Shown here in pieces: positions 1 through 53,330 of a stretch of DNA of 53,330 nt; position 1 is the first letter of the stretch, and every line of letters starts with the position of its first letter. A model generated the notes under the pieces. That model had not been told where the DNA came from. It saw only the letters and a list, made by a program, of their open reading frames with translations, and searched no databases. The position numbers were made by a program, and so were the translations under genes. The DNA comes from an uncultured beta proteobacterium (GTDB taxonomy: Bacteria; Pseudomonadota; Gammaproteobacteria; Burkholderiales; SG8-41): contig CAIZLW010000077.1 of NCBI GenBank assembly GCA_903933915.1, positions 1-53,330 of the forward strand, in the 5' to 3' direction.

Positions 1-42
1 AATATCAATAAAAACAAATGGTTGCGTATATGTTTTCGGGGA

Positions 43-1455
43 TTACTGCGGCAGCGTGACCGCCGCACCGACGATGGCTGCCAGCTCATGGATGTCGGCG
101 AGTGACTCGCAACGGTCAACGGTCGAGATGATGCGCTCGGCGTCGGCTTTGCTCATGCACGGTGCGACAACATTGCGGAATTTGTGAATGACTTCTTCCG
201 GCGCCAGCGGATTCTCCGGGCTGCCGCGGCGGTGCAGGGCGAGTTTCTCATGCACCTGGCCGGCGCGGGTGGTGATCTTCACGCGCGAGGCGTGGCGAAA
301 CGGCGCGCCCATTGTTTCGATCTCGGGGTCGACGTAGGCGCTGATGCGCGTGATGAAGTCGAGGATCTGCGGATCGGCGAGGCGTGCTTCGCGGAACTGT
401 TCGGTGAAGGCGGCGCCGTCGAGTGCGATGACCGCCATACCGTAATACAGATTCATCTGTGCCGCAGTGACACCCTGCGCCTTGTATTCCCAGGCGCAGT
501 GCACATGGGTCATTGGCGACAGACCGGTTTCGACTTTGGCGATGTCACTGGCCTCGATGTCGTGTTCCTTCATCAGTTCGGACAGTGCATCCAGCGCGCT
601 GTGGATGCTGGTGACGCTGGCGTGCGGTTTGTAACCGACGTTGAGTGTTTCCCAGGTCTTGCCGAGACCATCGGTGAGTCGCGACGGATTCGGCTGGTCG
701 GAATAAGTCGAGAGGTAACCGCCGTATGGTGCTTCCAGTGCATCGAGGATGCCGGTGAAATCGCGTGACGCCAGTTGCGCAGCATACACACCGCTCTGCG
801 CGGCACGGCCGCTGTGGAAACGTTTGACCATCGCGCCTTCCTGCGCCGCCATCAGGCCACCGGCCTGCGAGCCGGCCATGCCCAGTGCGTGCTGGAATTG
901 CATCGCATTGAGGTTCAGCATACGCGCCGCGGTCGCTGCGGCGACAAAGGTGCCCGAGGTGCCCTGCGGATGAAAACCGCGGAAAAACAGGCTCATCGTT
1001 GCTGCGTTGCCGACGCGGTGGCCGATTTCATAACCGGCGACCATCGCCGTCAGCAGATCGCGACCTGAGACTTTGTCGCCTTTGGCTTCGGCCAGGTTCA
1101 GTGCCACTGGCGTGGCGATCGAACCGGCATGAACGATGGATTCCTTGTGAATGTCGTCGAGCTCGAAGGCATGGCCGGAAGTGCCGTTGACCAGCGCGGC
1201 GAGTGCGGGCGAGGTCTTGCGACCGAGGCCGATCAGCGTGGCTACCGCTTTGGCCCCTTCGGCATCGGCGAGTTCTGCAACCTTGCGTGTCCACGGCAGT
1301 GTCGCGCCGAACAGGCAGCAACCGAGGCTGTCGAGCAGCGACAGCTTGATGCGCGCAACGGCCTCGGCGGGAATATCCTCATAACGCAGCGCTGCACCGA
1401 AGCGGGCGAGATCGCGCGTGGCATCGGCGAGCAGCGGGGGTTTTTTGGACGACAT
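43..1455 (-). CDS. MmgE/PrpD family protein (2-methylcitrate dehydratase-like)
   Basis: 470 residues, the usual length of the MmgE/PrpD family, whose characterised members include 2-methylcitrate dehydratase and cis-aconitate decarboxylase; the exact substrate cannot be read from sequence. Family landmarks visible are the N-terminal helical bundle, a G-H-A-F-E-L-D-D segment near residue 95, the K-R-F-H-S-G-R-A-A-Q-S-G stretch near residue 215 and the Y-K-P-H-A-S motif near 280. The ATG start lies 6 bp after the stop of the upstream flavoprotein gene, so the two are almost certainly co-transcribed. A second paralogue lies at 8533-9918. Inference: the pair acts on a tricarboxylate or similar organic acid, with the flavoprotein oxidising it. 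Confidence 0.9.
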   Translation of the reverse strand: MSSKKPPLLADATRDLARFGAALRYEDIPAEAVARIKLSLLDSLGCCLFGATLPWTRKVAELADAEGAKAVATLIGLGRKTSPALAALVNGTSGHAFELDDIHKESIVHAGSIATPVALNLAEAKGDKVSGRDLLTAMVAGYEIGHRVGNAATMSLFFRGFHPQGTSGTFVAAATAARMLNLNAMQFQHALGMAGSQAGGLMAAQEGAMVKRFHSGRAAQSGVYAAQLASRDFTGILDALEAPYGGYLSTYSDQPNPSRLTDGLGKTWETLNVGYKPHASVTSIHSALDALSELMKEHDIEASDIAKVETGLSPMTHVHCAWEYKAQGVTAAQMNLYYGMAVIALDGAAFTEQFREARLADPQILDFITRISAYVDPEIETMGAPFRHASRVKITTRAGQVHEKLALHRRGSPENPLAPEEVIHKFRNVVAPCMSKADAERIISTVDRCESLADIHELAAIVGAAVTLPQ

Positions 1456-1461
1456 GCCCGT

Positions 1462-2943
1462 TTACTGCCTGGCGTTTTGTCCGGCAGCGGTGCCGGCCAG
1501 TTTGCCGAACACCGCACCGGAGACCAGTCCGGTGCCGCTCGGGTAGTTGAAGTAGAACAGGCCGCCAACCATTTCACCGGCGCAATACAGGCCAGGGATC
1601 GGCAACTGGTTCGAATCAACCACCTGACCCGAGTCTTTGTCGACACGCAGTCCGCCGAAAGTGAAGGTGATGCCGCAGGTGGTGGCGTAGGCATCGTAGG
1701 GCGGGGCGTCGAGCGCCTGTGCCCAGTTCGATTTCGCCGGTTCGATGCCGACGGTGCCCTTGCCGTCCTTGATCACGTGGTTGAACGGCACATCCTTTTG
1801 CACTGCGGCGTTGTACTCGTGCATGGTTTTGAGGAACTGCTCGGGGTTGACGCCTTCCAGTTTTGTAGCGAGTTCTTCCAGCGTGTTGGCGCTGACCTTG
1901 GTCATGTACTTGATACGGTATTCCGAGCGCAGCAGCTTGCTGACCTTGGAGTCGAACACCTGCCAGGCGAACTGTCCCGGCTGCTTCAGCACTTCGCCGC
2001 CGTACTTGGCATAGGTGAAGGAATGGAAATCGTAGCCTTCATCGACGAAGCGTTTGCCTTCGGCATTGATCAGCAGGCCGAAGATGTAGCTGTGTTTCTG
2101 GAACTGGTCGCCGACGCTGATGTCGCCGAATTCAGGCGCGTAACGATCCCAGCCGGTGGCGTGGCAGCCCGACCAGTTGCCGTAGGGGGCAGCGCCGATG
2201 TCGAGCGCCATTTTCAGACCGTCGCCGACGTTGAAGCGCGAGCCGCGCACCTTCGCCAGTTCCCAGCCCGGGCCGAGATAACGCGCGCGCATTTCGGGGT
2301 TGGCTTCGAAGCCGCCGCAGGCGAGCACCACCGACTTGGCCTTCATTTCGAAGGACTTGCCCTTTTGCCGGACCTGCACGCCGCTGACGGTGGCGCCGTC
2401 ATAGAGCAGCTTGATGGCGCGGGTTTCGAAGTGCACGTCGATACCGGCTTTTTTGACCGCCTTGTCGAGGTACTGCACCAGGCCGGCGCCGCCGCCGTGG
2501 GCTTCGATGGGCATATTGCCGAAGAATTTGCGTTTGCCGTCGACCACCGCTGACTGGCGGCCCCAGTTCGGCACAAACTTCACGCCCTTTTCGCGCAGCC
2601 AGATCATGGTCGGCAGGCTTTCGTTGACCAGATACTCCGACAGGTCGGGATCGGTGCGGTAGGCCGTGAGCTGGTGGATCTTGTCGAGAAATTCCTCGCG
2701 GGTGTTGGTGCCGAAATCGGTCTCGGCAATTTCCTGCTCGGTGATGTCGGTGATCTTGGTCAGGTCTTCCACGGTCTCGTAGGCGAAACGCATCACGCCG
2801 CCGGCGAAGCGGCTGTTGCCGCCGCCCTCGTCTTCGGTGGCGGCTTCGAGGATGGCGACGCGTGCGCCCTGGTCGTGGGCCGACAGCGCGGCGCACATGG
2901 CGGCATTGCCCTTGCCGACGACGATCACATCATATTCCGACAT
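1462..2943 (-). CDS. FAD-dependent oxidoreductase, TcuA / fumarate-reductase flavoprotein family
   Basis: The start is the ATG at 2943, giving MSEYDVIVVGKGNAAMCAAL; upstream in-frame codons lack a ribosome site, whereas an AAAGG lies about 9 nt before this ATG. The product is 493 residues. The N-terminal dinucleotide motif reads G-K-G-N-A-A, and the C-terminus has the flavin-domain pattern seen in tricarballylate dehydrogenase TcuA and soluble fumarate reductases (P-I-P-G-L-Y-C-A-G-E-M-V-G-G). TcuA oxidises tricarballylate to cis-aconitate. No tcuB-type iron-sulfur partner is next to it, so the TcuA assignment is by family only. It leads an operon with the MmgE/PrpD gene and is divergent from a LysR gene, the usual arrangement for a regulated catabolic cassette. 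Confidence 0.82.
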   Translation of the reverse strand: MSEYDVIVVGKGNAAMCAALSAHDQGARVAILEAATEDEGGGNSRFAGGVMRFAYETVEDLTKITDITEQEIAETDFGTNTREEFLDKIHQLTAYRTDPDLSEYLVNESLPTMIWLREKGVKFVPNWGRQSAVVDGKRKFFGNMPIEAHGGGAGLVQYLDKAVKKAGIDVHFETRAIKLLYDGATVSGVQVRQKGKSFEMKAKSVVLACGGFEANPEMRARYLGPGWELAKVRGSRFNVGDGLKMALDIGAAPYGNWSGCHATGWDRYAPEFGDISVGDQFQKHSYIFGLLINAEGKRFVDEGYDFHSFTYAKYGGEVLKQPGQFAWQVFDSKVSKLLRSEYRIKYMTKVSANTLEELATKLEGVNPEQFLKTMHEYNAAVQKDVPFNHVIKDGKGTVGIEPAKSNWAQALDAPPYDAYATTCGITFTFGGLRVDKDSGQVVDSNQLPIPGLYCAGEMVGGLFYFNYPSGTGLVSGAVFGKLAGTAAGQNARQ

Positions 2944-3020
2944 TTTCAGAGGCCTTTCAGTGTGCATGTTTGGGACAGTGCGCAATTATCCTTTCCTCAC
3001 ACTCTTGAGTAAAATGACAT

Positions 3021-3040
3021 TATTGCAACAATTGTTCGTT
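3021..3040. promoter_or_regulatory. Putative operator in the tcuA-like/lysR divergent region
   Basis: The 130-bp region between the divergent flavoprotein and LysR starts is AT-rich and carries the perfect 10-bp palindrome AACAATTGTT at 3027-3036. LysR regulators usually bind dyads in such divergent spacers. That this dyad is the LysR site is inference; the half-sites do not fit the T-N11-A pattern cleanly. Confidence 0.35.
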
Positions 3041-3072
3041 ATTACGCATTAATAAGAGGGTAAAAGCCTTCC

Positions 3073-3996
3073 ATGAACATCGACACCCACGGCCTGCAGG
3101 CCTTTGCCCGCATTGCGGAACTCGGCACCTTCCACAAGGCGGCGGAAGCCCTGCATCTGTCGCAGTCGGCGCTGTCGCGGCGCATCAGCAAACTCGAAGA
3201 AGAGCTGGGTGTGCGCCTGCTGGATCGCACCACGCGCAAAGTGCGCCTGACCGCCGTCGGCCGCGACTTCCTGCCGCAGGCGCGGCGGCTGATCGAGGAG
3301 CTGGAGAACTCGCTGGCCGGCCTGCGCGACATGGCCAAACGCGGCGCCGGGCAGGTCACGGTGGCCTGCGTGCCGACCGCAGCCATGTACATGCTGCCGC
3401 CGGTGATCCGTGACTACAGCGCGGAACATCCGGACAACCGCATTCGCATCCTCGATGTGCATGCCAATGAAGTGCTGCAGGCGGTGCTGGGTGGTGAAGC
3501 GGAATTCGGGCTGACGCTCTCCGGCGCCGATGCGCCGGAACTGGAGACCGAGGCCTTGTTTGAGGATCCCTTTGTGCTGGCCTGCCATCGTGATCACCCG
3601 CTGGCGAAAAAGAAAACGGTCAAGTGGTCGGATCTCGAACAGCATCGCGTGATTACCGTCGGCCGCATGAGCGGCAACCGCGCGCTGCTCGATTTCGGCC
3701 TGCCCGGCAATCTGCCACAGCAGCGCTGGACCTATGAGGTGCAGCACTCATTCTGGACCGGCCTGGGCATGGTTGAAGCCGGCATCGGCGTGATTGCGGT
3801 GCCGATGCTGGCGCTGTCCGGCCGCATCCATCCACAAGTGGTCAGCCGACCTCTTGTTGAGCCCAGTCTGACGCGCACGGTGGCGGTGATTCGCCGCCGC
3901 GGGGTGACGTTGTCGCCGGCGACGCAGGAATTTCTGATGATGCTCAAGAAACGTTGGGCACGGCCGCGGCGTGAATTACGTGGCCGAGCGGGTTGA
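3073..3996 (+). CDS. LysR-family transcriptional regulator
   Basis: 307 residues, normal LysR length. Residues 1-60 form the winged helix-turn-helix, including F-H-K-A-A-E-A-L-H-L-S-Q-S-A-L-S-R-R-I as the recognition region. Residues 90-300 are the periplasmic-binding-like effector domain. The gene is divergent from the flavoprotein-MmgE/PrpD operon across 130 bp. Known LysR practice (for example TcuR beside tcuABC) suggests it controls that operon in response to its organic-acid substrate, and itself negatively; the effector is not known. The C-terminus ends in an Arg-rich tail. Confidence 0.93.
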   Translation: MNIDTHGLQAFARIAELGTFHKAAEALHLSQSALSRRISKLEEELGVRLLDRTTRKVRLTAVGRDFLPQARRLIEELENSLAGLRDMAKRGAGQVTVACVPTAAMYMLPPVIRDYSAEHPDNRIRILDVHANEVLQAVLGGEAEFGLTLSGADAPELETEALFEDPFVLACHRDHPLAKKKTVKWSDLEQHRVITVGRMSGNRALLDFGLPGNLPQQRWTYEVQHSFWTGLGMVEAGIGVIAVPMLALSGRIHPQVVSRPLVEPSLTRTVAVIRRRGVTLSPATQEFLMMLKKRWARPRRELRGRAG

Positions 3997-4075
3997 TGCA
4001 TTCCGTCCGGATTTCTGGAATGGAGTTTGACTGTTTAATCGACCTGTAACATGGCACCGCTATTAGTGGAATTCA

Positions 4076-4711
4076 ATGAATACCCCGTCCAATCGGATTG
4101 GCTGGATTGTCTCGCCCGTGTTTTTCCGGGATCGTACGGGCTTTGCACTTGCGTTTGCTCTGGCCATGATGTGTGCCCCGTTTGACATTGCTTCTGCTGC
4201 CGAAGTATCCGGGGTTCGGGTTGATCCGCGAGCTCGCGTTGCCGGTGTTGAACTCGCGCTGAATGGTGCCGGCCTCAGGCGCCTGTTCTTGGCCAATGTT
4301 TATGTCATCGGTCTGTATATGCCCGAGCGCACAAACTCGGCTGATACGGCCATTGAGGCGACAGGGCCCAAGCGTATCGCGCTTACCTTCCTCCGGGATG
4401 TCACCGCACAAGCGCTCGTCGATGCACTTTATGAAGGCATCCGCGACAGTTCGACAGAGACCGAATTCACCAGGCTGAAGACTGCTGCCGAAGCACTTTC
4501 CGCTGTCATGCTGCCGCTGCGCACCGCCAAAGCCGGCGACGTCGTGGCGCTGGACTACCTTCCGGGAGCCGGTTCACAGGTCGTGATGAACGGGCGAGCT
4601 GTAGGCCAACCCATTCCCGGCCACGACCTGTACCGTGCACTGCTCAGGATCTGGCTGGGAGAACCACCTGTCGACAACAATTTGAAGCGATTGCTGTTGG
4701 GCCGTAACTGA
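4076..4711 (+). CDS. Chalcone-isomerase-like exported protein
   Basis: 211 residues. An N-terminal hydrophobic stretch (about residues 22-42, ending A-S-A-A) looks like a signal peptide, so the protein should be periplasmic. The mature part matches bacterial chalcone-isomerase-like proteins: the V-A-G-V-E-L-x-L-N-G-A-G-x-R strand, F-L-A-N-V-Y-V-I-G-L-Y, then F-L-R-D-V and G-H-D-L-Y-R-A-L-L-R-I-W-L-G-E-x-P-V-D at the C-terminus. Most bacterial members have no known substrate and probably do not act on flavonoids. It is a single-gene unit followed by a strong terminator. Confidence 0.85.
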   Translation: MNTPSNRIGWIVSPVFFRDRTGFALAFALAMMCAPFDIASAAEVSGVRVDPRARVAGVELALNGAGLRRLFLANVYVIGLYMPERTNSADTAIEATGPKRIALTFLRDVTAQALVDALYEGIRDSSTETEFTRLKTAAEALSAVMLPLRTAKAGDVVALDYLPGAGSQVVMNGRAVGQPIPGHDLYRALLRIWLGEPPVDNNLKRLLLGRN

Positions 4712-4725
4712 CGATTGCACTGAAG

Positions 4726-4751
4726 AAAAACCCCGATCACGCGGGGTTTTT
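4726..4751 (+). terminator. Rho-independent terminator after the chalcone-isomerase-like gene
   Basis: An A5 run, stem CCCCG (4731-4735), a 6-nt loop, stem CGGGG (4742-4746) and a T5 run. It sits 15 bp after the stop codon and could work in both directions. Confidence 0.85.
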
Positions 4752-4834
4752 GTTTATTGCTGCAGGGTCTTGCCTTCGGCTGCTGCGGGTGTTGTGTCGG
4801 TTTGGGGCATTCCCGGTTTGTGGAGGAGATGGCC

Positions 4835-5656
4835 ATGTCGCGCGAATTGCTGATCTGGTGGCTTGCACTTTCCCTGGTTGCGGTCTTCAACATGTATGCC
4901 TGGACGCTGTCGGCCAGGCATCTGGCTGTGTCAGGTGCAAAATCGCCTGGTGACGATGCGAATCGGCAGCTGATGCTGTGGCTCTCCGCCGCGTATGTGT
5001 TTGGCTGCGCCTTTCGATCGCTGCTGCCGATGATCGAAGTGCCGCGCATTTTTCTGTATGACGTGTGGATTTCACGCGTTGCCGTGACGCGAACGATCGC
5101 AACGGTTGCGGAACTATGTTTTGCCGCGCAGTGGGCGCTGCTGTTGCGTGAAGCGGGCGCGGAAACCGGAAGCAAGCTTGCTTCACTGATATCGAGGCTT
5201 CTGGTGCCTATCGTGATCGTGGCCGAATTGTTCTGCTGGTCTGCGGTGCTGACCGCGAATTACCTCGCGCATGCTCTTGAGAACGCGCATTGGGCGCTGG
5301 CTGGTGCGCTGGTGACGGCGGCGTTGATCAACCTTTGGCCGCGCGTCGAAAATACCGCAAAGCGGATTCTTGTTGCTGCGATTGCCAGTGCCGTCGGCTA
5401 CGTGATGTTCATGGTTGTGCATGATGTGCCCATGTACATTGCCCGCTGGCAGGCGGCTGTCGCGTCAGGCCATCAAGGGCGACCGTGGCTTGAGGGTTTG
5501 CAGCTGTCGGTGGAACACTGCATTGTTCAGCATGATTGGCTGGCCTGGCGCGAGGATGCCGTCTGGTTGTCGCTCTATTTTACCGTCGCGGTCTGGATCA
5601 GCATTGCGCTTGTGCATGCCCCCCGGTTGAAACGCGCATCCGGATCCAGTCGATAA
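4835..5656 (+). CDS. Seven-helix integral membrane protein of unknown function
   Basis: The ATG at 4835 is chosen because GGAGGA sits 7 nt upstream; the ATG at 4829 is only 1 nt from it. The 273-residue product has about seven hydrophobic segments, near residues 5-25, 42-62, 80-105, 118-140, 147-167, 173-198 and 235-258, separated by short polar loops. I recognise no family motif. It stands between two transcription units and has no obvious operon partner. It could be a sensor or transporter-like membrane protein, but nothing in the sequence decides this. Confidence 0.75.
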   Translation: MSRELLIWWLALSLVAVFNMYAWTLSARHLAVSGAKSPGDDANRQLMLWLSAAYVFGCAFRSLLPMIEVPRIFLYDVWISRVAVTRTIATVAELCFAAQWALLLREAGAETGSKLASLISRLLVPIVIVAELFCWSAVLTANYLAHALENAHWALAGALVTAALINLWPRVENTAKRILVAAIASAVGYVMFMVVHDVPMYIARWQAAVASGHQGRPWLEGLQLSVEHCIVQHDWLAWREDAVWLSLYFTVAVWISIALVHAPRLKRASGSSR

Positions 5657-5799
5657 TGCAGAAGCGTAATGGGGCGTATCCATGTTGTTTAATCCATTGC
5701 TGCCTTGCCTGCTACGAAGTCTCCTGATAGCCTCAAATGGGCTTGCAAGAGCTCTTAAAAAAAACGTGCAGCTATTACATTAGACCAGGGGGGGGCGGA

Positions 5800-6792
5800 A
5801 TGGAATTACCAGACGCGCATCAGCGGATGCTGATGAGGATTGCGACTGCAACGGTATTGACGATGATGGCGGTTTCTGCGTCGGCGCAGCAGCCTGCCTA
5901 TCCATCCAAGCCCATCCGCCTGATTGCCTCGCAGTCGCCCGGCGGTGGCATTGATACGGTGGCACGTATCGTGGCGACCCGGTTGGGTGATGCCATCGGC
6001 CAGAACGTGATGGTTGATAACCGCGCCGGCGCCAATGGCTCGGTCGCCGGAGAACTCACCGCCAAATCGCCGCCCGACGGCCACACGATGATGCTCGGCG
6101 CGGTGGGCAATCTAGCGGTCAACGGCTTTTTCACCAAAAACATGACCTATGATCCGTTGAAGGATCTGGCGCCGGTGACGCCGGCGGTGACCAGCGGCAA
6201 CATACTGGTGGTGCATCCCTCGGTGCCGGCGAAATCGCTGAAGGAATTGCTCGCGCTGGCACGTTCGCGGCCGGGGGAACTGGCTTACGGTTCCTCGGGT
6301 GTGGGCGGTTCCGGGCATCTGGCGACCGGGCTGTTGCAGTCGATGGCCAAAATCCAGCTGCTGCACGTGCCGTACAAAGGCAACGGTCCGGCGATCGTCA
6401 ATCTGATGTCCGGCGAGGTGCAGATGGCCTTTGCGTCCCCGGCCAGCGTATCGGCCAACATCCATGCCGGACGGCTGCGCGCTCTCGCGGTCGGCACCGG
6501 CGCCCGCTCCAAGCAATTCCCGCAGGTGCCGACGATTGCTGAGGCTGGTGTTCCGGGTTACGAGTCGAAAAGCTGGTACGGTTTTGTTGTTGCGGCGAAA
6601 ACGCCGCCTGCGATCATCGCGCGGCTGAACAAGGAAATCGTGCAGGTCATCAATCGGCCCGAGGTCGTGGAATTGATGCTGACCCAGGGCGAAGCCTGGA
6701 CCAGCAGTCCCGAGGCGTTTGCGGCCTTCATCAAGATCGAGCATGACAAGTGGGGGCGGGTGATCCGGGAGCAGGGCATCACCGCGAATTAA
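5800..6792 (+). CDS. Bug/TctC-family tripartite tricarboxylate transporter receptor
   Basis: The start is set at the ATG at 5800, directly after a G-rich ribosome site (GGGGGGG, 4-10 nt upstream). 330 residues. A hydrophobic signal peptide ends about residue 29 (V-S-A-S-A-Q-Q). Typical Bug features follow: Y-P-S-K-P-I-R-L-I at the mature N-terminus, S-P-G-G-G-I-D for ligand carboxylate binding, and V-D-N-R-A-G-A-N-G-S. Bug proteins are periplasmic receptors for organic acids or aromatic compounds. There are no tctA/tctB membrane genes in the window, so it is an orphan receptor, common in Burkholderiales. It is followed 44 bp on by a TIM-barrel hydrolase gene that may act on the same substrate. 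Confidence 0.92.
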   Translation: MELPDAHQRMLMRIATATVLTMMAVSASAQQPAYPSKPIRLIASQSPGGGIDTVARIVATRLGDAIGQNVMVDNRAGANGSVAGELTAKSPPDGHTMMLGAVGNLAVNGFFTKNMTYDPLKDLAPVTPAVTSGNILVVHPSVPAKSLKELLALARSRPGELAYGSSGVGGSGHLATGLLQSMAKIQLLHVPYKGNGPAIVNLMSGEVQMAFASPASVSANIHAGRLRALAVGTGARSKQFPQVPTIAEAGVPGYESKSWYGFVVAAKTPPAIIARLNKEIVQVINRPEVVELMLTQGEAWTSSPEAFAAFIKIEHDKWGRVIREQGITAN

Positions 6793-6836
6793 GCGGTGAA
6801 GCGCCGACCGATAAGGCGGGATCAGGGTATTCAGTC

Positions 6837-7673
6837 ATGTTGATCGTTGACTCGCAGGTGCACATCTGGGCGGCCAATACACCGGAGCGTCCGTGGTCGC
6901 CCAATGCCAAGCCCCATCGTCCGCAACCCTTCGGCAAGAACGAACTGCTGCAGGAGATGAAAGCGGCGGGCGTTGATCGCGTAGTGCTCGTGCCGCCGAG
7001 TCTGGACCGCACGCGCAATGACCTTGCGTTGGAGGCGGCACAATCGCACCCCGGCCAGTTCGCAGTCATGGGCAAGATCAATCCGGCTTGGCCGGAATCG
7101 CGGGGCGCGCTGGCCATCTGGCGCCAGCAGCCGGGCATGCTGGGGCTGCGCTTCAATTTCAAGAAGAACATGGAGCGGTTGTCGAACCCGGAGTACATGG
7201 CATCGATGTGGGCCGAGGCCGAAGCGGCTGAGGTTCCGGTTTACGTCGGTGTGGATCATCCGGCGGTCAAACTGGTCGATGCGGTGGCCGAACGGCATCC
7301 CCGGCTGCGCATCATTCTCGATCATCTCGCGCTCGCCGGCGGCGCAAAAGACGACGAAGCCTTTCGTGATCTGGATCTGCTGCTGGCGATTGCGAAGCGT
7401 TCAAATGTCGCGGTGAAAATCAGCGCGCTGCCGGGTTATTCGACGGCGCCGTACCCCTATCGCAATCTGCATGGTCATGTGCGACGCGTGTATGACGCCT
7501 TCGGCCCCGGCCGCCTATTCTGGGGCAGCGACCTGACCCGGCTGAAATGCAGCTACCGCCAGTGCGTGACCGTGTTTACAGAAGAGATGCCTTGGCTGAC
7601 GACGAATGATCTGGAACTAATCATGGGTCGTGCCTTGTGCGAATGGCTCGATTGGCCAGCCCCGGCTGACTGA
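6837..7673 (+). CDS. Amidohydrolase-family TIM-barrel hydrolase
   Basis: The start is set at the ATG at 6837 (MLIVDSQVHIW), where the fold begins; 278 residues. It belongs to the amidohydrolase-2 group, with D-S-Q-V-H-I-W at the N-terminus, G-V-D-H-P near residue 138, I-L-D-H-L-A near 163 and F-W-G-S-D near 226, all typical of metal-dependent or metal-free lactonases such as 2-pyrone-4,6-dicarboxylate lactonase. The first H-x-H of metal-dependent members is replaced by Q-V-H, as in several lactonase-type members. It is probably co-transcribed with the preceding Bug receptor, suggesting hydrolysis of an imported lactone or cyclic acid. The substrate is not known. Confidence 0.85.
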   Translation: MLIVDSQVHIWAANTPERPWSPNAKPHRPQPFGKNELLQEMKAAGVDRVVLVPPSLDRTRNDLALEAAQSHPGQFAVMGKINPAWPESRGALAIWRQQPGMLGLRFNFKKNMERLSNPEYMASMWAEAEAAEVPVYVGVDHPAVKLVDAVAERHPRLRIILDHLALAGGAKDDEAFRDLDLLLAIAKRSNVAVKISALPGYSTAPYPYRNLHGHVRRVYDAFGPGRLFWGSDLTRLKCSYRQCVTVFTEEMPWLTTNDLELIMGRALCEWLDWPAPAD

Positions 7674-7690
7674 GCCCGCCGGGGATGTGC

Positions 7691-8482
7691 TCAGACGCGC
7701 GTGCGCAGCGAACTGCCGGCGTCGATGGTGACGATGGTGCCGCTGATATAGGAGGCGCGTGCTGATGCGAGGAAGGTCACCAGATCCGAAACTTCGGACG
7801 GTTTGCCCGCCCGGCCGAAAGGCAATGAGGCGATGACCCCGGACTGCAGCTCGGGCCAGCGCGATTCATCGCCGAACTGCTGCAAGGCCTGTTCCTTGAA
7901 GTGCCCGATCTGGCGTTCGGTTTCAATGCGCCCTGGATTGACGCCGACCACGCGGATGCCGTGGTCCACGCTTTCCGAACCCAGCGCCCGGGTGAAGGCC
8001 ATCAACCCGGCGTTACCGGTGGTGCCGGTGATGTAATTGGAACGGTGGCGCTCGCCGGCGACGCCGATGATGTTGACGATGGCGCCGGATTTACGCTCGC
8101 GCATGCTCTTGTAGAGTTCGCGCGTCAGGTTGATGAAGCCGAAGACTTTCAGGTCCCAGGCTTGGCGCCAGCGTTCGTCGGTGATTTCCAGCAGATCGCC
8201 ACCGGGAATCGCGCCGGCGTTGTTCACCAGAATGTCGACTTCAGCGCAGGCTTTTCCCAACGCAACCGCGTTTTCCGTGGTGCTCAGATCAACCGGATGA
8301 ATAAAGACTTCGGTTTTGTACTTTTTCCGGATGTCTTCCGCGGCAGCCTTCAGGGCGGACTCGTTGCGTGCCGCGATATGCACGATGGCGCCTTCCGAAG
8401 CGAAGCCATAGGCACATGCCAGCCCGAGGCCTTTGGATGCGCCGGTAATCAAAACTTTCTTGCCGCGAAGTTCCAGATCCAA
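7691..8482 (-). CDS. Short-chain dehydrogenase/reductase with atypical active site
   Basis: 263 residues with the classical SDR fold: the nucleotide motif T-G-A-S-K-G-L-G at 14-21, N-N-A-G near 87 and N-P-G-R near 180. The start is TTG at 8482, supported by GGGAG 6 nt upstream and no in-frame ATG nearby. The catalytic Y-x-x-x-K is replaced by Y-I-T-G-T, so the usual Lys is missing. Some annotated SDR groups share this Y-I-T-G-T-x-G-N form, so it may be a subfamily trait rather than damage. It converges with the hydrolase gene at 7673 and lies downstream of the MmgE/PrpD gene at 8533-9918 on the same strand, 50 bp away. Confidence 0.9.
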   Translation of the reverse strand: MDLELRGKKVLITGASKGLGLACAYGFASEGAIVHIAARNESALKAAAEDIRKKYKTEVFIHPVDLSTTENAVALGKACAEVDILVNNAGAIPGGDLLEITDERWRQAWDLKVFGFINLTRELYKSMRERKSGAIVNIIGVAGERHRSNYITGTTGNAGLMAFTRALGSESVDHGIRVVGVNPGRIETERQIGHFKEQALQQFGDESRWPELQSGVIASLPFGRAGKPSEVSDLVTFLASARASYISGTIVTIDAGSSLRTRV

Positions 8483-8532
8483 AACTTGCTCCCTAGGTGA
8501 TTCTGATTTTACCGCTGCAGGTTGCCGTGCGT

Positions 8533-9918
8533 TCAGGCTGCGACGCGCTGCGGCCCGCCTTTGCCTGCAGCCAGTGCGGCAATTTCGCGTACGTCTTTTG
8601 CGTTCTCAAAATCCTGGATCGCTGCATAGAGCCGTGCAACGTTGTCCGTTGACAGTGCGCGTGCGGCGCAGTTGTCGAACTTGGCTTTGAGCATGTCCGG
8701 CGGCAGCGGTTTGTCGACGCTGCGCCCCAGCGCCTGGTCAGTCTTGGTGCTGACGACGCGGCCGTCGGTCAGTGTGACTTTTACTTCGGCGCCGAAGTGA
8801 TTGTCGGCAGGGAACTGCTCGGTGGTATAAGTCGCAACATGGATTTTTGGCAGGATCGTGCGCGTGGCCGGATCTTTCCAGTTGTCGCCTTCAAAGTGTT
8901 CGAGTTTGACGGTGCGGTCTTTCAGTGCGCGCGCCAGCGTGTACTGCACGCTGAACTTGGCGTCGAGTGAAGACTGCGGATCGGGGCGGTTGGTGTGCTC
9001 CAGGCGGCGGCTATGGGTCCACGAATCGATGCGCGCGACCTGTTCGGGTTTCAGGTTGTGCTTCTGCACCAGCTCAAGCATGCAGTCGATGGCCGGGTGG
9101 GTGCTGCCGCAGCAGGGGTACGACTTGATGGCGATGCCGGGGCGGGTGATGTCCAGCGGATTGGCCCACGCCGGGATGGCTTTGGTCGCGTCGTAATTGC
9201 CGGCGCCGTTGAATACTTCGAAATAACCCTGCTTGTGTTCGAACGCGGTCGCGCCGGCAGTGAAGCCGTCGCGCGCCAGCAGCGCGGCAAACAGGCCGCT
9301 GCGCGCGCAATGGCCGACATGCAGCGGTTTGGTCATCGTGCCAAAGTTGGATTTGACGCCGGCTGCGAGCGAGGCTGCGATCGACAGCGCGGTGGCGGTC
9401 TTTTCAACGGAGAGTTTCAGCAGGTGCGCGCAGGCGGCGGCGCTGCCGAACACGCCGATGGTCGTCGTCGGATGCCAGCCCTTGGTGTACTGATGGAAGT
9501 TCACCACCATTGACAGCTTGCATTCGGTTTCAAAGCCGGCAACGTAGGCGGCGATGAAGTCGCGGCCGGTGGCGCCGGTTTCATCGGCGAGTGCGAACAG
9601 CGCGGGCAGGATGGGCACCGAAGGATGACCGCCCAGCGTGTTGTTGCAGTCATCGAAGTCGAGTGCGTGCGAAGCAGTGCCGTTGACCAATGCGGCGTCG
9701 AGTGCGCCGATGCGCCGTGCATGGCCGAACACCAGCGACGGTCCGCTGCTCGAACCGGACACGCCGAGCACGATGCGTGTCGCGTCTTCAGCGGCGCCGG
9801 CGATGGTCACGCCGACGGTGTCGAGAATGCCGACTTTGGCCCAGTGCACGGCATCGGCCGGCAGGGTGTTGTACTGTAATTCATTGATTTTATTAGATAA
9901 TTCTGTGGCGAATGACAT
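8533..9918 (-). CDS. MmgE/PrpD family protein, second paralogue
   Basis: 461 residues, full length for the family. The ATG at 9918 is preceded by AGGAG about 8 nt upstream. Landmarks are N-G-T-A-S-H-A-L-D-F-D-D near residue 80, G-W-H-P-T-T-T-I-G-V-F-G-S-A-A near 145, the H-V-G-H-C-A-R-S-G segment near 200 and K-S-Y-P-C-C-G-S-T-H near 270. It is only moderately similar to the copy at 43-1455, so the two are likely to act on different substrates. It is the first protein gene after tRNA-Sec on the same strand, with 54 bp and no terminator between, and is followed by the SDR gene. Confidence 0.9.
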   Translation of the reverse strand: MSFATELSNKINELQYNTLPADAVHWAKVGILDTVGVTIAGAAEDATRIVLGVSGSSSGPSLVFGHARRIGALDAALVNGTASHALDFDDCNNTLGGHPSVPILPALFALADETGATGRDFIAAYVAGFETECKLSMVVNFHQYTKGWHPTTTIGVFGSAAACAHLLKLSVEKTATALSIAASLAAGVKSNFGTMTKPLHVGHCARSGLFAALLARDGFTAGATAFEHKQGYFEVFNGAGNYDATKAIPAWANPLDITRPGIAIKSYPCCGSTHPAIDCMLELVQKHNLKPEQVARIDSWTHSRRLEHTNRPDPQSSLDAKFSVQYTLARALKDRTVKLEHFEGDNWKDPATRTILPKIHVATYTTEQFPADNHFGAEVKVTLTDGRVVSTKTDQALGRSVDKPLPPDMLKAKFDNCAARALSTDNVARLYAAIQDFENAKDVREIAALAAGKGGPQRVAA

Positions 9919-9972
9919 GATCGATCTCCTTGGTGCTGCGGGCCGGTGCCGTGCGGACTGACCAGAATTCGA

Positions 9973-10067
9973 TGGCGGAAGAGAGTGGGAGTCGAACCCA
10001 CACAGGACCGCTCGCGGCCCCTACCGGGTTTGAAGTCCGGCCGCCCCACCGGGAGCGATTCCCTTCC
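9973..10067 (-). tRNA. selC: tRNA-Sec (anticodon UCA)
   Basis: 95 nt including an encoded CCA, the same length as E. coli selC. The acceptor stem is 8 bp (GGAAGGGA with TCTCTTCC, one G-U pair), the hallmark of tRNA-Sec. The anticodon loop is CTTCAAA with TCA at 10033-10031. There is a long GC-rich variable arm (around GGGGCCGC-GAG-CGGTCC) and a T-arm loop GTTCGAC. It reads UGA codons as selenocysteine together with SelB. It lies 5.6 kb from selA start and in the same window as a TGA-containing selenoprotein gene. Confidence 0.97.
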
Positions 10068-10087
10068 GTTGTTACTGCGTGGCCGTC

Positions 10088-10117
10088 ATTGTAAAACGGC
10101 GCGGTGTTTACGAGAAA
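10088..10117 (-). promoter_or_regulatory. Candidate selC promoter
   Basis: On the minus strand a TACAAT -10 (10093-10088) stands about 20 nt before the tRNA 5' end, with a weak -35 TTTCTC (10117-10112) at 18-nt spacing. The -10 is convincing; the -35 is poor. Confidence 0.4.
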
Positions 10118-10176
10118 TGGTGTTTAGAAGCGGCTGTGTCAGAAGCGATTGTTCCAGAATGTGGTGCAACTTGCGC

Positions 10177-10725
10177 TCAGGGTTTGCGCGCCGCGTTGAG
10201 CAGCACGGGTGCGATCTCAACAGTATTTTTTCCGTCGGTCAGCCATGTCGTGCCGTCTTGCACTGTGCATTGCAACTGCATTGTGCGCTGCGCCAGCGCG
10301 GCCATGATCTTGGTTGTAGCCTGGGGCAGTTCGATGACAGTCAGATTGTCCGGGCGCGCGAGTCCGGACTGGACGTCCTGCCACCAGCGTTCGGCGCCGC
10401 GGCCGTAAGCGTACAGGCGTACCTGCGTGGCACGACCGCAGGCTTTGCGCACAGCCTTTTCGTCGGGCAGGCCGACCTCGATCCACAGCTGAATGGCGCC
10501 GGTCAGGTCTTTTTCCCAGATGTCGGGCTCGTCTTCGTTGCTCAGCCCCTTGCCGAAGGCGAGGGCTTCGCTGGCGTTCAGCGCAAATGCCAGCAGCCGC
10601 GCCATCATGCGTTCATCGGTTTCGGACGGATGGCGCGCCAGCACCAGCGCATGAGTGGCGTAATAGCCGCGGTCCATGTCGGTGATGGTCAGGTCGATCT
10701 TGAAGATGGTTGCGCTGAGTGCCAT
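10177..10725 (-). CDS. yaeQ: YaeQ family protein
   Basis: 182 residues from the ATG at 10725 (MALSATIFKIDLTITDMDRG). This is the standard YaeQ start and length. The family has a PD-(D/E)xK nuclease-like fold; E. coli YaeQ can suppress loss of RfaH, but its biochemical role is unsettled. Conserved features include L-A-R-H-P-S-E-T-D-E-R-M-M near residue 30 and E-D-E-P-D-I-W near 65, which in this fold form the acidic pocket. It is divergent from the DUF1415 gene by only 20 bp, so the two promoters must overlap the coding starts. Confidence 0.92.
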   Translation of the reverse strand: MALSATIFKIDLTITDMDRGYYATHALVLARHPSETDERMMARLLAFALNASEALAFGKGLSNEDEPDIWEKDLTGAIQLWIEVGLPDEKAVRKACGRATQVRLYAYGRGAERWWQDVQSGLARPDNLTVIELPQATTKIMAALAQRTMQLQCTVQDGTTWLTDGKNTVEIAPVLLNAARKP

Positions 10726-10745
10726 GAGTTGGTTAAGGTACCAAA

Positions 10746-11330
10746 ATGATGACTGCAAGTGATGATCACGTAAAAGATGACAAAGTAACTGCGGCGACCC
10801 GCAACTGGCTGGAGAAAGCGGTGATCGGCCTCAACCTGTGCCCGTTTGCGCGCGCAGTATACGCCGCTGACCGTATCCGTTATGTGGTCAGCGATGCGAC
10901 GACCATCGAGGCGCTGCTCGAAGTGCTGGCGGCGGAGCTGGAAGTGCTGGCGGAAGCGGATGAAAACCAGACCGAAACCACGCTGCTGATCCATCCGCAG
11001 GTGCTGGGCGACTTTCTCGATTACAACGATTTTCTTGAAATGGCGGATATGCTGGTGGAAGAGCTCGGCTTGGACGGGATGCTGCAGGTGGCGAGTTTTC
11101 ATCCGCAGTACCAGTTCGCAGAAACCGAGTCCGACGATATCGAAAACTGCAGCAACCGCTCGCCGTATCCGACGCTGCACCTGTTGCGCGAATCCAGCGT
11201 GGAACGCGCGGTGGCCGCGCATCCGGATACCGAACAGATTTGCCGCGACAACATCAAGACACTGCGCCAGCTCGGTCGCGAGGGCTGGGCGCGGCTTGAC
11301 GTCGGTATGCCGCGAAGCAAGTCCCCTTGA
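10746..11330 (+). CDS. DUF1415 domain protein
   Basis: 194 residues covering one complete DUF1415 domain: T-R-N-W-L-E-K-A-V-I-G-L-N-L-C-P-F-A near residue 20, then F-H-P-x-Y-Q-F-A and N-R-S-P-Y-P-T-L-H-L-L-R-E near 120-145. The family is widespread in proteobacteria and has no established function. The conserved Cys-Pro-Phe-Ala segment could be a redox or metal site, but that is speculation. AAGG lies 8 nt before the ATG. The gene converges with the thioredoxin-reductase-like gene, 30 bp away. Confidence 0.88.
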   Translation: MMTASDDHVKDDKVTAATRNWLEKAVIGLNLCPFARAVYAADRIRYVVSDATTIEALLEVLAAELEVLAEADENQTETTLLIHPQVLGDFLDYNDFLEMADMLVEELGLDGMLQVASFHPQYQFAETESDDIENCSNRSPYPTLHLLRESSVERAVAAHPDTEQICRDNIKTLRQLGREGWARLDVGMPRSKSP

Positions 11331-11360
11331 GGGGCGCCGCGCAAACTCTGACCTGCGGGT

Positions 11361-12269
11361 TTATTTCAGGCGTGCAGCCACGGCATCCGCCGCGCGCCTG
11401 GCCTCCGCCATCGCATCTTCCAGGCTGCCGCCGCAGCCGCTGCGCACCGCGCCGACCGCCCACAGGCCGCTGACTGAAGTTTCCAGTGAGTTGCTGGTGG
11501 TGACAAAACCGTTGGCATCGCGTTTGACATCGGCTGGCAGAAAATCGCTGTTTGGTTTCAATCCAATGTAGGCGAACACTCCCGCGCAGGGGATTTCCTC
11601 GCTGCCTGCGCCGTTCTTGATACGCAGCTTCTCGACCATCTGTCCGCCGAGGATGGTTTCGACCGTGGTGCCAAAGCGGGTTTCGATTTTGTCGTTGCCC
11701 TGGATCTGGTCGATGAAGCGCTGCTGCGCGCGGAACGCGCTGCCGCGATGGATCAGGATCACCTTGCCGCAGTAGTGAGTCAGCACCTGCGCTTCCTGCA
11801 GCGCTGAATCACCGCCGCCGATCACCGCCACGGTTTCATTCTGGAACATCGGGCCGTCGCAGTCCGCGCATTTCGATACGCCGCGACCTTCGAATTCGCT
11901 TTCGCCGGGCACGCCCAGCGGCTTCAGGCTGGCGCCGCTGGCGACGATGACCTGGCGCGCACGGTAACTGCCGCTTTCGGTGGTCACGGTGTAGCCGCCA
12001 TCGGCGGCAGTCAGCGCGGTGACCGGTTCCTGGATGCTGATGACGCCGGCCTCGGCATTGGCGCCGGTCATCTCTGCGGCAAACGCGGCACCGCCAGCCT
12101 CGCCGCCGGGTGGTGCAGGGTCTAGTTCATTCACGTTGAGCACCAGGCCGCCGAAGATCTGCTGCTCGAAGGTAGCGGTGCTCAGCCCTTTTTTGGCGAG
12201 CGCGCCGGCAGCGGTAAGTCCGGCGATACCTTCGCCGATGATGATGACGTCAAATGCGGAAGTGGTCAT
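11361..12269 (-). CDS. Thioredoxin-reductase-like FAD/NAD(P)H oxidoreductase in the sel operon
   Basis: 302 residues with the low-molecular-weight thioredoxin reductase layout: FAD motif G-E-G-I-A-G at 12-17, redox motif C-A-D-C at 134-137 (E. coli TrxB has C-A-T-C), and NADPH motif V-I-G-G-G-D-S-A at 149-156. The C-terminal FAD motif reads G-L-W-A-V-G-A-V-R (269-277), with Ala where TrxB has the FAD-binding Asp. It follows selB by 21 bp and so is the third gene of selA-selB-this gene. Inference: it could reduce a thiol or selenol partner, for example the Sec-glutaredoxin at 19135-19905, or serve selenium metabolism. Ordinary thioredoxin is also possible. Confidence 0.85.
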   Translation of the reverse strand: MTTSAFDVIIIGEGIAGLTAAGALAKKGLSTATFEQQIFGGLVLNVNELDPAPPGGEAGGAAFAAEMTGANAEAGVISIQEPVTALTAADGGYTVTTESGSYRARQVIVASGASLKPLGVPGESEFEGRGVSKCADCDGPMFQNETVAVIGGGDSALQEAQVLTHYCGKVILIHRGSAFRAQQRFIDQIQGNDKIETRFGTTVETILGGQMVEKLRIKNGAGSEEIPCAGVFAYIGLKPNSDFLPADVKRDANGFVTTSNSLETSVSGLWAVGAVRSGCGGSLEDAMAEARRAADAVAARLK

Positions 12270-12290
12270 GGCGTTCTTTCAGTTCAGTTT

Positions 12291-14312
12291 TCAGTAACGT
12301 TTGTTGCGGAATGGGGGGCGTTGCTGAGGCTTGTTGGCCGAAGGTTTCTGGGCCTGCGGTTTTGCGACAGCACCCGGCGGAGGCGGCGGGGCCGCTTCAG
12401 CCGCACCGAGGATGGGTACAAAGTCCTTGCGCATCTTGCGTGCGTCACCGATGCGCTGGGTGACAGTGATGCCATCCAGTGCTTCAAGAATTTCAATCGC
12501 CAGCGTGCGGCCGATGCCGACGGCGTCGCGGTATTGCGCCGCGGTGAACTGGCCTTCGGGCTGTTTTGCGGCGACCGCCTGCGCAGTCGCAGCGAGTACC
12601 GCCATCGTCGGTTTCAGATAAAAACGTTCAGCGCCGACACGGTACAGATTGCCCGCCTTCATCTGCCGGTAGAGGAAATCCTTGAGGATGGCGTCTTTCA
12701 GTTTCAGCAGCGGCGCCAGTTCCTTCAGCGGCGGCGGATTGAATCCGGCGGACAGCAGCGCCGGCTGTACCGTTTCCCACAGTTTGACGTCGGCGCTGTT
12801 GGCGGTGGTGTCATGGCCGGGCTTGCGCACCAGCGAGCTGTGGACTTCGATTTGCCGCTGGTCGGCGAGCAGACGCAGCAGGTGGCCGAAGGCGTCGGCA
12901 TCGAGTTCCGGTGCCAGCGCCTGATGCAGCGTTTCGATTTCGATGCCCGACGCCTGCGGCTGGGCCTGGTGAAACGCAGTGACCTGTTTGACTGCGGCTT
13001 GATGCAGAGCGGCGAGCCGCGGCTGGGTGATGGCGAAGCGGCGATCCTTGCCCAGCGGCGTGAGCCCGGCCTTGTCATATGCGGCCGCGGCAATTTCCGG
13101 TAGCAGGTTGAAGATCGCTTCGAAATGCGCGAGGTCGATGGGGCGTTTGCTGTCGGCGGCGAGCGCGGTCAGTGCGGTCACGTGGTCCGCCGATTCGAGC
13201 GCGGCAAGGGTTGCGTCCCGCGCCTTGCTGCGCCGGGATGCCGGCGGGATCGGATCGATGATGACGCCGCCGCCGAGCGTACGTGTCGAGGACTGGTCAC
13301 GCAGGATAAAGCGGTCGCCATGCAGGGCGGATATCGGTTCATCCAGTACCAGCTGACCGATGCCGCCGCTGCCCGGGTTCAGCGCTTCGCCGCGTTTCAG
13401 CGAAACGCGGGCGGTGACATCCGCGGTGGCCAGGTGCAGGTGCACCGGCATCCAGTGCTTCAGCGGCTTGCCTTCGCCGGGGAGCACGTTCAGCCGCACA
13501 TCGATGCGTTGTGTCGGGCGGTGGATGGCTTCAGCCATGACCCAGTCGCCGCGGCGCACCGATTCAACGTCGGCGCCGGTCAGGTTCAGCGCGCAGCGTT
13601 CACCAGCGCGCGCTTCAGCAGCGGCCTTGCCGTGGATCTGGATGCTGCGCACGCGCACTTCGCGGCCTGCGGGGGAAATCACCAGCTTGTCACCGGCGCG
13701 CACGGTGCCGTTGAACACCGTGCCGGTGACGACAGTGCCGCTGCCGGCGATGCTGAATGCGCGATCGATGGCGTAACGCAGATGCTGGCCGCTGGAGCTG
13801 CGCTGGCCTTTGGCCGCAGCTTCGCGCAGCAGCAGGTTTTTCAGTTCAGCCATGCCGGTGCCGCTGACGGCGGATACCGGCAGGATCGGTACCTGTGCGA
13901 GTAACGTCGGTGCGAGCAACGCCCGCACCTGGTTGCGCACTTCTTCAATGCGCGCGGCGTCGACACGGTCGGTTTTGGTGATCACCGCGGCGCCGCAACC
14001 AATGCGCAGCAGATCGAGGATCTGCAGGTGTTCGATGGTCTGCGGCATCACGCCGTCGTCGGCGGCGACGATCAGCAGCGCAAAATCAATGCCGGAGACG
14101 CCGGCGAGCATATTGCGGATGAAACGTTCGTGGCCGGGTACGTCGACAAAACCGATCAGTCCGCCTTCGGCCAGCGGCAGGTAGGCAAAGCCGAGATCAA
14201 TGGATATGCCGCGGGCTTTTTCCTCGGGCAGGCGATCGGTGTCGGTGCCGGTCAGGGTTTTGACCAGCAGCGTTTTGCCGTGGTCGATGTGGCCTGCGGT
14301 GGCGACGATCAT
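12291..14312 (-). CDS. selB: Selenocysteine-specific elongation factor SelB
   Basis: 673 residues. SelB carries Sec-tRNA-Sec to a UGA codon by binding a SECIS hairpin just downstream of it. GTPase motifs are clear: G1 G-H-I-D-H-G-K-T at 7-14, G2 region G-I-S-I-D-L-G-F at 35-42, G3 D-V-P-G-H-E at 57-62 and G4 T-K-T-D at 112-115. EF-Tu-like domains 2 and 3 follow to about residue 350. The C-terminal half (about 370-630) is the winged-helix array that binds SECIS RNA. A Pro/Lys-rich tail of about 30 residues ends the protein. The start codon overlaps the selA stop by 4 nt. Confidence 0.97.
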
Positions 14313-15715
14313 TTGTTGCTGATCTTCAGTTGCGGCAGTTGCGCGATGAACTCGTCCTCATGATCGAGGCAGCGCAGGTCGAGCATCAGTGCGCCGTCCT
14401 TGATGTGGCCGATGACTGGGGCGGGCAATGCACGCAGTGCCGCAGCGAGTTTGTTGAGGTTGCCTTTTTTGCCGGCGGGCATGATCGCCAGTCCGCTGCT
14501 CGGCAGCACATCGACGGGCAGCGCGCCACTGCCGATCTGGCTTTTGCAGGCGGCAATTTCGACTTTCCAGTCATCACCCAGCGCTGCTGCGGCTGCGGGC
14601 AGCACACGGGCGGCCTGCGCAGCGATATCGCCAGCACTGCGCGTGAGCAGGCGCAGCGCCGGCAGTTCTTCATGCAGGCGTTCCGGATGCAGATACAGGC
14701 GCAGCACGGCATCCAGCGCGGTGAGTGTCAGTTTGTCGAGGCGTAACGCGCGTTTCATCGGATTCTTCGCGATGCGTGCCATCAGATCCTTGCGACCGAC
14801 CAAAAGGCCTGCCTGCGGGCCGCCGAGCAGCTTGTCGCCGCTGAAGGTGACGACGTCGGCGCCGTCGTTGAGTGTTTCGCGCGGCGTTCGCTCATGCGGC
14901 AGGCCGTATTCTTCAAGATTGATCAACGTGCCGCAGCCGAGATCGACGATGAAGGGCAGATTGTGTTCGTGAGCGAGTCTGGCCAGTTCACTTTCCGGCA
15001 CCGTCGCCGTGAAACCCTGCACCACGTAGTTGCTGGTGTGGACTTTCATGATCGCCGCGGTGCGCGATGTGATGGCGTCGGCAAAATCCTTGAGGTGGGT
15101 GCGATTGGTGGTGCCGACCTCGACCAGTTTCACGCCGGCGCGCGACATGATGTCAGGAATGCGGAACGATCCGCCGATTTCAATCAATTCACCGCGAGAC
15201 ACCAGCACTTCGCGTTTCAGCGCCAGCGAGTTTAGCGCGAGATAGACCGCGGCGGCATTGTTGTTGACGGCGACGGCTTTTTCGCCGCCGGTGAGTTCTG
15301 CCAGCCAGCGTTCGACATGGCTGTCGCGCTCGCCGCGGGCGCCGGTCGCGAGATCAAATTCCAGATTGACCGGACGGGTCATCGCCGCCATGACGGCTTC
15401 GGCGGCGCTTTTCGGCATCACCGCACGACCGAGATTGGTGTGCAGCACCGTGCCGGTGAGATTGAAGACCGGTTTCAGCGAGGGGGCGGCTGAACGTTCC
15501 AGCGCGATGGCGCAGGATTGCAGAAAGCGGGTTTCATCAAAGGCGCCGGCATCCGGCGCTGCAAGACGTTCGCGCTCGGCATCAAGCGCGCGGCGCAGGA
15601 AGGCGGTTACGCGTGTGCGGCCATGGGCCGCAATGAGGACTGCGACTGCTTCGCTACCGAGCAGTCGATCCACCGAAGGCAACGCGCGACGCGCGGCTGC
15701 GGCGGGATTCACCAT
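14309..15715 (-). CDS. selA: L-seryl-tRNA(Sec) selenium transferase SelA
   Basis: 468 residues, full length. SelA is a PLP enzyme that converts Ser-tRNA-Sec to Sec-tRNA-Sec using selenophosphate. The PLP lysine is in [10 protein letters not shown] at residue 295, the same number as in E. coli SelA. Other family blocks are L-H-T-N-L-G-R near 91 and N-N-N-A-A-A-V near 151. The first gene of the sel operon, it overlaps selB by 4 nt. No selD (selenophosphate synthase) gene is in the window, so it must lie elsewhere. The start ATG has no strong ribosome site. Confidence 0.97.
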
Positions 15716-15795
15716 GGCGATGGGGCCATGATCAAAAGCGGGCGTTTCATGGATGCGAATGGTTGCGCAGAAAGTAAGGTAAAACGCGGGGTTGC

Positions 15796-15823
15796 AGTGT
15801 AGCGCAATCGGCGTTGATCACAA
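15796..15823 (-). promoter_or_regulatory. Candidate selAB promoter
   Basis: On the minus strand, -35 TTGTGA (15823-15818), a 16-nt spacer and -10 TACACT (15801-15796), about 80 nt before the selA ATG. It is a reasonable sigma70 match, not proven. Confidence 0.4.
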
Positions 15824-15856
15824 AAATGATGCCCCGGGCCGTGCTGCCGGCGGGGC
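15822..15856 (-). terminator. Probable terminator after the Bug gene at 15921-16907
   Basis: A GC-rich hairpin, outer stem GCCCCG/CGGGGC (15831-15836 and 15851-15856) with an inner GGC/GCC and a 2-nt bulge, followed on the minus strand by a T5 run. It overlaps the candidate selA promoter, so it would insulate the sel operon from upstream transcription. Confidence 0.5.
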
Positions 15857-15920
15857 AAGCATTTGATTTATTTGTTTTAGTTGATCGTATCCCGCAACGG
15901 TTGCTGTGCCTGAAAAGCGT

Positions 15921-16907
15921 TCAGTCGAGTTTGATCCCCAGCCGTTTGCCGAGCGCACCCCAGCGGGTGACTTCCGTTTTGATGGTTTCGGCGAAGGCTT
16001 CAGGCGTTCCGGCGACCGGAACATTGCCTTGTGAAACCAGCAACTGCTGAAGCGGTGCGCTGCCGACCACACCGGCGATTTCGCGCTGCAGCCGGTCAAT
16101 GATCGGACGAGGCGTGCGCGCCGGCGCGACATAGCCGTACCAGATCGCCGCTTCAAAGCCAGGCACGGTTTCGGCCACGGCCGGCAGATCCGGAAATGCC
16201 TCGAGGCGTTTGCTGCCGCCGTGCGCGATCAGGCGCAGCCGGCCGGATTTCCAGTGACCCATGGTGGAGAACATATTGCCGAAGGAAAACTGGATTTCGC
16301 CGCCGACCTGGGCAGCGACGTATTGCGCCACACCTTTGTAGGGGACATGGGTCATGGTGATACCGGCCATCGACATGAACAGTTCGGTAGCCAGATGCGG
16401 CGAGCTGCCCGGGCCTGAAGAACCGAAATTGAGTTTTCCCGGATTTGCCCGGGCATAGTCAATGAATTCCCTGGTGGAGAGCGCCGGTACCGAAGGCTGC
16501 AACATCAGGCCGAAGGGACTGGAGGTCACCATTGATATAGCTGCGAAGTCTTTGATGAGGTCATAGGGCAGCCGCGTCGCAAGCCCGGCGTTCACGGCAT
16601 GTGTGCTGGTGATCATCAGCAGTGTGTAGCCGTCCGGCGCGGATTTGGCCGCGACATCGGTGCCGACCACTCCCGAGGCCGCCGCCCGGTTGTCGATGAC
16701 CATGGGCTTGCCCAGCCGCTCGGAAAGTCTGGGGCCAAGGAGCCTTGCGATGACGTCACTGCCGCCGCCGGCGGTGAAGGGCACGATGACCCGGATCGGT
16801 TTGTCCGGATAGGATTGGGCGCCGGCTGCTGCGGTAACGATGAACAGGCAGGCTGCAGCAGTGCGCCAAATCAGCTTCCTGTGGTTCGAATGGCTTGATC
16901 TTTTCAT
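15921..16907 (-). CDS. Bug/TctC-family receptor
   Basis: 328 residues from the ATG at 16907, chosen because GGGGGAG lies just upstream and the signal peptide begins here (positively charged start, hydrophobic core, then A-A-G-A-Q-S). Bug signatures include Y-P-D-K-P-I-R-V-I-V-P-F, A-G-G-G-S-D, V-I-D-N-R-A-A-A-S-G and T-H-V-P-Y-K-G. It is a periplasmic organic-acid receptor without tctAB partners here. It lies 29 bp downstream of the amidohydrolase gene on the same strand, so it probably binds that enzyme's substrate or a relative. Confidence 0.92.
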   Translation of the reverse strand: MKRSSHSNHRKLIWRTAAACLFIVTAAAGAQSYPDKPIRVIVPFTAGGGSDVIARLLGPRLSERLGKPMVIDNRAAASGVVGTDVAAKSAPDGYTLLMITSTHAVNAGLATRLPYDLIKDFAAISMVTSSPFGLMLQPSVPALSTREFIDYARANPGKLNFGSSGPGSSPHLATELFMSMAGITMTHVPYKGVAQYVAAQVGGEIQFSFGNMFSTMGHWKSGRLRLIAHGGSKRLEAFPDLPAVAETVPGFEAAIWYGYVAPARTPRPIIDRLQREIAGVVGSAPLQQLLVSQGNVPVAGTPEAFAETIKTEVTRWGALGKRLGIKLD

Positions 16908-16936
16908 TGCTCCCCCTTCCCGCACGGATGGCGGAA

Positions 16937-17923
16937 TCAAAGTTTCAGCAGTCGCGTTGCGTTGAGGCCAAGGATCAGCTGGCGCTCGTTTTCAGGCACG
17001 TCAATGAGACCTTCCACCACGTCGACGGGATGGGTGTAGCTCATATCGGCAGGACAGTCGCTGCCCATCATGACGCGATCGGCGCCGACCTGTTCGATCA
17101 GGTTGGTGAGGATGTCGCTGTCGTGGGTAATGGTGTCGTAATGGAAGCGGCGCAGATACGACGACGGCGCCTGTTTCATGTGTGCGAGTTCCTTGCGTAC
17201 CTTTGCCCCGTGATCCCAGCGGCCGATCAGCGCGGGCAAGGTTCCTCCGGCATGGGGCAGCACGATATCCAGTTGCGGGAAGCGGTCGAGCACACCGCCG
17301 AAAATCAGTGAGGCGGCGGCGATCGCGGTGTCCGTCGGATTGCCGATCAGATTGCGCAGGTGATATTTGCGCATGCGCTCGGCGCCGACCGGATTGACCG
17401 GATGCAGGAACACCGGCAGCCCCAGTTCTTCGCAGCAGGCGAAGACCGGCCAGAAATCCGGCTCATCCAGATTGCGCCCCATGATGTGGGTGGCCATGTA
17501 AATGCCGCGGATGCCCGGCAGTGTTGCCGCGCGCCGCGCTTCTGCCACGGCGAGTTCCGGCGCCTGCATCGGCAGTGTGGCGAGGCCCAGCAGACGGTCC
17601 GGGTGTTGCAGATGCGCTTCGGCGAGGCCGTCGTTGTAGCTTTGTGCGAGCTTGAGTCCGAAATCCGCAGGCGCCCAGTACACCATCGGCTGGGTCAGGG
17701 ACAGCACATGCACGTCGACACGGGCCTCATCCATCATCCTGATGCGTGTGACGAGGTCGATATAGCTGTCCTGAAAGGTCGCCTTGTACTGGGGCACGCC
17801 AAATGTCAGATGGCCTTTGGGGTTGCGGCCGATTTCGGCGCCGATTGCAGGCCCTTCTTTTTCCAGCAGTCGCACCCACTGTTCGGGGTACCAGTGGGCG
17901 TGGATGTCTATTTTCGATGACAT
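16937..17923 (-). CDS. ACMSD-type amidohydrolase (decarboxylase/hydrolase)
   Basis: 328 residues. The N-terminal metal motif is I-D-I-H-A-H-W, then the barrel histidines in F-L-H-P-V-N-P near residue 173, L-P-H-A-G-G near 227, and G-S-D-C-P near 285. This order matches the ACMSD family, which includes aminocarboxymuconate-semialdehyde and hydroxybenzoate-type decarboxylases. Which substrate it uses is unknown. It leads a two-gene unit with the Bug receptor downstream and is divergent from another Bug gene at 18095, so the three look like one catabolic cluster. Confidence 0.87.
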   Translation of the reverse strand: MSSKIDIHAHWYPEQWVRLLEKEGPAIGAEIGRNPKGHLTFGVPQYKATFQDSYIDLVTRIRMMDEARVDVHVLSLTQPMVYWAPADFGLKLAQSYNDGLAEAHLQHPDRLLGLATLPMQAPELAVAEARRAATLPGIRGIYMATHIMGRNLDEPDFWPVFACCEELGLPVFLHPVNPVGAERMRKYHLRNLIGNPTDTAIAAASLIFGGVLDRFPQLDIVLPHAGGTLPALIGRWDHGAKVRKELAHMKQAPSSYLRRFHYDTITHDSDILTNLIEQVGADRVMMGSDCPADMSYTHPVDVVEGLIDVPENERQLILGLNATRLLKL

Positions 17924-18094
17924 GAAGGAGCTGTTTTCCGGTGCAATGTTAGGGCTGGCTGCCGGCAGGGAAGCCGGGCGGCAAAGTGCGGGCTGAAAAG
18001 CGATGCCGCAGTTTAGCGTAAGCCTCAGGCTGCATGTTATTCTGAACCCAGAGTCCGCGAGACGGACGCATCAAAACAGAATCCGGAGAAGCAA

Positions 18095-19063
18095 ATGAAA
18101 ATGCGCGCGATGATGATGGCCTTGCTGCTGGCTGCGGGTGGTGCGCAGGCAGCCGATGCGTCCTATCCGACCAAGCCGATACGCTTCATTTGTCCTTACG
18201 CCCCTGGCGGCGCAGGCGATATTTTTACGCGTACCATCGGCCAGAAACTGAGTGAAGCGCTGGGCCAGGCCGTGGTGGTCGACAACCGGGCCGGCGCCAA
18301 TGGCGGTATCGGTACCGAGCTGGTGGCACGCGCGCCGGCCGACGGTTACACCTTGCTGATGGGCAACGCCGGGCCGATGACCGTCAATCCGAATCTGTAT
18401 CTGAAAATGGGGTATGACCCGGTCAAGGATTTTGCGCCGATCACTCAGGGCACTTCATACATGTATGTGCTGGTGGTGCCGCCCGCGGCGCCGGTGAAGT
18501 CGCTGCCGGATTTCATCAAGCTGCTGCAGTCCAAGCCTGGTCAGATGACCTACGGCTCGACCGGCATTGGCGGTGGCAATCACCTGTCGGGTGAACTGTT
18601 CAGCCTGATGACCAATACCAAATCCATCCATGTGCCGTACACCGGCAGCTCGCTGGCGCTGGCGGCGCTGCTCGGCGGCCAGATCAGCTATATGTTCGAT
18701 ACCGTGATCACCGCAGTGCCGCAGTTGCGCGGCGGCAAACTGCGAGCGATCGGTGTCACCGGCGGCAAACGCGCATCGGCCCTGCCGGACGTGCCGACGC
18801 TGAACGAACTCGGACTGAAGGGTTTTCAGCTGACGCAGTGGCAGGCGGTGGTGGCGCCGGCCGGTACGCCGAAACCGGTGATCGACCGTCTGAATCGTGA
18901 AGTGGTGAAGGCGCTGAAAATGCCGGATGTCATCGACCGGCTCGCAACCCAGGGCGGCAACGATCTCGTCGGCAACACGCCGGAAGAGTTTGCGCAGGTC
19001 ATCAAGAGCGATCTCGCGCTGTACGCCAAAATCATCAAGGCTGCCGGCATCAAACCGCAGTAG
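18095..19063 (+). CDS. Bug/TctC-family receptor
   Basis: 322 residues with a signal peptide ending about residue 20 (G-G-A-Q-A-A-D). GGAGA lies 8-9 nt before the ATG. Bug blocks are Y-P-T-K-P-I-R-F-I-C-P-Y, A-P-G-G-A-G-D, V-V-D-N-R-A-G-A-N-G-G and I-H-V-P-Y-T-G. The third receptor of this type in the window, it is divergent from the amidohydrolase/Bug unit and followed by a strong bidirectional terminator. Confidence 0.93.
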   Translation: MKMRAMMMALLLAAGGAQAADASYPTKPIRFICPYAPGGAGDIFTRTIGQKLSEALGQAVVVDNRAGANGGIGTELVARAPADGYTLLMGNAGPMTVNPNLYLKMGYDPVKDFAPITQGTSYMYVLVVPPAAPVKSLPDFIKLLQSKPGQMTYGSTGIGGGNHLSGELFSLMTNTKSIHVPYTGSSLALAALLGGQISYMFDTVITAVPQLRGGKLRAIGVTGGKRASALPDVPTLNELGLKGFQLTQWQAVVAPAGTPKPVIDRLNREVVKALKMPDVIDRLATQGGNDLVGNTPEEFAQVIKSDLALYAKIIKAAGIKPQ

Positions 19064-19075
19064 CTGCATGGTGCG

Positions 19076-19113
19076 AAAAAACGCCGGCATCTGTTGATGC
19101 CGGCGTTTTATTT
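19076..19113. terminator. Bidirectional terminator between the Bug gene and the selenoprotein gene
   Basis: A perfect 12-bp stem, 19080-19091 with 19096-19107, and a TGTT loop, flanked by an A run on the left and a T run on the right. It ends the Bug gene (+) and the selenoprotein gene (-), whose stop is at 19135. Confidence 0.9.
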
Positions 19114-19134
19114 TAACTAATTGATTTTAAACAA

Positions 19135-19905
19135 TTATTCCCACAGACGTTCGGGCAGGGGCAAGCCTGCCAACTGTTCCGGCGTCAGCGGTTGATCGGG
19201 CGTGATGCCGATGCTTTCCAGTACCGCGGCCAACTGCCGCCCATGCTGTGCGCTGTGCCAGGTTGAACGCTCGTAAAGCATGTAGATGGGCTGCATGCCG
19301 AAGAAGGTCTTGATCTTCTGCTGGCAGGATTTGTCTTCGAGCTTGTCCCACCAGTTTTCCAGCCGCGCGATGACAGTATCGCCATAACGCGCGATTTCGT
19401 CGCCGGTCATGAAGGTGCCGTCTTTCGGCGGCACGTTCGCCAGTTGCACGGAGTATTCGACGCCACCCTCGACGGACTCCAGGTAGGCCTCGCCGATGCG
19501 GAAGATGTGGTGACACATCAGCCGGATGGAGCGGTCGCGGTTGGGAATGACCCGTTCCAGCAGTTTTGCGTCTGGCAACTGGCGGATCAGACGCTGCGCC
19601 GCGCGCAGCACCATGATCCAGCGCTTGATCAGTTCTTCGGGAGGCAGAGGCTTGTGGCCGGTACCCTGAAGGCCGACAAACTCGGCAACGTCCTCCAGGT
19701 TTTGTCCAAAGACAAACTGATCGCCCTTGGCGACCACGGGGACATTGCGCACACCGAACTTGAGCAGGCGTTCGCGGCCCGCCGGATCGTTCAGAACGTC
19801 GATGGCGATGAAATCAATTTTTTTGCGCGAAAGAAACTCTTTCGCCCGGAGACAGCTGCTTCAGCCCGGTTGGGTAAACAGAATGAACTGTTCGTTGGCG
19901 CCCAT
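19135..19905 (-). CDS. Selenoprotein: glutaredoxin-like domain (U-S-S-C) fused to a DinB-like domain; TGA at 19863-19861 is Sec15
   Basis: Read from the ATG at 19905 (AGAGG about 7 nt upstream), the frame runs 14 codons, meets TGA, and continues open to TAA at 19135: 256 residues with Sec at position 15. The N-terminus reads MGANEQFILFTQPG-U-SSC, so the TGA is exactly at the first active-site position of a glutaredoxin-type C-x-x-C. The rest of the fold follows: an amphipathic helix, strand F-I-A-I-D-V, cis-proline N-V-P (Pro56), and G-Q-N-L-E-D-V-A. Residues about 85-256 look like a DinB-type helical bundle with candidate metal histidines 132/133, 217 and 221 (W-H-S-A-Q-H). A SECIS-like hairpin follows the TGA, and selA, selB and selC lie nearby. 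An internal-ATG call at 19752 would delete the active site. Likely a cytosolic selenol redox enzyme; its substrate is unknown. Confidence 0.93.
19827..19845 (-). promoter_or_regulatory. Bacterial SECIS element of the glutaredoxin-DinB selenoprotein
   Basis: Minus-strand RNA: stem GCGAAAG (19845-19839), loop AGUUU, stem CUUUCGC (19833-19827), a perfect 7-bp hairpin. The loop begins 22 nt after the UGA and has G in its second position followed by U. This fits the published bacterial SECIS rule (G in the first two loop bases, loop about 16-37 nt from UGA). The hairpin is inside the coding sequence, as required for SelB-dependent decoding. There is no bulged U in the stem of the kind known in E. 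coli fdhF. Confidence 0.85.
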
Positions 19906-19941
19906 GTTTGACCTCTTTGCAGGCGGTTGAATGAAGCGGCA

Positions 19942-19971
19942 AGACTAACGTTCGGCGGCACTGGGCGTCAA
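19942..19971 (-). promoter_or_regulatory. Candidate promoter of the selenoprotein gene
   Basis: On the minus strand, a good -35 TTGACG (19971-19966), an 18-nt spacer and a weak -10 TAGTCT (19947-19942), about 37 nt before the ATG. It lies back to back with the GST promoter. Confidence 0.4.
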
Positions 19972-19980
19972 GGATGGCGA

Positions 19981-19989
19981 TGCTATAAT
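19981..19989 (+). promoter_or_regulatory. Extended -10 promoter of the GST gene
   Basis: TGCTATAAT: a consensus -10 hexamer at 19984-19989 with the TGn extension. There is no good -35 at 17 nt, as is usual for extended -10 promoters. The start codon of the GST gene is 40 bp downstream. Confidence 0.65.
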
Positions 19990-20029
19990 CCGCGCGCTTT
20001 TTATCCCGCCTTTTTTCGCAAAAATCCAT

Positions 20030-20635
20030 ATGATGAAGCTGATCGGGACTGTCACCAGTCCCTACACACGAAAGGTGCGCGTAGTTCTTGTTGAGAAGCG
20101 CATGGAATGCGAGTTCATCACGGACACGCCGAACACGCCGGACAGCGCGGTTGCCCGTTACAACCCGCTTGGGAAAATCCCGGTGCTGGTGCTTGATGAC
20201 GAAAATACGATTTTTGACTCGCGGGTGATCGTCGAGCATCTGGACAATGCGAGTCCCGGCAACCGGCTGATCCCCGAGGAAAAACGTCCGCGCATCCAGG
20301 TGCGGCGCTGGGAAGCGCTGGCCGACGGATGCACGGACGCTGCGATTGCGCTGGTCAACGAAAAACGCAAACCGGCGGAGCAGCAATCACCGGAGTGGAT
20401 CATCCGGCAGCAGGGCAAGGTTGATCGTTCGTTGCAGGCGATGGCGGATGACCTTGCGGCCAAACCGTGGTGTGCCGGTGATTTTTTCACGCTGGCTGAT
20501 ATTGCGGTCGGCTGCTGCCTGGGATGGCTGGAGTTGCGGGTGCCCGATCTGCCGTGGCGGCGCAATCATCCGAATCTGGCGCGGCTCGCCGACAAACTCG
20601 CGCAGCGCCCGTCCTTTAAAGATACCGCAGCCTGA
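20030..20635 (+). CDS. Glutathione S-transferase family protein
   Basis: 201 residues with a complete thioredoxin-like N-domain (about 1-80) and helical C-domain (about 85-200). The N-terminus has the G-site segment T-S-P-Y-T-R-K-V-R, then N-P-L-G-K-I-P-V-L with the cis-proline, and D-S-R-V-I-V-E-H-L for glutathione binding. The C-domain holds F-T-L-A-D-I-A-V-G, the usual structural motif. It lies 124 bp from, and divergent to, the selenoprotein gene, suggesting shared thiol or electrophile stress control (inference). The stop abuts the mnmA stop on the other strand. Confidence 0.92.
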   Translation: MMKLIGTVTSPYTRKVRVVLVEKRMECEFITDTPNTPDSAVARYNPLGKIPVLVLDDENTIFDSRVIVEHLDNASPGNRLIPEEKRPRIQVRRWEALADGCTDAAIALVNEKRKPAEQQSPEWIIRQQGKVDRSLQAMADDLAAKPWCAGDFFTLADIAVGCCLGWLELRVPDLPWRRNHPNLARLADKLAQRPSFKDTAA

Positions 20636-21787
20636 TCAGCTGTTGCCGGCGATGGCGTCCGGCGGACAAGCGTCGTCGAGCGACAGCGCGGGTTGCGCAG
20701 GACGTGCCGATTCAATGATACCGCCGCCGATGCAGACGCGGCTCTCGTAAATCACTACCGACTGGCCGGGTGTCACCGCCCACTGGTTTTCGGCAAAATC
20801 GACGATGCATCGTCCGCTGGAGGCCTCTTCCATCGAACACGCGGCATCACGCTGGCGGTAGCGCGTCTTTGCGCTGTAAACCCATTGCGTATGCGGCGGT
20901 TCGCCGCTGATCCAGTTGACGTTGACCGCGGTGAGCTGGTCAGCCAGCAGCAGCGGATGGTCGTGACCCTGCACCACGATCAGCCGGTTGCCGGCCATGT
21001 CCTTTTGCGCGACATACCAGGGGTCGCCGTCGCCATCGCGGGTACCGCCGATGCCCAGCCCCTGACGCTGGCCCAGTGTGTAGAAAGTCAGTCCCATGTG
21101 CCTGCCGACGCGGCGACCTTCCGGCGTGACGATGTCGCCCGGATTGGCCGGCAGATAGCGGTTGAGAAATTCGCGGAACGGCCGTTCGCCGATGAAGCAG
21201 ATGCCTGTCGAATCCTTTTTGTCATGATTGGGCAGCCCTTCGCGGCGCGCGATCTCGCGCACGTCACGCTTGTAGAGGCTGCCCAGCGGGAACATGGTCT
21301 TGGCGAGCTGCTGCTGGTTCAGGCGGTAGAGGAAATAGCTCTGGTCCTTGGTGCCGTCTTCCGCCTTCAGCAACTGGTGCAGACCATCGACCTCGCGCAC
21401 CTGGGCGTAATGTCCGGTAGCAATGCGGTCGGCGCCGAGATTCATCGCATGGTCAAGGAAGGCCTTGAATTTGATTTCGGCATTGCACAGCACGTCGGGG
21501 TTGGGCGTGCGTCCGGCCTGGTAATCGCTGAGGAATTCGCTGAACACGCGGTCCTTGTATTCAGCGCTGAAGTTGACGGCCTCGATGTCGATGCCGATGC
21601 GGTCGGCGACGGCGACGGCGTCGATCAGATCCTGGCGCGAGGTGCAGTGCTCGTCGGTGTCGTCATCTTCCCAGTTCTTCATGAACAGGCCGATGACTTC
21701 ATGTCCCTGTTGCTTGAGCAGCAGCGCGGCAACCGAGGAATCCACGCCCCCCGAAAGACCGACGACAATTTTCTGTTTGCGCTCCAT
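20636..21787 (-). CDS. mnmA: tRNA-specific 2-thiouridylase MnmA
   Basis: 383 residues. MnmA thiolates U34 of Lys, Glu and Gln tRNAs using sulfur passed from the Tus relay. The ATP-pyrophosphatase loop is G-L-S-G-G-V-D-S-S at 10-18, and the catalytic cysteines are Cys101 (D-V-L-C-N) and Cys197 (S-T-G-I-C-F-I-G). The C-terminal PUA-like and beta-barrel domains are complete, ending with an extension of about 20 residues. The gene follows the Nudix gene by 9 bp on the same strand, a frequent pairing in betaproteobacteria. Its stop touches the GST stop, so the two genes converge with no space for a terminator. Confidence 0.97.
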
Positions 21788-21796
21788 AAACAGGCT

Positions 21797-22258
21797 TTAG
21801 TTGTGGTGATGCAGAATTTGCAGAGGGTGGCGCCGGCCGCGGAGATAATCATCCACGCATTGCATCAGCAGCGGGCTGCGGTGCCGGTCGGCGCAGGCGC
21901 GGATTTCCGACACGGGCATCCACAGCGCGCGCAGGATCCCGGTATCCAGCGCGCGGCCGGGATGGGGCGCCGACAGGGTTCCGGTAAAGGCAAAACGCAG
22001 GTAGGTTACGCCGCTGCCTGACTGCCGGTAATGGTAAATGCCCAGCAGGGCTTCGGGTGTGAAATCGCAGGCGGATTCTTCCAGTGTTTCACGTACCACG
22101 GCGTCGATCAGCGATTCGCCCGCTTCAAGATGACCGGCAGGCTGGTTGTAGCGTATGCCGTCGTCGGTCTGCTCCTCGACCAGCAGAAACGCGCCGTCGC
22201 GTTCGACAACGGCGGCAACGGTGACGTTGGGTTTCCACTGGGTTTTTTGATCATTCAT
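21797..22258 (-). CDS. Nudix hydrolase (NudJ-like)
   Basis: 153 residues. The Nudix box G-H-L-E-A-G-E-S-L then R-E-T-L-E-E-S near residues 42-64 matches G-x5-E-x7-R-E-x2-E-E-x-G with Ser for the last Gly. NudJ in E. coli hydrolyses nucleoside di- and triphosphates and HMP-PP; which substrate is used here is not known. ATG at 22258. It is the first gene of a unit with mnmA, the gap being only 9 bp. Confidence 0.88.
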   Translation of the reverse strand: MNDQKTQWKPNVTVAAVVERDGAFLLVEEQTDDGIRYNQPAGHLEAGESLIDAVVRETLEESACDFTPEALLGIYHYRQSGSGVTYLRFAFTGTLSAPHPGRALDTGILRALWMPVSEIRACADRHRSPLLMQCVDDYLRGRRHPLQILHHHN

Positions 22259-22290
22259 TCCGGTATTTTATCGCCTGCCGCCGACGCCTG

Positions 22291-22325
22291 AAAAAGAAGA
22301 GGCAGGGCATACGCCCTGCCTCTTC
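22291..22325 (-). terminator. Terminator after the small Lys-rich exported peptide gene
   Basis: A perfect 13-bp stem, 22296-22308 with 22313-22325, and an ATAC loop, followed on the minus strand by T5. It is placed 23 bp after the stop of the gene at 22348-22497. Confidence 0.9.
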
Positions 22326-22347
22326 AAAAGCGCGAAAAGTTATTGTT

Positions 22348-22497
22348 TTATTTCTTCGCTTTGCAATCTTTATGGTCTTTGTTTTTTGCGTCTTTGCAGT
22401 CCACTTTTGCGGCTTCTTTCTTTTCGGCTGCGAACACCGGGGCAACGGATACGGTTGCGAACATTGCGGCAAATGCAATTGCGAGCAGCTGTTTCAT
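22348..22497 (-). CDS. Small exported Lys-rich peptide
   Basis: 49 residues from the ATG at 22497, with GGGAGGA as a very strong ribosome site. Residues 1-23 are a signal peptide ending V-F-A-A. The mature part is about 26 residues, rich in Lys, Asp and Ala with two Cys (D-C-K-D and D-C-K-A). Function unknown. The signal sequence and layout match the gene 180 bp upstream at 22677-22841, so they look like a duplicated pair. Each gene has its own terminator. Confidence 0.8.
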   Translation of the reverse strand: MKQLLAIAFAAMFATVSVAPVFAAEKKEAAKVDCKDAKNKDHKDCKAKK

Positions 22498-22632
22498 GGT
22501 TCCTCCCTTGGTGGTTTGACTAAACCAGCCGGTAACCGGCCGGCAGCTCTGAATGAGCCACATCACATTAGCGCATGCCCCCATAAATGACAACTGGCCG
22601 GGGGGATGCCTCGGGACAGAGCATTCAGGCAT

Positions 22633-22661
22633 AAAAAAAGCGAGGCATCAGCCTCGCTTTT
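22633..22661 (-). terminator. Terminator after the second small Lys-rich peptide gene
   Basis: An 11-bp stem, 22636-22646 with 22651-22661, and an ATCA loop, followed on the minus strand by a T run of seven. It lies 16 bp after the gene's stop. Confidence 0.9.
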
Positions 22662-22676
22662 CCGAAAACAGAAGGA

Positions 22677-22841
22677 TTACTTCTTGTCGTCTTTTTTGGC
22701 TTCAGCTTTCGGTGCGTCTTTCTTGGTTTCGGCTTTTTTCTCGGTCTTTTTCTCATCTTTTTTCGCATCAGCAGCGAACGCCGGAGCAACGGCAACGGTG
22801 GCGAACACAGCGGCGATGATGGCAGCAAACAGTTTGTTCAT
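22677..22841 (-). CDS. Small exported Lys-rich peptide, paralogue
   Basis: 54 residues from the ATG at 22841, with GAGGAAA 4 nt upstream. The signal peptide MNKLFAAIIAAVFATVAVAP ends near A-F-A-A-D. The mature 30 residues are almost all Lys, Asp, Glu, Ala and Thr and have no Cys, unlike the neighbour at 22348. Highly charged and probably unstructured. No function recognised; such peptides may bind nucleic acid, metal or envelope anions, but nothing here proves that. Confidence 0.8.
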   Translation of the reverse strand: MNKLFAAIIAAVFATVAVAPAFAADAKKDEKKTEKKAETKKDAPKAEAKKDDKK

Positions 22842-23049
22842 GATTTCCTCATTGAGTGGTTGATCAACCAGGTCATTTCTTGACCCTTGACCGAATAGCC
22901 GGTCATTGTCAATAACGCCGGCTTCGATGGTTGGTTGACAGTTTCGTGTAAGTTTCACTATGCGGACTTTTAAGAAGCCTCTGGCACAAGAACCGGGCAC
23001 AAATGGCCTGAAAATTAGCCGGATATTCCAGAATGTTGCCTTTAAGTGA

Positions 23050-23604
23050 CTATTGCGGAGGCTCTGCTGGAATCTCGCGCCATTGTCCTGGAGCCAAGCC
23101 ATCCACAGTCCAGGGGCCAATTGCGTGGCGGATCAGGCGCAAAGTCGGGTAACCCGCTGCCGCAGTCATCCGCCGGACCTGACGGTTGCGGCCTTCGCGC
23201 AGGATGAGTTTCAGCCAGGTCGTCGGGATATGCCGCCGGATTCGAACGGGCGGGGTGCGCGGCCATAACCAGACGGGCTGCGGACAAACGCTGGCCTCGG
23301 CCGGTCGCGCCCGGTAATCCGGAAGTTGTATGCCCGCTCTCAGCAGTGCCAGGGCGGCTTCTTCTGGGGTGCCTTCGACCTCAACAAAATAAGTCTTGGG
23401 CAGTTTGTGGCGCGGATCGGTGATGCGGTGCTGCAGGGCGCCGTCATCAGTCAGGATGACCAGGCCTTCGCTGTCCGTGTCCAGGCGACCGGCCGGATAG
23501 ACGCCGGCGACCGGCACAAAATCTTTCAGCGTCGGATGGTGACCCGAGGGGCTGAACTGGCAGATCATGCCGTAGGGCTTGTTGAGTAGCAGAAGTTTCG
23601 ACAC
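23050..23604 (-). CDS. Ribosomal large-subunit pseudouridine synthase, RluE-like
   Basis: 184 residues, the length of RluE-type enzymes that lack the S4 domain. The catalytic motif G-R-L-D-T-D-S-E-G-L near residues 39-48 carries the active Asp, then N-R-Q-V-R-R-M near 136. RluE isomerises one uridine in 23S rRNA; the exact site here is by family. The start is GTG at 23604 with no clear ribosome site; no better codon is in frame. Confidence 0.85.
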   Translation of the reverse strand: MSKLLLLNKPYGMICQFSPSGHHPTLKDFVPVAGVYPAGRLDTDSEGLVILTDDGALQHRITDPRHKLPKTYFVEVEGTPEEAALALLRAGIQLPDYRARPAEASVCPQPVWLWPRTPPVRIRRHIPTTWLKLILREGRNRQVRRMTAAAGYPTLRLIRHAIGPWTVDGLAPGQWREIPAEPPQ

Positions 23605-23673
23605 CGGCTGATTGTACGAAGAAAATCCGCCGCAGGTGTGGTGGTCTGGGTTGTCGGCGAGCCCGGCGCGGCT

Positions 23674-25302
23674 TCAGGCGGTGGCGCGTGTTTGCGGTTC
23701 CCGGGCCAGCAATTCATAACCCGGCAGCGTAAGGAACTCGACGTAGTGATCGCTGGCGGTGATGTCGTCGAATAGTTTCGCGGCCTCTTCGTAACGGCCC
23801 GCGGCCCAGGCTTCCTCACCCAGTTCCCGTCGCACCCGGGCGAGTTCCTCAGGCAGCATTTTGCGGAACATGTCCTTGGTGACTTTGCGGCCGTCATCCA
23901 GTACGCCCTTCGGGCTGCGCATCCATTGCCAGATCTGCGAGCGCGAAATTTCTGCAGTGGCCGCATCTTCCATCAGGTTGTAGACCGGTACGCAGCCGTT
24001 GCCGGCGAGCCACGCGCCGATGTACTGGATACCGACGCTGATGTTGTGGCGCAGGCCGGCCTCGGTGATCGGCGCTTCCGGTTTGAAATCGAGCAACTCT
24101 TTCGCAGTGACCTGCACGTCCGGGCGCTGGCGGGAAACCTGATTGGCAGCCGGCATATGCCTGTCGAAAATTTCCTTGGCGATGCTGACCAGTCCCGGGT
24201 GCGCGACCCAGGTGCCGTCACAGCCGTCGGTGGCTTCACGCTCCTTGTCGGCGCGTACTTTGGCCACAGCGGCTTCGTTGGCAGCGGGATCGTTCTTGAT
24301 CGGGATCTGTGCCGCCATGCCGCCCATCGCGAAGGCCTTGCGGCGATGGCAGGTCTTGACCAGCAGCAGTGCGTAGGCGCGCATGAACGGCGCGGTCATC
24401 GTCACCTGGCTGCGATCCGCCAGGCAGAAGTTCTTGTTCGAGCGGAATTTTTTGATGCAGCTGAAAATGTAATCCCAGCGGCCGATGTTCAGCCCGACGC
24501 AGTGGTCGCGCAGTTCGTAGAGGATTTCATCCATCTCGAAGGCCGCGAGCACGGTTTCGATGAGGACAGTGCCCTTGATCGTGCCCAGCGGCAGGCCCAG
24601 TTCGCGCTGCGCCATCACGAAGATGTCGTTCCATAACCGCGCTTCAAGGTGGCTTTCCATTTTCGGCAGATAGAAGTACGGGCCGGTGTTGCGCGTGATG
24701 GCTTCCTTGGCGTTATGGAATACGTAGAGTGCAAAGTCGAAGATCGATCCGGAGACCGGTTCGCCGTCGATATGCATGTGCTGTTCCAGCAGATGCCAGC
24801 CGCGCGGACGCACCATAAGCGTCGCCGTTTGCGGATTGAGCCGGTATTGCTTGCCTTCGGGACTCTGGAAGGTGATCGAACGCCGTATCGCATCGCAAAG
24901 ATTGATCTGGCCTTCAATCATATTGCTCCAGGTCGGCGCGTTGGAGTCCTCGAAATCGGCCATGAACACGTTGGCGCCGCAGTTCAGCGCATTGATCACC
25001 ATCTTGCGGTCGGTGGGGCCGGTAATTTCGACGCGGCGATCCTGCAGGTCGGACGGGATCGGGCCGACGCTCCATTCGCTCTCGCGGATGCTGCGGGTCT
25101 CGGGCAGGAAATCGGGCAGTTTGCCGATATCGAATTCGGCCTGGCGCTTTACGCGTTGCGCCATCAATTCGCGGCGGCGGTTTTCAAATTTGCGCGCTAG
25201 TTTGGCGACGAAGGTAATCGCTTGCGGCGTCAGGATTTGTTCGTAGCCGGTCGGGATCGGGCCCAGTATTGCGATGCCTTCGGGTAAGGCGGTTGCGGTC
25301 AT
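23674..25302 (-). CDS. aceB: Malate synthase A
   Basis: 542 residues, right for the A isoform. It condenses glyoxylate and acetyl-CoA to malate, the second step of the glyoxylate shunt. Visible family blocks include the catalytic Arg region in M-V-R-P-R-G-W-H near residue 163, the metal-binding [11 protein letters not shown] near 239, and the C-terminal catalytic Asp region in [13 protein letters not shown] near 443. The isocitrate lyase gene is not in the window. AGGAG lies upstream of the ATG. The 5' UTR contains a dyad that may be a repressor site. Confidence 0.95.
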
Positions 25303-25336
25303 GGCAGGCTCCTGAAGTCGTCGGCGAAAATTTCAC

Positions 25337-25354
25337 GATACAAAATTTCGTATC
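25337..25354. promoter_or_regulatory. Dyad operator in the aceB 5' UTR
   Basis: An 18-bp near-perfect palindrome, GATAC-AAAATTTC-GTATC, with one mismatched pair. It lies between the candidate aceB promoter and the ATG, the position of a roadblock repressor. The regulator is not identified. Confidence 0.45.
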
Positions 25355-25373
25355 AAACCGGATGCTGCAATGC

Positions 25374-25401
25374 ATTATACCGATAAATTCCGGAACTCCA
25401 A
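25374..25401 (-). promoter_or_regulatory. Candidate aceB promoter
   Basis: On the minus strand, consensus -10 TATAAT (25379-25374), a 16-nt spacer and -35 TTGGAG (25401-25396). The rest of the 317-bp gap 25303-25619 holds the dyad, the terminator at 25553-25582 and no gene I can support. Confidence 0.55.
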
Positions 25402-25552
25402 TAATCGTTGGCCGATAAAATTTCTGCTCTGTAAATATGCCGGCAGGCGTGGGTCAGCAAGGCTTTCCGCAATGCAAAATAAATCAAACACATGGATGAC
25501 AAACCATGGCCACTTGCCGGCCAGAAAATCTTCATGGAGCGCGGTGCCAAAG

Positions 25553-25582
25553 AAAAACGCCCGCAAATGCGGGCGTTTTTTC
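25553..25582. terminator. Terminator between the unknown 458-residue gene and aceB
   Basis: Stem ACGCCCGC (25557-25564), loop AAAT, stem GCGGGCGT (25569-25576), with A and T runs on each side. On the minus strand it ends the gene at 25620-26996, so aceB is not simply read from that gene. Confidence 0.88.
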
Positions 25583-25619
25583 AAGCCAGCGCTGACCGCT
25601 GGTCAGCGTGGTGGCCGGG

Positions 25620-26996
25620 TTACTTCGTGCCCCAGGGCTTGATCGCCGCTTTGAGCTGGTTGTAACCGTCGATGTAGCGCGGACGTTTGCTGCTGTAGAT
25701 CTTGTCGAACGTGGCCAGTTGATCGTCCAGCCACTTCGCCAGTTCAGTGTTACCCGGATTGGCGGCTTTGTAGGCTTCGTTGATCAGCACGAAGTGAATG
25801 CGCGGATCGTACGGGTCCTTGGTGCCGCCGACGGTTTCGTCGCCGTTGAGCAGGCGCTGCAGCATCGCATCGGCGGAGCCGAGGGTCTGCTCGAAAATCG
25901 GCGCGCCTTCCATGCGGTACATGACGCTGGTCATGTCCTTGCCGTTGGTCATGGTGAAGCCCATGTCCTTCCACACGTCGCCCATCTTCTTGCCGGTCTT
26001 GGCGTAGTCGAGAATGATCTGGCCCCACTTGCGCAGCACATCCGGCGCGTCGGCCATCAGGTCGGTCAGGCGGTCACCGTCAAGGTCGGTCGAGTAGATG
26101 ATGCATTCGCGCTGCTCGATCATGTCGTGCAGCATCAGACCGAAGTTGGTGTCGGAGATGTGCTCGTAGATGTCCCCGCCCCAGTTTTCCATGCCGGCCT
26201 TGAAGTCTTTCGGCAGCAGCGCGACGATGGCGTGGACGTTTTCCTTGTGCTCTTCATAAGCGTCAACCGCGTACTGGCGCTTCAGCTGGAACTTGGTGCC
26301 CTGGATCATCCAGCGGAACAAACCTGCGTTTACTGCGTCTTCTTTCGCCTGGGTCGGCTTGGTGGCGACGCGGCCGATGCAGCCCCGATCATTGACCAGT
26401 TTCAGGAAGAGCCGTGCGGCATAGGCCATGCGCACGCCGGGGGTGTTCATTTCGGAGTGGATGTTGCCAGTCGCTTTTTCAACGACGAATTTCTTGTTGT
26501 CCTGCGAATACGGCAGGCCGGGCATGAAGCGCACGTTGGTGATCGAACCGTAGGGGCGGACGTTGCAGTAGACGCCAGCGGCAGTGCGCAGCGGCGCATT
26601 AGCCGACTTGCCGGCGACGACTACTTTTTTGCCGTTGTCGTTGACCATGAAGTCGCCCGCGGTCGACCATTTCAGGCAGGTGTAGTCCATCTTGCCGAAC
26701 CACTCCAGCGATTTCAGCTTGGTGTCGTGGCGGAACTGCGCCATCATCGGTACGCCGAGGAAGGGCAGGCCGAGTACGTCGAGTGCCATAATGGTGCCGT
26801 TGAGTGCGAAGGTGTCGGTGAGCGCATGCGCTACCGGATTTACGCCGCCGGTGAAGTTACCGCCTTCCCAGATGGTGGCGTCGCTGATGTCGCGCGGCTT
26901 TGTTGTGGAGCGCTTGAAAACGCCGTCCAGATATTTGAAAAGATCACCGCTTGCTTCTTCCTGCGCGATTTTCAGCAGGTCCAGTTTTCCGCTCAT
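25620..26996 (-). CDS. Conserved-looking soluble protein of unknown function
   Basis: 458 residues, clearly coding: strong start (GGAGAC 6 nt before the ATG), even composition, no stops, normal codon use. I do not recognise the family. It has no signal peptide and no membrane segment. Notable segments are a W-E-G-G-N-F-T-G-G stretch near residue 43, D-T-F-A-L-N-G-T-I-M-A-L-D near 61, an acidic D-L-D-G-D-R-L-T-D segment near 305, and a Lys-rich C-terminus. It lacks the K-K-C-G-H motif of isocitrate lyase, so it is not that enzyme despite lying next to malate synthase. A role in C2 or organic-acid metabolism is only a guess from position. Confidence 0.8.
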   Translation of the reverse strand: MSGKLDLLKIAQEEASGDLFKYLDGVFKRSTTKPRDISDATIWEGGNFTGGVNPVAHALTDTFALNGTIMALDVLGLPFLGVPMMAQFRHDTKLKSLEWFGKMDYTCLKWSTAGDFMVNDNGKKVVVAGKSANAPLRTAAGVYCNVRPYGSITNVRFMPGLPYSQDNKKFVVEKATGNIHSEMNTPGVRMAYAARLFLKLVNDRGCIGRVATKPTQAKEDAVNAGLFRWMIQGTKFQLKRQYAVDAYEEHKENVHAIVALLPKDFKAGMENWGGDIYEHISDTNFGLMLHDMIEQRECIIYSTDLDGDRLTDLMADAPDVLRKWGQIILDYAKTGKKMGDVWKDMGFTMTNGKDMTSVMYRMEGAPIFEQTLGSADAMLQRLLNGDETVGGTKDPYDPRIHFVLINEAYKAANPGNTELAKWLDDQLATFDKIYSSKRPRYIDGYNQLKAAIKPWGTK

Positions 26997-27195
26997 TTCT
27001 AAGTCTCCGTTCGAATTGGGTCGTTCAAGTGATCGGCGGATAGTCGCGATCGAAGGGGTGCTCCGGATGCAAGGTTATCCCCGAAGCGGTGACCACCGTG
27101 CCTGTGACAGATTGCCTGCTGGTCAGGGGGCGGATTATCGCATTATTTCCCGCGCCCGGCATGGCTTGCCGCTGGTTTGTGACGGCAAAAGGGCA

Positions 27196-27226
27196 GAAAA
27201 AAGCCCGCAGGCGAAGCTGCGGGCTT
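27196..27226 (-). terminator. Terminator after the cold-shock gene
   Basis: A 10-bp stem, 27201-27210 with 27217-27226, and a GCGAAG loop, followed on the minus strand by a T run. It lies 53 bp after the stop codon. Confidence 0.85.
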
Positions 27227-27278
27227 TGTCTCTTGCAGGGCAGTGGGCAGGACGGCGGCCCGCTGCTAAATCACAGCT

Positions 27279-27482
27279 TCAGGCTGCTTGGATGTTAGAG
27301 GCTTGCTTACCCTTGGGGCCCTGGGTGACTTCGAAAGACACCTTCTGGCCTTCTTTCAGTGTCTTGAAGCCATTCATCTGGATCGCCGAGAAGTGCGCGA
27401 AGAGATCTTCGCTACCGTCGTCGGGAGTGATGAACCCGTAGCCTTTGGAGTCATTGAACCATTTCACAGTACCAGTTGCCAT
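27279..27482 (-). CDS. Cold-shock domain protein (CspA family)
   Basis: 67 residues, one complete cold-shock domain. RNP1 is K-G-Y-G-F-I near residues 13-18 and RNP2 is D-L-F-A-H-F near 26-31. These proteins bind single-stranded RNA and act as RNA chaperones. The start is the ATG at 27482 ([20 protein letters not shown]), preceded by AGGCAGG. The 283-bp region upstream to clpS is divergent and may contain the long regulatory 5' leader typical of csp mRNAs, but I see no defined motif. The csp/clpS/clpA order is common in proteobacteria. Confidence 0.95.
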
Positions 27483-27765
27483 ATGCCTGCCTTGATAAAA
27501 AAGCGGATGGGCTCCGCGATTTGTTCGAGTTCCAAGGGATAGCACCGGCCAAACTGGTCTTGCGCTGAATCCTGAACCCCAACACCCGACTGCTTTCTAG
27601 GGTATTTGCCGGCGAAAGTCAAGCGCGGGTAAAACTCCCGGGGAAACCCCGGCGCCGACGCGGATTTGTTATTCATTTCGCCACTTGAAAAATTCCCAAT
27701 TCCAGACACAATAGGTCAGGAGATTCTTTTGAACTTGAACAGCGTAATTCCCGATTACAGCAGGC

Positions 27766-28074
27766 ATGGCGAACCGGCAGCGTGAAGACACCGTCCTCGA
27801 GGCGAAGCGCAGTAAAACCAAGCCACCACCGATGTTCAAGGTGCTGCTGCTTAACGACGACTACACGCCGATGGACTTCGTGGTCGTTGTCCTGCAGAGG
27901 TTCTTCGGTTTGAGCGGGGAGCGCGCAACCCATGTCATGCTCAAGGTTCACCGCGATGGCATGGGGGTCTGCGGCGTTTTCCCCCGTGATGTTGCGGCGA
28001 CCAAAGTCGAGCAGGTAAAGTCGTACGCCAAGCAGCACCAGCACCCGCTACAGTGTGTAATGGAAGAAAATTGA
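27766..28074 (+). CDS. clpS: ATP-dependent Clp protease adaptor ClpS
   Basis: 102 residues. ClpS delivers N-end-rule substrates to ClpAP. The core [12 protein letters not shown] near residues 27-38 is the signature that holds the substrate N-terminal residue, followed by T-H-V-M-L-K-V-H near 55. It precedes clpA by 27 bp on the same strand, the standard operon. The 20-residue N-terminal tail reaches the ClpA N-domain in known structures. Confidence 0.96.
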
Positions 28075-28101
28075 TTATCAACAGGCCATGATCGGAAACT
28101 T

Positions 28102-30360
28102 ATGATCGCCCAGGAACTAGAAGTCAGCTTGCACATGGCCTTTATGGAGGCCCGCCAGAAGCGCCACGAATTCATTACCGTGGAGCATCTGCTGCTCGCG
28201 TTGCTCGACAACCCGTCGGCGTCCGAAGTGCTGCGTGCCTGCGCCGCCAACGTCGATGAACTGCGTAAGCTTCTCGCGGACTTTGTCACTGAACACACGC
28301 CGATTCTTGCGGGCGAAGAAGTGGACACCCAGCCGACTCTGGGTTTCCAGCGCGTGATCCAGCGCGCGATCCTGCATGTGCAGTCATCGGGCAAGAAGGA
28401 AGTCACCGGCGCCAATGTGCTAGTGGCGATATTCGGCGAGAAGGACTCGCACGCAGTCTATTTTCTGCACCAGAAGGGCGTGACCCGCCTGGATGTAGTG
28501 AACTTCATTTCACACGGCATCAGCAAGGTGCCGCAGGCGCCGCAACCCAAGCAGGAAGGTGAGCCTGCCGAGGCCGAGCAGGAAACGCAGTCGGGCGGTG
28601 CGCTGGAGTCATACACCCAGAACCTGAATTCGATGGCGAGCGCTGGGAAGATCGATCCGCTGATCGGGCGCGCCCACGAACTCGAGCGTGTCATCCAGAT
28701 CCTGTGCCGCCGGCGCAAGAACAATCCGCTGCTGGTCGGCGAAGCCGGTGTCGGCAAAACCGCCATTGCCGAGGGGCTGGCGCGGCGCGTGGTTGAAGGC
28801 GAAGTGCCGGACATCCTCAAAAAAGCCACGGTGTATGCGCTGGATATGGGCGCGTTGCTGGCCGGCACCAAATACCGCGGTGATTTCGAGCAGCGGCTGA
28901 AAGCGGTGCTGAAACAGCTGAATGAAAATCCGCACGCCATCCTGTTCATTGACGAAATCCACACGCTGATCGGCGCGGGCGCCGCATCGGGTGGCACGCT
29001 GGATGCCTCCAATCTGCTGAAGCCGGCGCTGTCGAGCGGCCAGCTCAAGTGCATCGGCGCCACGACTTACAACGAATTCCGCGGCGTATTCGAGAAGGAT
29101 CACGCGCTGTCGCGCCGTTTCCAGAAAATCGACGTCAATGAACCTTCGGTTGCCGAAACCATCGCCATATTGAAGGGCCTGAAGTCGCGCTTCGAGGAGC
29201 ATCACGGCGTCAAGTACCAGCCTGCTGCGCTGAGCGCGGCAGCAGAACTGTCGGCGCGCTTCATCAACGATCGCCATCTGCCGGACAAGGCGATTGACGT
29301 CATCGACGAGGCGGGTGCTGCGCAGAAGATCCTTCCCAAGTCCAAACAGAAGCGGGTCATCGGCAAACACGAGATTGAAGAAATCATCGCCAAGATCACG
29401 CGTATCCCGACGCAGACGGTATCGGTCGACGACCGCAATGCGCTGAAAACACTGGACCGCGATCTGAAAGCCGTGGTGTTCGGTCAGGACAAGGCGATCG
29501 GCGCCTTGACTGCGGCGATCCGCATGGCGCGCAGTGGTCTTGGTAATCCGGCGAAACCGATCGGCAGCTTCCTGTTCAGCGGTCCCACCGGCGTCGGCAA
29601 GACCGAAGTGGCGCGCCAGCTCGCCTATGTGATGGGCGTGGAACTGCTGCGCTTCGACATGTCGGAATACATGGAGCGCCATGCCGTGTCGCGGCTGATC
29701 GGCGCGCCGCCCGGATACATCGGTTTTGACCAGGGCGGGTTGCTGACCGAGGCGATCACCAAGAATCCCTACTCGGTGCTGCTGCTCGACGAGATCGAGA
29801 AGGCGCATCCGGATATTTTCAACATCCTGCTCCAGGTGATGGATCACGGCACGCTGACCGACAACAACGGCCGCAAGGCGGATTTCCGCAACGTGGTGAT
29901 CATCATGACCACTAACGCCGGTGCCGCCGAACTGTCGAAGACCTCGATGGGCTTTACCACGAGCCGCGAGGCGGGCGACGAGATGGGCGAGATCAAGCGC
30001 ATGTTCACGCCGGAGTTCCGCAACCGCCTCGACGCCATCATTTCGTTCCAGTCGCTGGATCGTGCGGTCATCCTGCGCGTGGTCGATAAGTTCCTGATGC
30101 AGCTTGAAGAGCAGTTGCACGAAAAGAAAGTAGACATCAGTTTCACGCCGGCGCTGCGCGAGCATCTGGCGGAAAAAGGTTTCGACCCGCAGATGGGTGC
30201 GCGTCCGATGTCGCGCCTGATCCAGGACACCATACGCAGCGCGCTTGCCGATGAACTGCTGTTCGGCCGCCTGGTCAACGGCGGCAAGGTCACGGTCGAT
30301 CTCGATGCGACCGGCAAGGTCCGGCTGGAGTTTGCCGAAGAGTCCGTTAGCGTCCTCTGA
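28102..30360 (+). CDS. clpA: ATP-dependent Clp protease ATP-binding subunit ClpA
   Basis: 752 residues, full length. Order: double N-domain (about 1-145), D1 AAA module with Walker A G-E-A-G-V-G-K-T near 217 and Walker B L-F-I-D-E near 285, then D2 with Walker A G-P-T-G-V-G-K-T near 496 and L-L-L-D-E-I-E near 563. It lacks the ClpB middle coiled coil, so it is ClpA rather than ClpB. It unfolds substrates and feeds them to ClpP, with ClpS as adaptor. ClpP is not in the window. Confidence 0.97.
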   Translation: MIAQELEVSLHMAFMEARQKRHEFITVEHLLLALLDNPSASEVLRACAANVDELRKLLADFVTEHTPILAGEEVDTQPTLGFQRVIQRAILHVQSSGKKEVTGANVLVAIFGEKDSHAVYFLHQKGVTRLDVVNFISHGISKVPQAPQPKQEGEPAEAEQETQSGGALESYTQNLNSMASAGKIDPLIGRAHELERVIQILCRRRKNNPLLVGEAGVGKTAIAEGLARRVVEGEVPDILKKATVYALDMGALLAGTKYRGDFEQRLKAVLKQLNENPHAILFIDEIHTLIGAGAASGGTLDASNLLKPALSSGQLKCIGATTYNEFRGVFEKDHALSRRFQKIDVNEPSVAETIAILKGLKSRFEEHHGVKYQPAALSAAAELSARFINDRHLPDKAIDVIDEAGAAQKILPKSKQKRVIGKHEIEEIIAKITRIPTQTVSVDDRNALKTLDRDLKAVVFGQDKAIGALTAAIRMARSGLGNPAKPIGSFLFSGPTGVGKTEVARQLAYVMGVELLRFDMSEYMERHAVSRLIGAPPGYIGFDQGGLLTEAITKNPYSVLLLDEIEKAHPDIFNILLQVMDHGTLTDNNGRKADFRNVVIIMTTNAGAAELSKTSMGFTTSREAGDEMGEIKRMFTPEFRNRLDAIISFQSLDRAVILRVVDKFLMQLEEQLHEKKVDISFTPALREHLAEKGFDPQMGARPMSRLIQDTIRSALADELLFGRLVNGGKVTVDLDATGKVRLEFAEESVSVL

Positions 30361-30370
30361 CCCCAGGGTT

Positions 30371-30440
30371 CCCCGTCTTGACAGGCGGGGTATTTGCCCG
30401 GACACTCGCCCCATAAAAAAAACTGATACTCATCAGTTTT
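30371..30440 (+). terminator. Double hairpin after clpA
   Basis: Two dyads follow clpA. The first is CCCCGTC/GGCGGGG (30371-30377 with 30384-30390; one G-T pair), with a weak T run. The second is AAAACTGAT/ATCAGTTTT (30419-30427 with 30432-30440). Together they are a plausible terminator before the cytochrome gene. Confidence 0.55.
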
Positions 30441-30497
30441 GCGACTATCGTTTTGCAGCACTCAATCGTTGAGGCTGCATTTTTATGGAGTGCTCCC

Positions 30498-30839
30498 ATG
30501 TTGAGAACGACGACGCTTTTCGCCGTCGGTCTGGCCGGTTGCTTGTGGACCCATGCCGCGACCGCCGCCGATCCCACCTACGCCCGCAGTCTCGCAGCCA
30601 CCTGCTTTACCTGTCACGGTACCGAAGGCCGCAGTGTTGACAGCGTGCCGCCCAGCCTCGCCGGGCAGAACCGCGACTATCTGCTCAAGCAGATGCAGGA
30701 ATTCCGCGACGGCAAACGGCCGGCAACCATCATGCACCAGCATGCCAAGGGCTACACCGACGAACAGCTTGCGCTGATTGCGGGGTATTTCGCAGCAGTG
30801 ACTCCCGGTCGCGCGGCAGCCGCGCCGGCCGTGCGCTAG
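30498..30839 (+). CDS. c-type cytochrome, flavocytochrome c subunit (FccA-like)
   Basis: 113 residues from the ATG at 30498, with GGAG 7 nt upstream. The signal peptide ends near residue 24 (A-T-A-A-D). A single haem motif C-F-T-C-H spans 36-40, and a candidate distal Met is in T-I-M-H-Q-H near 79. The gene is 9 bp before the FccB-like flavoprotein, the standard arrangement of flavocytochrome c sulfide dehydrogenase. It would carry electrons from sulfide oxidation into the periplasmic cytochrome pool. Confidence 0.9.
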   Translation: MLRTTTLFAVGLAGCLWTHAATAADPTYARSLAATCFTCHGTEGRSVDSVPPSLAGQNRDYLLKQMQEFRDGKRPATIMHQHAKGYTDEQLALIAGYFAAVTPGRAAAAPAVR

Positions 30840-30848
30840 GGGAACAAC

Positions 30849-32120
30849 ATGACAATTTCCAGACGCGAATTCGTGAAATGGGCCTCGGCAGGCGCCGGGG
30901 TGGCAACACTGGCCGGTTGCGCGGCCGGTGGCCGCGGCAGCGCCGGACGGGTTGTCGTGGTCGGCGGCGGTTATGGCGGCGCGACGGCGGCGAAATACGT
31001 GAAGATGTGGGCGCCGGACATCGATGTCACGCTGATCGAAAGCAACGACTATTTCGTGTCCTGCCCGATCAGCAATCTGGTGCTGGGCGGCAACGCGCAG
31101 ATGAACCAGATCACCTTCAGCTACGACGGGCTGCGCAGCCGCTGCATCCGCGTGCTGAAAGATACCGCCATCGCCCTTGATGCGGCCAAGAAGCAGGTCA
31201 CGCTGGCCAGCGGCGGTTCCGTGCCCTATGACCGGGTCATCGTGTCACCGGGCGTTGATTTCATGTTCGACCAGATTCCCGGGCTGAAGTCGGCTGATGC
31301 CCAGAGCCGCATCCTGCATGCGTGGAAGGCCGGTGCGCAGACGGTGGCCTTGCGCAAGCAGCTGGAATCGATGCGTGACGGCGGCGTCTATGCGCTGCAG
31401 ATCCCGATGGCGCCGTATCGCTGCCCGCCGGGACCGTATGAACGCATCTGCCAGGTCGCCGACTATTTCAAGAAGGCCAAGCCGAAATCGAAAATCCTTG
31501 TGCTGGATGCCAATCCCGATCTGGTGTCGAAAAAGGGTCTGTTTCTCGCCGCATGGAATGGCCTCTACAAAGACATGATCGAATACCGGCCGAACAGCGA
31601 GATCGCCGATGTCGACGTCAAGGGCATGACGGTCAAGCTGCAGTTCGATGACGTGAAGGCCGATGTCATCAATGTCGTGCCGGCGCAGCGCGCCGCCGAT
31701 TTCGCCGTCAGAAGTGGGCTGATTACCGCCAACAACCGCTGGTGCGGCGTCGACTGGACGACCTGCGAATCAACCGCCGTGAAAGGCGTGCATGTACTCG
31801 GCGATGCCACGCTGTCGGCGCCGGCGATGCCGAAATCCGGCAGCATGGCCAACCAGCACGCGAAGGTCTGCGCGGCGGCGGTAGTGGCGATGATCAAGGG
31901 GCAGCCGGTCAACGCCGACACCATGATGATGAACACCTGTTACAGCTTTGTCAGCAGTGACAGCGCGATGCACGTCGCCTCGGTGCATCGTTATGATCCG
32001 GCGCAAAAGAATCTGGTTGTGGTGAAGGGCAGTGGTGGCGTGTCGACCGAAGCGAGCACGGCAGAAGGGGCTTATGCCTGGGGCTGGGCGCGCAATATCT
32101 GGGCGGAAGCGCTGGCCTGA
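30849..32120 (+). CDS. Flavocytochrome c sulfide dehydrogenase flavoprotein subunit (FccB-like)
   Basis: 423 residues. A Tat signal (S-R-R-E-F-V-K-W near residues 4-11) ends with a Cys (L-A-G-C) that could also be a lipobox. The FAD motif is V-V-V-G-G-G-Y-G-G at about residues 35-43, and the conserved C-P-I-S-N region carries a redox Cys near 75. The C-terminal FCSD flavin-binding domain ends W-G-W-A-R-N-I-W. It oxidises sulfide to sulfur/polysulfide with electrons passing to the adjacent cytochrome. The Cys linked to FAD in classic FCSD cannot be confirmed by eye. Confidence 0.9.
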   Translation: MTISRREFVKWASAGAGVATLAGCAAGGRGSAGRVVVVGGGYGGATAAKYVKMWAPDIDVTLIESNDYFVSCPISNLVLGGNAQMNQITFSYDGLRSRCIRVLKDTAIALDAAKKQVTLASGGSVPYDRVIVSPGVDFMFDQIPGLKSADAQSRILHAWKAGAQTVALRKQLESMRDGGVYALQIPMAPYRCPPGPYERICQVADYFKKAKPKSKILVLDANPDLVSKKGLFLAAWNGLYKDMIEYRPNSEIADVDVKGMTVKLQFDDVKADVINVVPAQRAADFAVRSGLITANNRWCGVDWTTCESTAVKGVHVLGDATLSAPAMPKSGSMANQHAKVCAAAVVAMIKGQPVNADTMMMNTCYSFVSSDSAMHVASVHRYDPAQKNLVVVKGSGGVSTEASTAEGAYAWGWARNIWAEALA

Positions 32121-32142
32121 TCTTCGAGCGTTGCAGCGAAGC

Positions 32143-32221
32143 AAAAAGGGGCGCATGGCGCCCCTTTTTGCATGGTCGCCATGCGCCCCTTTTTTGCATG
32201 GCCACCATGCCCCCCCTTTTT
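32143..32221. repeat. Tandem palindromic terminator-like repeats after fccB
   Basis: A classic terminator, A5-GGGGCGC-ATG-GCGCCCC-T5 (32143-32169), is followed by two 26-bp near-copies (32170-32195 and 32196-32221). Each copy contains the dyad GCATGG-N3-CCATGC and ends in a C and T run. The first unit is a bidirectional terminator between fccB and the DUF2784 gene; the extra copies look like replication slippage. Confidence 0.75.
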
Positions 32222-32604
32222 CATGGCTGCATCTTTTTGCGTATCGGGGGGATGCGCCGCCAGGTCAGCGCGACGGCGACGGCAAAGGCAACGTAGGTCG
32301 CGGTGAACATCCACGACGGCAGATCGTAGTAGAGCAGCGCGTGCAGTCGGCGCGCGATAAAACTTTTGCCGGCGTCATGTCCGCGCAGCGTATCTTCCAG
32401 AATCGTCAGCGGGCACCAGATCCCGGCGAGCGCCTCGGCGCTGACGATCAGGATGGCGGCAAGATGGACCGTGCGGAATCCGAAATGACGCACCCAGCGC
32501 CAGCCCGCGGCGGCGCCGAGCCACACCAGCGGCAAACTCATCACCACGAACAACACGAAAAAGATATGCGCGAGAAGAACCAGATCGGCGAGCAGCAGAT
32601 TCAA
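32221..32604 (-). CDS. DUF2784 family small membrane protein
   Basis: 127 residues with three or four hydrophobic segments (about 5-30, 45-65, 92-115). The DUF2784 signature W-C-P-L-T-I-L-E-D-T-L-R is near residue 63. Function unknown. The only in-frame start near the fold is TTG at 32604; no ribosome site is evident. It begins 23 bp after the sulfurtransferase stop on the same strand and is likely translated with it. Confidence 0.8.
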   Translation of the reverse strand: MNLLLADLVLLAHIFFVLFVVMSLPLVWLGAAAGWRWVRHFGFRTVHLAAILIVSAEALAGIWCPLTILEDTLRGHDAGKSFIARRLHALLYYDLPSWMFTATYVAFAVAVALTWRRIPPIRKKMQP

Positions 32605-32626
32605 TGACGGTTGCCGTGCGGGATGC

Positions 32627-33478
32627 TCAAGCGCTGCCGGTGGCTACAGGCCGGCGGCGGTCACTGACCCATTCGCTCCAGGAACCCGGATAAAGCCGTG
32701 AACCGTTGAGTCCGGCAATTTCCATCGCCAGCAGATTATGGCAAGCCGTCACGCCCGAACCGCATTGGTGGATTACCGATTCAGGGTCATGGCCGTCCAG
32801 CATGCCGGCGAATTCCTGTTTCAGCGCGGTTGCGGGTTTAAAGCGGCCGTCTTCGCCGAGATTGAGTTTGAAGAACCGGTTGATCGCGCCCGGGATGTGT
32901 CCAGCGACCGGATCCAGCGTTTCGTTTTCGCCGCGATAACGCTCCGGCGCGCGTGCGTCGACAACCTGCGCCTTGTGGGCTTGCAGATTGGCCGTTACCA
33001 GGGCGCTGTCGACGGTGAGTTGTAATTGCACGCGGCTGCTGTAAGTCGCCGGTTCAATGGCCGGTTGCGCGACGGTGAATGGCAGTCCGGCGCGTTGCCA
33101 TGCACCCCAGCCGCCATCGAGCACGGCGACGCGGTCGTGGCCCACCCAGCGCAGCATCCACCACAGGCGTGCGGCAAAAGCGCCGCCGCTGTCGTCATAC
33201 GCAACGACCTGCTTGCTGTTGTCGATGCCCAGCGCGCCCAGGCGCAGGCCGAACGTAGCCGGATGCGGTAGCGGATGACGGCCGGTCAATCCGGTCTTCG
33301 GCCCTGACAGATCGGAATCGATATGCAGAAAACGCGCACCCGGAACATGTCCGCTGCGGTACGCGCGATAACCGGCGCTGTAGTCGGCAAGATCATGCCG
33401 GCAGTCGCAGATGATCCAACCCGGATCGTTCAGATGCGCTGCGGTTTCTTCGGCACTGACGAGCGTCTTGTGGGCCAT
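32627..33478 (-). CDS. 3-mercaptopyruvate/thiosulfate sulfurtransferase (SseA-type)
   Basis: 283 residues of two tandem rhodanese domains. The N-terminal domain (about 1-140) lacks a catalytic Cys, having Y-D-D-S-G-G at the loop. The C-terminal domain has C-G-S-G-V-T at 239-244, the loop typical of 3-mercaptopyruvate sulfurtransferase. It transfers sulfane sulfur to thiols or cyanide. It lies close to the sulfide dehydrogenase genes but in the opposite orientation, so a shared sulfur role is only inference. Confidence 0.92.
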   Translation of the reverse strand: MAHKTLVSAEETAAHLNDPGWIICDCRHDLADYSAGYRAYRSGHVPGARFLHIDSDLSGPKTGLTGRHPLPHPATFGLRLGALGIDNSKQVVAYDDSGGAFAARLWWMLRWVGHDRVAVLDGGWGAWQRAGLPFTVAQPAIEPATYSSRVQLQLTVDSALVTANLQAHKAQVVDARAPERYRGENETLDPVAGHIPGAINRFFKLNLGEDGRFKPATALKQEFAGMLDGHDPESVIHQCGSGVTACHNLLAMEIAGLNGSRLYPGSWSEWVSDRRRPVATGSA

Positions 33479-33607
33479 CGCGGTAATCCGGTGGTGAGCG
33501 GGAGCGGCAAAGGTAGCAAACGCCGACCGAAAATCAAGCGCCGGAAAAAATCACGGCAGCCAACAGCCGGTGTGATTATATTTTAAGTATTTGTTTTTAA
33601 ACATAAA

Positions 33608-34717
33608 TTATTTTATGAGCTGAGGCCCGACTTCGCGCCGCAGGAACTCATGAAAATGCACCATGCCGTCTTCCAGAGGCGACTGGTAGGGCCCGACTTC
33701 GCTGCGGCCCTGCCGCCACAGCGCACGGCGGCCCTCGGTCATCCGAGCGATGATTTCGGCGTCCTCGATCGCGGTTTCGCGATACGCCGCCTGCTCGGCT
33801 TCGACGAACTCGCGCTCGAACAGCGCGATGTCTTCGGGATAATAAAACTCGACGACGTTGCTGCACGCTTCAGGGCCGCGCGGCACCACGGTGCTGACCA
33901 CCAGCACGTGGGGATACCACTCGACCATGATGTTCGGGAAATAGGTCAACCAGATAGCGCCGTGCGCCGGTGCCTTGCCTTCGCCATAACGCATGACCTG
34001 ATCGTGCCAGCGCTGATAGACGGGGCTGCCGGGTCGCGCGAGCTGATTGGCGATGCCGCAGGTCTGCACGCTGTACCAGTCGCCGAATTCCCATCGGAGG
34101 TCGTTGACGTTGACGAAGTGGCCGAGTCCCGGATGGAACGGTTCGACGTGGTAGTCCTCTAGGTAAACCTCGATGAAGGTTTTCCAGTTGCAGGCATATT
34201 CGTCGATTTCCACGCGGTCGAGCATGTAGCCGGAGAAATCGAGATTCTTCATCACGCCCAGTTTTTCCAGATCGCGCGCGATGTCGCGGCGGCCGGCGAA
34301 CAGCAGGCCGTTCCAGTTGGTCAGCGGCGTGCGCGCGAGGTCGAGGCAGGGGTTGTCCTTGAAATGCGGCGCGCCGAGCAGCTTGCCGTCGAGACCATAG
34401 GTCCAGCGGTGCAGCGGGCAGATGATGTTCTGGGTGTTGCCACGATCCTTGAGGATGATCGCCTGACGGTGGCGGCAGATGTTGGAGATCAACCCGACGT
34501 CGTTGGCGTTGCGTACCAGCGCCTGCGCGTTGTCGAGCCAGGCTAGCGCGTGATAGTCGCCGGCGTTCGGCACCATCAGTTCGTGGCCGACATAGCCCGG
34601 GCCGTTGTCGAACAGCAGGCGTTTTTCGACCGCATGGATATGCGGGTCGAAATACCACTGTACAGGGAGTTGTGTGGAGGTCTTGCCGAAGGCGGTAACG
34701 CTGGAGAGATCAGACAT
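33608..34717 (-). CDS. Rieske non-haem iron oxygenase, alpha subunit
   Basis: 369 residues. The Rieske 2Fe-2S ligands are Cys81, His83, Cys100 and His103 (C-R-H and C-P-L-H). The catalytic iron ligands are His190 and His195 in E-D-Y-H-V-E-P-F-H, with the bridging Asp at 188; the third (carboxylate) ligand is near the C-terminus. This makes it a terminal oxygenase of the aromatic-ring or choline-type family. No reductase or ferredoxin gene is adjacent, so the partner must be elsewhere. The substrate is unknown. It is a single-gene unit with AT-rich flanks and no obvious hairpin terminator. Confidence 0.9.
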   Translation of the reverse strand: MSDLSSVTAFGKTSTQLPVQWYFDPHIHAVEKRLLFDNGPGYVGHELMVPNAGDYHALAWLDNAQALVRNANDVGLISNICRHRQAIILKDRGNTQNIICPLHRWTYGLDGKLLGAPHFKDNPCLDLARTPLTNWNGLLFAGRRDIARDLEKLGVMKNLDFSGYMLDRVEIDEYACNWKTFIEVYLEDYHVEPFHPGLGHFVNVNDLRWEFGDWYSVQTCGIANQLARPGSPVYQRWHDQVMRYGEGKAPAHGAIWLTYFPNIMVEWYPHVLVVSTVVPRGPEACSNVVEFYYPEDIALFEREFVEAEQAAYRETAIEDAEIIARMTEGRRALWRQGRSEVGPYQSPLEDGMVHFHEFLRREVGPQLIK

Positions 34718-34873
34718 GCAGCGGACGGAAAAGTTACGGGTTGGTCAGCCTTTGTCGGCGATTCAAGGGCCTGATTCTTAAAGTTTTTGGCGCTGATTCT
34801 GCGGTAATGAAGCGGCGCCAAAAATGAGGGGCTATTCTTTCCCAGCCCCCCCCAAAAGGCAACAACAATTTCC

Positions 34874-35662
34874 TCAAAGTTTCGGGGGTGTGTTCATTGA
34901 AAGTATCGTAACTTTATGTTTATTAAATGAAATATCACCGAAATGAGTTATTGCGGAGGTGCCGGTGTTATCGGTGTCAGTGGCGACGGCGATGGCGCTG
35001 ACCGGAGGCGCCTCCTCGCCGAACGCCGCGCGGAAATCCCGGGCGATATTACGTTCGACATCAACCCACTGTTTTACGCGGGCACTGCCGGACTCGACGA
35101 CGATCACTTTCACGCGGTCGGTATAGGCGCTGGACGCGATGGTTCCTGCCGGCGCCTTGCCGTCCCACACGTAACACAGCGTTGCCGCCGGCAGATGCGG
35201 ATCGAACAGTGCCCGGGCCAGCCGCAGCTTGTTGCGTTCAAAAAACGGCAGTTTCTCCAGCGGGTAATCGAACATTACGTAGACACGCGCCGGAAAATCG
35301 TCCCCGGCCTTGCTGCGCAGGTCAGCTGCTCCAATGATATTGCTGATGTTCCAGCGCCAGCGCAGCCACGGCAGTTCACCCGGATCGATACGCAAAGACC
35401 GCGACAGGCCCGATGCGCCGGATTGCGAATCCGCGCGCAGCACGGTGACGCCGTTGTCATCGACCAGGCTATAGCGGGTGTGCACCTTGATGTTCGCCGC
35501 GGCAAGCGGCGTCCATTCGGCAGGCAGCGCGGCGCCGGGTCGTGCTGCGGAGAACGCGCCGGCAAGCAGTTGGTCTTCGACCGCCCATGCCGTCGCAGCG
35601 AACAGCAGCGTGCACAGAGCAAATGCCGCCCATGCGTGTTCAGTCCGGCGACGGCGCATCAT
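34874..35662 (-). CDS. DUF3047 family exported protein
   Basis: 262 residues with a signal peptide (about 1-27, ending A-T-A-W-A). DUF3047 features include L-R-W-R-W-N-I-S near residue 100, D-D-F-P-A-R-V-Y-V near 122 and A-I-A-V-A-T-D-T-D-N-T near 225. Function unknown. The start overlaps the end of the preceding glycosyltransferase gene by 23 bp, so it is translationally coupled and is the last gene of the minus-strand arsenosugar-type locus. Confidence 0.85.
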   Translation of the reverse strand: MMRRRRTEHAWAAFALCTLLFAATAWAVEDQLLAGAFSAARPGAALPAEWTPLAAANIKVHTRYSLVDDNGVTVLRADSQSGASGLSRSLRIDPGELPWLRWRWNISNIIGAADLRSKAGDDFPARVYVMFDYPLEKLPFFERNKLRLARALFDPHLPAATLCYVWDGKAPAGTIASSAYTDRVKVIVVESGSARVKQWVDVERNIARDFRAAFGEEAPPVSAIAVATDTDNTGTSAITHFGDISFNKHKVTILSMNTPPKL

Positions 35663-36287
35663 CGAGCAATCCTGATTGTTGCAGGCGTTGCCAGTCTTGC
35701 GGGCGATCCACGTCCCACAAGGTTTCGAGTTCCTGCCAGCGCAGCCCGCAGCTTCGCAGATGTTCGCGCGTCTGCTGCATCACGCGTTCGCTGCCCCAGT
35801 CGATGCCGGTGAACAGACGCGGCTCGTGGCGCGACAGGCCGATCAGCGCGTAACCGCCGTCTTCTGCCGGAATGAATACGCCGTCATTGCCGTTGCGCAA
35901 GGCCGTAGCCGCTTGATGCAGGTGTTTCACGGTCAGCGCCGGGCAATCGGTGCCGATGCCGATGACTTTGGGCGTGCGTCGAAGCGCTTGCTCGAAGGCA
36001 TGTGCCATGCGGGCGCCGAGATCGTCGCCTTGTTGCGCATGCAGCGCCGCGCGGTGGGTTTGTGACGCTGAAATCAACGCCGGGTGTGCGGTATCGGGCG
36101 CACACCACAGTTCCAGGTGTGCCGGAGTCGCGGCATGCGCTGTTGCCAGCGCCTGTTGCAGCAGCCGGTCTTGCAGCGCTGCGGCGCGTTCCGCACCGAG
36201 CAGCGGGATCAGCCGCGTTTTCGCCGCACCGGGCACCGGCGCTTTGGCGAACACCAGTATGGTCAGGTCAGGGTTTGTGCCGGACAT
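35640..36287 (-). CDS. TIGR04282-family (arsenosugar-associated) glycosyltransferase
   Basis: 215 residues from the ATG at 36287 (MSGTNPDLTILVFAKAPVPG). The N-terminal V-F-A-K-A-P-V-P-G-A-A-K-T-R-L and the G-T-D-C-P-A-L and E-D-G-G-Y-A-L-I-G blocks are diagnostic of the family first named transferase 1, rSAM/selenodomain-associated. These are nucleotidyl/glycosyl-transferase-like proteins found beside arsS. It overlaps the neighbouring genes at both ends (20 and 23 bp), typical of a tightly coupled operon. Confidence 0.92.
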   Translation of the reverse strand: MSGTNPDLTILVFAKAPVPGAAKTRLIPLLGAERAAALQDRLLQQALATAHAATPAHLELWCAPDTAHPALISASQTHRAALHAQQGDDLGARMAHAFEQALRRTPKVIGIGTDCPALTVKHLHQAATALRNGNDGVFIPAEDGGYALIGLSRHEPRLFTGIDWGSERVMQQTREHLRSCGLRWQELETLWDVDRPQDWQRLQQSGLLDDAPSPD

Positions 36288-36954
36288 ATTGCCGCGCCAG
36301 CCGATCGGGATCGGCACCGAAAAAATAAGCGAGCCGCAATCGCCACATCAGCAGCATCGTTCGCCATACCCCGTGTTTTTCCCAGCGCCGTCCCGAGGTC
36401 ATCAGCCGGTGGGCGATGCACAGTGGTGGACTGTAACGTTTCAGCTGCCGGGTCAGCGCGATGTCTTCCATCAGCGCGATTTCCGGAAAACGGCCTGCCG
36501 CTTCGAACAGCGAGCGGGTCAGGAACAAACCCTGATCACCGGTGGCGATGCCGGTCAGCCGCGAACGCCAGTTCATCAGTTGCGCAATCACGCGCAGCAT
36601 CGGGTGCGTGCCGGCAATCGACACATCGAAACGGCCCCAGCTGCGCCGGCTGCGCGACAGACCATCGACGATCAGGCCGTCGGCACCCTCGGGCAGACGT
36701 GAATCCGCGTGTACAAAGCACAGAATTTCACCCCGTGCGGCCGCAGCACCGGCATTCATCTGCCGCGCGCGGCCCGCCGGCGCGGTCAGCACCTGGTCGG
36801 CGCGTTCGCGGGCGAGGTTTGCGGTGTTGTCGCTGCTGCCGCCGTCGGCGACGATGATTTCGACGCCGCGCCGGCGCAGCGGCTGAAGGCTGTCGAGCGT
36901 GGCGACAATGTGTTCCGCTTCATCGAGCGCGGGAATGATGATGGACAGTGACAA
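36268..36954 (-). CDS. TIGR04283-family (arsenosugar-associated) glycosyltransferase
   Basis: 228 residues of a GT2-type fold. The N-terminus S-I-I-I-P-A-L-D-E-A-E, D-G-G-S-S-D-N-T near residues 36-43 for nucleotide-sugar binding, and F-V-H-A-D-S-R-L-P near 85 are the marks of the family first named transferase 2, rSAM/selenodomain-associated. The likely start is TTG at 36954 with no clear ribosome site. It is found with the TIGR04282 partner in arsenosugar loci, and the two genes overlap. Acceptor unknown. Confidence 0.9.
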   Translation of the reverse strand: MSLSIIIPALDEAEHIVATLDSLQPLRRRGVEIIVADGGSSDNTANLARERADQVLTAPAGRARQMNAGAAAARGEILCFVHADSRLPEGADGLIVDGLSRSRRSWGRFDVSIAGTHPMLRVIAQLMNWRSRLTGIATGDQGLFLTRSLFEAAGRFPEIALMEDIALTRQLKRYSPPLCIAHRLMTSGRRWEKHGVWRTMLLMWRLRLAYFFGADPDRLARQYVRHKP

Positions 36955-36975
36955 ATCGGGGTCGGGTGATGGAAG

Positions 36976-37806
36976 CTATTTATTGGCGTCGTTCAGCCTC
37001 CAATCATAATCCACATGCCGGATCGCGGTCTTGCGCTCGGCAATGGCCTGCTGCTGTGCCGGTACATCGGCGAGCAGGGCCGCATATTTTGCAAAAAACT
37101 GCTCGCGCGACTGCATCGGCGTGTTTTTGCCATCGAAGCCGCGGTAGCCGCTGGTCCAGTCGCTGCTGAACCATTTGAAGATTTCCGAAACTTCCAGCGT
37201 ATTGTCCTGGGCGTTGTAGCGGTTGCGGCTGCGGTCGGACAGGAAGCGCTTGGTCTGCTCTTCCAGCTGCGCATCCAGACGCGCGGCGACATAGGCTTCC
37301 TCGCGCAGCATGGGGCAACCGGTCGAAGCGCAGTTCACCGCGAAATGCAGCCGCGGTTCATCATAGGCGCCGGGCTTGCGCAGCGTTTCGTGTTCGATCA
37401 TGTCCAGCGAGAATTCGCGGCCGAGCAGAGTGAAGAATTTGTCCTTGAACGGGTTGCCGAAGAGTTTGCCGAAATCCCAGATCGATTTGATGTTCGGATA
37501 ACGGGTGAGGATTTTTTCGACGGTATACGCGTTGTAGGCATTGATCAGGAACGCCATCTGCTGGGGTTTGGTCCAGGCATTGAATTCGGCCTGCGGCACT
37601 TTGGAGAGCGTGCCCAGGTAGGCTTTCAGCTCGCTGCGGTCGTGGGCGAAACCTGCGTAACGGACTTGCGAGGATTTGCTGTTGTCGATCAGCACGACGT
37701 GTTTTTTTAGCAGCGTAGCCCAGGCCTTGTGGTCGTGGTCGAAGGATTGGGCGCTCGCGGTCAGCGGCAGCAGGGCCAGCAGCAGGATGGAGAGAATTTT
37801 GTTCAT
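36976..37806 (-). CDS. DUF547 family exported protein
   Basis: 276 residues from the ATG at 37806, where a clear signal peptide starts (MNKILSILLLALLPLTASAQ). DUF547 blocks follow: A-F-L-I-N-A-Y-N-A-Y-T near residue 90, H-F-A-V-N-C-A-S-T-G-C-P near 164 and I-F-K-W-F near 215. The family has a papain-like fold in some members; a candidate Cys is in the N-C-A-S segment. It is often found in rSAM/selenodomain loci. Role unknown. Confidence 0.88.
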   Translation of the reverse strand: MNKILSILLLALLPLTASAQSFDHDHKAWATLLKKHVVLIDNSKSSQVRYAGFAHDRSELKAYLGTLSKVPQAEFNAWTKPQQMAFLINAYNAYTVEKILTRYPNIKSIWDFGKLFGNPFKDKFFTLLGREFSLDMIEHETLRKPGAYDEPRLHFAVNCASTGCPMLREEAYVAARLDAQLEEQTKRFLSDRSRNRYNAQDNTLEVSEIFKWFSSDWTSGYRGFDGKNTPMQSREQFFAKYAALLADVPAQQQAIAERKTAIRHVDYDWRLNDANK

Positions 37807-37859
37807 GGGGTTAATTAGACGGCACAAGGTGTGAGGTTTTTGTGGTCATGGGTTGAGGC

Positions 37860-38165
37860 GGCGCTTTAGGTTCGCCGGGAGTGGCCCGTCCCGGGGGTTT
37901 AGCTCCCCCTTGTGAACCGCCGAGCAGCGCAGCCGGGCCGGGAGTTTTCGGCGAGCACTGCGCGAGCAGCGCAGGCGTAAGAGGTATTGCATGCGTTTCC
38001 CGCCTTGGTCAGATAATGGTGACGAGAGTTGTCGCGAGTTGCGCAGCCGCCCGGTCCGGTGAGCAGCGCAGGGAACCCGAAGGGCGGTGAGCCGGGGTCG
38101 CCTTCTTTTGGTTACTTTTCTTGGCGAAGCAAGAAAAGTAACTGGCCGCCGGGCCACCCCCGGCG
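37860..38165. repeat. Non-coding GC-rich interspersed-repeat-like region with long hairpin
   Basis: The 432-bp gap 37807-38238 has no supportable gene. It contains a perfect 13-bp stem with 6-nt loop at 38111-38142 (GTTACTTTTCTTG, GCGAAG, CAAGAAAAGTAAC) set in a GC-rich context with runs of GCAGCGC-type words. From memory this hairpin sequence is widely dispersed in intergenic regions of betaproteobacteria; I cannot check it here. It interrupts the arsenosugar-type gene row between the reductase fusion and DUF547 gene. Confidence 0.65.
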
Positions 38166-38238
38166 AAGTTGTTTGGTTTTATCTTGTGCACGGGGGGGGT
38201 AACTGCGAAACCGATGGTCGGACTAAACTTTTTCTCCA

Positions 38239-40371
38239 TCAACCCCGTCGCCACGCATGAAACTTTTCCACCCACTCCAATAGTCCCTTGGGTGCGTGAT
38301 TGCGCTTCCAGTTCCCCGCCACATACTTGTTGGCTTCGGCCAGCGTCGGGTAGATGTGGATGGTGCCGAGGATTTTGTTCAGCCCGATGCCGTGTTTCAT
38401 CGCGCTGACGAATTCGGTGATCAGGTCGCCGGCGTGTTCGCCGGCGATGGTGGCGCCGAGAATTTTGTCTTTGCCGGGGACGGTCAGCACCTTGACCAAG
38501 CCGTGCGCCGCGCTGTCGGCGATGGCGCGGTCGAGGTCGTCGATGCCGTAGGTGGTGACTTCGTACGGAATATTCTTTTCTTTGGCTTCGGTTTCGTTGA
38601 GGCCGACGCGGGCGACTTCGGGGTCGGTGAAGGTGGCCCACGGAATCACTGAAAAGTCCGCGCGGAATTTTTTGTAGCCGCCGAACAGGCCATTGACCGC
38701 CGCGTACCAGGCGGTGTGCGCCGCCGTGTGCGTGAACTGGTAGGGGCCGGCAACGTCGCCGCAGGCGAGGATGTTGGGGTATTTGGTCTGCATGAACTCG
38801 TTGACTTCGACGGTGCGCGACTTGGTGACCGGAATGCCCAGTTCTTCCAGGCCGTAACCGGTGGTGTTGGCGACACGGCCGACGGCGCAGAGCAGGGTAT
38901 CGAACACGATGCGCACAGTGTTGCCGTTGTGTTCGCAATACAGCACCTTCTCGCCATTTTCGACCGCAAAACGCTGTGCCTTGTGGTTCACCAGCACGGT
39001 GACGCCTTCGCTGCGGAATTTCTGCTGTACCAGATCGGAGAATTCCGGATCCTCGCGCACCATCAGTCGCGGCAGCATTTCAACTTGTGTGACCTGTGAA
39101 CCGAGGCGGGCAAAACATTGCGTGAGTTCGCAGCCGATCGGGCCGCCGCCGAGCACGAGCAGGCGCTGCGGCAACCGGCGCAGCGCCCACAGGGTGTCTG
39201 AGGTCAGATAACCGGTTTCTTCGATGCCGGGGATGGTCGGCACGAAAGGGCGCGCGCCGGCGGCGATGATGATGCCGCGGGTGGTCAGCGTTTGCTTGCC
39301 GGCAGCGGTGGTGATTTCGACCGCCCACGGCGAGACGATTTTGGCTTCACCGGTCAGGCATTCGACGCCGAGGCTGGTGTAACGCTCGATCGAATCATGC
39401 GGTTCGATTTCGCGCACCACGCGCTGTACGCGCTCCATCACGTCGGCGAAATCGAAATCGACCGTGGCGCTTTTGAAGCCGTAGTCGCGCGCGTGTTTCA
39501 TCGTTGCCAGCAGTTTGGCCGATTTGATCAGCGCCTTCGACGGCACGCAGCCGGTGTTCAGGCAGTCGCCGCCCATCTTGTGTTTTTCAACCAGTGTGAC
39601 TTTGGCCTTGACCGCGACGGCGATGTAGGCCGAGACCAGTCCGGCAGAGCCGGCGCCGATCACCACCAGGTTGCGGTCGAACCGCGCAGGGCGGGTCCAA
39701 CCGGCGTAGACCTTGCGCGCCTTGAGTGCATCGAGCGCCTTTTTCGCCAGCAGCGGGAATATGCCCAGTAGCGCAAAGGCAAGGAGCAGGCCGGCCGAAA
39801 TCTTGAATGCACCGAGCTGTGTGCCGGCATAGACATAGACCAGTGTGCCGGCAAACATGCCGAGCTGGCTGACCCAGTAATAGGTCGAGGTGCGGATCGG
39901 CGTCAGTCCCATCACCAGGTTGATCACGAAAAACGGGAATGCGGGCACCAGCCGCAAGGCGAACAGATAGAACGCACCTTCGCGCGCGATGCCTTCATTG
40001 ATCGGACGCAGGCGGTCGCCGAAACGCTGCTGTACCCAGTCGCGCAGCAGGAAGCGCGAGGCGAGGAAGGCCAGCGTGGCACCCAGCGTCGAGGCAAACG
40101 ACACGATGACCGTGCCCCACAGCAGACCGAACAATGCGCCGGCAATGAGGGTCATGATCGCCGCGCCCGGCAGCGACAGCCCGGTCACGGCGACGTAGAC
40201 GCCGAAAAACAGCAGCGCAGTGCGCAGCGGGTACGCCTGCACTTGCGCCTCGATGGCGGCACGCTGCGCCTGGAAATAATCCAGTGATACGTACTGCTTC
40301 AGGTCGAAGACGAAAAAGGCGGTGATGGCCGCCGCGATGACGGCAAGCACCAGCAGTTTGCTCTTGCTCAA
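38239..40371 (-). CDS. VTT-domain membrane protein fused to mercuric-reductase-like flavoprotein
   Basis: 710 residues. Residues 1-225 are a TVP38/TMEM64 (VTT) membrane domain with about six hydrophobic segments. Residues 232-710 are a class I pyridine nucleotide-disulfide oxidoreductase: FAD motif V-V-I-G-A-G-S-A-G, redox pair Cys270 and Cys275 in G-G-D-C-L-N-T-G-C-V-P-S-K, NAD(P) motif G-G-G-P-I-G-C-E, and the dimerisation domain. The mercuric-reductase C-terminal Cys pair is absent. The start is TTG at 40371 with GGGGG upstream; it overlaps the upstream stop by 4 nt (TTGA). Substrate unknown; the locus suggests an arsenic, sulfur or thiol role. Confidence 0.9.
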   Translation of the reverse strand: MSKSKLLVLAVIAAAITAFFVFDLKQYVSLDYFQAQRAAIEAQVQAYPLRTALLFFGVYVAVTGLSLPGAAIMTLIAGALFGLLWGTVIVSFASTLGATLAFLASRFLLRDWVQQRFGDRLRPINEGIAREGAFYLFALRLVPAFPFFVINLVMGLTPIRTSTYYWVSQLGMFAGTLVYVYAGTQLGAFKISAGLLLAFALLGIFPLLAKKALDALKARKVYAGWTRPARFDRNLVVIGAGSAGLVSAYIAVAVKAKVTLVEKHKMGGDCLNTGCVPSKALIKSAKLLATMKHARDYGFKSATVDFDFADVMERVQRVVREIEPHDSIERYTSLGVECLTGEAKIVSPWAVEITTAAGKQTLTTRGIIIAAGARPFVPTIPGIEETGYLTSDTLWALRRLPQRLLVLGGGPIGCELTQCFARLGSQVTQVEMLPRLMVREDPEFSDLVQQKFRSEGVTVLVNHKAQRFAVENGEKVLYCEHNGNTVRIVFDTLLCAVGRVANTTGYGLEELGIPVTKSRTVEVNEFMQTKYPNILACGDVAGPYQFTHTAAHTAWYAAVNGLFGGYKKFRADFSVIPWATFTDPEVARVGLNETEAKEKNIPYEVTTYGIDDLDRAIADSAAHGLVKVLTVPGKDKILGATIAGEHAGDLITEFVSAMKHGIGLNKILGTIHIYPTLAEANKYVAGNWKRNHAPKGLLEWVEKFHAWRRG

Positions 40372-41360
40372 GATTTTCCCCCGGCTGTGCGTACCTGCTG
40401 CAGCAGTGTGTGGCTGATGCGGATGCCCGGCCCCATCGCGCGGTTGAGGCCGTAACGTGGGCCGTTGGCGATACGTTTGCCATAGGAAAGCTCGGCGGCG
40501 CTGCCGTCAGGCCAGTTTGCACTGAATGCCGTCTGCCATGCGGTCTGGTCATGATGTACGGCGAGAGCGTCGATATGGATGCCGTCGATTACTGTTCCAT
40601 ACAGGGTCGCCGGTGTCGAAGCAGCTGTGGTCGAAATCCGGGTGATTACGCCGAAGGACGTGCCGGCAAAATTGGGCATGCCGGCAGCGCCGTTGTTGAA
40701 TATCGCTGACGTGCCGTTTCCGGTGTCCAGCGTCATGGCGATGGGCAGGCAGGTATGGCTGCTGGCAATGATGTTCACGCCGGCTGCTTTGCAATGCGCA
40801 GTGACACTCGCAATACCATCGGCATCACGCAGCGCGGATTCATCGTAAGACCAGCCGGCGAGCGACTCACAGTCGCCATGGACGATGGCGATACGCAGGC
40901 CGCCGACGTTTGCCGTCAGCGTCATCGGCAGTGCGGCGAGGCGTGCGCGCAACTCAGGGAATCCCCGTGCTGTTTCGCGCAGCCGCGCCTCGATGGCGTT
41001 GGAACGTTCGACATCGGCGTCGCTGACGCTGTCCGGGTAGCCGCAACCGCAGCCGGTATCGCCGTCATCGCTGGCCAGTTCGGTTTCGACGTTGCCGCGT
41101 ATTGCATGGTGGGTGAGCACGGTTTCATTGATGGCCGTAAAACCGGCGGCATCAATGTTGAACCAGTTGAAGTCACCGTTGAACACCAGCGTGGCCGACG
41201 CCGGTTCGGCGGTGGCCAGTTCGCGTATGGCGCGCAATGCAGGCTGGTTGCCGTAAAGCCCGCCGATGACATACAGCGTGTCGGCAATAAAATCCGCCGG
41301 GCGGTTCAGTGATTCCGGGACATAGCGGTAATGCAGCGGGCAGTTACGGCCGGGGCTCAT
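40368..41360 (-). CDS. Calcineurin-like metallophosphoesterase
   Basis: 330 residues from the ATG at 41360, which overlaps the symporter stop (ATGA); an ATG 24 nt upstream is also possible. Metallophosphoesterase landmarks are F-N-G-D-F-N-W-F near residue 68, the G-N-V-E motif near 94, I-V-H-G-D near 171 and S-S-H-T near 205. The first motif is degenerate (G-G-L-Y-G-N replaces D-x-H-G). It lies between the symporter and the reductase fusion, overlapping both by 4 nt, so it is part of the same operon. Substrate unknown. Confidence 0.82.
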   Translation of the reverse strand: MSPGRNCPLHYRYVPESLNRPADFIADTLYVIGGLYGNQPALRAIRELATAEPASATLVFNGDFNWFNIDAAGFTAINETVLTHHAIRGNVETELASDDGDTGCGCGYPDSVSDADVERSNAIEARLRETARGFPELRARLAALPMTLTANVGGLRIAIVHGDCESLAGWSYDESALRDADGIASVTAHCKAAGVNIIASSHTCLPIAMTLDTGNGTSAIFNNGAAGMPNFAGTSFGVITRISTTAASTPATLYGTVIDGIHIDALAVHHDQTAWQTAFSANWPDGSAAELSYGKRIANGPRYGLNRAMGPGIRISHTLLQQVRTAGGKS

Positions 41361-42742
41361 CGCTGGCCGCGCAGTTTCTGCCATGCGATGGGCAGCAGGA
41401 ATCCGGCAACGCAGAGGCCGAGTCCGTAGAAGTTGACGCCCAGCAGCAGCGCGTATTTTCCATCACCGATAGCCCACGACGGCGGGATCATGCCGGTGGC
41501 GAGCAGCACGCCGAGCAGCACACCAGGCCAGAACGCGAGATGGAAGCTCCAGGGCGAATGTTTGACCAGCGGTGCGAGCAGGAATACCGGGGCGAGACCC
41601 ATCACCATGGTGCCGCTGATGGTGGTGGCCTTGAGGATGTCGGTGCCGGCAATCATCGGAATGTTGCCGAGCAGCGCAAACACGATCATCGTCCACATGC
41701 CGACGACCATCGCCCGCGGCCCCGGCTTGCGGCCGGCGAGCATCGGCATTTCCTGGCCGATCGACTTGGCGACTGACGCGAATGTCGAGTCCAGCGTTGA
41801 ACCCGCGGCCATGATCATCACCACGGTCATCAGTAGGTAGGGAATGGTGCCGAAAGCCAGTGCGACGGCGCCGGGCATGTTGTCGCCTGCGGGCAGTCCT
41901 TCCAGCTTCGCATGCACGCCGACCAGGCTGAATGCAAAAATACAGATGAAGCCGAGCACGCCGGCGGTGATCATCGCGCGCAGCATGGTTTTTTCGCGGG
42001 TGATGAAACCGCGGTCGGTCAGCACCGGATCGTGGAAGGGATAAGACAGCACCTGCAATAGCGCGACCAGAATCAGGTCGACACCGGCGTTCATCCGAAA
42101 GTCGCCGACCGCCAGTAACGTGGGCAGGCCATGGTGTGGCAGAACCAGAAACAAAACAGCGCCCAGCGCGACAATGAACAGTACGGTCTGGATGACATCG
42201 GTGACGATGGAGCTGCGCAGACCGCCCTTGAGCGCATAAACGAGTGTTGCGGCGGTGAACAGCAGTGCGGCCGTAATGAAGGTCCAGGTGCCGGCCTGCC
42301 CGTAATAGGCGCCGACCACTGCGGTGTTGCTCCACACCTCGTTATAGAGGCGGATCAGGATGGCCAGCGTGAACGCGAGCGCGGCCAGCCGGCCGTAACG
42401 CGTGATCAGGAACGGCACCAGTCCGGTGGCGCCATGACGCGTGCGCAGCCAGTAGATGACGATGCCGGCGACCGGGATCGACAGCCAGTAAGTGGCATAG
42501 GCCAGGCCGCCGACCACACCCCAGGCCGCACCGAGATTGGCGGCGTTGGTCACGGATTTGGCAAAAATCCAGCTGATGAAAATGCTGCACATCAGCGCCC
42601 ACTCGGTAGCGGGCCGGCCGGAGTCATCGCTGCCGGTGAAAAAACTGGCGGCGGTGCGCGAGCGCGGCGTGATCGCATACATCGCGCCGCCGTAGAGCAG
42701 CAGGAAGCCCCAGAAATAAACTGCGAATGCCGGTTCGATCAT
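41357..42742 (-). CDS. Sodium:solute symporter family protein
   Basis: 461 residues with 12-13 predicted membrane segments and SSS-family features: W-I-F-A-K-S-V-T-N-A-A-N-L-G near residue 59 and G-G-L-R-S-S-I-V-T-D-V-I-Q near 180. Such proteins import organic solutes with sodium. Second gene of the arsS row, 16 bp after arsS, it may import a precursor or sugar-like product of the arsenosugar pathway (inference). Confidence 0.9.
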   Translation of the reverse strand: MIEPAFAVYFWGFLLLYGGAMYAITPRSRTAASFFTGSDDSGRPATEWALMCSIFISWIFAKSVTNAANLGAAWGVVGGLAYATYWLSIPVAGIVIYWLRTRHGATGLVPFLITRYGRLAALAFTLAILIRLYNEVWSNTAVVGAYYGQAGTWTFITAALLFTAATLVYALKGGLRSSIVTDVIQTVLFIVALGAVLFLVLPHHGLPTLLAVGDFRMNAGVDLILVALLQVLSYPFHDPVLTDRGFITREKTMLRAMITAGVLGFICIFAFSLVGVHAKLEGLPAGDNMPGAVALAFGTIPYLLMTVVMIMAAGSTLDSTFASVAKSIGQEMPMLAGRKPGPRAMVVGMWTMIVFALLGNIPMIAGTDILKATTISGTMVMGLAPVFLLAPLVKHSPWSFHLAFWPGVLLGVLLATGMIPPSWAIGDGKYALLLGVNFYGLGLCVAGFLLPIAWQKLRGQR

Positions 42743-42758
42743 CGTCTGCTGTTTGCGT

Positions 42759-43724
42759 TCAGTCTGCCAGTGCGCCGCCGCAGCTCGAACCCTGCCCGGC
42801 GGTGCAGCCGAAGCAATGGTCCTTGACGGTGATCGGGTTGCGCTCGAGGTCGGCGCCGATCAGCTCGCGCAGATGGCTGCGGGTGCGGCCTTTCCAGGCC
42901 AGCGGCAGTTCGAGCATCTGGTTGAAATCGCAGTCGTAGACGTAGCCCTGCCAGTCCACCGAGAGCAGCGTCCGGCACATCACGGTGTCGAGGTTCTCCG
43001 GGCGGTAGGCGTCTTTCAGCAGCTTCATGTACGGATCGAACTGTCCCTTCGACACCAGCGTGCTGCCGAAACGCTGGATCGGCATGTTGGTCAATGCATA
43101 AAGATCGTTGAACACCACGCCATAACCGTCGAGCAGGCGCTGCTGGTAATCGCGCTGCAGCGCCTGTTGCTCCGGCGGCAGCACGGCGCCCTGCGGGTTA
43201 TAGACCAGGTTCAGTTTCAGCGGCGAACCGGGTTGTGCGTAGCCCAGGTTGTTGAGTGTTTGCAGCGCGCGGATGCTGGTTTCGAACACGCCCTTGCCGC
43301 GCTGGCGGTCGACGTTGTCTTCGAGATAGCAGGGCAGCGAGGCGGTGATTTCGACCTGCTGGTCGGCGAGAAACTGTGCGAGATGCTCCTGCCCCGGCTC
43401 GAACAGAATGGTCAGATTGCAGCGATCAACGACACGAACACCCAGTTTGCGCGCCGATTCGACGAGTAAACGAAAGTGCGGATTGAGCTCGGGCGCGCCG
43501 CCGGTGACGTCCAGCATGCGGATGCCCATGGCTTTGAGGCAGGCGATGACTTCAAAAATAGTCTCGCGCGACATCAGTTCGGTGCGCGTCGGCCCGGCGT
43601 TGACGTGGCAGTGCAGGCAGCTCTGGTTGCACTTGTAGCCGAGGTTGACCTGCAGGGTCTCCACCGACTTGCGGCGGATGGCCGGGAAATCGCCGTTTTC
43701 CAGCAACGGCAGCGTGGCATGCAT
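42759..43724 (-). CDS. arsS: Arsenosugar biosynthesis radical SAM protein ArsS (Cys form)
   Basis: 321 residues. The radical SAM cluster motif is C32-N-Q-S-C36-L-H-C39 (C-x3-C-x2-C). The C-terminal Cys-rich end is D-H-C-F-G-C-T-A-G-Q-G-S-S-C-G-G. ArsS is needed for oxo-arsenosugar formation, acting after arsenic methylation by ArsM, which is not in this window. As I recall, some ArsS family members carry Sec in the C-terminal motif; here that codon is TGC, so Cys. GGGAG lies 9 nt before the ATG. It heads a row that includes the symporter, phosphoesterase, reductase fusion, DUF547, two glycosyltransferases and DUF3047. Confidence 0.93.
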   Translation of the reverse strand: MHATLPLLENGDFPAIRRKSVETLQVNLGYKCNQSCLHCHVNAGPTRTELMSRETIFEVIACLKAMGIRMLDVTGGAPELNPHFRLLVESARKLGVRVVDRCNLTILFEPGQEHLAQFLADQQVEITASLPCYLEDNVDRQRGKGVFETSIRALQTLNNLGYAQPGSPLKLNLVYNPQGAVLPPEQQALQRDYQQRLLDGYGVVFNDLYALTNMPIQRFGSTLVSKGQFDPYMKLLKDAYRPENLDTVMCRTLLSVDWQGYVYDCDFNQMLELPLAWKGRTRSHLRELIGADLERNPITVKDHCFGCTAGQGSSCGGALAD

Positions 43725-43913
43725 CGGTGACTGCTCCCTATACGCGGGTTATTCCGTAGCCATCGGTCGGGCCCGGGGGCGATTCCTTACGCGGTTCATT
43801 CATTGTACGCAATCGATGCGGCGTCCCGCCGGGGATTTTTCAGTCTGGCGCGTTGACCGCAAGCCCCTGATTGCGCTACATTTCCTGACCTTTCCCCGGG
43901 GTCACGCACCCTC

Positions 43914-44153
43914 ATGTCCAAAACCACAAAATCCGCATCCGCCACGCCCACTTTCGAGACCGCTCTTGCCGAGCTCGAAAAGATCGTTGAAGCGATGGAA
44001 GAAGGCCAGATGCCGCTTGAGCAATCTCTCGCCGCCTACAAACGCGGCGCCGAACTGCTCAAGTTCTGTCAGGCGCAGCTCCATGATGCCCAACAACAAG
44101 TGAAAATTTTGGAAAATGGCGTGCTGAAGAATTTCGGCGCAGCCGAGCAGTAG
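43914..44153 (+). CDS. xseB: Exodeoxyribonuclease VII small subunit
   Basis: 79 residues, normal for XseB, with the conserved helical core F-E-x-A-L-A-E-L-E-K-I-V-E-A-M-E-E-G and L-E-Q-S-L-A-A-Y-K-R-G. It forms ExoVII with XseA, which cuts single-stranded DNA. First gene of xseB-ispA-dxs-folE-ribBA, a typical betaproteobacterial isoprenoid/vitamin row. The short A-rich N-terminal tail is not conserved. Divergent from arsS across 189 bp. Confidence 0.95.
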   Translation: MSKTTKSASATPTFETALAELEKIVEAMEEGQMPLEQSLAAYKRGAELLKFCQAQLHDAQQQVKILENGVLKNFGAAEQ

Positions 44154-44170
44154 TTCTTCGCCCACACATT

Positions 44171-45067
44171 GTGACTTCCACCGACTTTCAGTCCTGGGCT
44201 GCCGCCGGGCAGTCCCGTATCGAAGCGTTTCTGCAGCGCGCGCTGCCGCAACCGGACATTGCGCCGCAACGGCTGCATGCGGCGATGCGTTACGCGGTAC
44301 TCGGCGCCGGCAAACGCGTGCGGCCGCTGCTGGCCTACGCCGCCGGTGAACTGTCGCAAGCTGATCCCGAATGCGTGACGGTGGCCGGCGCTGCGGTTGA
44401 AATCATTCACGCCTATTCCCTGGTGCACGATGATCTGCCGTGCATGGATGACGACGTCCTGCGTCGCGGCAAACCGACCTGTCATGTCGAGTTCGATGAA
44501 GCGACGGCACTGCTGGTCGGCGATGCGCTGCAAAGCCTCGCTTTCCAGTTGCTTGGCGAATACCGTCTGGCCCCTGATGCGCAAGGCCAGCTCGAAATGG
44601 TCAAGCTGCTGGGTCTGGCCTCCGGTTCACGCGGCATGGCTGGCGGACAGGCCATCGATCTCGCTGCGGTGGGCAAGATGCTGACCGTTCCGGAGCTGGA
44701 GTTCATGCATATCCACAAGACCGGTGCGCTGATTCGTGCGGCGGCGGTGCTCGGCGCGCGCTGCGGCAGCGGGCTCAGTGAGGCCGAATTCGCCCGCGTC
44801 GATGCCTATGCCAAGGCGGTGGGTCTGGCGTTCCAGGTGGTCGATGATGTGCTCGATGCCGAAGCGCCGACGGCAACACTCGGTAAAACCGCAGGCAAGG
44901 ATGCCGAGCAGGGCAAACCCACCTACGTCAGCGCCATGGGGGTTGCCCAGGCCAAATCACTGGCCGGGCAATTGCGCGAAGAAGCGCTGGCAGCCATCGC
45001 GCCGTTCGGCGCCCGCGGCGCGAGACTGGCGCAACTCGCGGATTTCATCGTTCTGCGCCAGTTCTGA
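44171..45067 (+). CDS. ispA: (2E,6E)-farnesyl diphosphate synthase
   Basis: 298 residues. The first Asp-rich motif D-D-L-P-C-M-D-D-D is at 87-95 and the second is D-D-V-L-D near 222. G-K-R-V-R-P at 47-52 is the diphosphate-binding region. It condenses isopentenyl and dimethylallyl diphosphates to farnesyl diphosphate for quinones and cell-wall lipid carriers. Start is GTG at 44171, 17 bp after xseB; no nearby in-frame ATG fits the family length. 12 bp separate it from dxs. Confidence 0.94.
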   Translation: MTSTDFQSWAAAGQSRIEAFLQRALPQPDIAPQRLHAAMRYAVLGAGKRVRPLLAYAAGELSQADPECVTVAGAAVEIIHAYSLVHDDLPCMDDDVLRRGKPTCHVEFDEATALLVGDALQSLAFQLLGEYRLAPDAQGQLEMVKLLGLASGSRGMAGGQAIDLAAVGKMLTVPELEFMHIHKTGALIRAAAVLGARCGSGLSEAEFARVDAYAKAVGLAFQVVDDVLDAEAPTATLGKTAGKDAEQGKPTYVSAMGVAQAKSLAGQLREEALAAIAPFGARGARLAQLADFIVLRQF

Positions 45068-45079
45068 GACAATGACCTG

Positions 45080-47002
45080 ATGAGCGGCACACTGACCATA
45101 GATGGCGCGGGCGAGCGGGACCGTCCGCAGTACGAATTGCTGAAATCCATTGCAACGCCGGCCGAACTGCGTTTGCTTGAGCGCAGCCAGTTGCCGCGCG
45201 TGGCCGAGGAACTGCGCAACTATCTGGTGGAGTCGGTCAGCCAGACCGGCGGCCATCTGTCGTCGAATCTCGGCACGGTTGAACTCACCATCGCACTGCA
45301 TTACGTGTTCGACACGCCGCACGACCGCCTGGTATGGGACGTCGGTCACCAGACCTACGGCCACAAGATCCTCACCGGTCGCCGTGATGCGATGAAAAAC
45401 CTGCGCATGTGGCAGGGTCTCGCCGGTTTTCCGCGGCGCGAGGAATCGGAATACGACACTTTCGGCACCGCGCATTCGAGCACCTCGATCAGCGCCGCGC
45501 TGGGCATGGCGGTTGCGGCGAAGCTCAAAGGCGAACCGCGCCGCGCGGTGGCAATCATCGGCGACGGTGCGATGACTGCGGGAATGGCCTTCGAAGCGCT
45601 GAACAACGCCGGCGACATGGATGTCGACCTGCTGGTGATCCTCAACGACAACGACATGTCGATATCGCCGCCGGTGGGCGCGCTGAACAAGTATCTGGCG
45701 AGGCTGATGTCGGGGCGTTTTTACGCCAAGGCCAAGGACCTCGGCACCAAGGTGCTGGGCGACCTGGCGCGCCGCGCCGAGGAGCATATGAAGGGCATGG
45801 TCACGCCGGGCACGATGTTCGAGGAATTTGGTTTCAACTACATCGGACCGATCGACGGCCACGATCTCGATTCGCTGATCCCGACGCTGCACAACATCAA
45901 GCGCCTGAAAGGCCCGCAGTTCCTGCACGTGGTCACGCGCAAGGGCCAGGGATACAAACTGGCCGAGGTTGATCCGATCCTGTATCACGGCGTATCCAAG
46001 TTCGACCACAAAGCGGGCATTTCAACGGGAAAAGCGGGTGGCAAGTCCGCCAGCAAACCAACATACACGCAGGTGTTCGGCGACTGGCTGTGCGAAATGG
46101 CTGAGCGCGATCCGCGGCTGGTGGCGATCACGCCGGCGATGCGCGAAGGTTCGGGCATGGTGAAGTTCGCCGCGCAGTATCCCAAACGTTATTTCGACGT
46201 CGGCATTGCCGAGCAGCATGCGGTGACCTTTGCCGCCGGCATCGCCTGCGAAGGCTACAAGCCGGTGGTGGCGATTTATTCGACTTTCCTGCAGCGTGGT
46301 TACGATCAGCTGATTCACGACGTGCAGATCCAGAATCTGCCGGTGATATTCGCACTCGACCGCGGCGGTCTGGTCGGCGCCGACGGCGCGACGCACAACG
46401 GCAGTTTCGATCTGAGTTACCTGCGCTGCCTGCCCAACATGACGGTAATGACGCCGGCCGACGAAAACGAATGCCGGCAGATGCTGTTCACGGCGTTCCA
46501 GATGAATTCGCCGGTGGCGGTGCGTTACCCGCGCGGCAGCGGTCCGGGTGTTCCGGTGCAGAAGGAAATGACGGCGCTGCCGGTCGGTCGCGGCGAAGTC
46601 CGGCGCCGCGGCGCGGGCAATGTGGCGATCCTCGCTTTCGGTTCGATGCTGGCGCCGGCGCTGGCGATTGCCGATGAGTTCGACGCCACCGTCGCCAACA
46701 TGCGTTTCGTCAAACCGCTGGACGTCGAACTGGTGCGCGAACTGGCGCAGTCGCACGACTTGCTGGTGACGGTCGAGGAAAACGTGATCATGGGCGGCGC
46801 TGGCAGCGCCGTACTCGAAGCGCTGCAGCAGCAGGGTTGCACGGTGCCTGTACTGCAACTGGGATTGCCTGATCGTTTCATCGATCAGGGCGACCCGGCG
46901 GTGCAACTGGCCAGTGTCGGGCTGGATGCCGAAGGCATCGCGCTGTCGATCCGCCGTCGCCTTGAAACGGAAGTCAAGCGCAAAGCCGCGCAGAAGGACT
47001 GA
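45080..47002 (+). CDS. dxs: 1-deoxy-D-xylulose-5-phosphate synthase
   Basis: 640 residues, full length. The TPP-binding motif [16 protein letters not shown] near residues 155-170 and [15 protein letters not shown] near 430 are clear. It makes DXP from pyruvate and glyceraldehyde phosphate, the entry step of the MEP pathway whose products feed IspA. Its stop overlaps the folE start by one nucleotide (TGATG). Confidence 0.97.
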
Positions 47003-47619
47003 TGATGCGCAAAGAAAACGGGATGGACGGTTACGCCAAGATTGATCAGTACAATCCGAAGACCATCCGCAGCATTGCCAAGAAATACACCGACATCCTG
47101 CGCGACATCGGTGAAGACCCCACGCGCGAAGGCCTGGAAAAAACACCGGAGCGCGTGGCCAAGTCGCTGCAGTTCCTGACCCACGGTTACAACCTTGATC
47201 CCGCGGAAATCCTGCGCTCGGCAATGTTCACCGAGGAATACCAGCAGATGGTGATCGTGCGCGACATCGAGGTGTATTCGCTGTGTGAGCACCACATGCT
47301 GCCGTTTTTCGGTAAGGCGCATGTCGCGTACATCCCCAAGGGACGCATCGTCGGCCTGTCGAAACTGCCGCGCGTGGTCGATGCCTTTGCGCGACGCCTG
47401 CAGGTTCAGGAACGCCTGACGGTGCAGATCCGCAATTGCATACAAGAGACGCTGGACCCCGCCGGTGTTGCGGTGGTGATCGAAGCGCAGCACATGTGCA
47501 TGATCATGCGCGGCATCCAGAAGCAGCATTCGGTGGCGACGACTTCCGCGTTCACCGGCGAATTCAACAAGGATGTAACGCGCTCCGAGTTCCTGCGGCT
47601 GATCACCGCCAAAGCATGA
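47002..47619 (+). CDS. folE: GTP cyclohydrolase I
   Basis: 205 residues. Zinc ligands Cys95 (S-L-C-E-H-H), His98 and Cys166 (H-M-C-M-I-M-R-G) are all present. It converts GTP to dihydroneopterin triphosphate for folate and tetrahydrobiopterin synthesis. The start overlaps the dxs stop by one nucleotide. 43 bp separate it from ribBA, so both GTP-consuming branches (folate and riboflavin) share the operon. Confidence 0.96.
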
Positions 47620-47662
47620 AAAAAACAACAATAAAAACAAATAGTTGCGAACGCTTCCGGAT

Positions 47663-48922
47663 ATGAGCAGCCAGGCCAAAGGCAGCGATTACCTCGTCGA
47701 ACAGATCCTGCCGGCGGTGCGCCGCGGCGACATGCTGATTCTCGTCGACAGCGAAGACCGTGAAAACGAAGGTGATCTTTTTGTTGCCGCCGAACGCGCA
47801 ACGCCGGATGCGATCAACTTCATGGCCACCGAAGGCCGCGGCCTGGTGTCGCTGGCGCTGACCGAAGACCGGCTGCGCACGCTGGGCCTGTCATTGATTA
47901 CCGATGACCGCGGCAACCAGACCAAATTCGGCACGGCATTCGCGACACCGATCGACGCCCGTGATGGCGTGGGTTCCGGCATGTCGGCACACGACCGCGC
48001 GCGCACCATCGCCGTGGCCATTGCCGACAATGCCAGTGCTGCGGATCTGATCCGCCCGGGCCGCCTGCAGACGCTGCGTGCGGTCGATGGCGGCGTAATT
48101 GCGCGCCGCGGCCATACCGAAGCAGCGGTGGACCTCGCACGATTGGCCGGTCTCAAGCCCGCCGGCGTGATCTGCGAAATCATGAAAGCCGACGGCACCA
48201 TGGCGCGGCTGCCCGACCTCGAAGTGTTTGCGCAAAAGCACAACATCCGCATTGTCTGCATCAGCGATCTCGTCGCCTACCGCGACAACGAACGCGAAAT
48301 CCGCCGCAAGGCCGAGACCGTGCTGCCGACCAGCAAGGCCGGTACCTTCCGCATGATTGTCTATGCCGACAATCTCGAGACCAACCTGTTTGTCGCGTTG
48401 GTCAAAGGCGACATCAAACCCGATGAACCGGTGCTGGTGCGCCTGCATTCGCAATGCCTGACCGGTGACGTGTTCGGCTCCGAGCGCTGCGACTGCGGCG
48501 AGCAACTGGAAGCCGCCATGCACAAGATCGAGGAAGCCGGGCGCGGCGTGCTGGTCTATATGTTCGACGAAGGCCGTGGCATTGGTCTCTTGAACAAGAT
48601 CCGCGCCTACGCGCTGCAGGACCAGGGTCAGGACACTGTCGAAGCCAACCACGCACTGGGTTTTGCCGCCGACATGCGCGACTACCGTGCCGGCGCGCAG
48701 ATTCTTTCAGACCTCGGCGCGCACCAGGTGCGGCTGATGACCAACAATCCGGACAAGGTCGCGGCGCTCGCCGATTACGGCCTGACGGTGGTGGAGCGCG
48801 TTGCGGTGGAAGTGCCGCCGCGTGATGCCAATCGCAGGTATCTGGATACCAAGCGCAGCAAGTTTGGGCATTTGCTGGCGATGGTGGGTGGGGCGCCGGA
48901 GAGCAAGAAGCCGGGCAAGTAA
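47663..48922 (+). CDS. ribBA: Bifunctional 3,4-dihydroxy-2-butanone-4-phosphate synthase / GTP cyclohydrolase II
   Basis: 419 residues. Residues 1-215 are the RibB half (R-E-N-E-G-D-L-F at 33-40, G-H-T-E-A-A-V-D near 150). Residues 220-419 are the RibA half, with a complete zinc site Cys265, Cys276 and Cys278, so both activities are expected rather than an inactive RibA-like end. These are the two entry steps of riboflavin synthesis. There is no room for an FMN riboswitch in the 43-bp gap before it. Start ATG at 47663 with a weak ribosome site. Confidence 0.95.
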   Translation: MSSQAKGSDYLVEQILPAVRRGDMLILVDSEDRENEGDLFVAAERATPDAINFMATEGRGLVSLALTEDRLRTLGLSLITDDRGNQTKFGTAFATPIDARDGVGSGMSAHDRARTIAVAIADNASAADLIRPGRLQTLRAVDGGVIARRGHTEAAVDLARLAGLKPAGVICEIMKADGTMARLPDLEVFAQKHNIRIVCISDLVAYRDNEREIRRKAETVLPTSKAGTFRMIVYADNLETNLFVALVKGDIKPDEPVLVRLHSQCLTGDVFGSERCDCGEQLEAAMHKIEEAGRGVLVYMFDEGRGIGLLNKIRAYALQDQGQDTVEANHALGFAADMRDYRAGAQILSDLGAHQVRLMTNNPDKVAALADYGLTVVERVAVEVPPRDANRRYLDTKRSKFGHLLAMVGGAPESKKPGK

Positions 48923-48956
48923 ACACCAGTTTTTGCGACGACAGGCACGTGAGTCA

Positions 48957-49441
48957 TCACTTGCTGTCCTCTACCCGGTACACCTGATGAATGCCTTCGT
49001 ATAGTTTCGTGAACTCCGGGCAGTGAAACGAACTGGGGTGTGCGTAAGAAGGGAAATCACCGCCACCCCTCCCATAGCTCGTGACAATCGCGATAACGCG
49101 CTGATCAGCGCGCCGTATGATTTCTTGTTCCAGTTTATGACCGATGGATTAAATTCGCGCAGCACTGTTTCCCTAGTGCGCGTGAATGCGGGCTCATAAG
49201 GCTTGGCAAGTTTCTCAGGTGCGACACCCCAGAAGTCGCCGACCTTGGGCAATAACTGGGCCTGAGTGGGGGATACGACAATATGTTCAAAGATTTTGAC
49301 ACCCCCGTCCTTTGCGCACAATTCTCTGACTTCGGAATCCCAGTAGGTTTGCAGGCCCGGCATGTATCCCATACAGCCGACTAAAGTCGAGGCCATTAAA
49401 ATTGGCATGAATAATCTTGATGCAAAACGACGTGGCTTCAT
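48957..49441 (-). pseudogene. Lipoprotein gene with C-terminal frameshift
   Basis: From the ATG at 49441 the frame starts with a lipoprotein signal (lipobox L-V-G-C near residue 23) and continues to N-W-N-K-K-S-Y-G. After that the plus-one-base reading carries a coherent C-terminus, R-V-I-A-I-V-T-S-Y-G-R-G-G-G-D-F-P-S-Y-A ending V-Y-R-V-E-D-S-K at a stop at 48957, whereas the uninterrupted frame gives a Ser/Arg-rich tail ending at 48971. One lost base near 49112-49116 (GGC-CGC read as GGC-GC) explains this. Either a young pseudogene or a sequencing error. Base composition is more AT-rich than its neighbours. Function unknown. Confidence 0.65.
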
Positions 49442-49525
49442 ACAAGTTCTATAAAAGTAAAACGTGGGTCAGATTGGGTTTGTAGGTTTACGGGTTGGTC
49501 GATTCTGATTCTTTGTGAGTGCGAC

Positions 49526-50206
49526 CTAGAACCGCTTGATCAGCGTCAACGCCTGCCCATCCCGCTTCATCTCCGTGCGGTTCAGGAAACTCATTCCCAG
49601 CAGCGCAATCTTCAGCCCGTCGCCTTCCAGTACCACCGCTTCGACGTTGTAGAGCGTGATGTCGCCGACTTTCACCGTGTCGAGGCTGATGCGGTAGGCG
49701 GTGGCTTTGCCGTTGGCGGTTTCGGTATAACCGCGCTGGCCGTTGAGATAGTTGATGCCGAGGCGGCGTGCGTCGGCGCTGGGGATCGCGATGGCGGTGG
49801 CGCCGGTATCGACCAGGAACTGCACGGTGCCGCCGTTGATCTGGCCCAGCGTCATGTAGTGGCCGCGGGCGTCGGGTGCCAGCGTGACCGAACCGGAACT
49901 ACCGGCGGATGCGGAGCCACCGCCACCGGCGAAGCGGCCGCTGGAACCCAGGGTCAGCGTCTGGCGCTTGCCTTGGAGTTCAATCACTGCGCTGCTGCTG
50001 TCGGCGCTGATCAGGCGGATGCCTTCCGGCGTACTCTGGCCTACCGAAACGGTGCGCGGCGCACCACCGTTGATCACCAGCACCGCCTTGCCGGTGAACA
50101 GCGCCGCCACGCTGATGTCATTGGCATGCGCCGTACTTGCGATCAGCAGCATTACTGCGAACCACAACGCATTAAGATGATGGGGACGCCATGCTGGAGA
50201 GTTCAT
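49526..50206 (-). CDS. Retropepsin-like aspartic protease, TIGR02281/clan AA family
   Basis: 226 residues from the ATG at 50206, which overlaps the start of the divergent gene (CATG); an ATG at 50221 is also in frame. A signal peptide runs to about residue 28 (S-T-A-H-A). A Gly/Ser-rich linker near 90-110 is followed by the catalytic F-L-V-D-T-G-A-T with Asp133 in D-T-G-A-T, then the flap and hydrophobic G-M-S-F-L near the end, as in single-domain retropepsin-like proteases acting as dimers. Periplasmic; substrate unknown. Confidence 0.87.
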   Translation of the reverse strand: MNSPAWRPHHLNALWFAVMLLIASTAHANDISVAALFTGKAVLVINGGAPRTVSVGQSTPEGIRLISADSSSAVIELQGKRQTLTLGSSGRFAGGGGSASAGSSGSVTLAPDARGHYMTLGQINGGTVQFLVDTGATAIAIPSADARRLGINYLNGQRGYTETANGKATAYRISLDTVKVGDITLYNVEAVVLEGDGLKIALLGMSFLNRTEMKRDGQALTLIKRF

Positions 50207-50918
50207 GAAACCGATCGCCATATTCCGCCATGTCCCGACTGAAGACCCGGCCTATTTTGCCACGTACCTGGAGCGCAGGAAGTTGCCGTACCGGATCGTC
50301 AAAATTGATGTGGGCGATGCCGTGCCGGCCGATGCGTCGGCGTATGCCGGGCTGTGTTTCATGGGCGGGCCGATGAGCGTCAATGATGACCTGCCGTGGA
50401 TTGCGCAGATTTGCAGACTGATCCGCGATGCGGTGGCGCGCGATGTGCCGGTGCTGGGCCATTGCCTCGGCGGACAACTGATGGCCAAGGCGCTGGGGGC
50501 GGCGGTGACGCGCAATCCGGTCAAGGAGATCGGCTGGGGCGCGGTGAAGGTGTTGGATGATCCTGTGGCGCGACGCTGGCTGGGGGACGATCTGCGCGAG
50601 TTCCTGTCCTTCCACTGGCATGGAGAGACGTTTGTGATACCCGAGGGCGCGACGCGGCTGATGGAAAGCCCGTGGTGCGGCAATCAGGCCTATGCATTGG
50701 GCAAACACTTCGGCATGCAGTGCCATGTCGAGATGACGCCGGAGCTGATCCGCACCTGGTGCCGGGATTGGGCGAAGGAGGTTGAGGCTTTGGCTGGACG
50801 AGTGCCCTCAGTGCAAACGCCGGCGGAAATGGAAGCGGGCATCGACGACAAGGTGCGCGCTCTTAACGCGGTGGCAGACCGCATTTACGATCGCTGGATC
50901 AGCGGCCTCGCGTCCTGA
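50205..50918 (+). CDS. Class I glutamine amidotransferase-like protein
   Basis: 237 residues. The nucleophile elbow L-G-H-C-L-G-G-Q-L places Cys at 87, and the His region F-H-W-H-G-E-T-F near 145 completes the class I glutamine amidotransferase triad. Such stand-alone proteins often hydrolyse gamma-glutamyl compounds or are GMP-synthase-like without the synthase domain. GGAG lies 6 nt before the ATG. Its start codon overlaps that of the divergent protease gene by 2 nt. It ends 3 bp before the convergent chrA stop. Confidence 0.9.
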   Translation: MKPIAIFRHVPTEDPAYFATYLERRKLPYRIVKIDVGDAVPADASAYAGLCFMGGPMSVNDDLPWIAQICRLIRDAVARDVPVLGHCLGGQLMAKALGAAVTRNPVKEIGWGAVKVLDDPVARRWLGDDLREFLSFHWHGETFVIPEGATRLMESPWCGNQAYALGKHFGMQCHVEMTPELIRTWCRDWAKEVEALAGRVPSVQTPAEMEAGIDDKVRALNAVADRIYDRWISGLAS

Positions 50919-50920
50919 TT

Positions 50921-52273
50921 TCAGGTCAGCAGCGTCCACGCGCTGCCGGCCAGCGCGCAGGCACCGATCACCGGCATGATGCCGATCTTGTAACGCCACA
51001 GGGCGAGAAACGCCGCGACGCCGATCACCGCCGACGACCAGTCAAAGCGACCGGCGAGGCCGTCCGGCCACAGCACGTGGTAGGCAAAAAACACTGCGAG
51101 ATTGAGGATGACGCCGACCACGGCCGCGGTGATGCCGGTCAGCGGCGCGGTGAAGTGCAGTTCGCCGTGGGTGGTTTCGACCAGCGGGCCGCCGAGCAGG
51201 ATGAAAATGAAACTCGGCAGGAAGGTGAAGTAGGTGACCACCGCAGCGGCGAGTGCGGCAGCGGCGAATACATGATCCGCGCCGAGGAACTGGGTGGTCC
51301 AGCCGCCGACGAAGGCGACGAAAGCCACCACCATGATCAGCGGGCCTGGTGTGGTTTCGCCGAGGGCGAGGCCGTCGATCATCTGCAGCGGTGTGACCCA
51401 CTGGTAGTGTTCGACTGCGGCCTGATAGACGTAGGGTAGTACCGCATAGGCGCCGCCAAAGGTCAGCAGCGCCGCCTTGGTGAAAAACCAGCCCATCTGC
51501 GCCAGCGTACTTTGCCAGCCGAATACTGCAATGATCAGCGCCATGCCCGAGCCCCACAGCAGCAGTCCGGCAGCCAGCACCTTGGCAAAATGCGGCCAGT
51601 TGAAGCGCGCGTGTTCCGGCGTCGGCGTTTCATCGTCGATCACTGCCGGACCATAACTCTTGCCGTCGGCGCCATGACCGCCGCCGGTGGCAAACAGTTT
51701 CGGCGCGACACGTCCGCCGATCCAGCCGATGATGCCGGCGCCGATAACGATCAGCGGGAAGGGCAGCTTGAGCGCAAACAAGGCGATGAATGCGGCGGCA
51801 GCAACGCCCCACAACACGCCGTTTTTTAATGCGCGTGAACCGATACGGATCGCCGCGAAGACCACGATCGCGGTGACTGCGGGCTTGATACCGTAAAGGA
51901 TGCCGGCAATCGCCGGGATGTCGCCAAAGACGAGGTAAATCCACGATAGCGCAATCAGGATGAACAGCGAGGGCAGTACGAACAGGCCGCCGGCGACGAT
52001 ACCGCCCCAGCTGCGGTGCATCAGCCAGCCGATGTAGGTGGCGAGCTGCTGCGCCTCGGGCCCCGGCAGCACCATGCAGTAGTTCAATGCGTGCAGGAAG
52101 CGGCGTTCGGAGATCCAGCGTTTTCGTTCGACCAGTTCCTGATGCATTATCGCGATCTGCCCGGCGGGGCCGCCGAAGCTGATGAAGCCGAGCCTGAGCC
52201 AGAAGCGGAAGGCCTCGGCGAACGAAATGGCGGCCGGTGCTTCAGTCGGGGTGGCAGCGTTTTTTTCGGTCAT
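50921..52273 (-). CDS. chrA: Chromate efflux transporter ChrA
   Basis: 450 residues of the long-chain CHR family: two homologous halves of about six membrane segments each, with F-G-G-P-A-G-Q-I near residue 35 in the first half and F-G-G-A-Y-A-V-L-P-Y near 270 in the second. It exports chromate (or takes up sulfate-like anions in some members) using membrane potential. It is downstream of the rhodanese-ChrB gene by 18 bp, forming a chromate-resistance unit. Confidence 0.94.
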   Translation of the reverse strand: MTEKNAATPTEAPAAISFAEAFRFWLRLGFISFGGPAGQIAIMHQELVERKRWISERRFLHALNYCMVLPGPEAQQLATYIGWLMHRSWGGIVAGGLFVLPSLFILIALSWIYLVFGDIPAIAGILYGIKPAVTAIVVFAAIRIGSRALKNGVLWGVAAAAFIALFALKLPFPLIVIGAGIIGWIGGRVAPKLFATGGGHGADGKSYGPAVIDDETPTPEHARFNWPHFAKVLAAGLLLWGSGMALIIAVFGWQSTLAQMGWFFTKAALLTFGGAYAVLPYVYQAAVEHYQWVTPLQMIDGLALGETTPGPLIMVVAFVAFVGGWTTQFLGADHVFAAAALAAAVVTYFTFLPSFIFILLGGPLVETTHGELHFTAPLTGITAAVVGVILNLAVFFAYHVLWPDGLAGRFDWSSAVIGVAAFLALWRYKIGIMPVIGACALAGSAWTLLT

Positions 52274-52291
52274 TGAATGTGTTCTTGCCGG

Positions 52292-53098
52292 TCAGCGATA
52301 AATTTCGGGGTTCCAGCTGTGCTGCTCATCCTGCCCCTCCTTGCACCACAGGTATAGCGCGTCGTACAGGACCATGCCTTGCTGCAGCTGTTGATGGTCG
52401 TCCGCGATCAGGCGCGACAGGCCTAGCGACAGCGCAATCAGTCCTGCGGACTGCGGCGTGATTTCCGGGTGCCCGGTGTCGGCGCCGCGCACGATGTTGG
52501 CCAGTTGCAGCAGCGCGGGATCGGTCAGACGGTAGGTCTTGATGAAGGCGTCGAAACTGCAGTTCGGCCCGTCATGGGTAAACGCGCAATCCGCAACGTC
52601 GTAAGCGATGGCATTGTCCGATGCAGCGCGGGCTTTGACTTCGGCCGTGGGCACGTAGAGAAACTCGGCATTGCGGTCGATGAAGCGGCTGATCAGCCAA
52701 GGGCAGGCGATGCGGTCGACCTTCGGCCGTTCGCGGGTGACCCAGCGCGTTCCCGCATCCAAGGGTTTTGCCATCATTGCGCTGCCGGCGGCGCGCAGAC
52801 CTTCCTCGATACCGTCTTCAACGAAATCAGCGGTTAAGCCGCGGTTACGCAGCGCTTTGGCAACGTTCTGGCTGACCTCATGACCGTGCACGCAGTACAC
52901 CGCAATGGCGGATGCGTCCGGCAACTCACCGGCCCATTGTTCCACGGTTGCCGGATCGCGTCGCAATGCGCCGGCAGCCATGTCGGGCGCCGACTTGAAT
53001 GCGGCTTCACGACGTACGTCGATCAGCAACGGCGCATTGGCGCTGCTGCGTATTTTGATCAGTTGCTGAGGGGAAATGCCGGGAATGCTGGTGTCCAT
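52292..53098 (-). CDS. Rhodanese-ChrB fusion, chromate resistance protein
   Basis: 268 residues. Residues 1-110 are a single rhodanese domain with active Cys69 in Y-C-V-H-G-H-E. Residues about 115-268 are the ChrB C-terminal domain (R-P-K-V-D-R-I-A-C-P-W-L-I-S-R-F-I-D near 125-143), with candidate metal or anion Cys/His residues. ChrB is the regulator or accessory factor of chromate efflux. AGGAGA lies before the ATG at 53098. Located directly upstream of chrA, so the pair is one operon. Confidence 0.88.
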   Translation of the reverse strand: MDTSIPGISPQQLIKIRSSANAPLLIDVRREAAFKSAPDMAAGALRRDPATVEQWAGELPDASAIAVYCVHGHEVSQNVAKALRNRGLTADFVEDGIEEGLRAAGSAMMAKPLDAGTRWVTRERPKVDRIACPWLISRFIDRNAEFLYVPTAEVKARAASDNAIAYDVADCAFTHDGPNCSFDAFIKTYRLTDPALLQLANIVRGADTGHPEITPQSAGLIALSLGLSRLIADDHQQLQQGMVLYDALYLWCKEGQDEQHSWNPEIYR

Positions 53099-53240
53099 AC
53101 AGTCTCCTTCGCGATAGCGAAATCACACGAAGGCAGCACTTGGACGCGGGGCGTCTGGGTGCGGGGAGTCTGCCAACGTCCCCGGATGCAGCGGCCTGAT
53201 TCTGCTCGGCAGGCGCCGCACTGTCAACACAGTGCCGCGG

Positions 53241-53330
53241 CTAGTCGCGGAAGTTCTTGAATTGCAGCGGGAAGTCGGTGATGGACTTGCGAATCATCGC
53301 GATGGCGTCCTGCAGCAGGTCTTTTTTGGC
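53241..53330 (-). CDS. yajQ: C-terminal end of a YajQ-family protein (gene runs off the window)
   Basis: Reading the minus strand from the window edge to TAG at 53243-53241 gives 29 residues ending L-Q-F-K-N-F-R-D, the usual YajQ C-terminus. YajQ proteins bind nucleotides, including cyclic di-GMP in some species. Only the 3' end is present. The 142-bp gap to the rhodanese-ChrB gene holds no clear terminator. Confidence 0.72.
   Translation of the reverse strand, partial: AKKDLLQDAIAMIRKSITDFPLQFKNFRD

Follow-up and report, generated by a model that had tools for sequence, protein, structure and literature searches.

Two kinds of described proteins bear on the function of the gene analysed here. 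Glutaredoxin 1 of Clostridium oremlandii (PDB 7c10, 7c12) is a native selenoprotein whose cycle is described as using glutathione for reduction (PMC7642778), and the DinB/STL enzymes of Bacillus subtilis are metal-dependent bacillithiol transferases with three conserved histidines (PMC5815605; see also PMC10950700). In bacteria, the SECIS element that accompanies a selenocysteine (Sec) codon is a hairpin right after the TGA with a small, G-containing apical loop (PMC1088965). The inventory of 119 prokaryotic selenoprotein families and subfamilies in Table 1 of PMC13188914 lists no DinB protein, and the word DinB is absent from its text. Full-length glutaredoxin-DinB proteins with Cys at the first redox position are already known in databases, and we found no Sec form in the literature searched, which included few subscription papers and no preprints. 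A Sec form would extend the list of 119 families, from which this domain pair is missing.

A glutaredoxin-DinB frame with an in-frame TGA

The window, i.e. the whole stretch of 53,330 nucleotides that was analysed, contains on its minus strand a frame of 256 codons running from an ATG at 19905 to a TAA at 19135. Its lone internal stop is a TGA at codon 15 (19863-19861), in agreement with the preliminary description, in which the frame was open except for this codon. The context of codon 15 is MGANEQFILFTQPG-U-SSC, with S-S-C18 directly after the TGA. The features of the gene are as follows.

19135..19905, minus strand: coding frame for the predicted Sec-glutaredoxin/DinB protein, 256 codons long, with its TGA at codon 15
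19861..19863, minus strand: the TGA inside the frame, predicted to encode Sec as U15 of U-S-S-C; of 101 sequences, 92 have TGA here and 9 have Cys
19912..19916, minus strand: AGAGG, candidate ribosome site six bases before ATG 19905
19828..19844, minus strand: SECIS-like hairpin CGAAAGA-GUU-UCUUUCG, 17 nt, lowest synonymous entropy
19675..19887, minus strand: glutaredoxin-fold domain, about aa 7-77, from Pfam and the structure model
19171..19653, minus strand: DinB-fold domain that spans roughly aa 85-245 and includes H133, H217 and H221, from Pfam, the model and conservation

The proposed fusion is borne out by two Pfam profiles that both score above their cut-offs, PF00462 (Glutaredoxin, aa 8-65, 49.2 bits against 22.9, with C substituted for U) and PF12867 (DinB_2, aa 101-225, 31.9 bits against 24.8). 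A structure model built with Cys replacing Sec15 gave a confident two-domain fold of a redoxin and a DinB domain (pLDDT 94.6, pTM 0.90). The Foldseek list also contains glutathione S-transferases, which align to the query with TM-scores of 0.26-0.37 and, in most cases, an rmsd over 9; we interpreted these as a redoxin fold with helices after it and set them aside. The redox pair and the cis-Pro position of a glutaredoxin, i.e. U or C at position 15, C18 and P56, are present in all 101 sequences, and the residue earlier designated cis-Pro56 is thus at an invariant position.

For the DinB part, four candidate metal histidines had been put forward. Three of them are conserved in the 92 TGA forms (H133 in 92, H217 in 88 and H221 in 89), as are the three metal histidines of the DinB thiol transferases, and the fourth, H132, is found in only 60. 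The triad H133/H217/H221 is also present in 9/9 Cys forms. This conservation suggests a working metal site, and the site is probably not needed in every TGA form, because H217 is missing in four of the 92 and H221 in three. Three sequences (L092, L093 and L094, from G050, G024 and G050, respectively) have a degenerate DinB domain in which the metal histidines are lost, and they retain the predicted Sec and the hairpin.

Standard gene calling had been expected to start this gene at 19752 and to drop the active site, and database entries follow that expectation. A search with the window product gave 3092 matches, of which the best 120 have 192-238 residues; the first residue is M in 80 of these, V in 34 and L in 6, and the V starts are what a start at GTG 19752 would give. 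No UxxC motif was found in any of these best 120 of 3092 proteins, so that in each of them annotation has removed the active site. The corresponding search with a Cys form gave 1588 matches, and all 120 listed have Cys at the position.

A hairpin under synonymous constraint

Just after the TGA, the predicted hairpin has a 7-bp stem and a GUU apical loop, in line with the position and the small G-bearing loop of bacterial SECIS elements. Its sequence, CGAAAGAGTTTCTTTCG at 19844-19828, is identical in 87/92 TGA copies; among the five deviating copies, three have an A to G change in the stem that leaves a G-U pair and two have changes in the loop. The string is retained even in L092-L094, which at the protein level share 25-29% identity with the window product. 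When the 243 codon columns of the TGA forms (92 sequences) are ranked by synonymous entropy, the lowest six are exactly codons +6 to +11 counted from the TGA: five have an entropy of 0 and codon +7 has 0.207, and the next-lowest column elsewhere has 0.39. Assuming exchangeable columns, the probability that the six lowest fall in one run is about 9e-10.

Substitution rates in 72 sequences give the same picture, with pS being 0.69 at codons -9 to -1, 0.79 at +1 to +5, 0.000 at +6 to +11 and 0.70 at +12 to +29. The corresponding pN/pS values are 0.27 at -9 to -1, 0.16 at +1 to +5 and 0.40 at +12 to +29, indicating purifying selection before the TGA (0.27) and after it (0.16-0.40, hairpin excluded), in keeping with the continuous coding signal on either side noted in the preliminary description. 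The selection between the ATG and the TGA also indirectly supports translation from ATG 19905, pN/pS being 0.27 over codons -9 to -1.

Comparison of the TGA forms shows the predicted hairpin to be under constraint at the RNA level. The SECIS-like hairpin of the preliminary description is therefore upheld on the basis of synonymous constraint and not of folding energy, which is ordinary (z -0.70; 45/200 shuffles fold at least as well) and which failed as proof of a SECIS, the hairpin of SelD having a z of 0.38. The 17-nt string is absent from the eight Cys sequences displayed, and no further copy was found in the gene's own genome with up to 2 mismatches allowed. A different sequence occupies the hairpin position in the Sec form of G933, a genome of another class. 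The SelD of the gene's own genome (L183, G000:C12:34790-35719) itself contains a TGA, in the context GGG-U-GCK, and is predicted to have a GUU apical loop like that of the window gene. As a near-frozen element of 17 nt, the hairpin provides a clean natural test case for recognition by SelB.

Distribution, gene order and selenocysteine machinery

One condition set in the preliminary description was that relatives should carry Sec or Cys at this codon, and such relatives were found. Among 101 different full-length sequences (own included; fetched loci covering most of the profile), codon 15 is TGA in 92 and Cys in 9, and C18 and P56 are present in 101/101. The codon display covers 100 of them, L156, which reads RQGCSSC, having been dropped by a motif filter. 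The sequence from G933 came later and stands outside these counts.

According to the match table, 63 of 100 genomes (own included) have a match and 57 have a copy holding one TGA. The remaining six are G009 with a fragment lacking the N-terminus, G075 with a Cys form, and four genomes (G073, G081, G082 and G093) in which the glutaredoxin match is short or weak. In a number of genomes there is a second copy, about 47-57% identical, which likewise contains one TGA. Three further samples, which partly overlap with each other and with the 100 genomes, extend the search. In the order sample of 399 genomes there were 36 matches at 1e-15, 28 with TGA and 8 stop-free; in the class sample of 369 genomes there were 23 matches at 1e-8, full-length in two, the gene's own genome and G219 (Cys); and in the phylum sample of 398 genomes there were two matches at 1e-15, the own genome and G933. 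The latter is a one-contig genome of another class with a TGA at the same codon and a SelB above the cut-off; its gene (L186, G933:C1:3614076-3614810) shares the Sec codon and differs in hairpin sequence. Metagenome records titled Bordetella parapertussis contain near-identical copies (L033 95%, L041 90%), and these titles are probably wrong.

A quick tree built from 120 sequences (93 U and 27 C, 18 of the latter from the 120 listed database proteins) requires 2 changes of the Sec/Cys label; it has no outgroup and its long branches meet (L096 and L163, among others), so that it does not polarise the change between Sec and Cys. G933 forms a long branch among the Cys forms, and this placement is an unsure hint that Sec may have been gained a second time.

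The genes for Sec incorporation lie downstream of the gene in the window.

14309..15715, minus strand: selA (TIGR00474, 568.1 bits, cut-off 267.9)
12291..14312, minus strand: selB (TIGR00475, 420.8 bits, cut-off 242.25)
11361..12269, minus strand: member of the sel cluster that resembles thioredoxin reductase and encodes a C-A-D-C motif (TIGR01292, 229.7 bits, below the cut-off of 343.45)
9973..10067, minus strand: selC, tRNA-Sec

The vicinity of selA, selB and selC noted earlier is thus confirmed (all on the minus strand at 9973-15715), and with selD all four are present in the genome. Three genes lie between the glutaredoxin-DinB gene and selA, and the two are probably not co-transcribed, because one of the three is on the opposite strand (18095-19063) and a terminator-like scored inverted repeat is located between them at 19078-19109. 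A glutathione S-transferase-like gene at 20030-20635 on the plus strand is divergent from the gene and is a neighbour in many of 24 named loci. Elsewhere in the window, the gene at 30849-32120 on the plus strand encodes a relative of NF049943 (type III sulfide quinone reductase, selenoprotein subtype) that scores 101.6 bits, well short of the cut-off of 525, and the minus strand carries a chrB-b RNA motif at 53133-53184 (RF03086; 55.1 bits, gathering score 36.5).

In the 24 named loci, selA is downstream on the same strand in 20, and the contigs of the other 4 end at most 1.3 kb from the gene. All 18 loci that extend past selB have the reductase gene behind it, with other genes intervening in L041, and mnmA is upstream in 22/24, L048 starting too late and L054 being without mnmA. 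Outside the genome's own family, f6 (L165, L167) again has the order mnmA-grx/dinB-selA-selB-TrxR-selC. In f13 (L166) the aligned gene and selA ends are about 15 nt apart, with no match to mnmA or the reductase, and in f3 (L174, G061) the gene is absent from the 16 kb around selA-selB. A general partnership with the thioredoxin reductase gene was rejected, as L166, L168, L169 and L174 have no match to it near selB.

Only SelB matches above the cut-off were counted, because control genomes also give matches below it. On this basis SelB is present in 54/57 genomes with a TGA copy and in 12/43 others (Fisher p 8e-13, uncorrected for kinship). The TGA genomes without such a SelB in their assemblies are G029, G036 (partial SelB) and G041. 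In a further set, it is present in 11/13 TGA genomes (not in G476 and G771) and in 3/9 Cys genomes. G522 and G601 have two SelB matches above the cut-off each.

Combining the alignment of TGA with Cys, the RNA-constrained hairpin, the selection on both sides of the TGA and the linkage to selA-selB-selC, we suggest that the conserved TGA at codon 15 is almost certainly read as Sec and that the product is a predicted selenoprotein. A real stop at the TGA, with an internal start (GTG 19752, for example) yielding the DinB part alone, corresponds to how the database entries are annotated and is very improbable given the Cys in 9 relatives, the constraint on either side of the TGA, the frozen hairpin and the association with SelB. 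Even less credible is an assembly error or a local pseudogene: the source assembly, a draft, comprises 246 contigs and shows 7.19% contamination, yet the same TGA occurs in 57/100 genomes searched, which also disfavours an error in the sequencing reads, and in a one-contig genome of another class. The pattern of TGA and Cys in the relatives, together with the selection, led us to reject stop, pseudogene and sequencing error alike, and reading of the TGA as a residue other than Sec was rejected because relatives without the TGA carry Cys there.

A possible Sec-dependent thiol transferase and its relation to described systems

Our preferred reading, to which we assign a probability of about 0.6, is that the protein is a selenoprotein with a coupled mechanism in which the U-x-x-C glutaredoxin domain works together with the predicted DinB metal site of three histidines. 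In this model, the UGA would be decoded by SelB with tRNA-Sec, aided by the GUU-loop hairpin. The chemistry that follows is less certain. By analogy with DinB thiol transferases, the DinB metal centre might activate a thiol, either glutathione or a thiol conjugate; Sec15 would attack the resulting disulfide or conjugate, with resolution by C18; and glutathione or the thioredoxin reductase-like product of the sel cluster would re-reduce the Sec15/C18 pair. Working in that way, the fusion would be a Sec-dependent thiol transferase or reductase that targets oxidised or electrophile-damaged thiols. From the BstA-type enzymes and C. oremlandii Glutaredoxin 1 we infer that the metal site and the U-x-x-C motif could act on one substrate, and Sec-dependent thiol chemistry at the predicted DinB metal site is by this analogy our best inference.

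Alternatively, this may be a selenoprotein in which the glutaredoxin domain reduces protein disulfides by itself, as an NrdH/YruB-like dithiol reductase, and the DinB domain serves only as a scaffold for docking or dimerisation. In favour of this model, YruB and Uxx_star are the best NCBIfam matches of the redoxin part, the family profile matches the structure of NrdH (4hs1, 1.5e-11) better than that of E. coli Grx3 (1fov, 9.3e-05), L092-L094 keep Sec and hairpin despite their lost metal histidines, and a C-A-D-C reductase gene is part of the sel cluster. Given that the histidine triad is present in at least 88/92 TGA and 9/9 Cys forms, suggesting a working metal site, we regard this model as unlikely, if a serious competitor. 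Clearly less probable is a selenoprotein whose Sec would serve to bind or handle metals or metalloids (mercury or arsenic, for example) instead of reducing disulfides. Sec in UXX-star and other proteins may act as a metal ligand according to the review PMC13188914; however, the resolving C18 is present in 101/101 sequences, as in redox-active U-x-x-C proteins, and no metal resistance gene was found among the part of the window genes that was scanned.

More tentatively, and with the odds somewhat against the combination, the protein may be the first DinB-superfamily selenoenzyme and a main reason why this Burkholderiales clade keeps its Sec machinery. In this reading a single polypeptide would hold a Sec redoxin and the metal-centred thiol transferase that it feeds, a chemistry so far undescribed, and Sec would have arisen a second time at the same codon in the class of G933. 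The proposal that this gene is a main reason for retaining the machinery is based on the gene travelling with selA-selB-selC and on the formate dehydrogenase-like genes being stop-free: the 18 matching stretches in the gene's own genome contain no in-frame stop. With the gene near selA-selB-selC and these genes stop-free, the question of why Sec is kept is directly testable.

Placed beside the described systems, the protein resembles UXX-star (NF041212, its relatives and the HUGP/GUXX-star fusion NF045501) in that its predicted Sec takes the first of the redox positions in a domain of glutaredoxin type. UXX-star family 1 is listed as UxxT (PMC13188914, Table 1) as opposed to UxxC here, and the fusion partner here is DinB. 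Membership in these families was rejected on scores: 40.6 bits against the cut-off of 66 for NF041212 and below every UXX-star cut-off (66-325), 34.7 against 85.75 for NrdH (TIGR02194) and 41.8 against 88.55 for YruB (TIGR02196); three Cys relatives and one truncated relative likewise score below the cut-offs. C. oremlandii Glutaredoxin 1, as described in the available text, is a single domain with a U-P-x-C motif and without a DinB part, unlike the window protein. The three conserved histidines resemble those of B. subtilis BstA, a member of the metal-dependent family (PMC5815605), whereas for the DinB/STL thiol transferases (BstA-H of B. subtilis; mycothiol S-transferase, 8f5v) the available text reports neither Sec nor a redoxin domain. 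Closest are the Cys forms of the glutaredoxin-DinB fusion in Burkholderiales, which databases list under 'glutaredoxin' or 'DinB family protein'. They have Cys for Sec, the frozen 17-nt string is lacking in the 8 sequences compared, and in the three SelB-bearing Cys genomes inspected the gene lies outside the stretch around selB; yet they have the same two domains, the same length, the same histidine triad and a [PQ]GC-[ST]SC motif.
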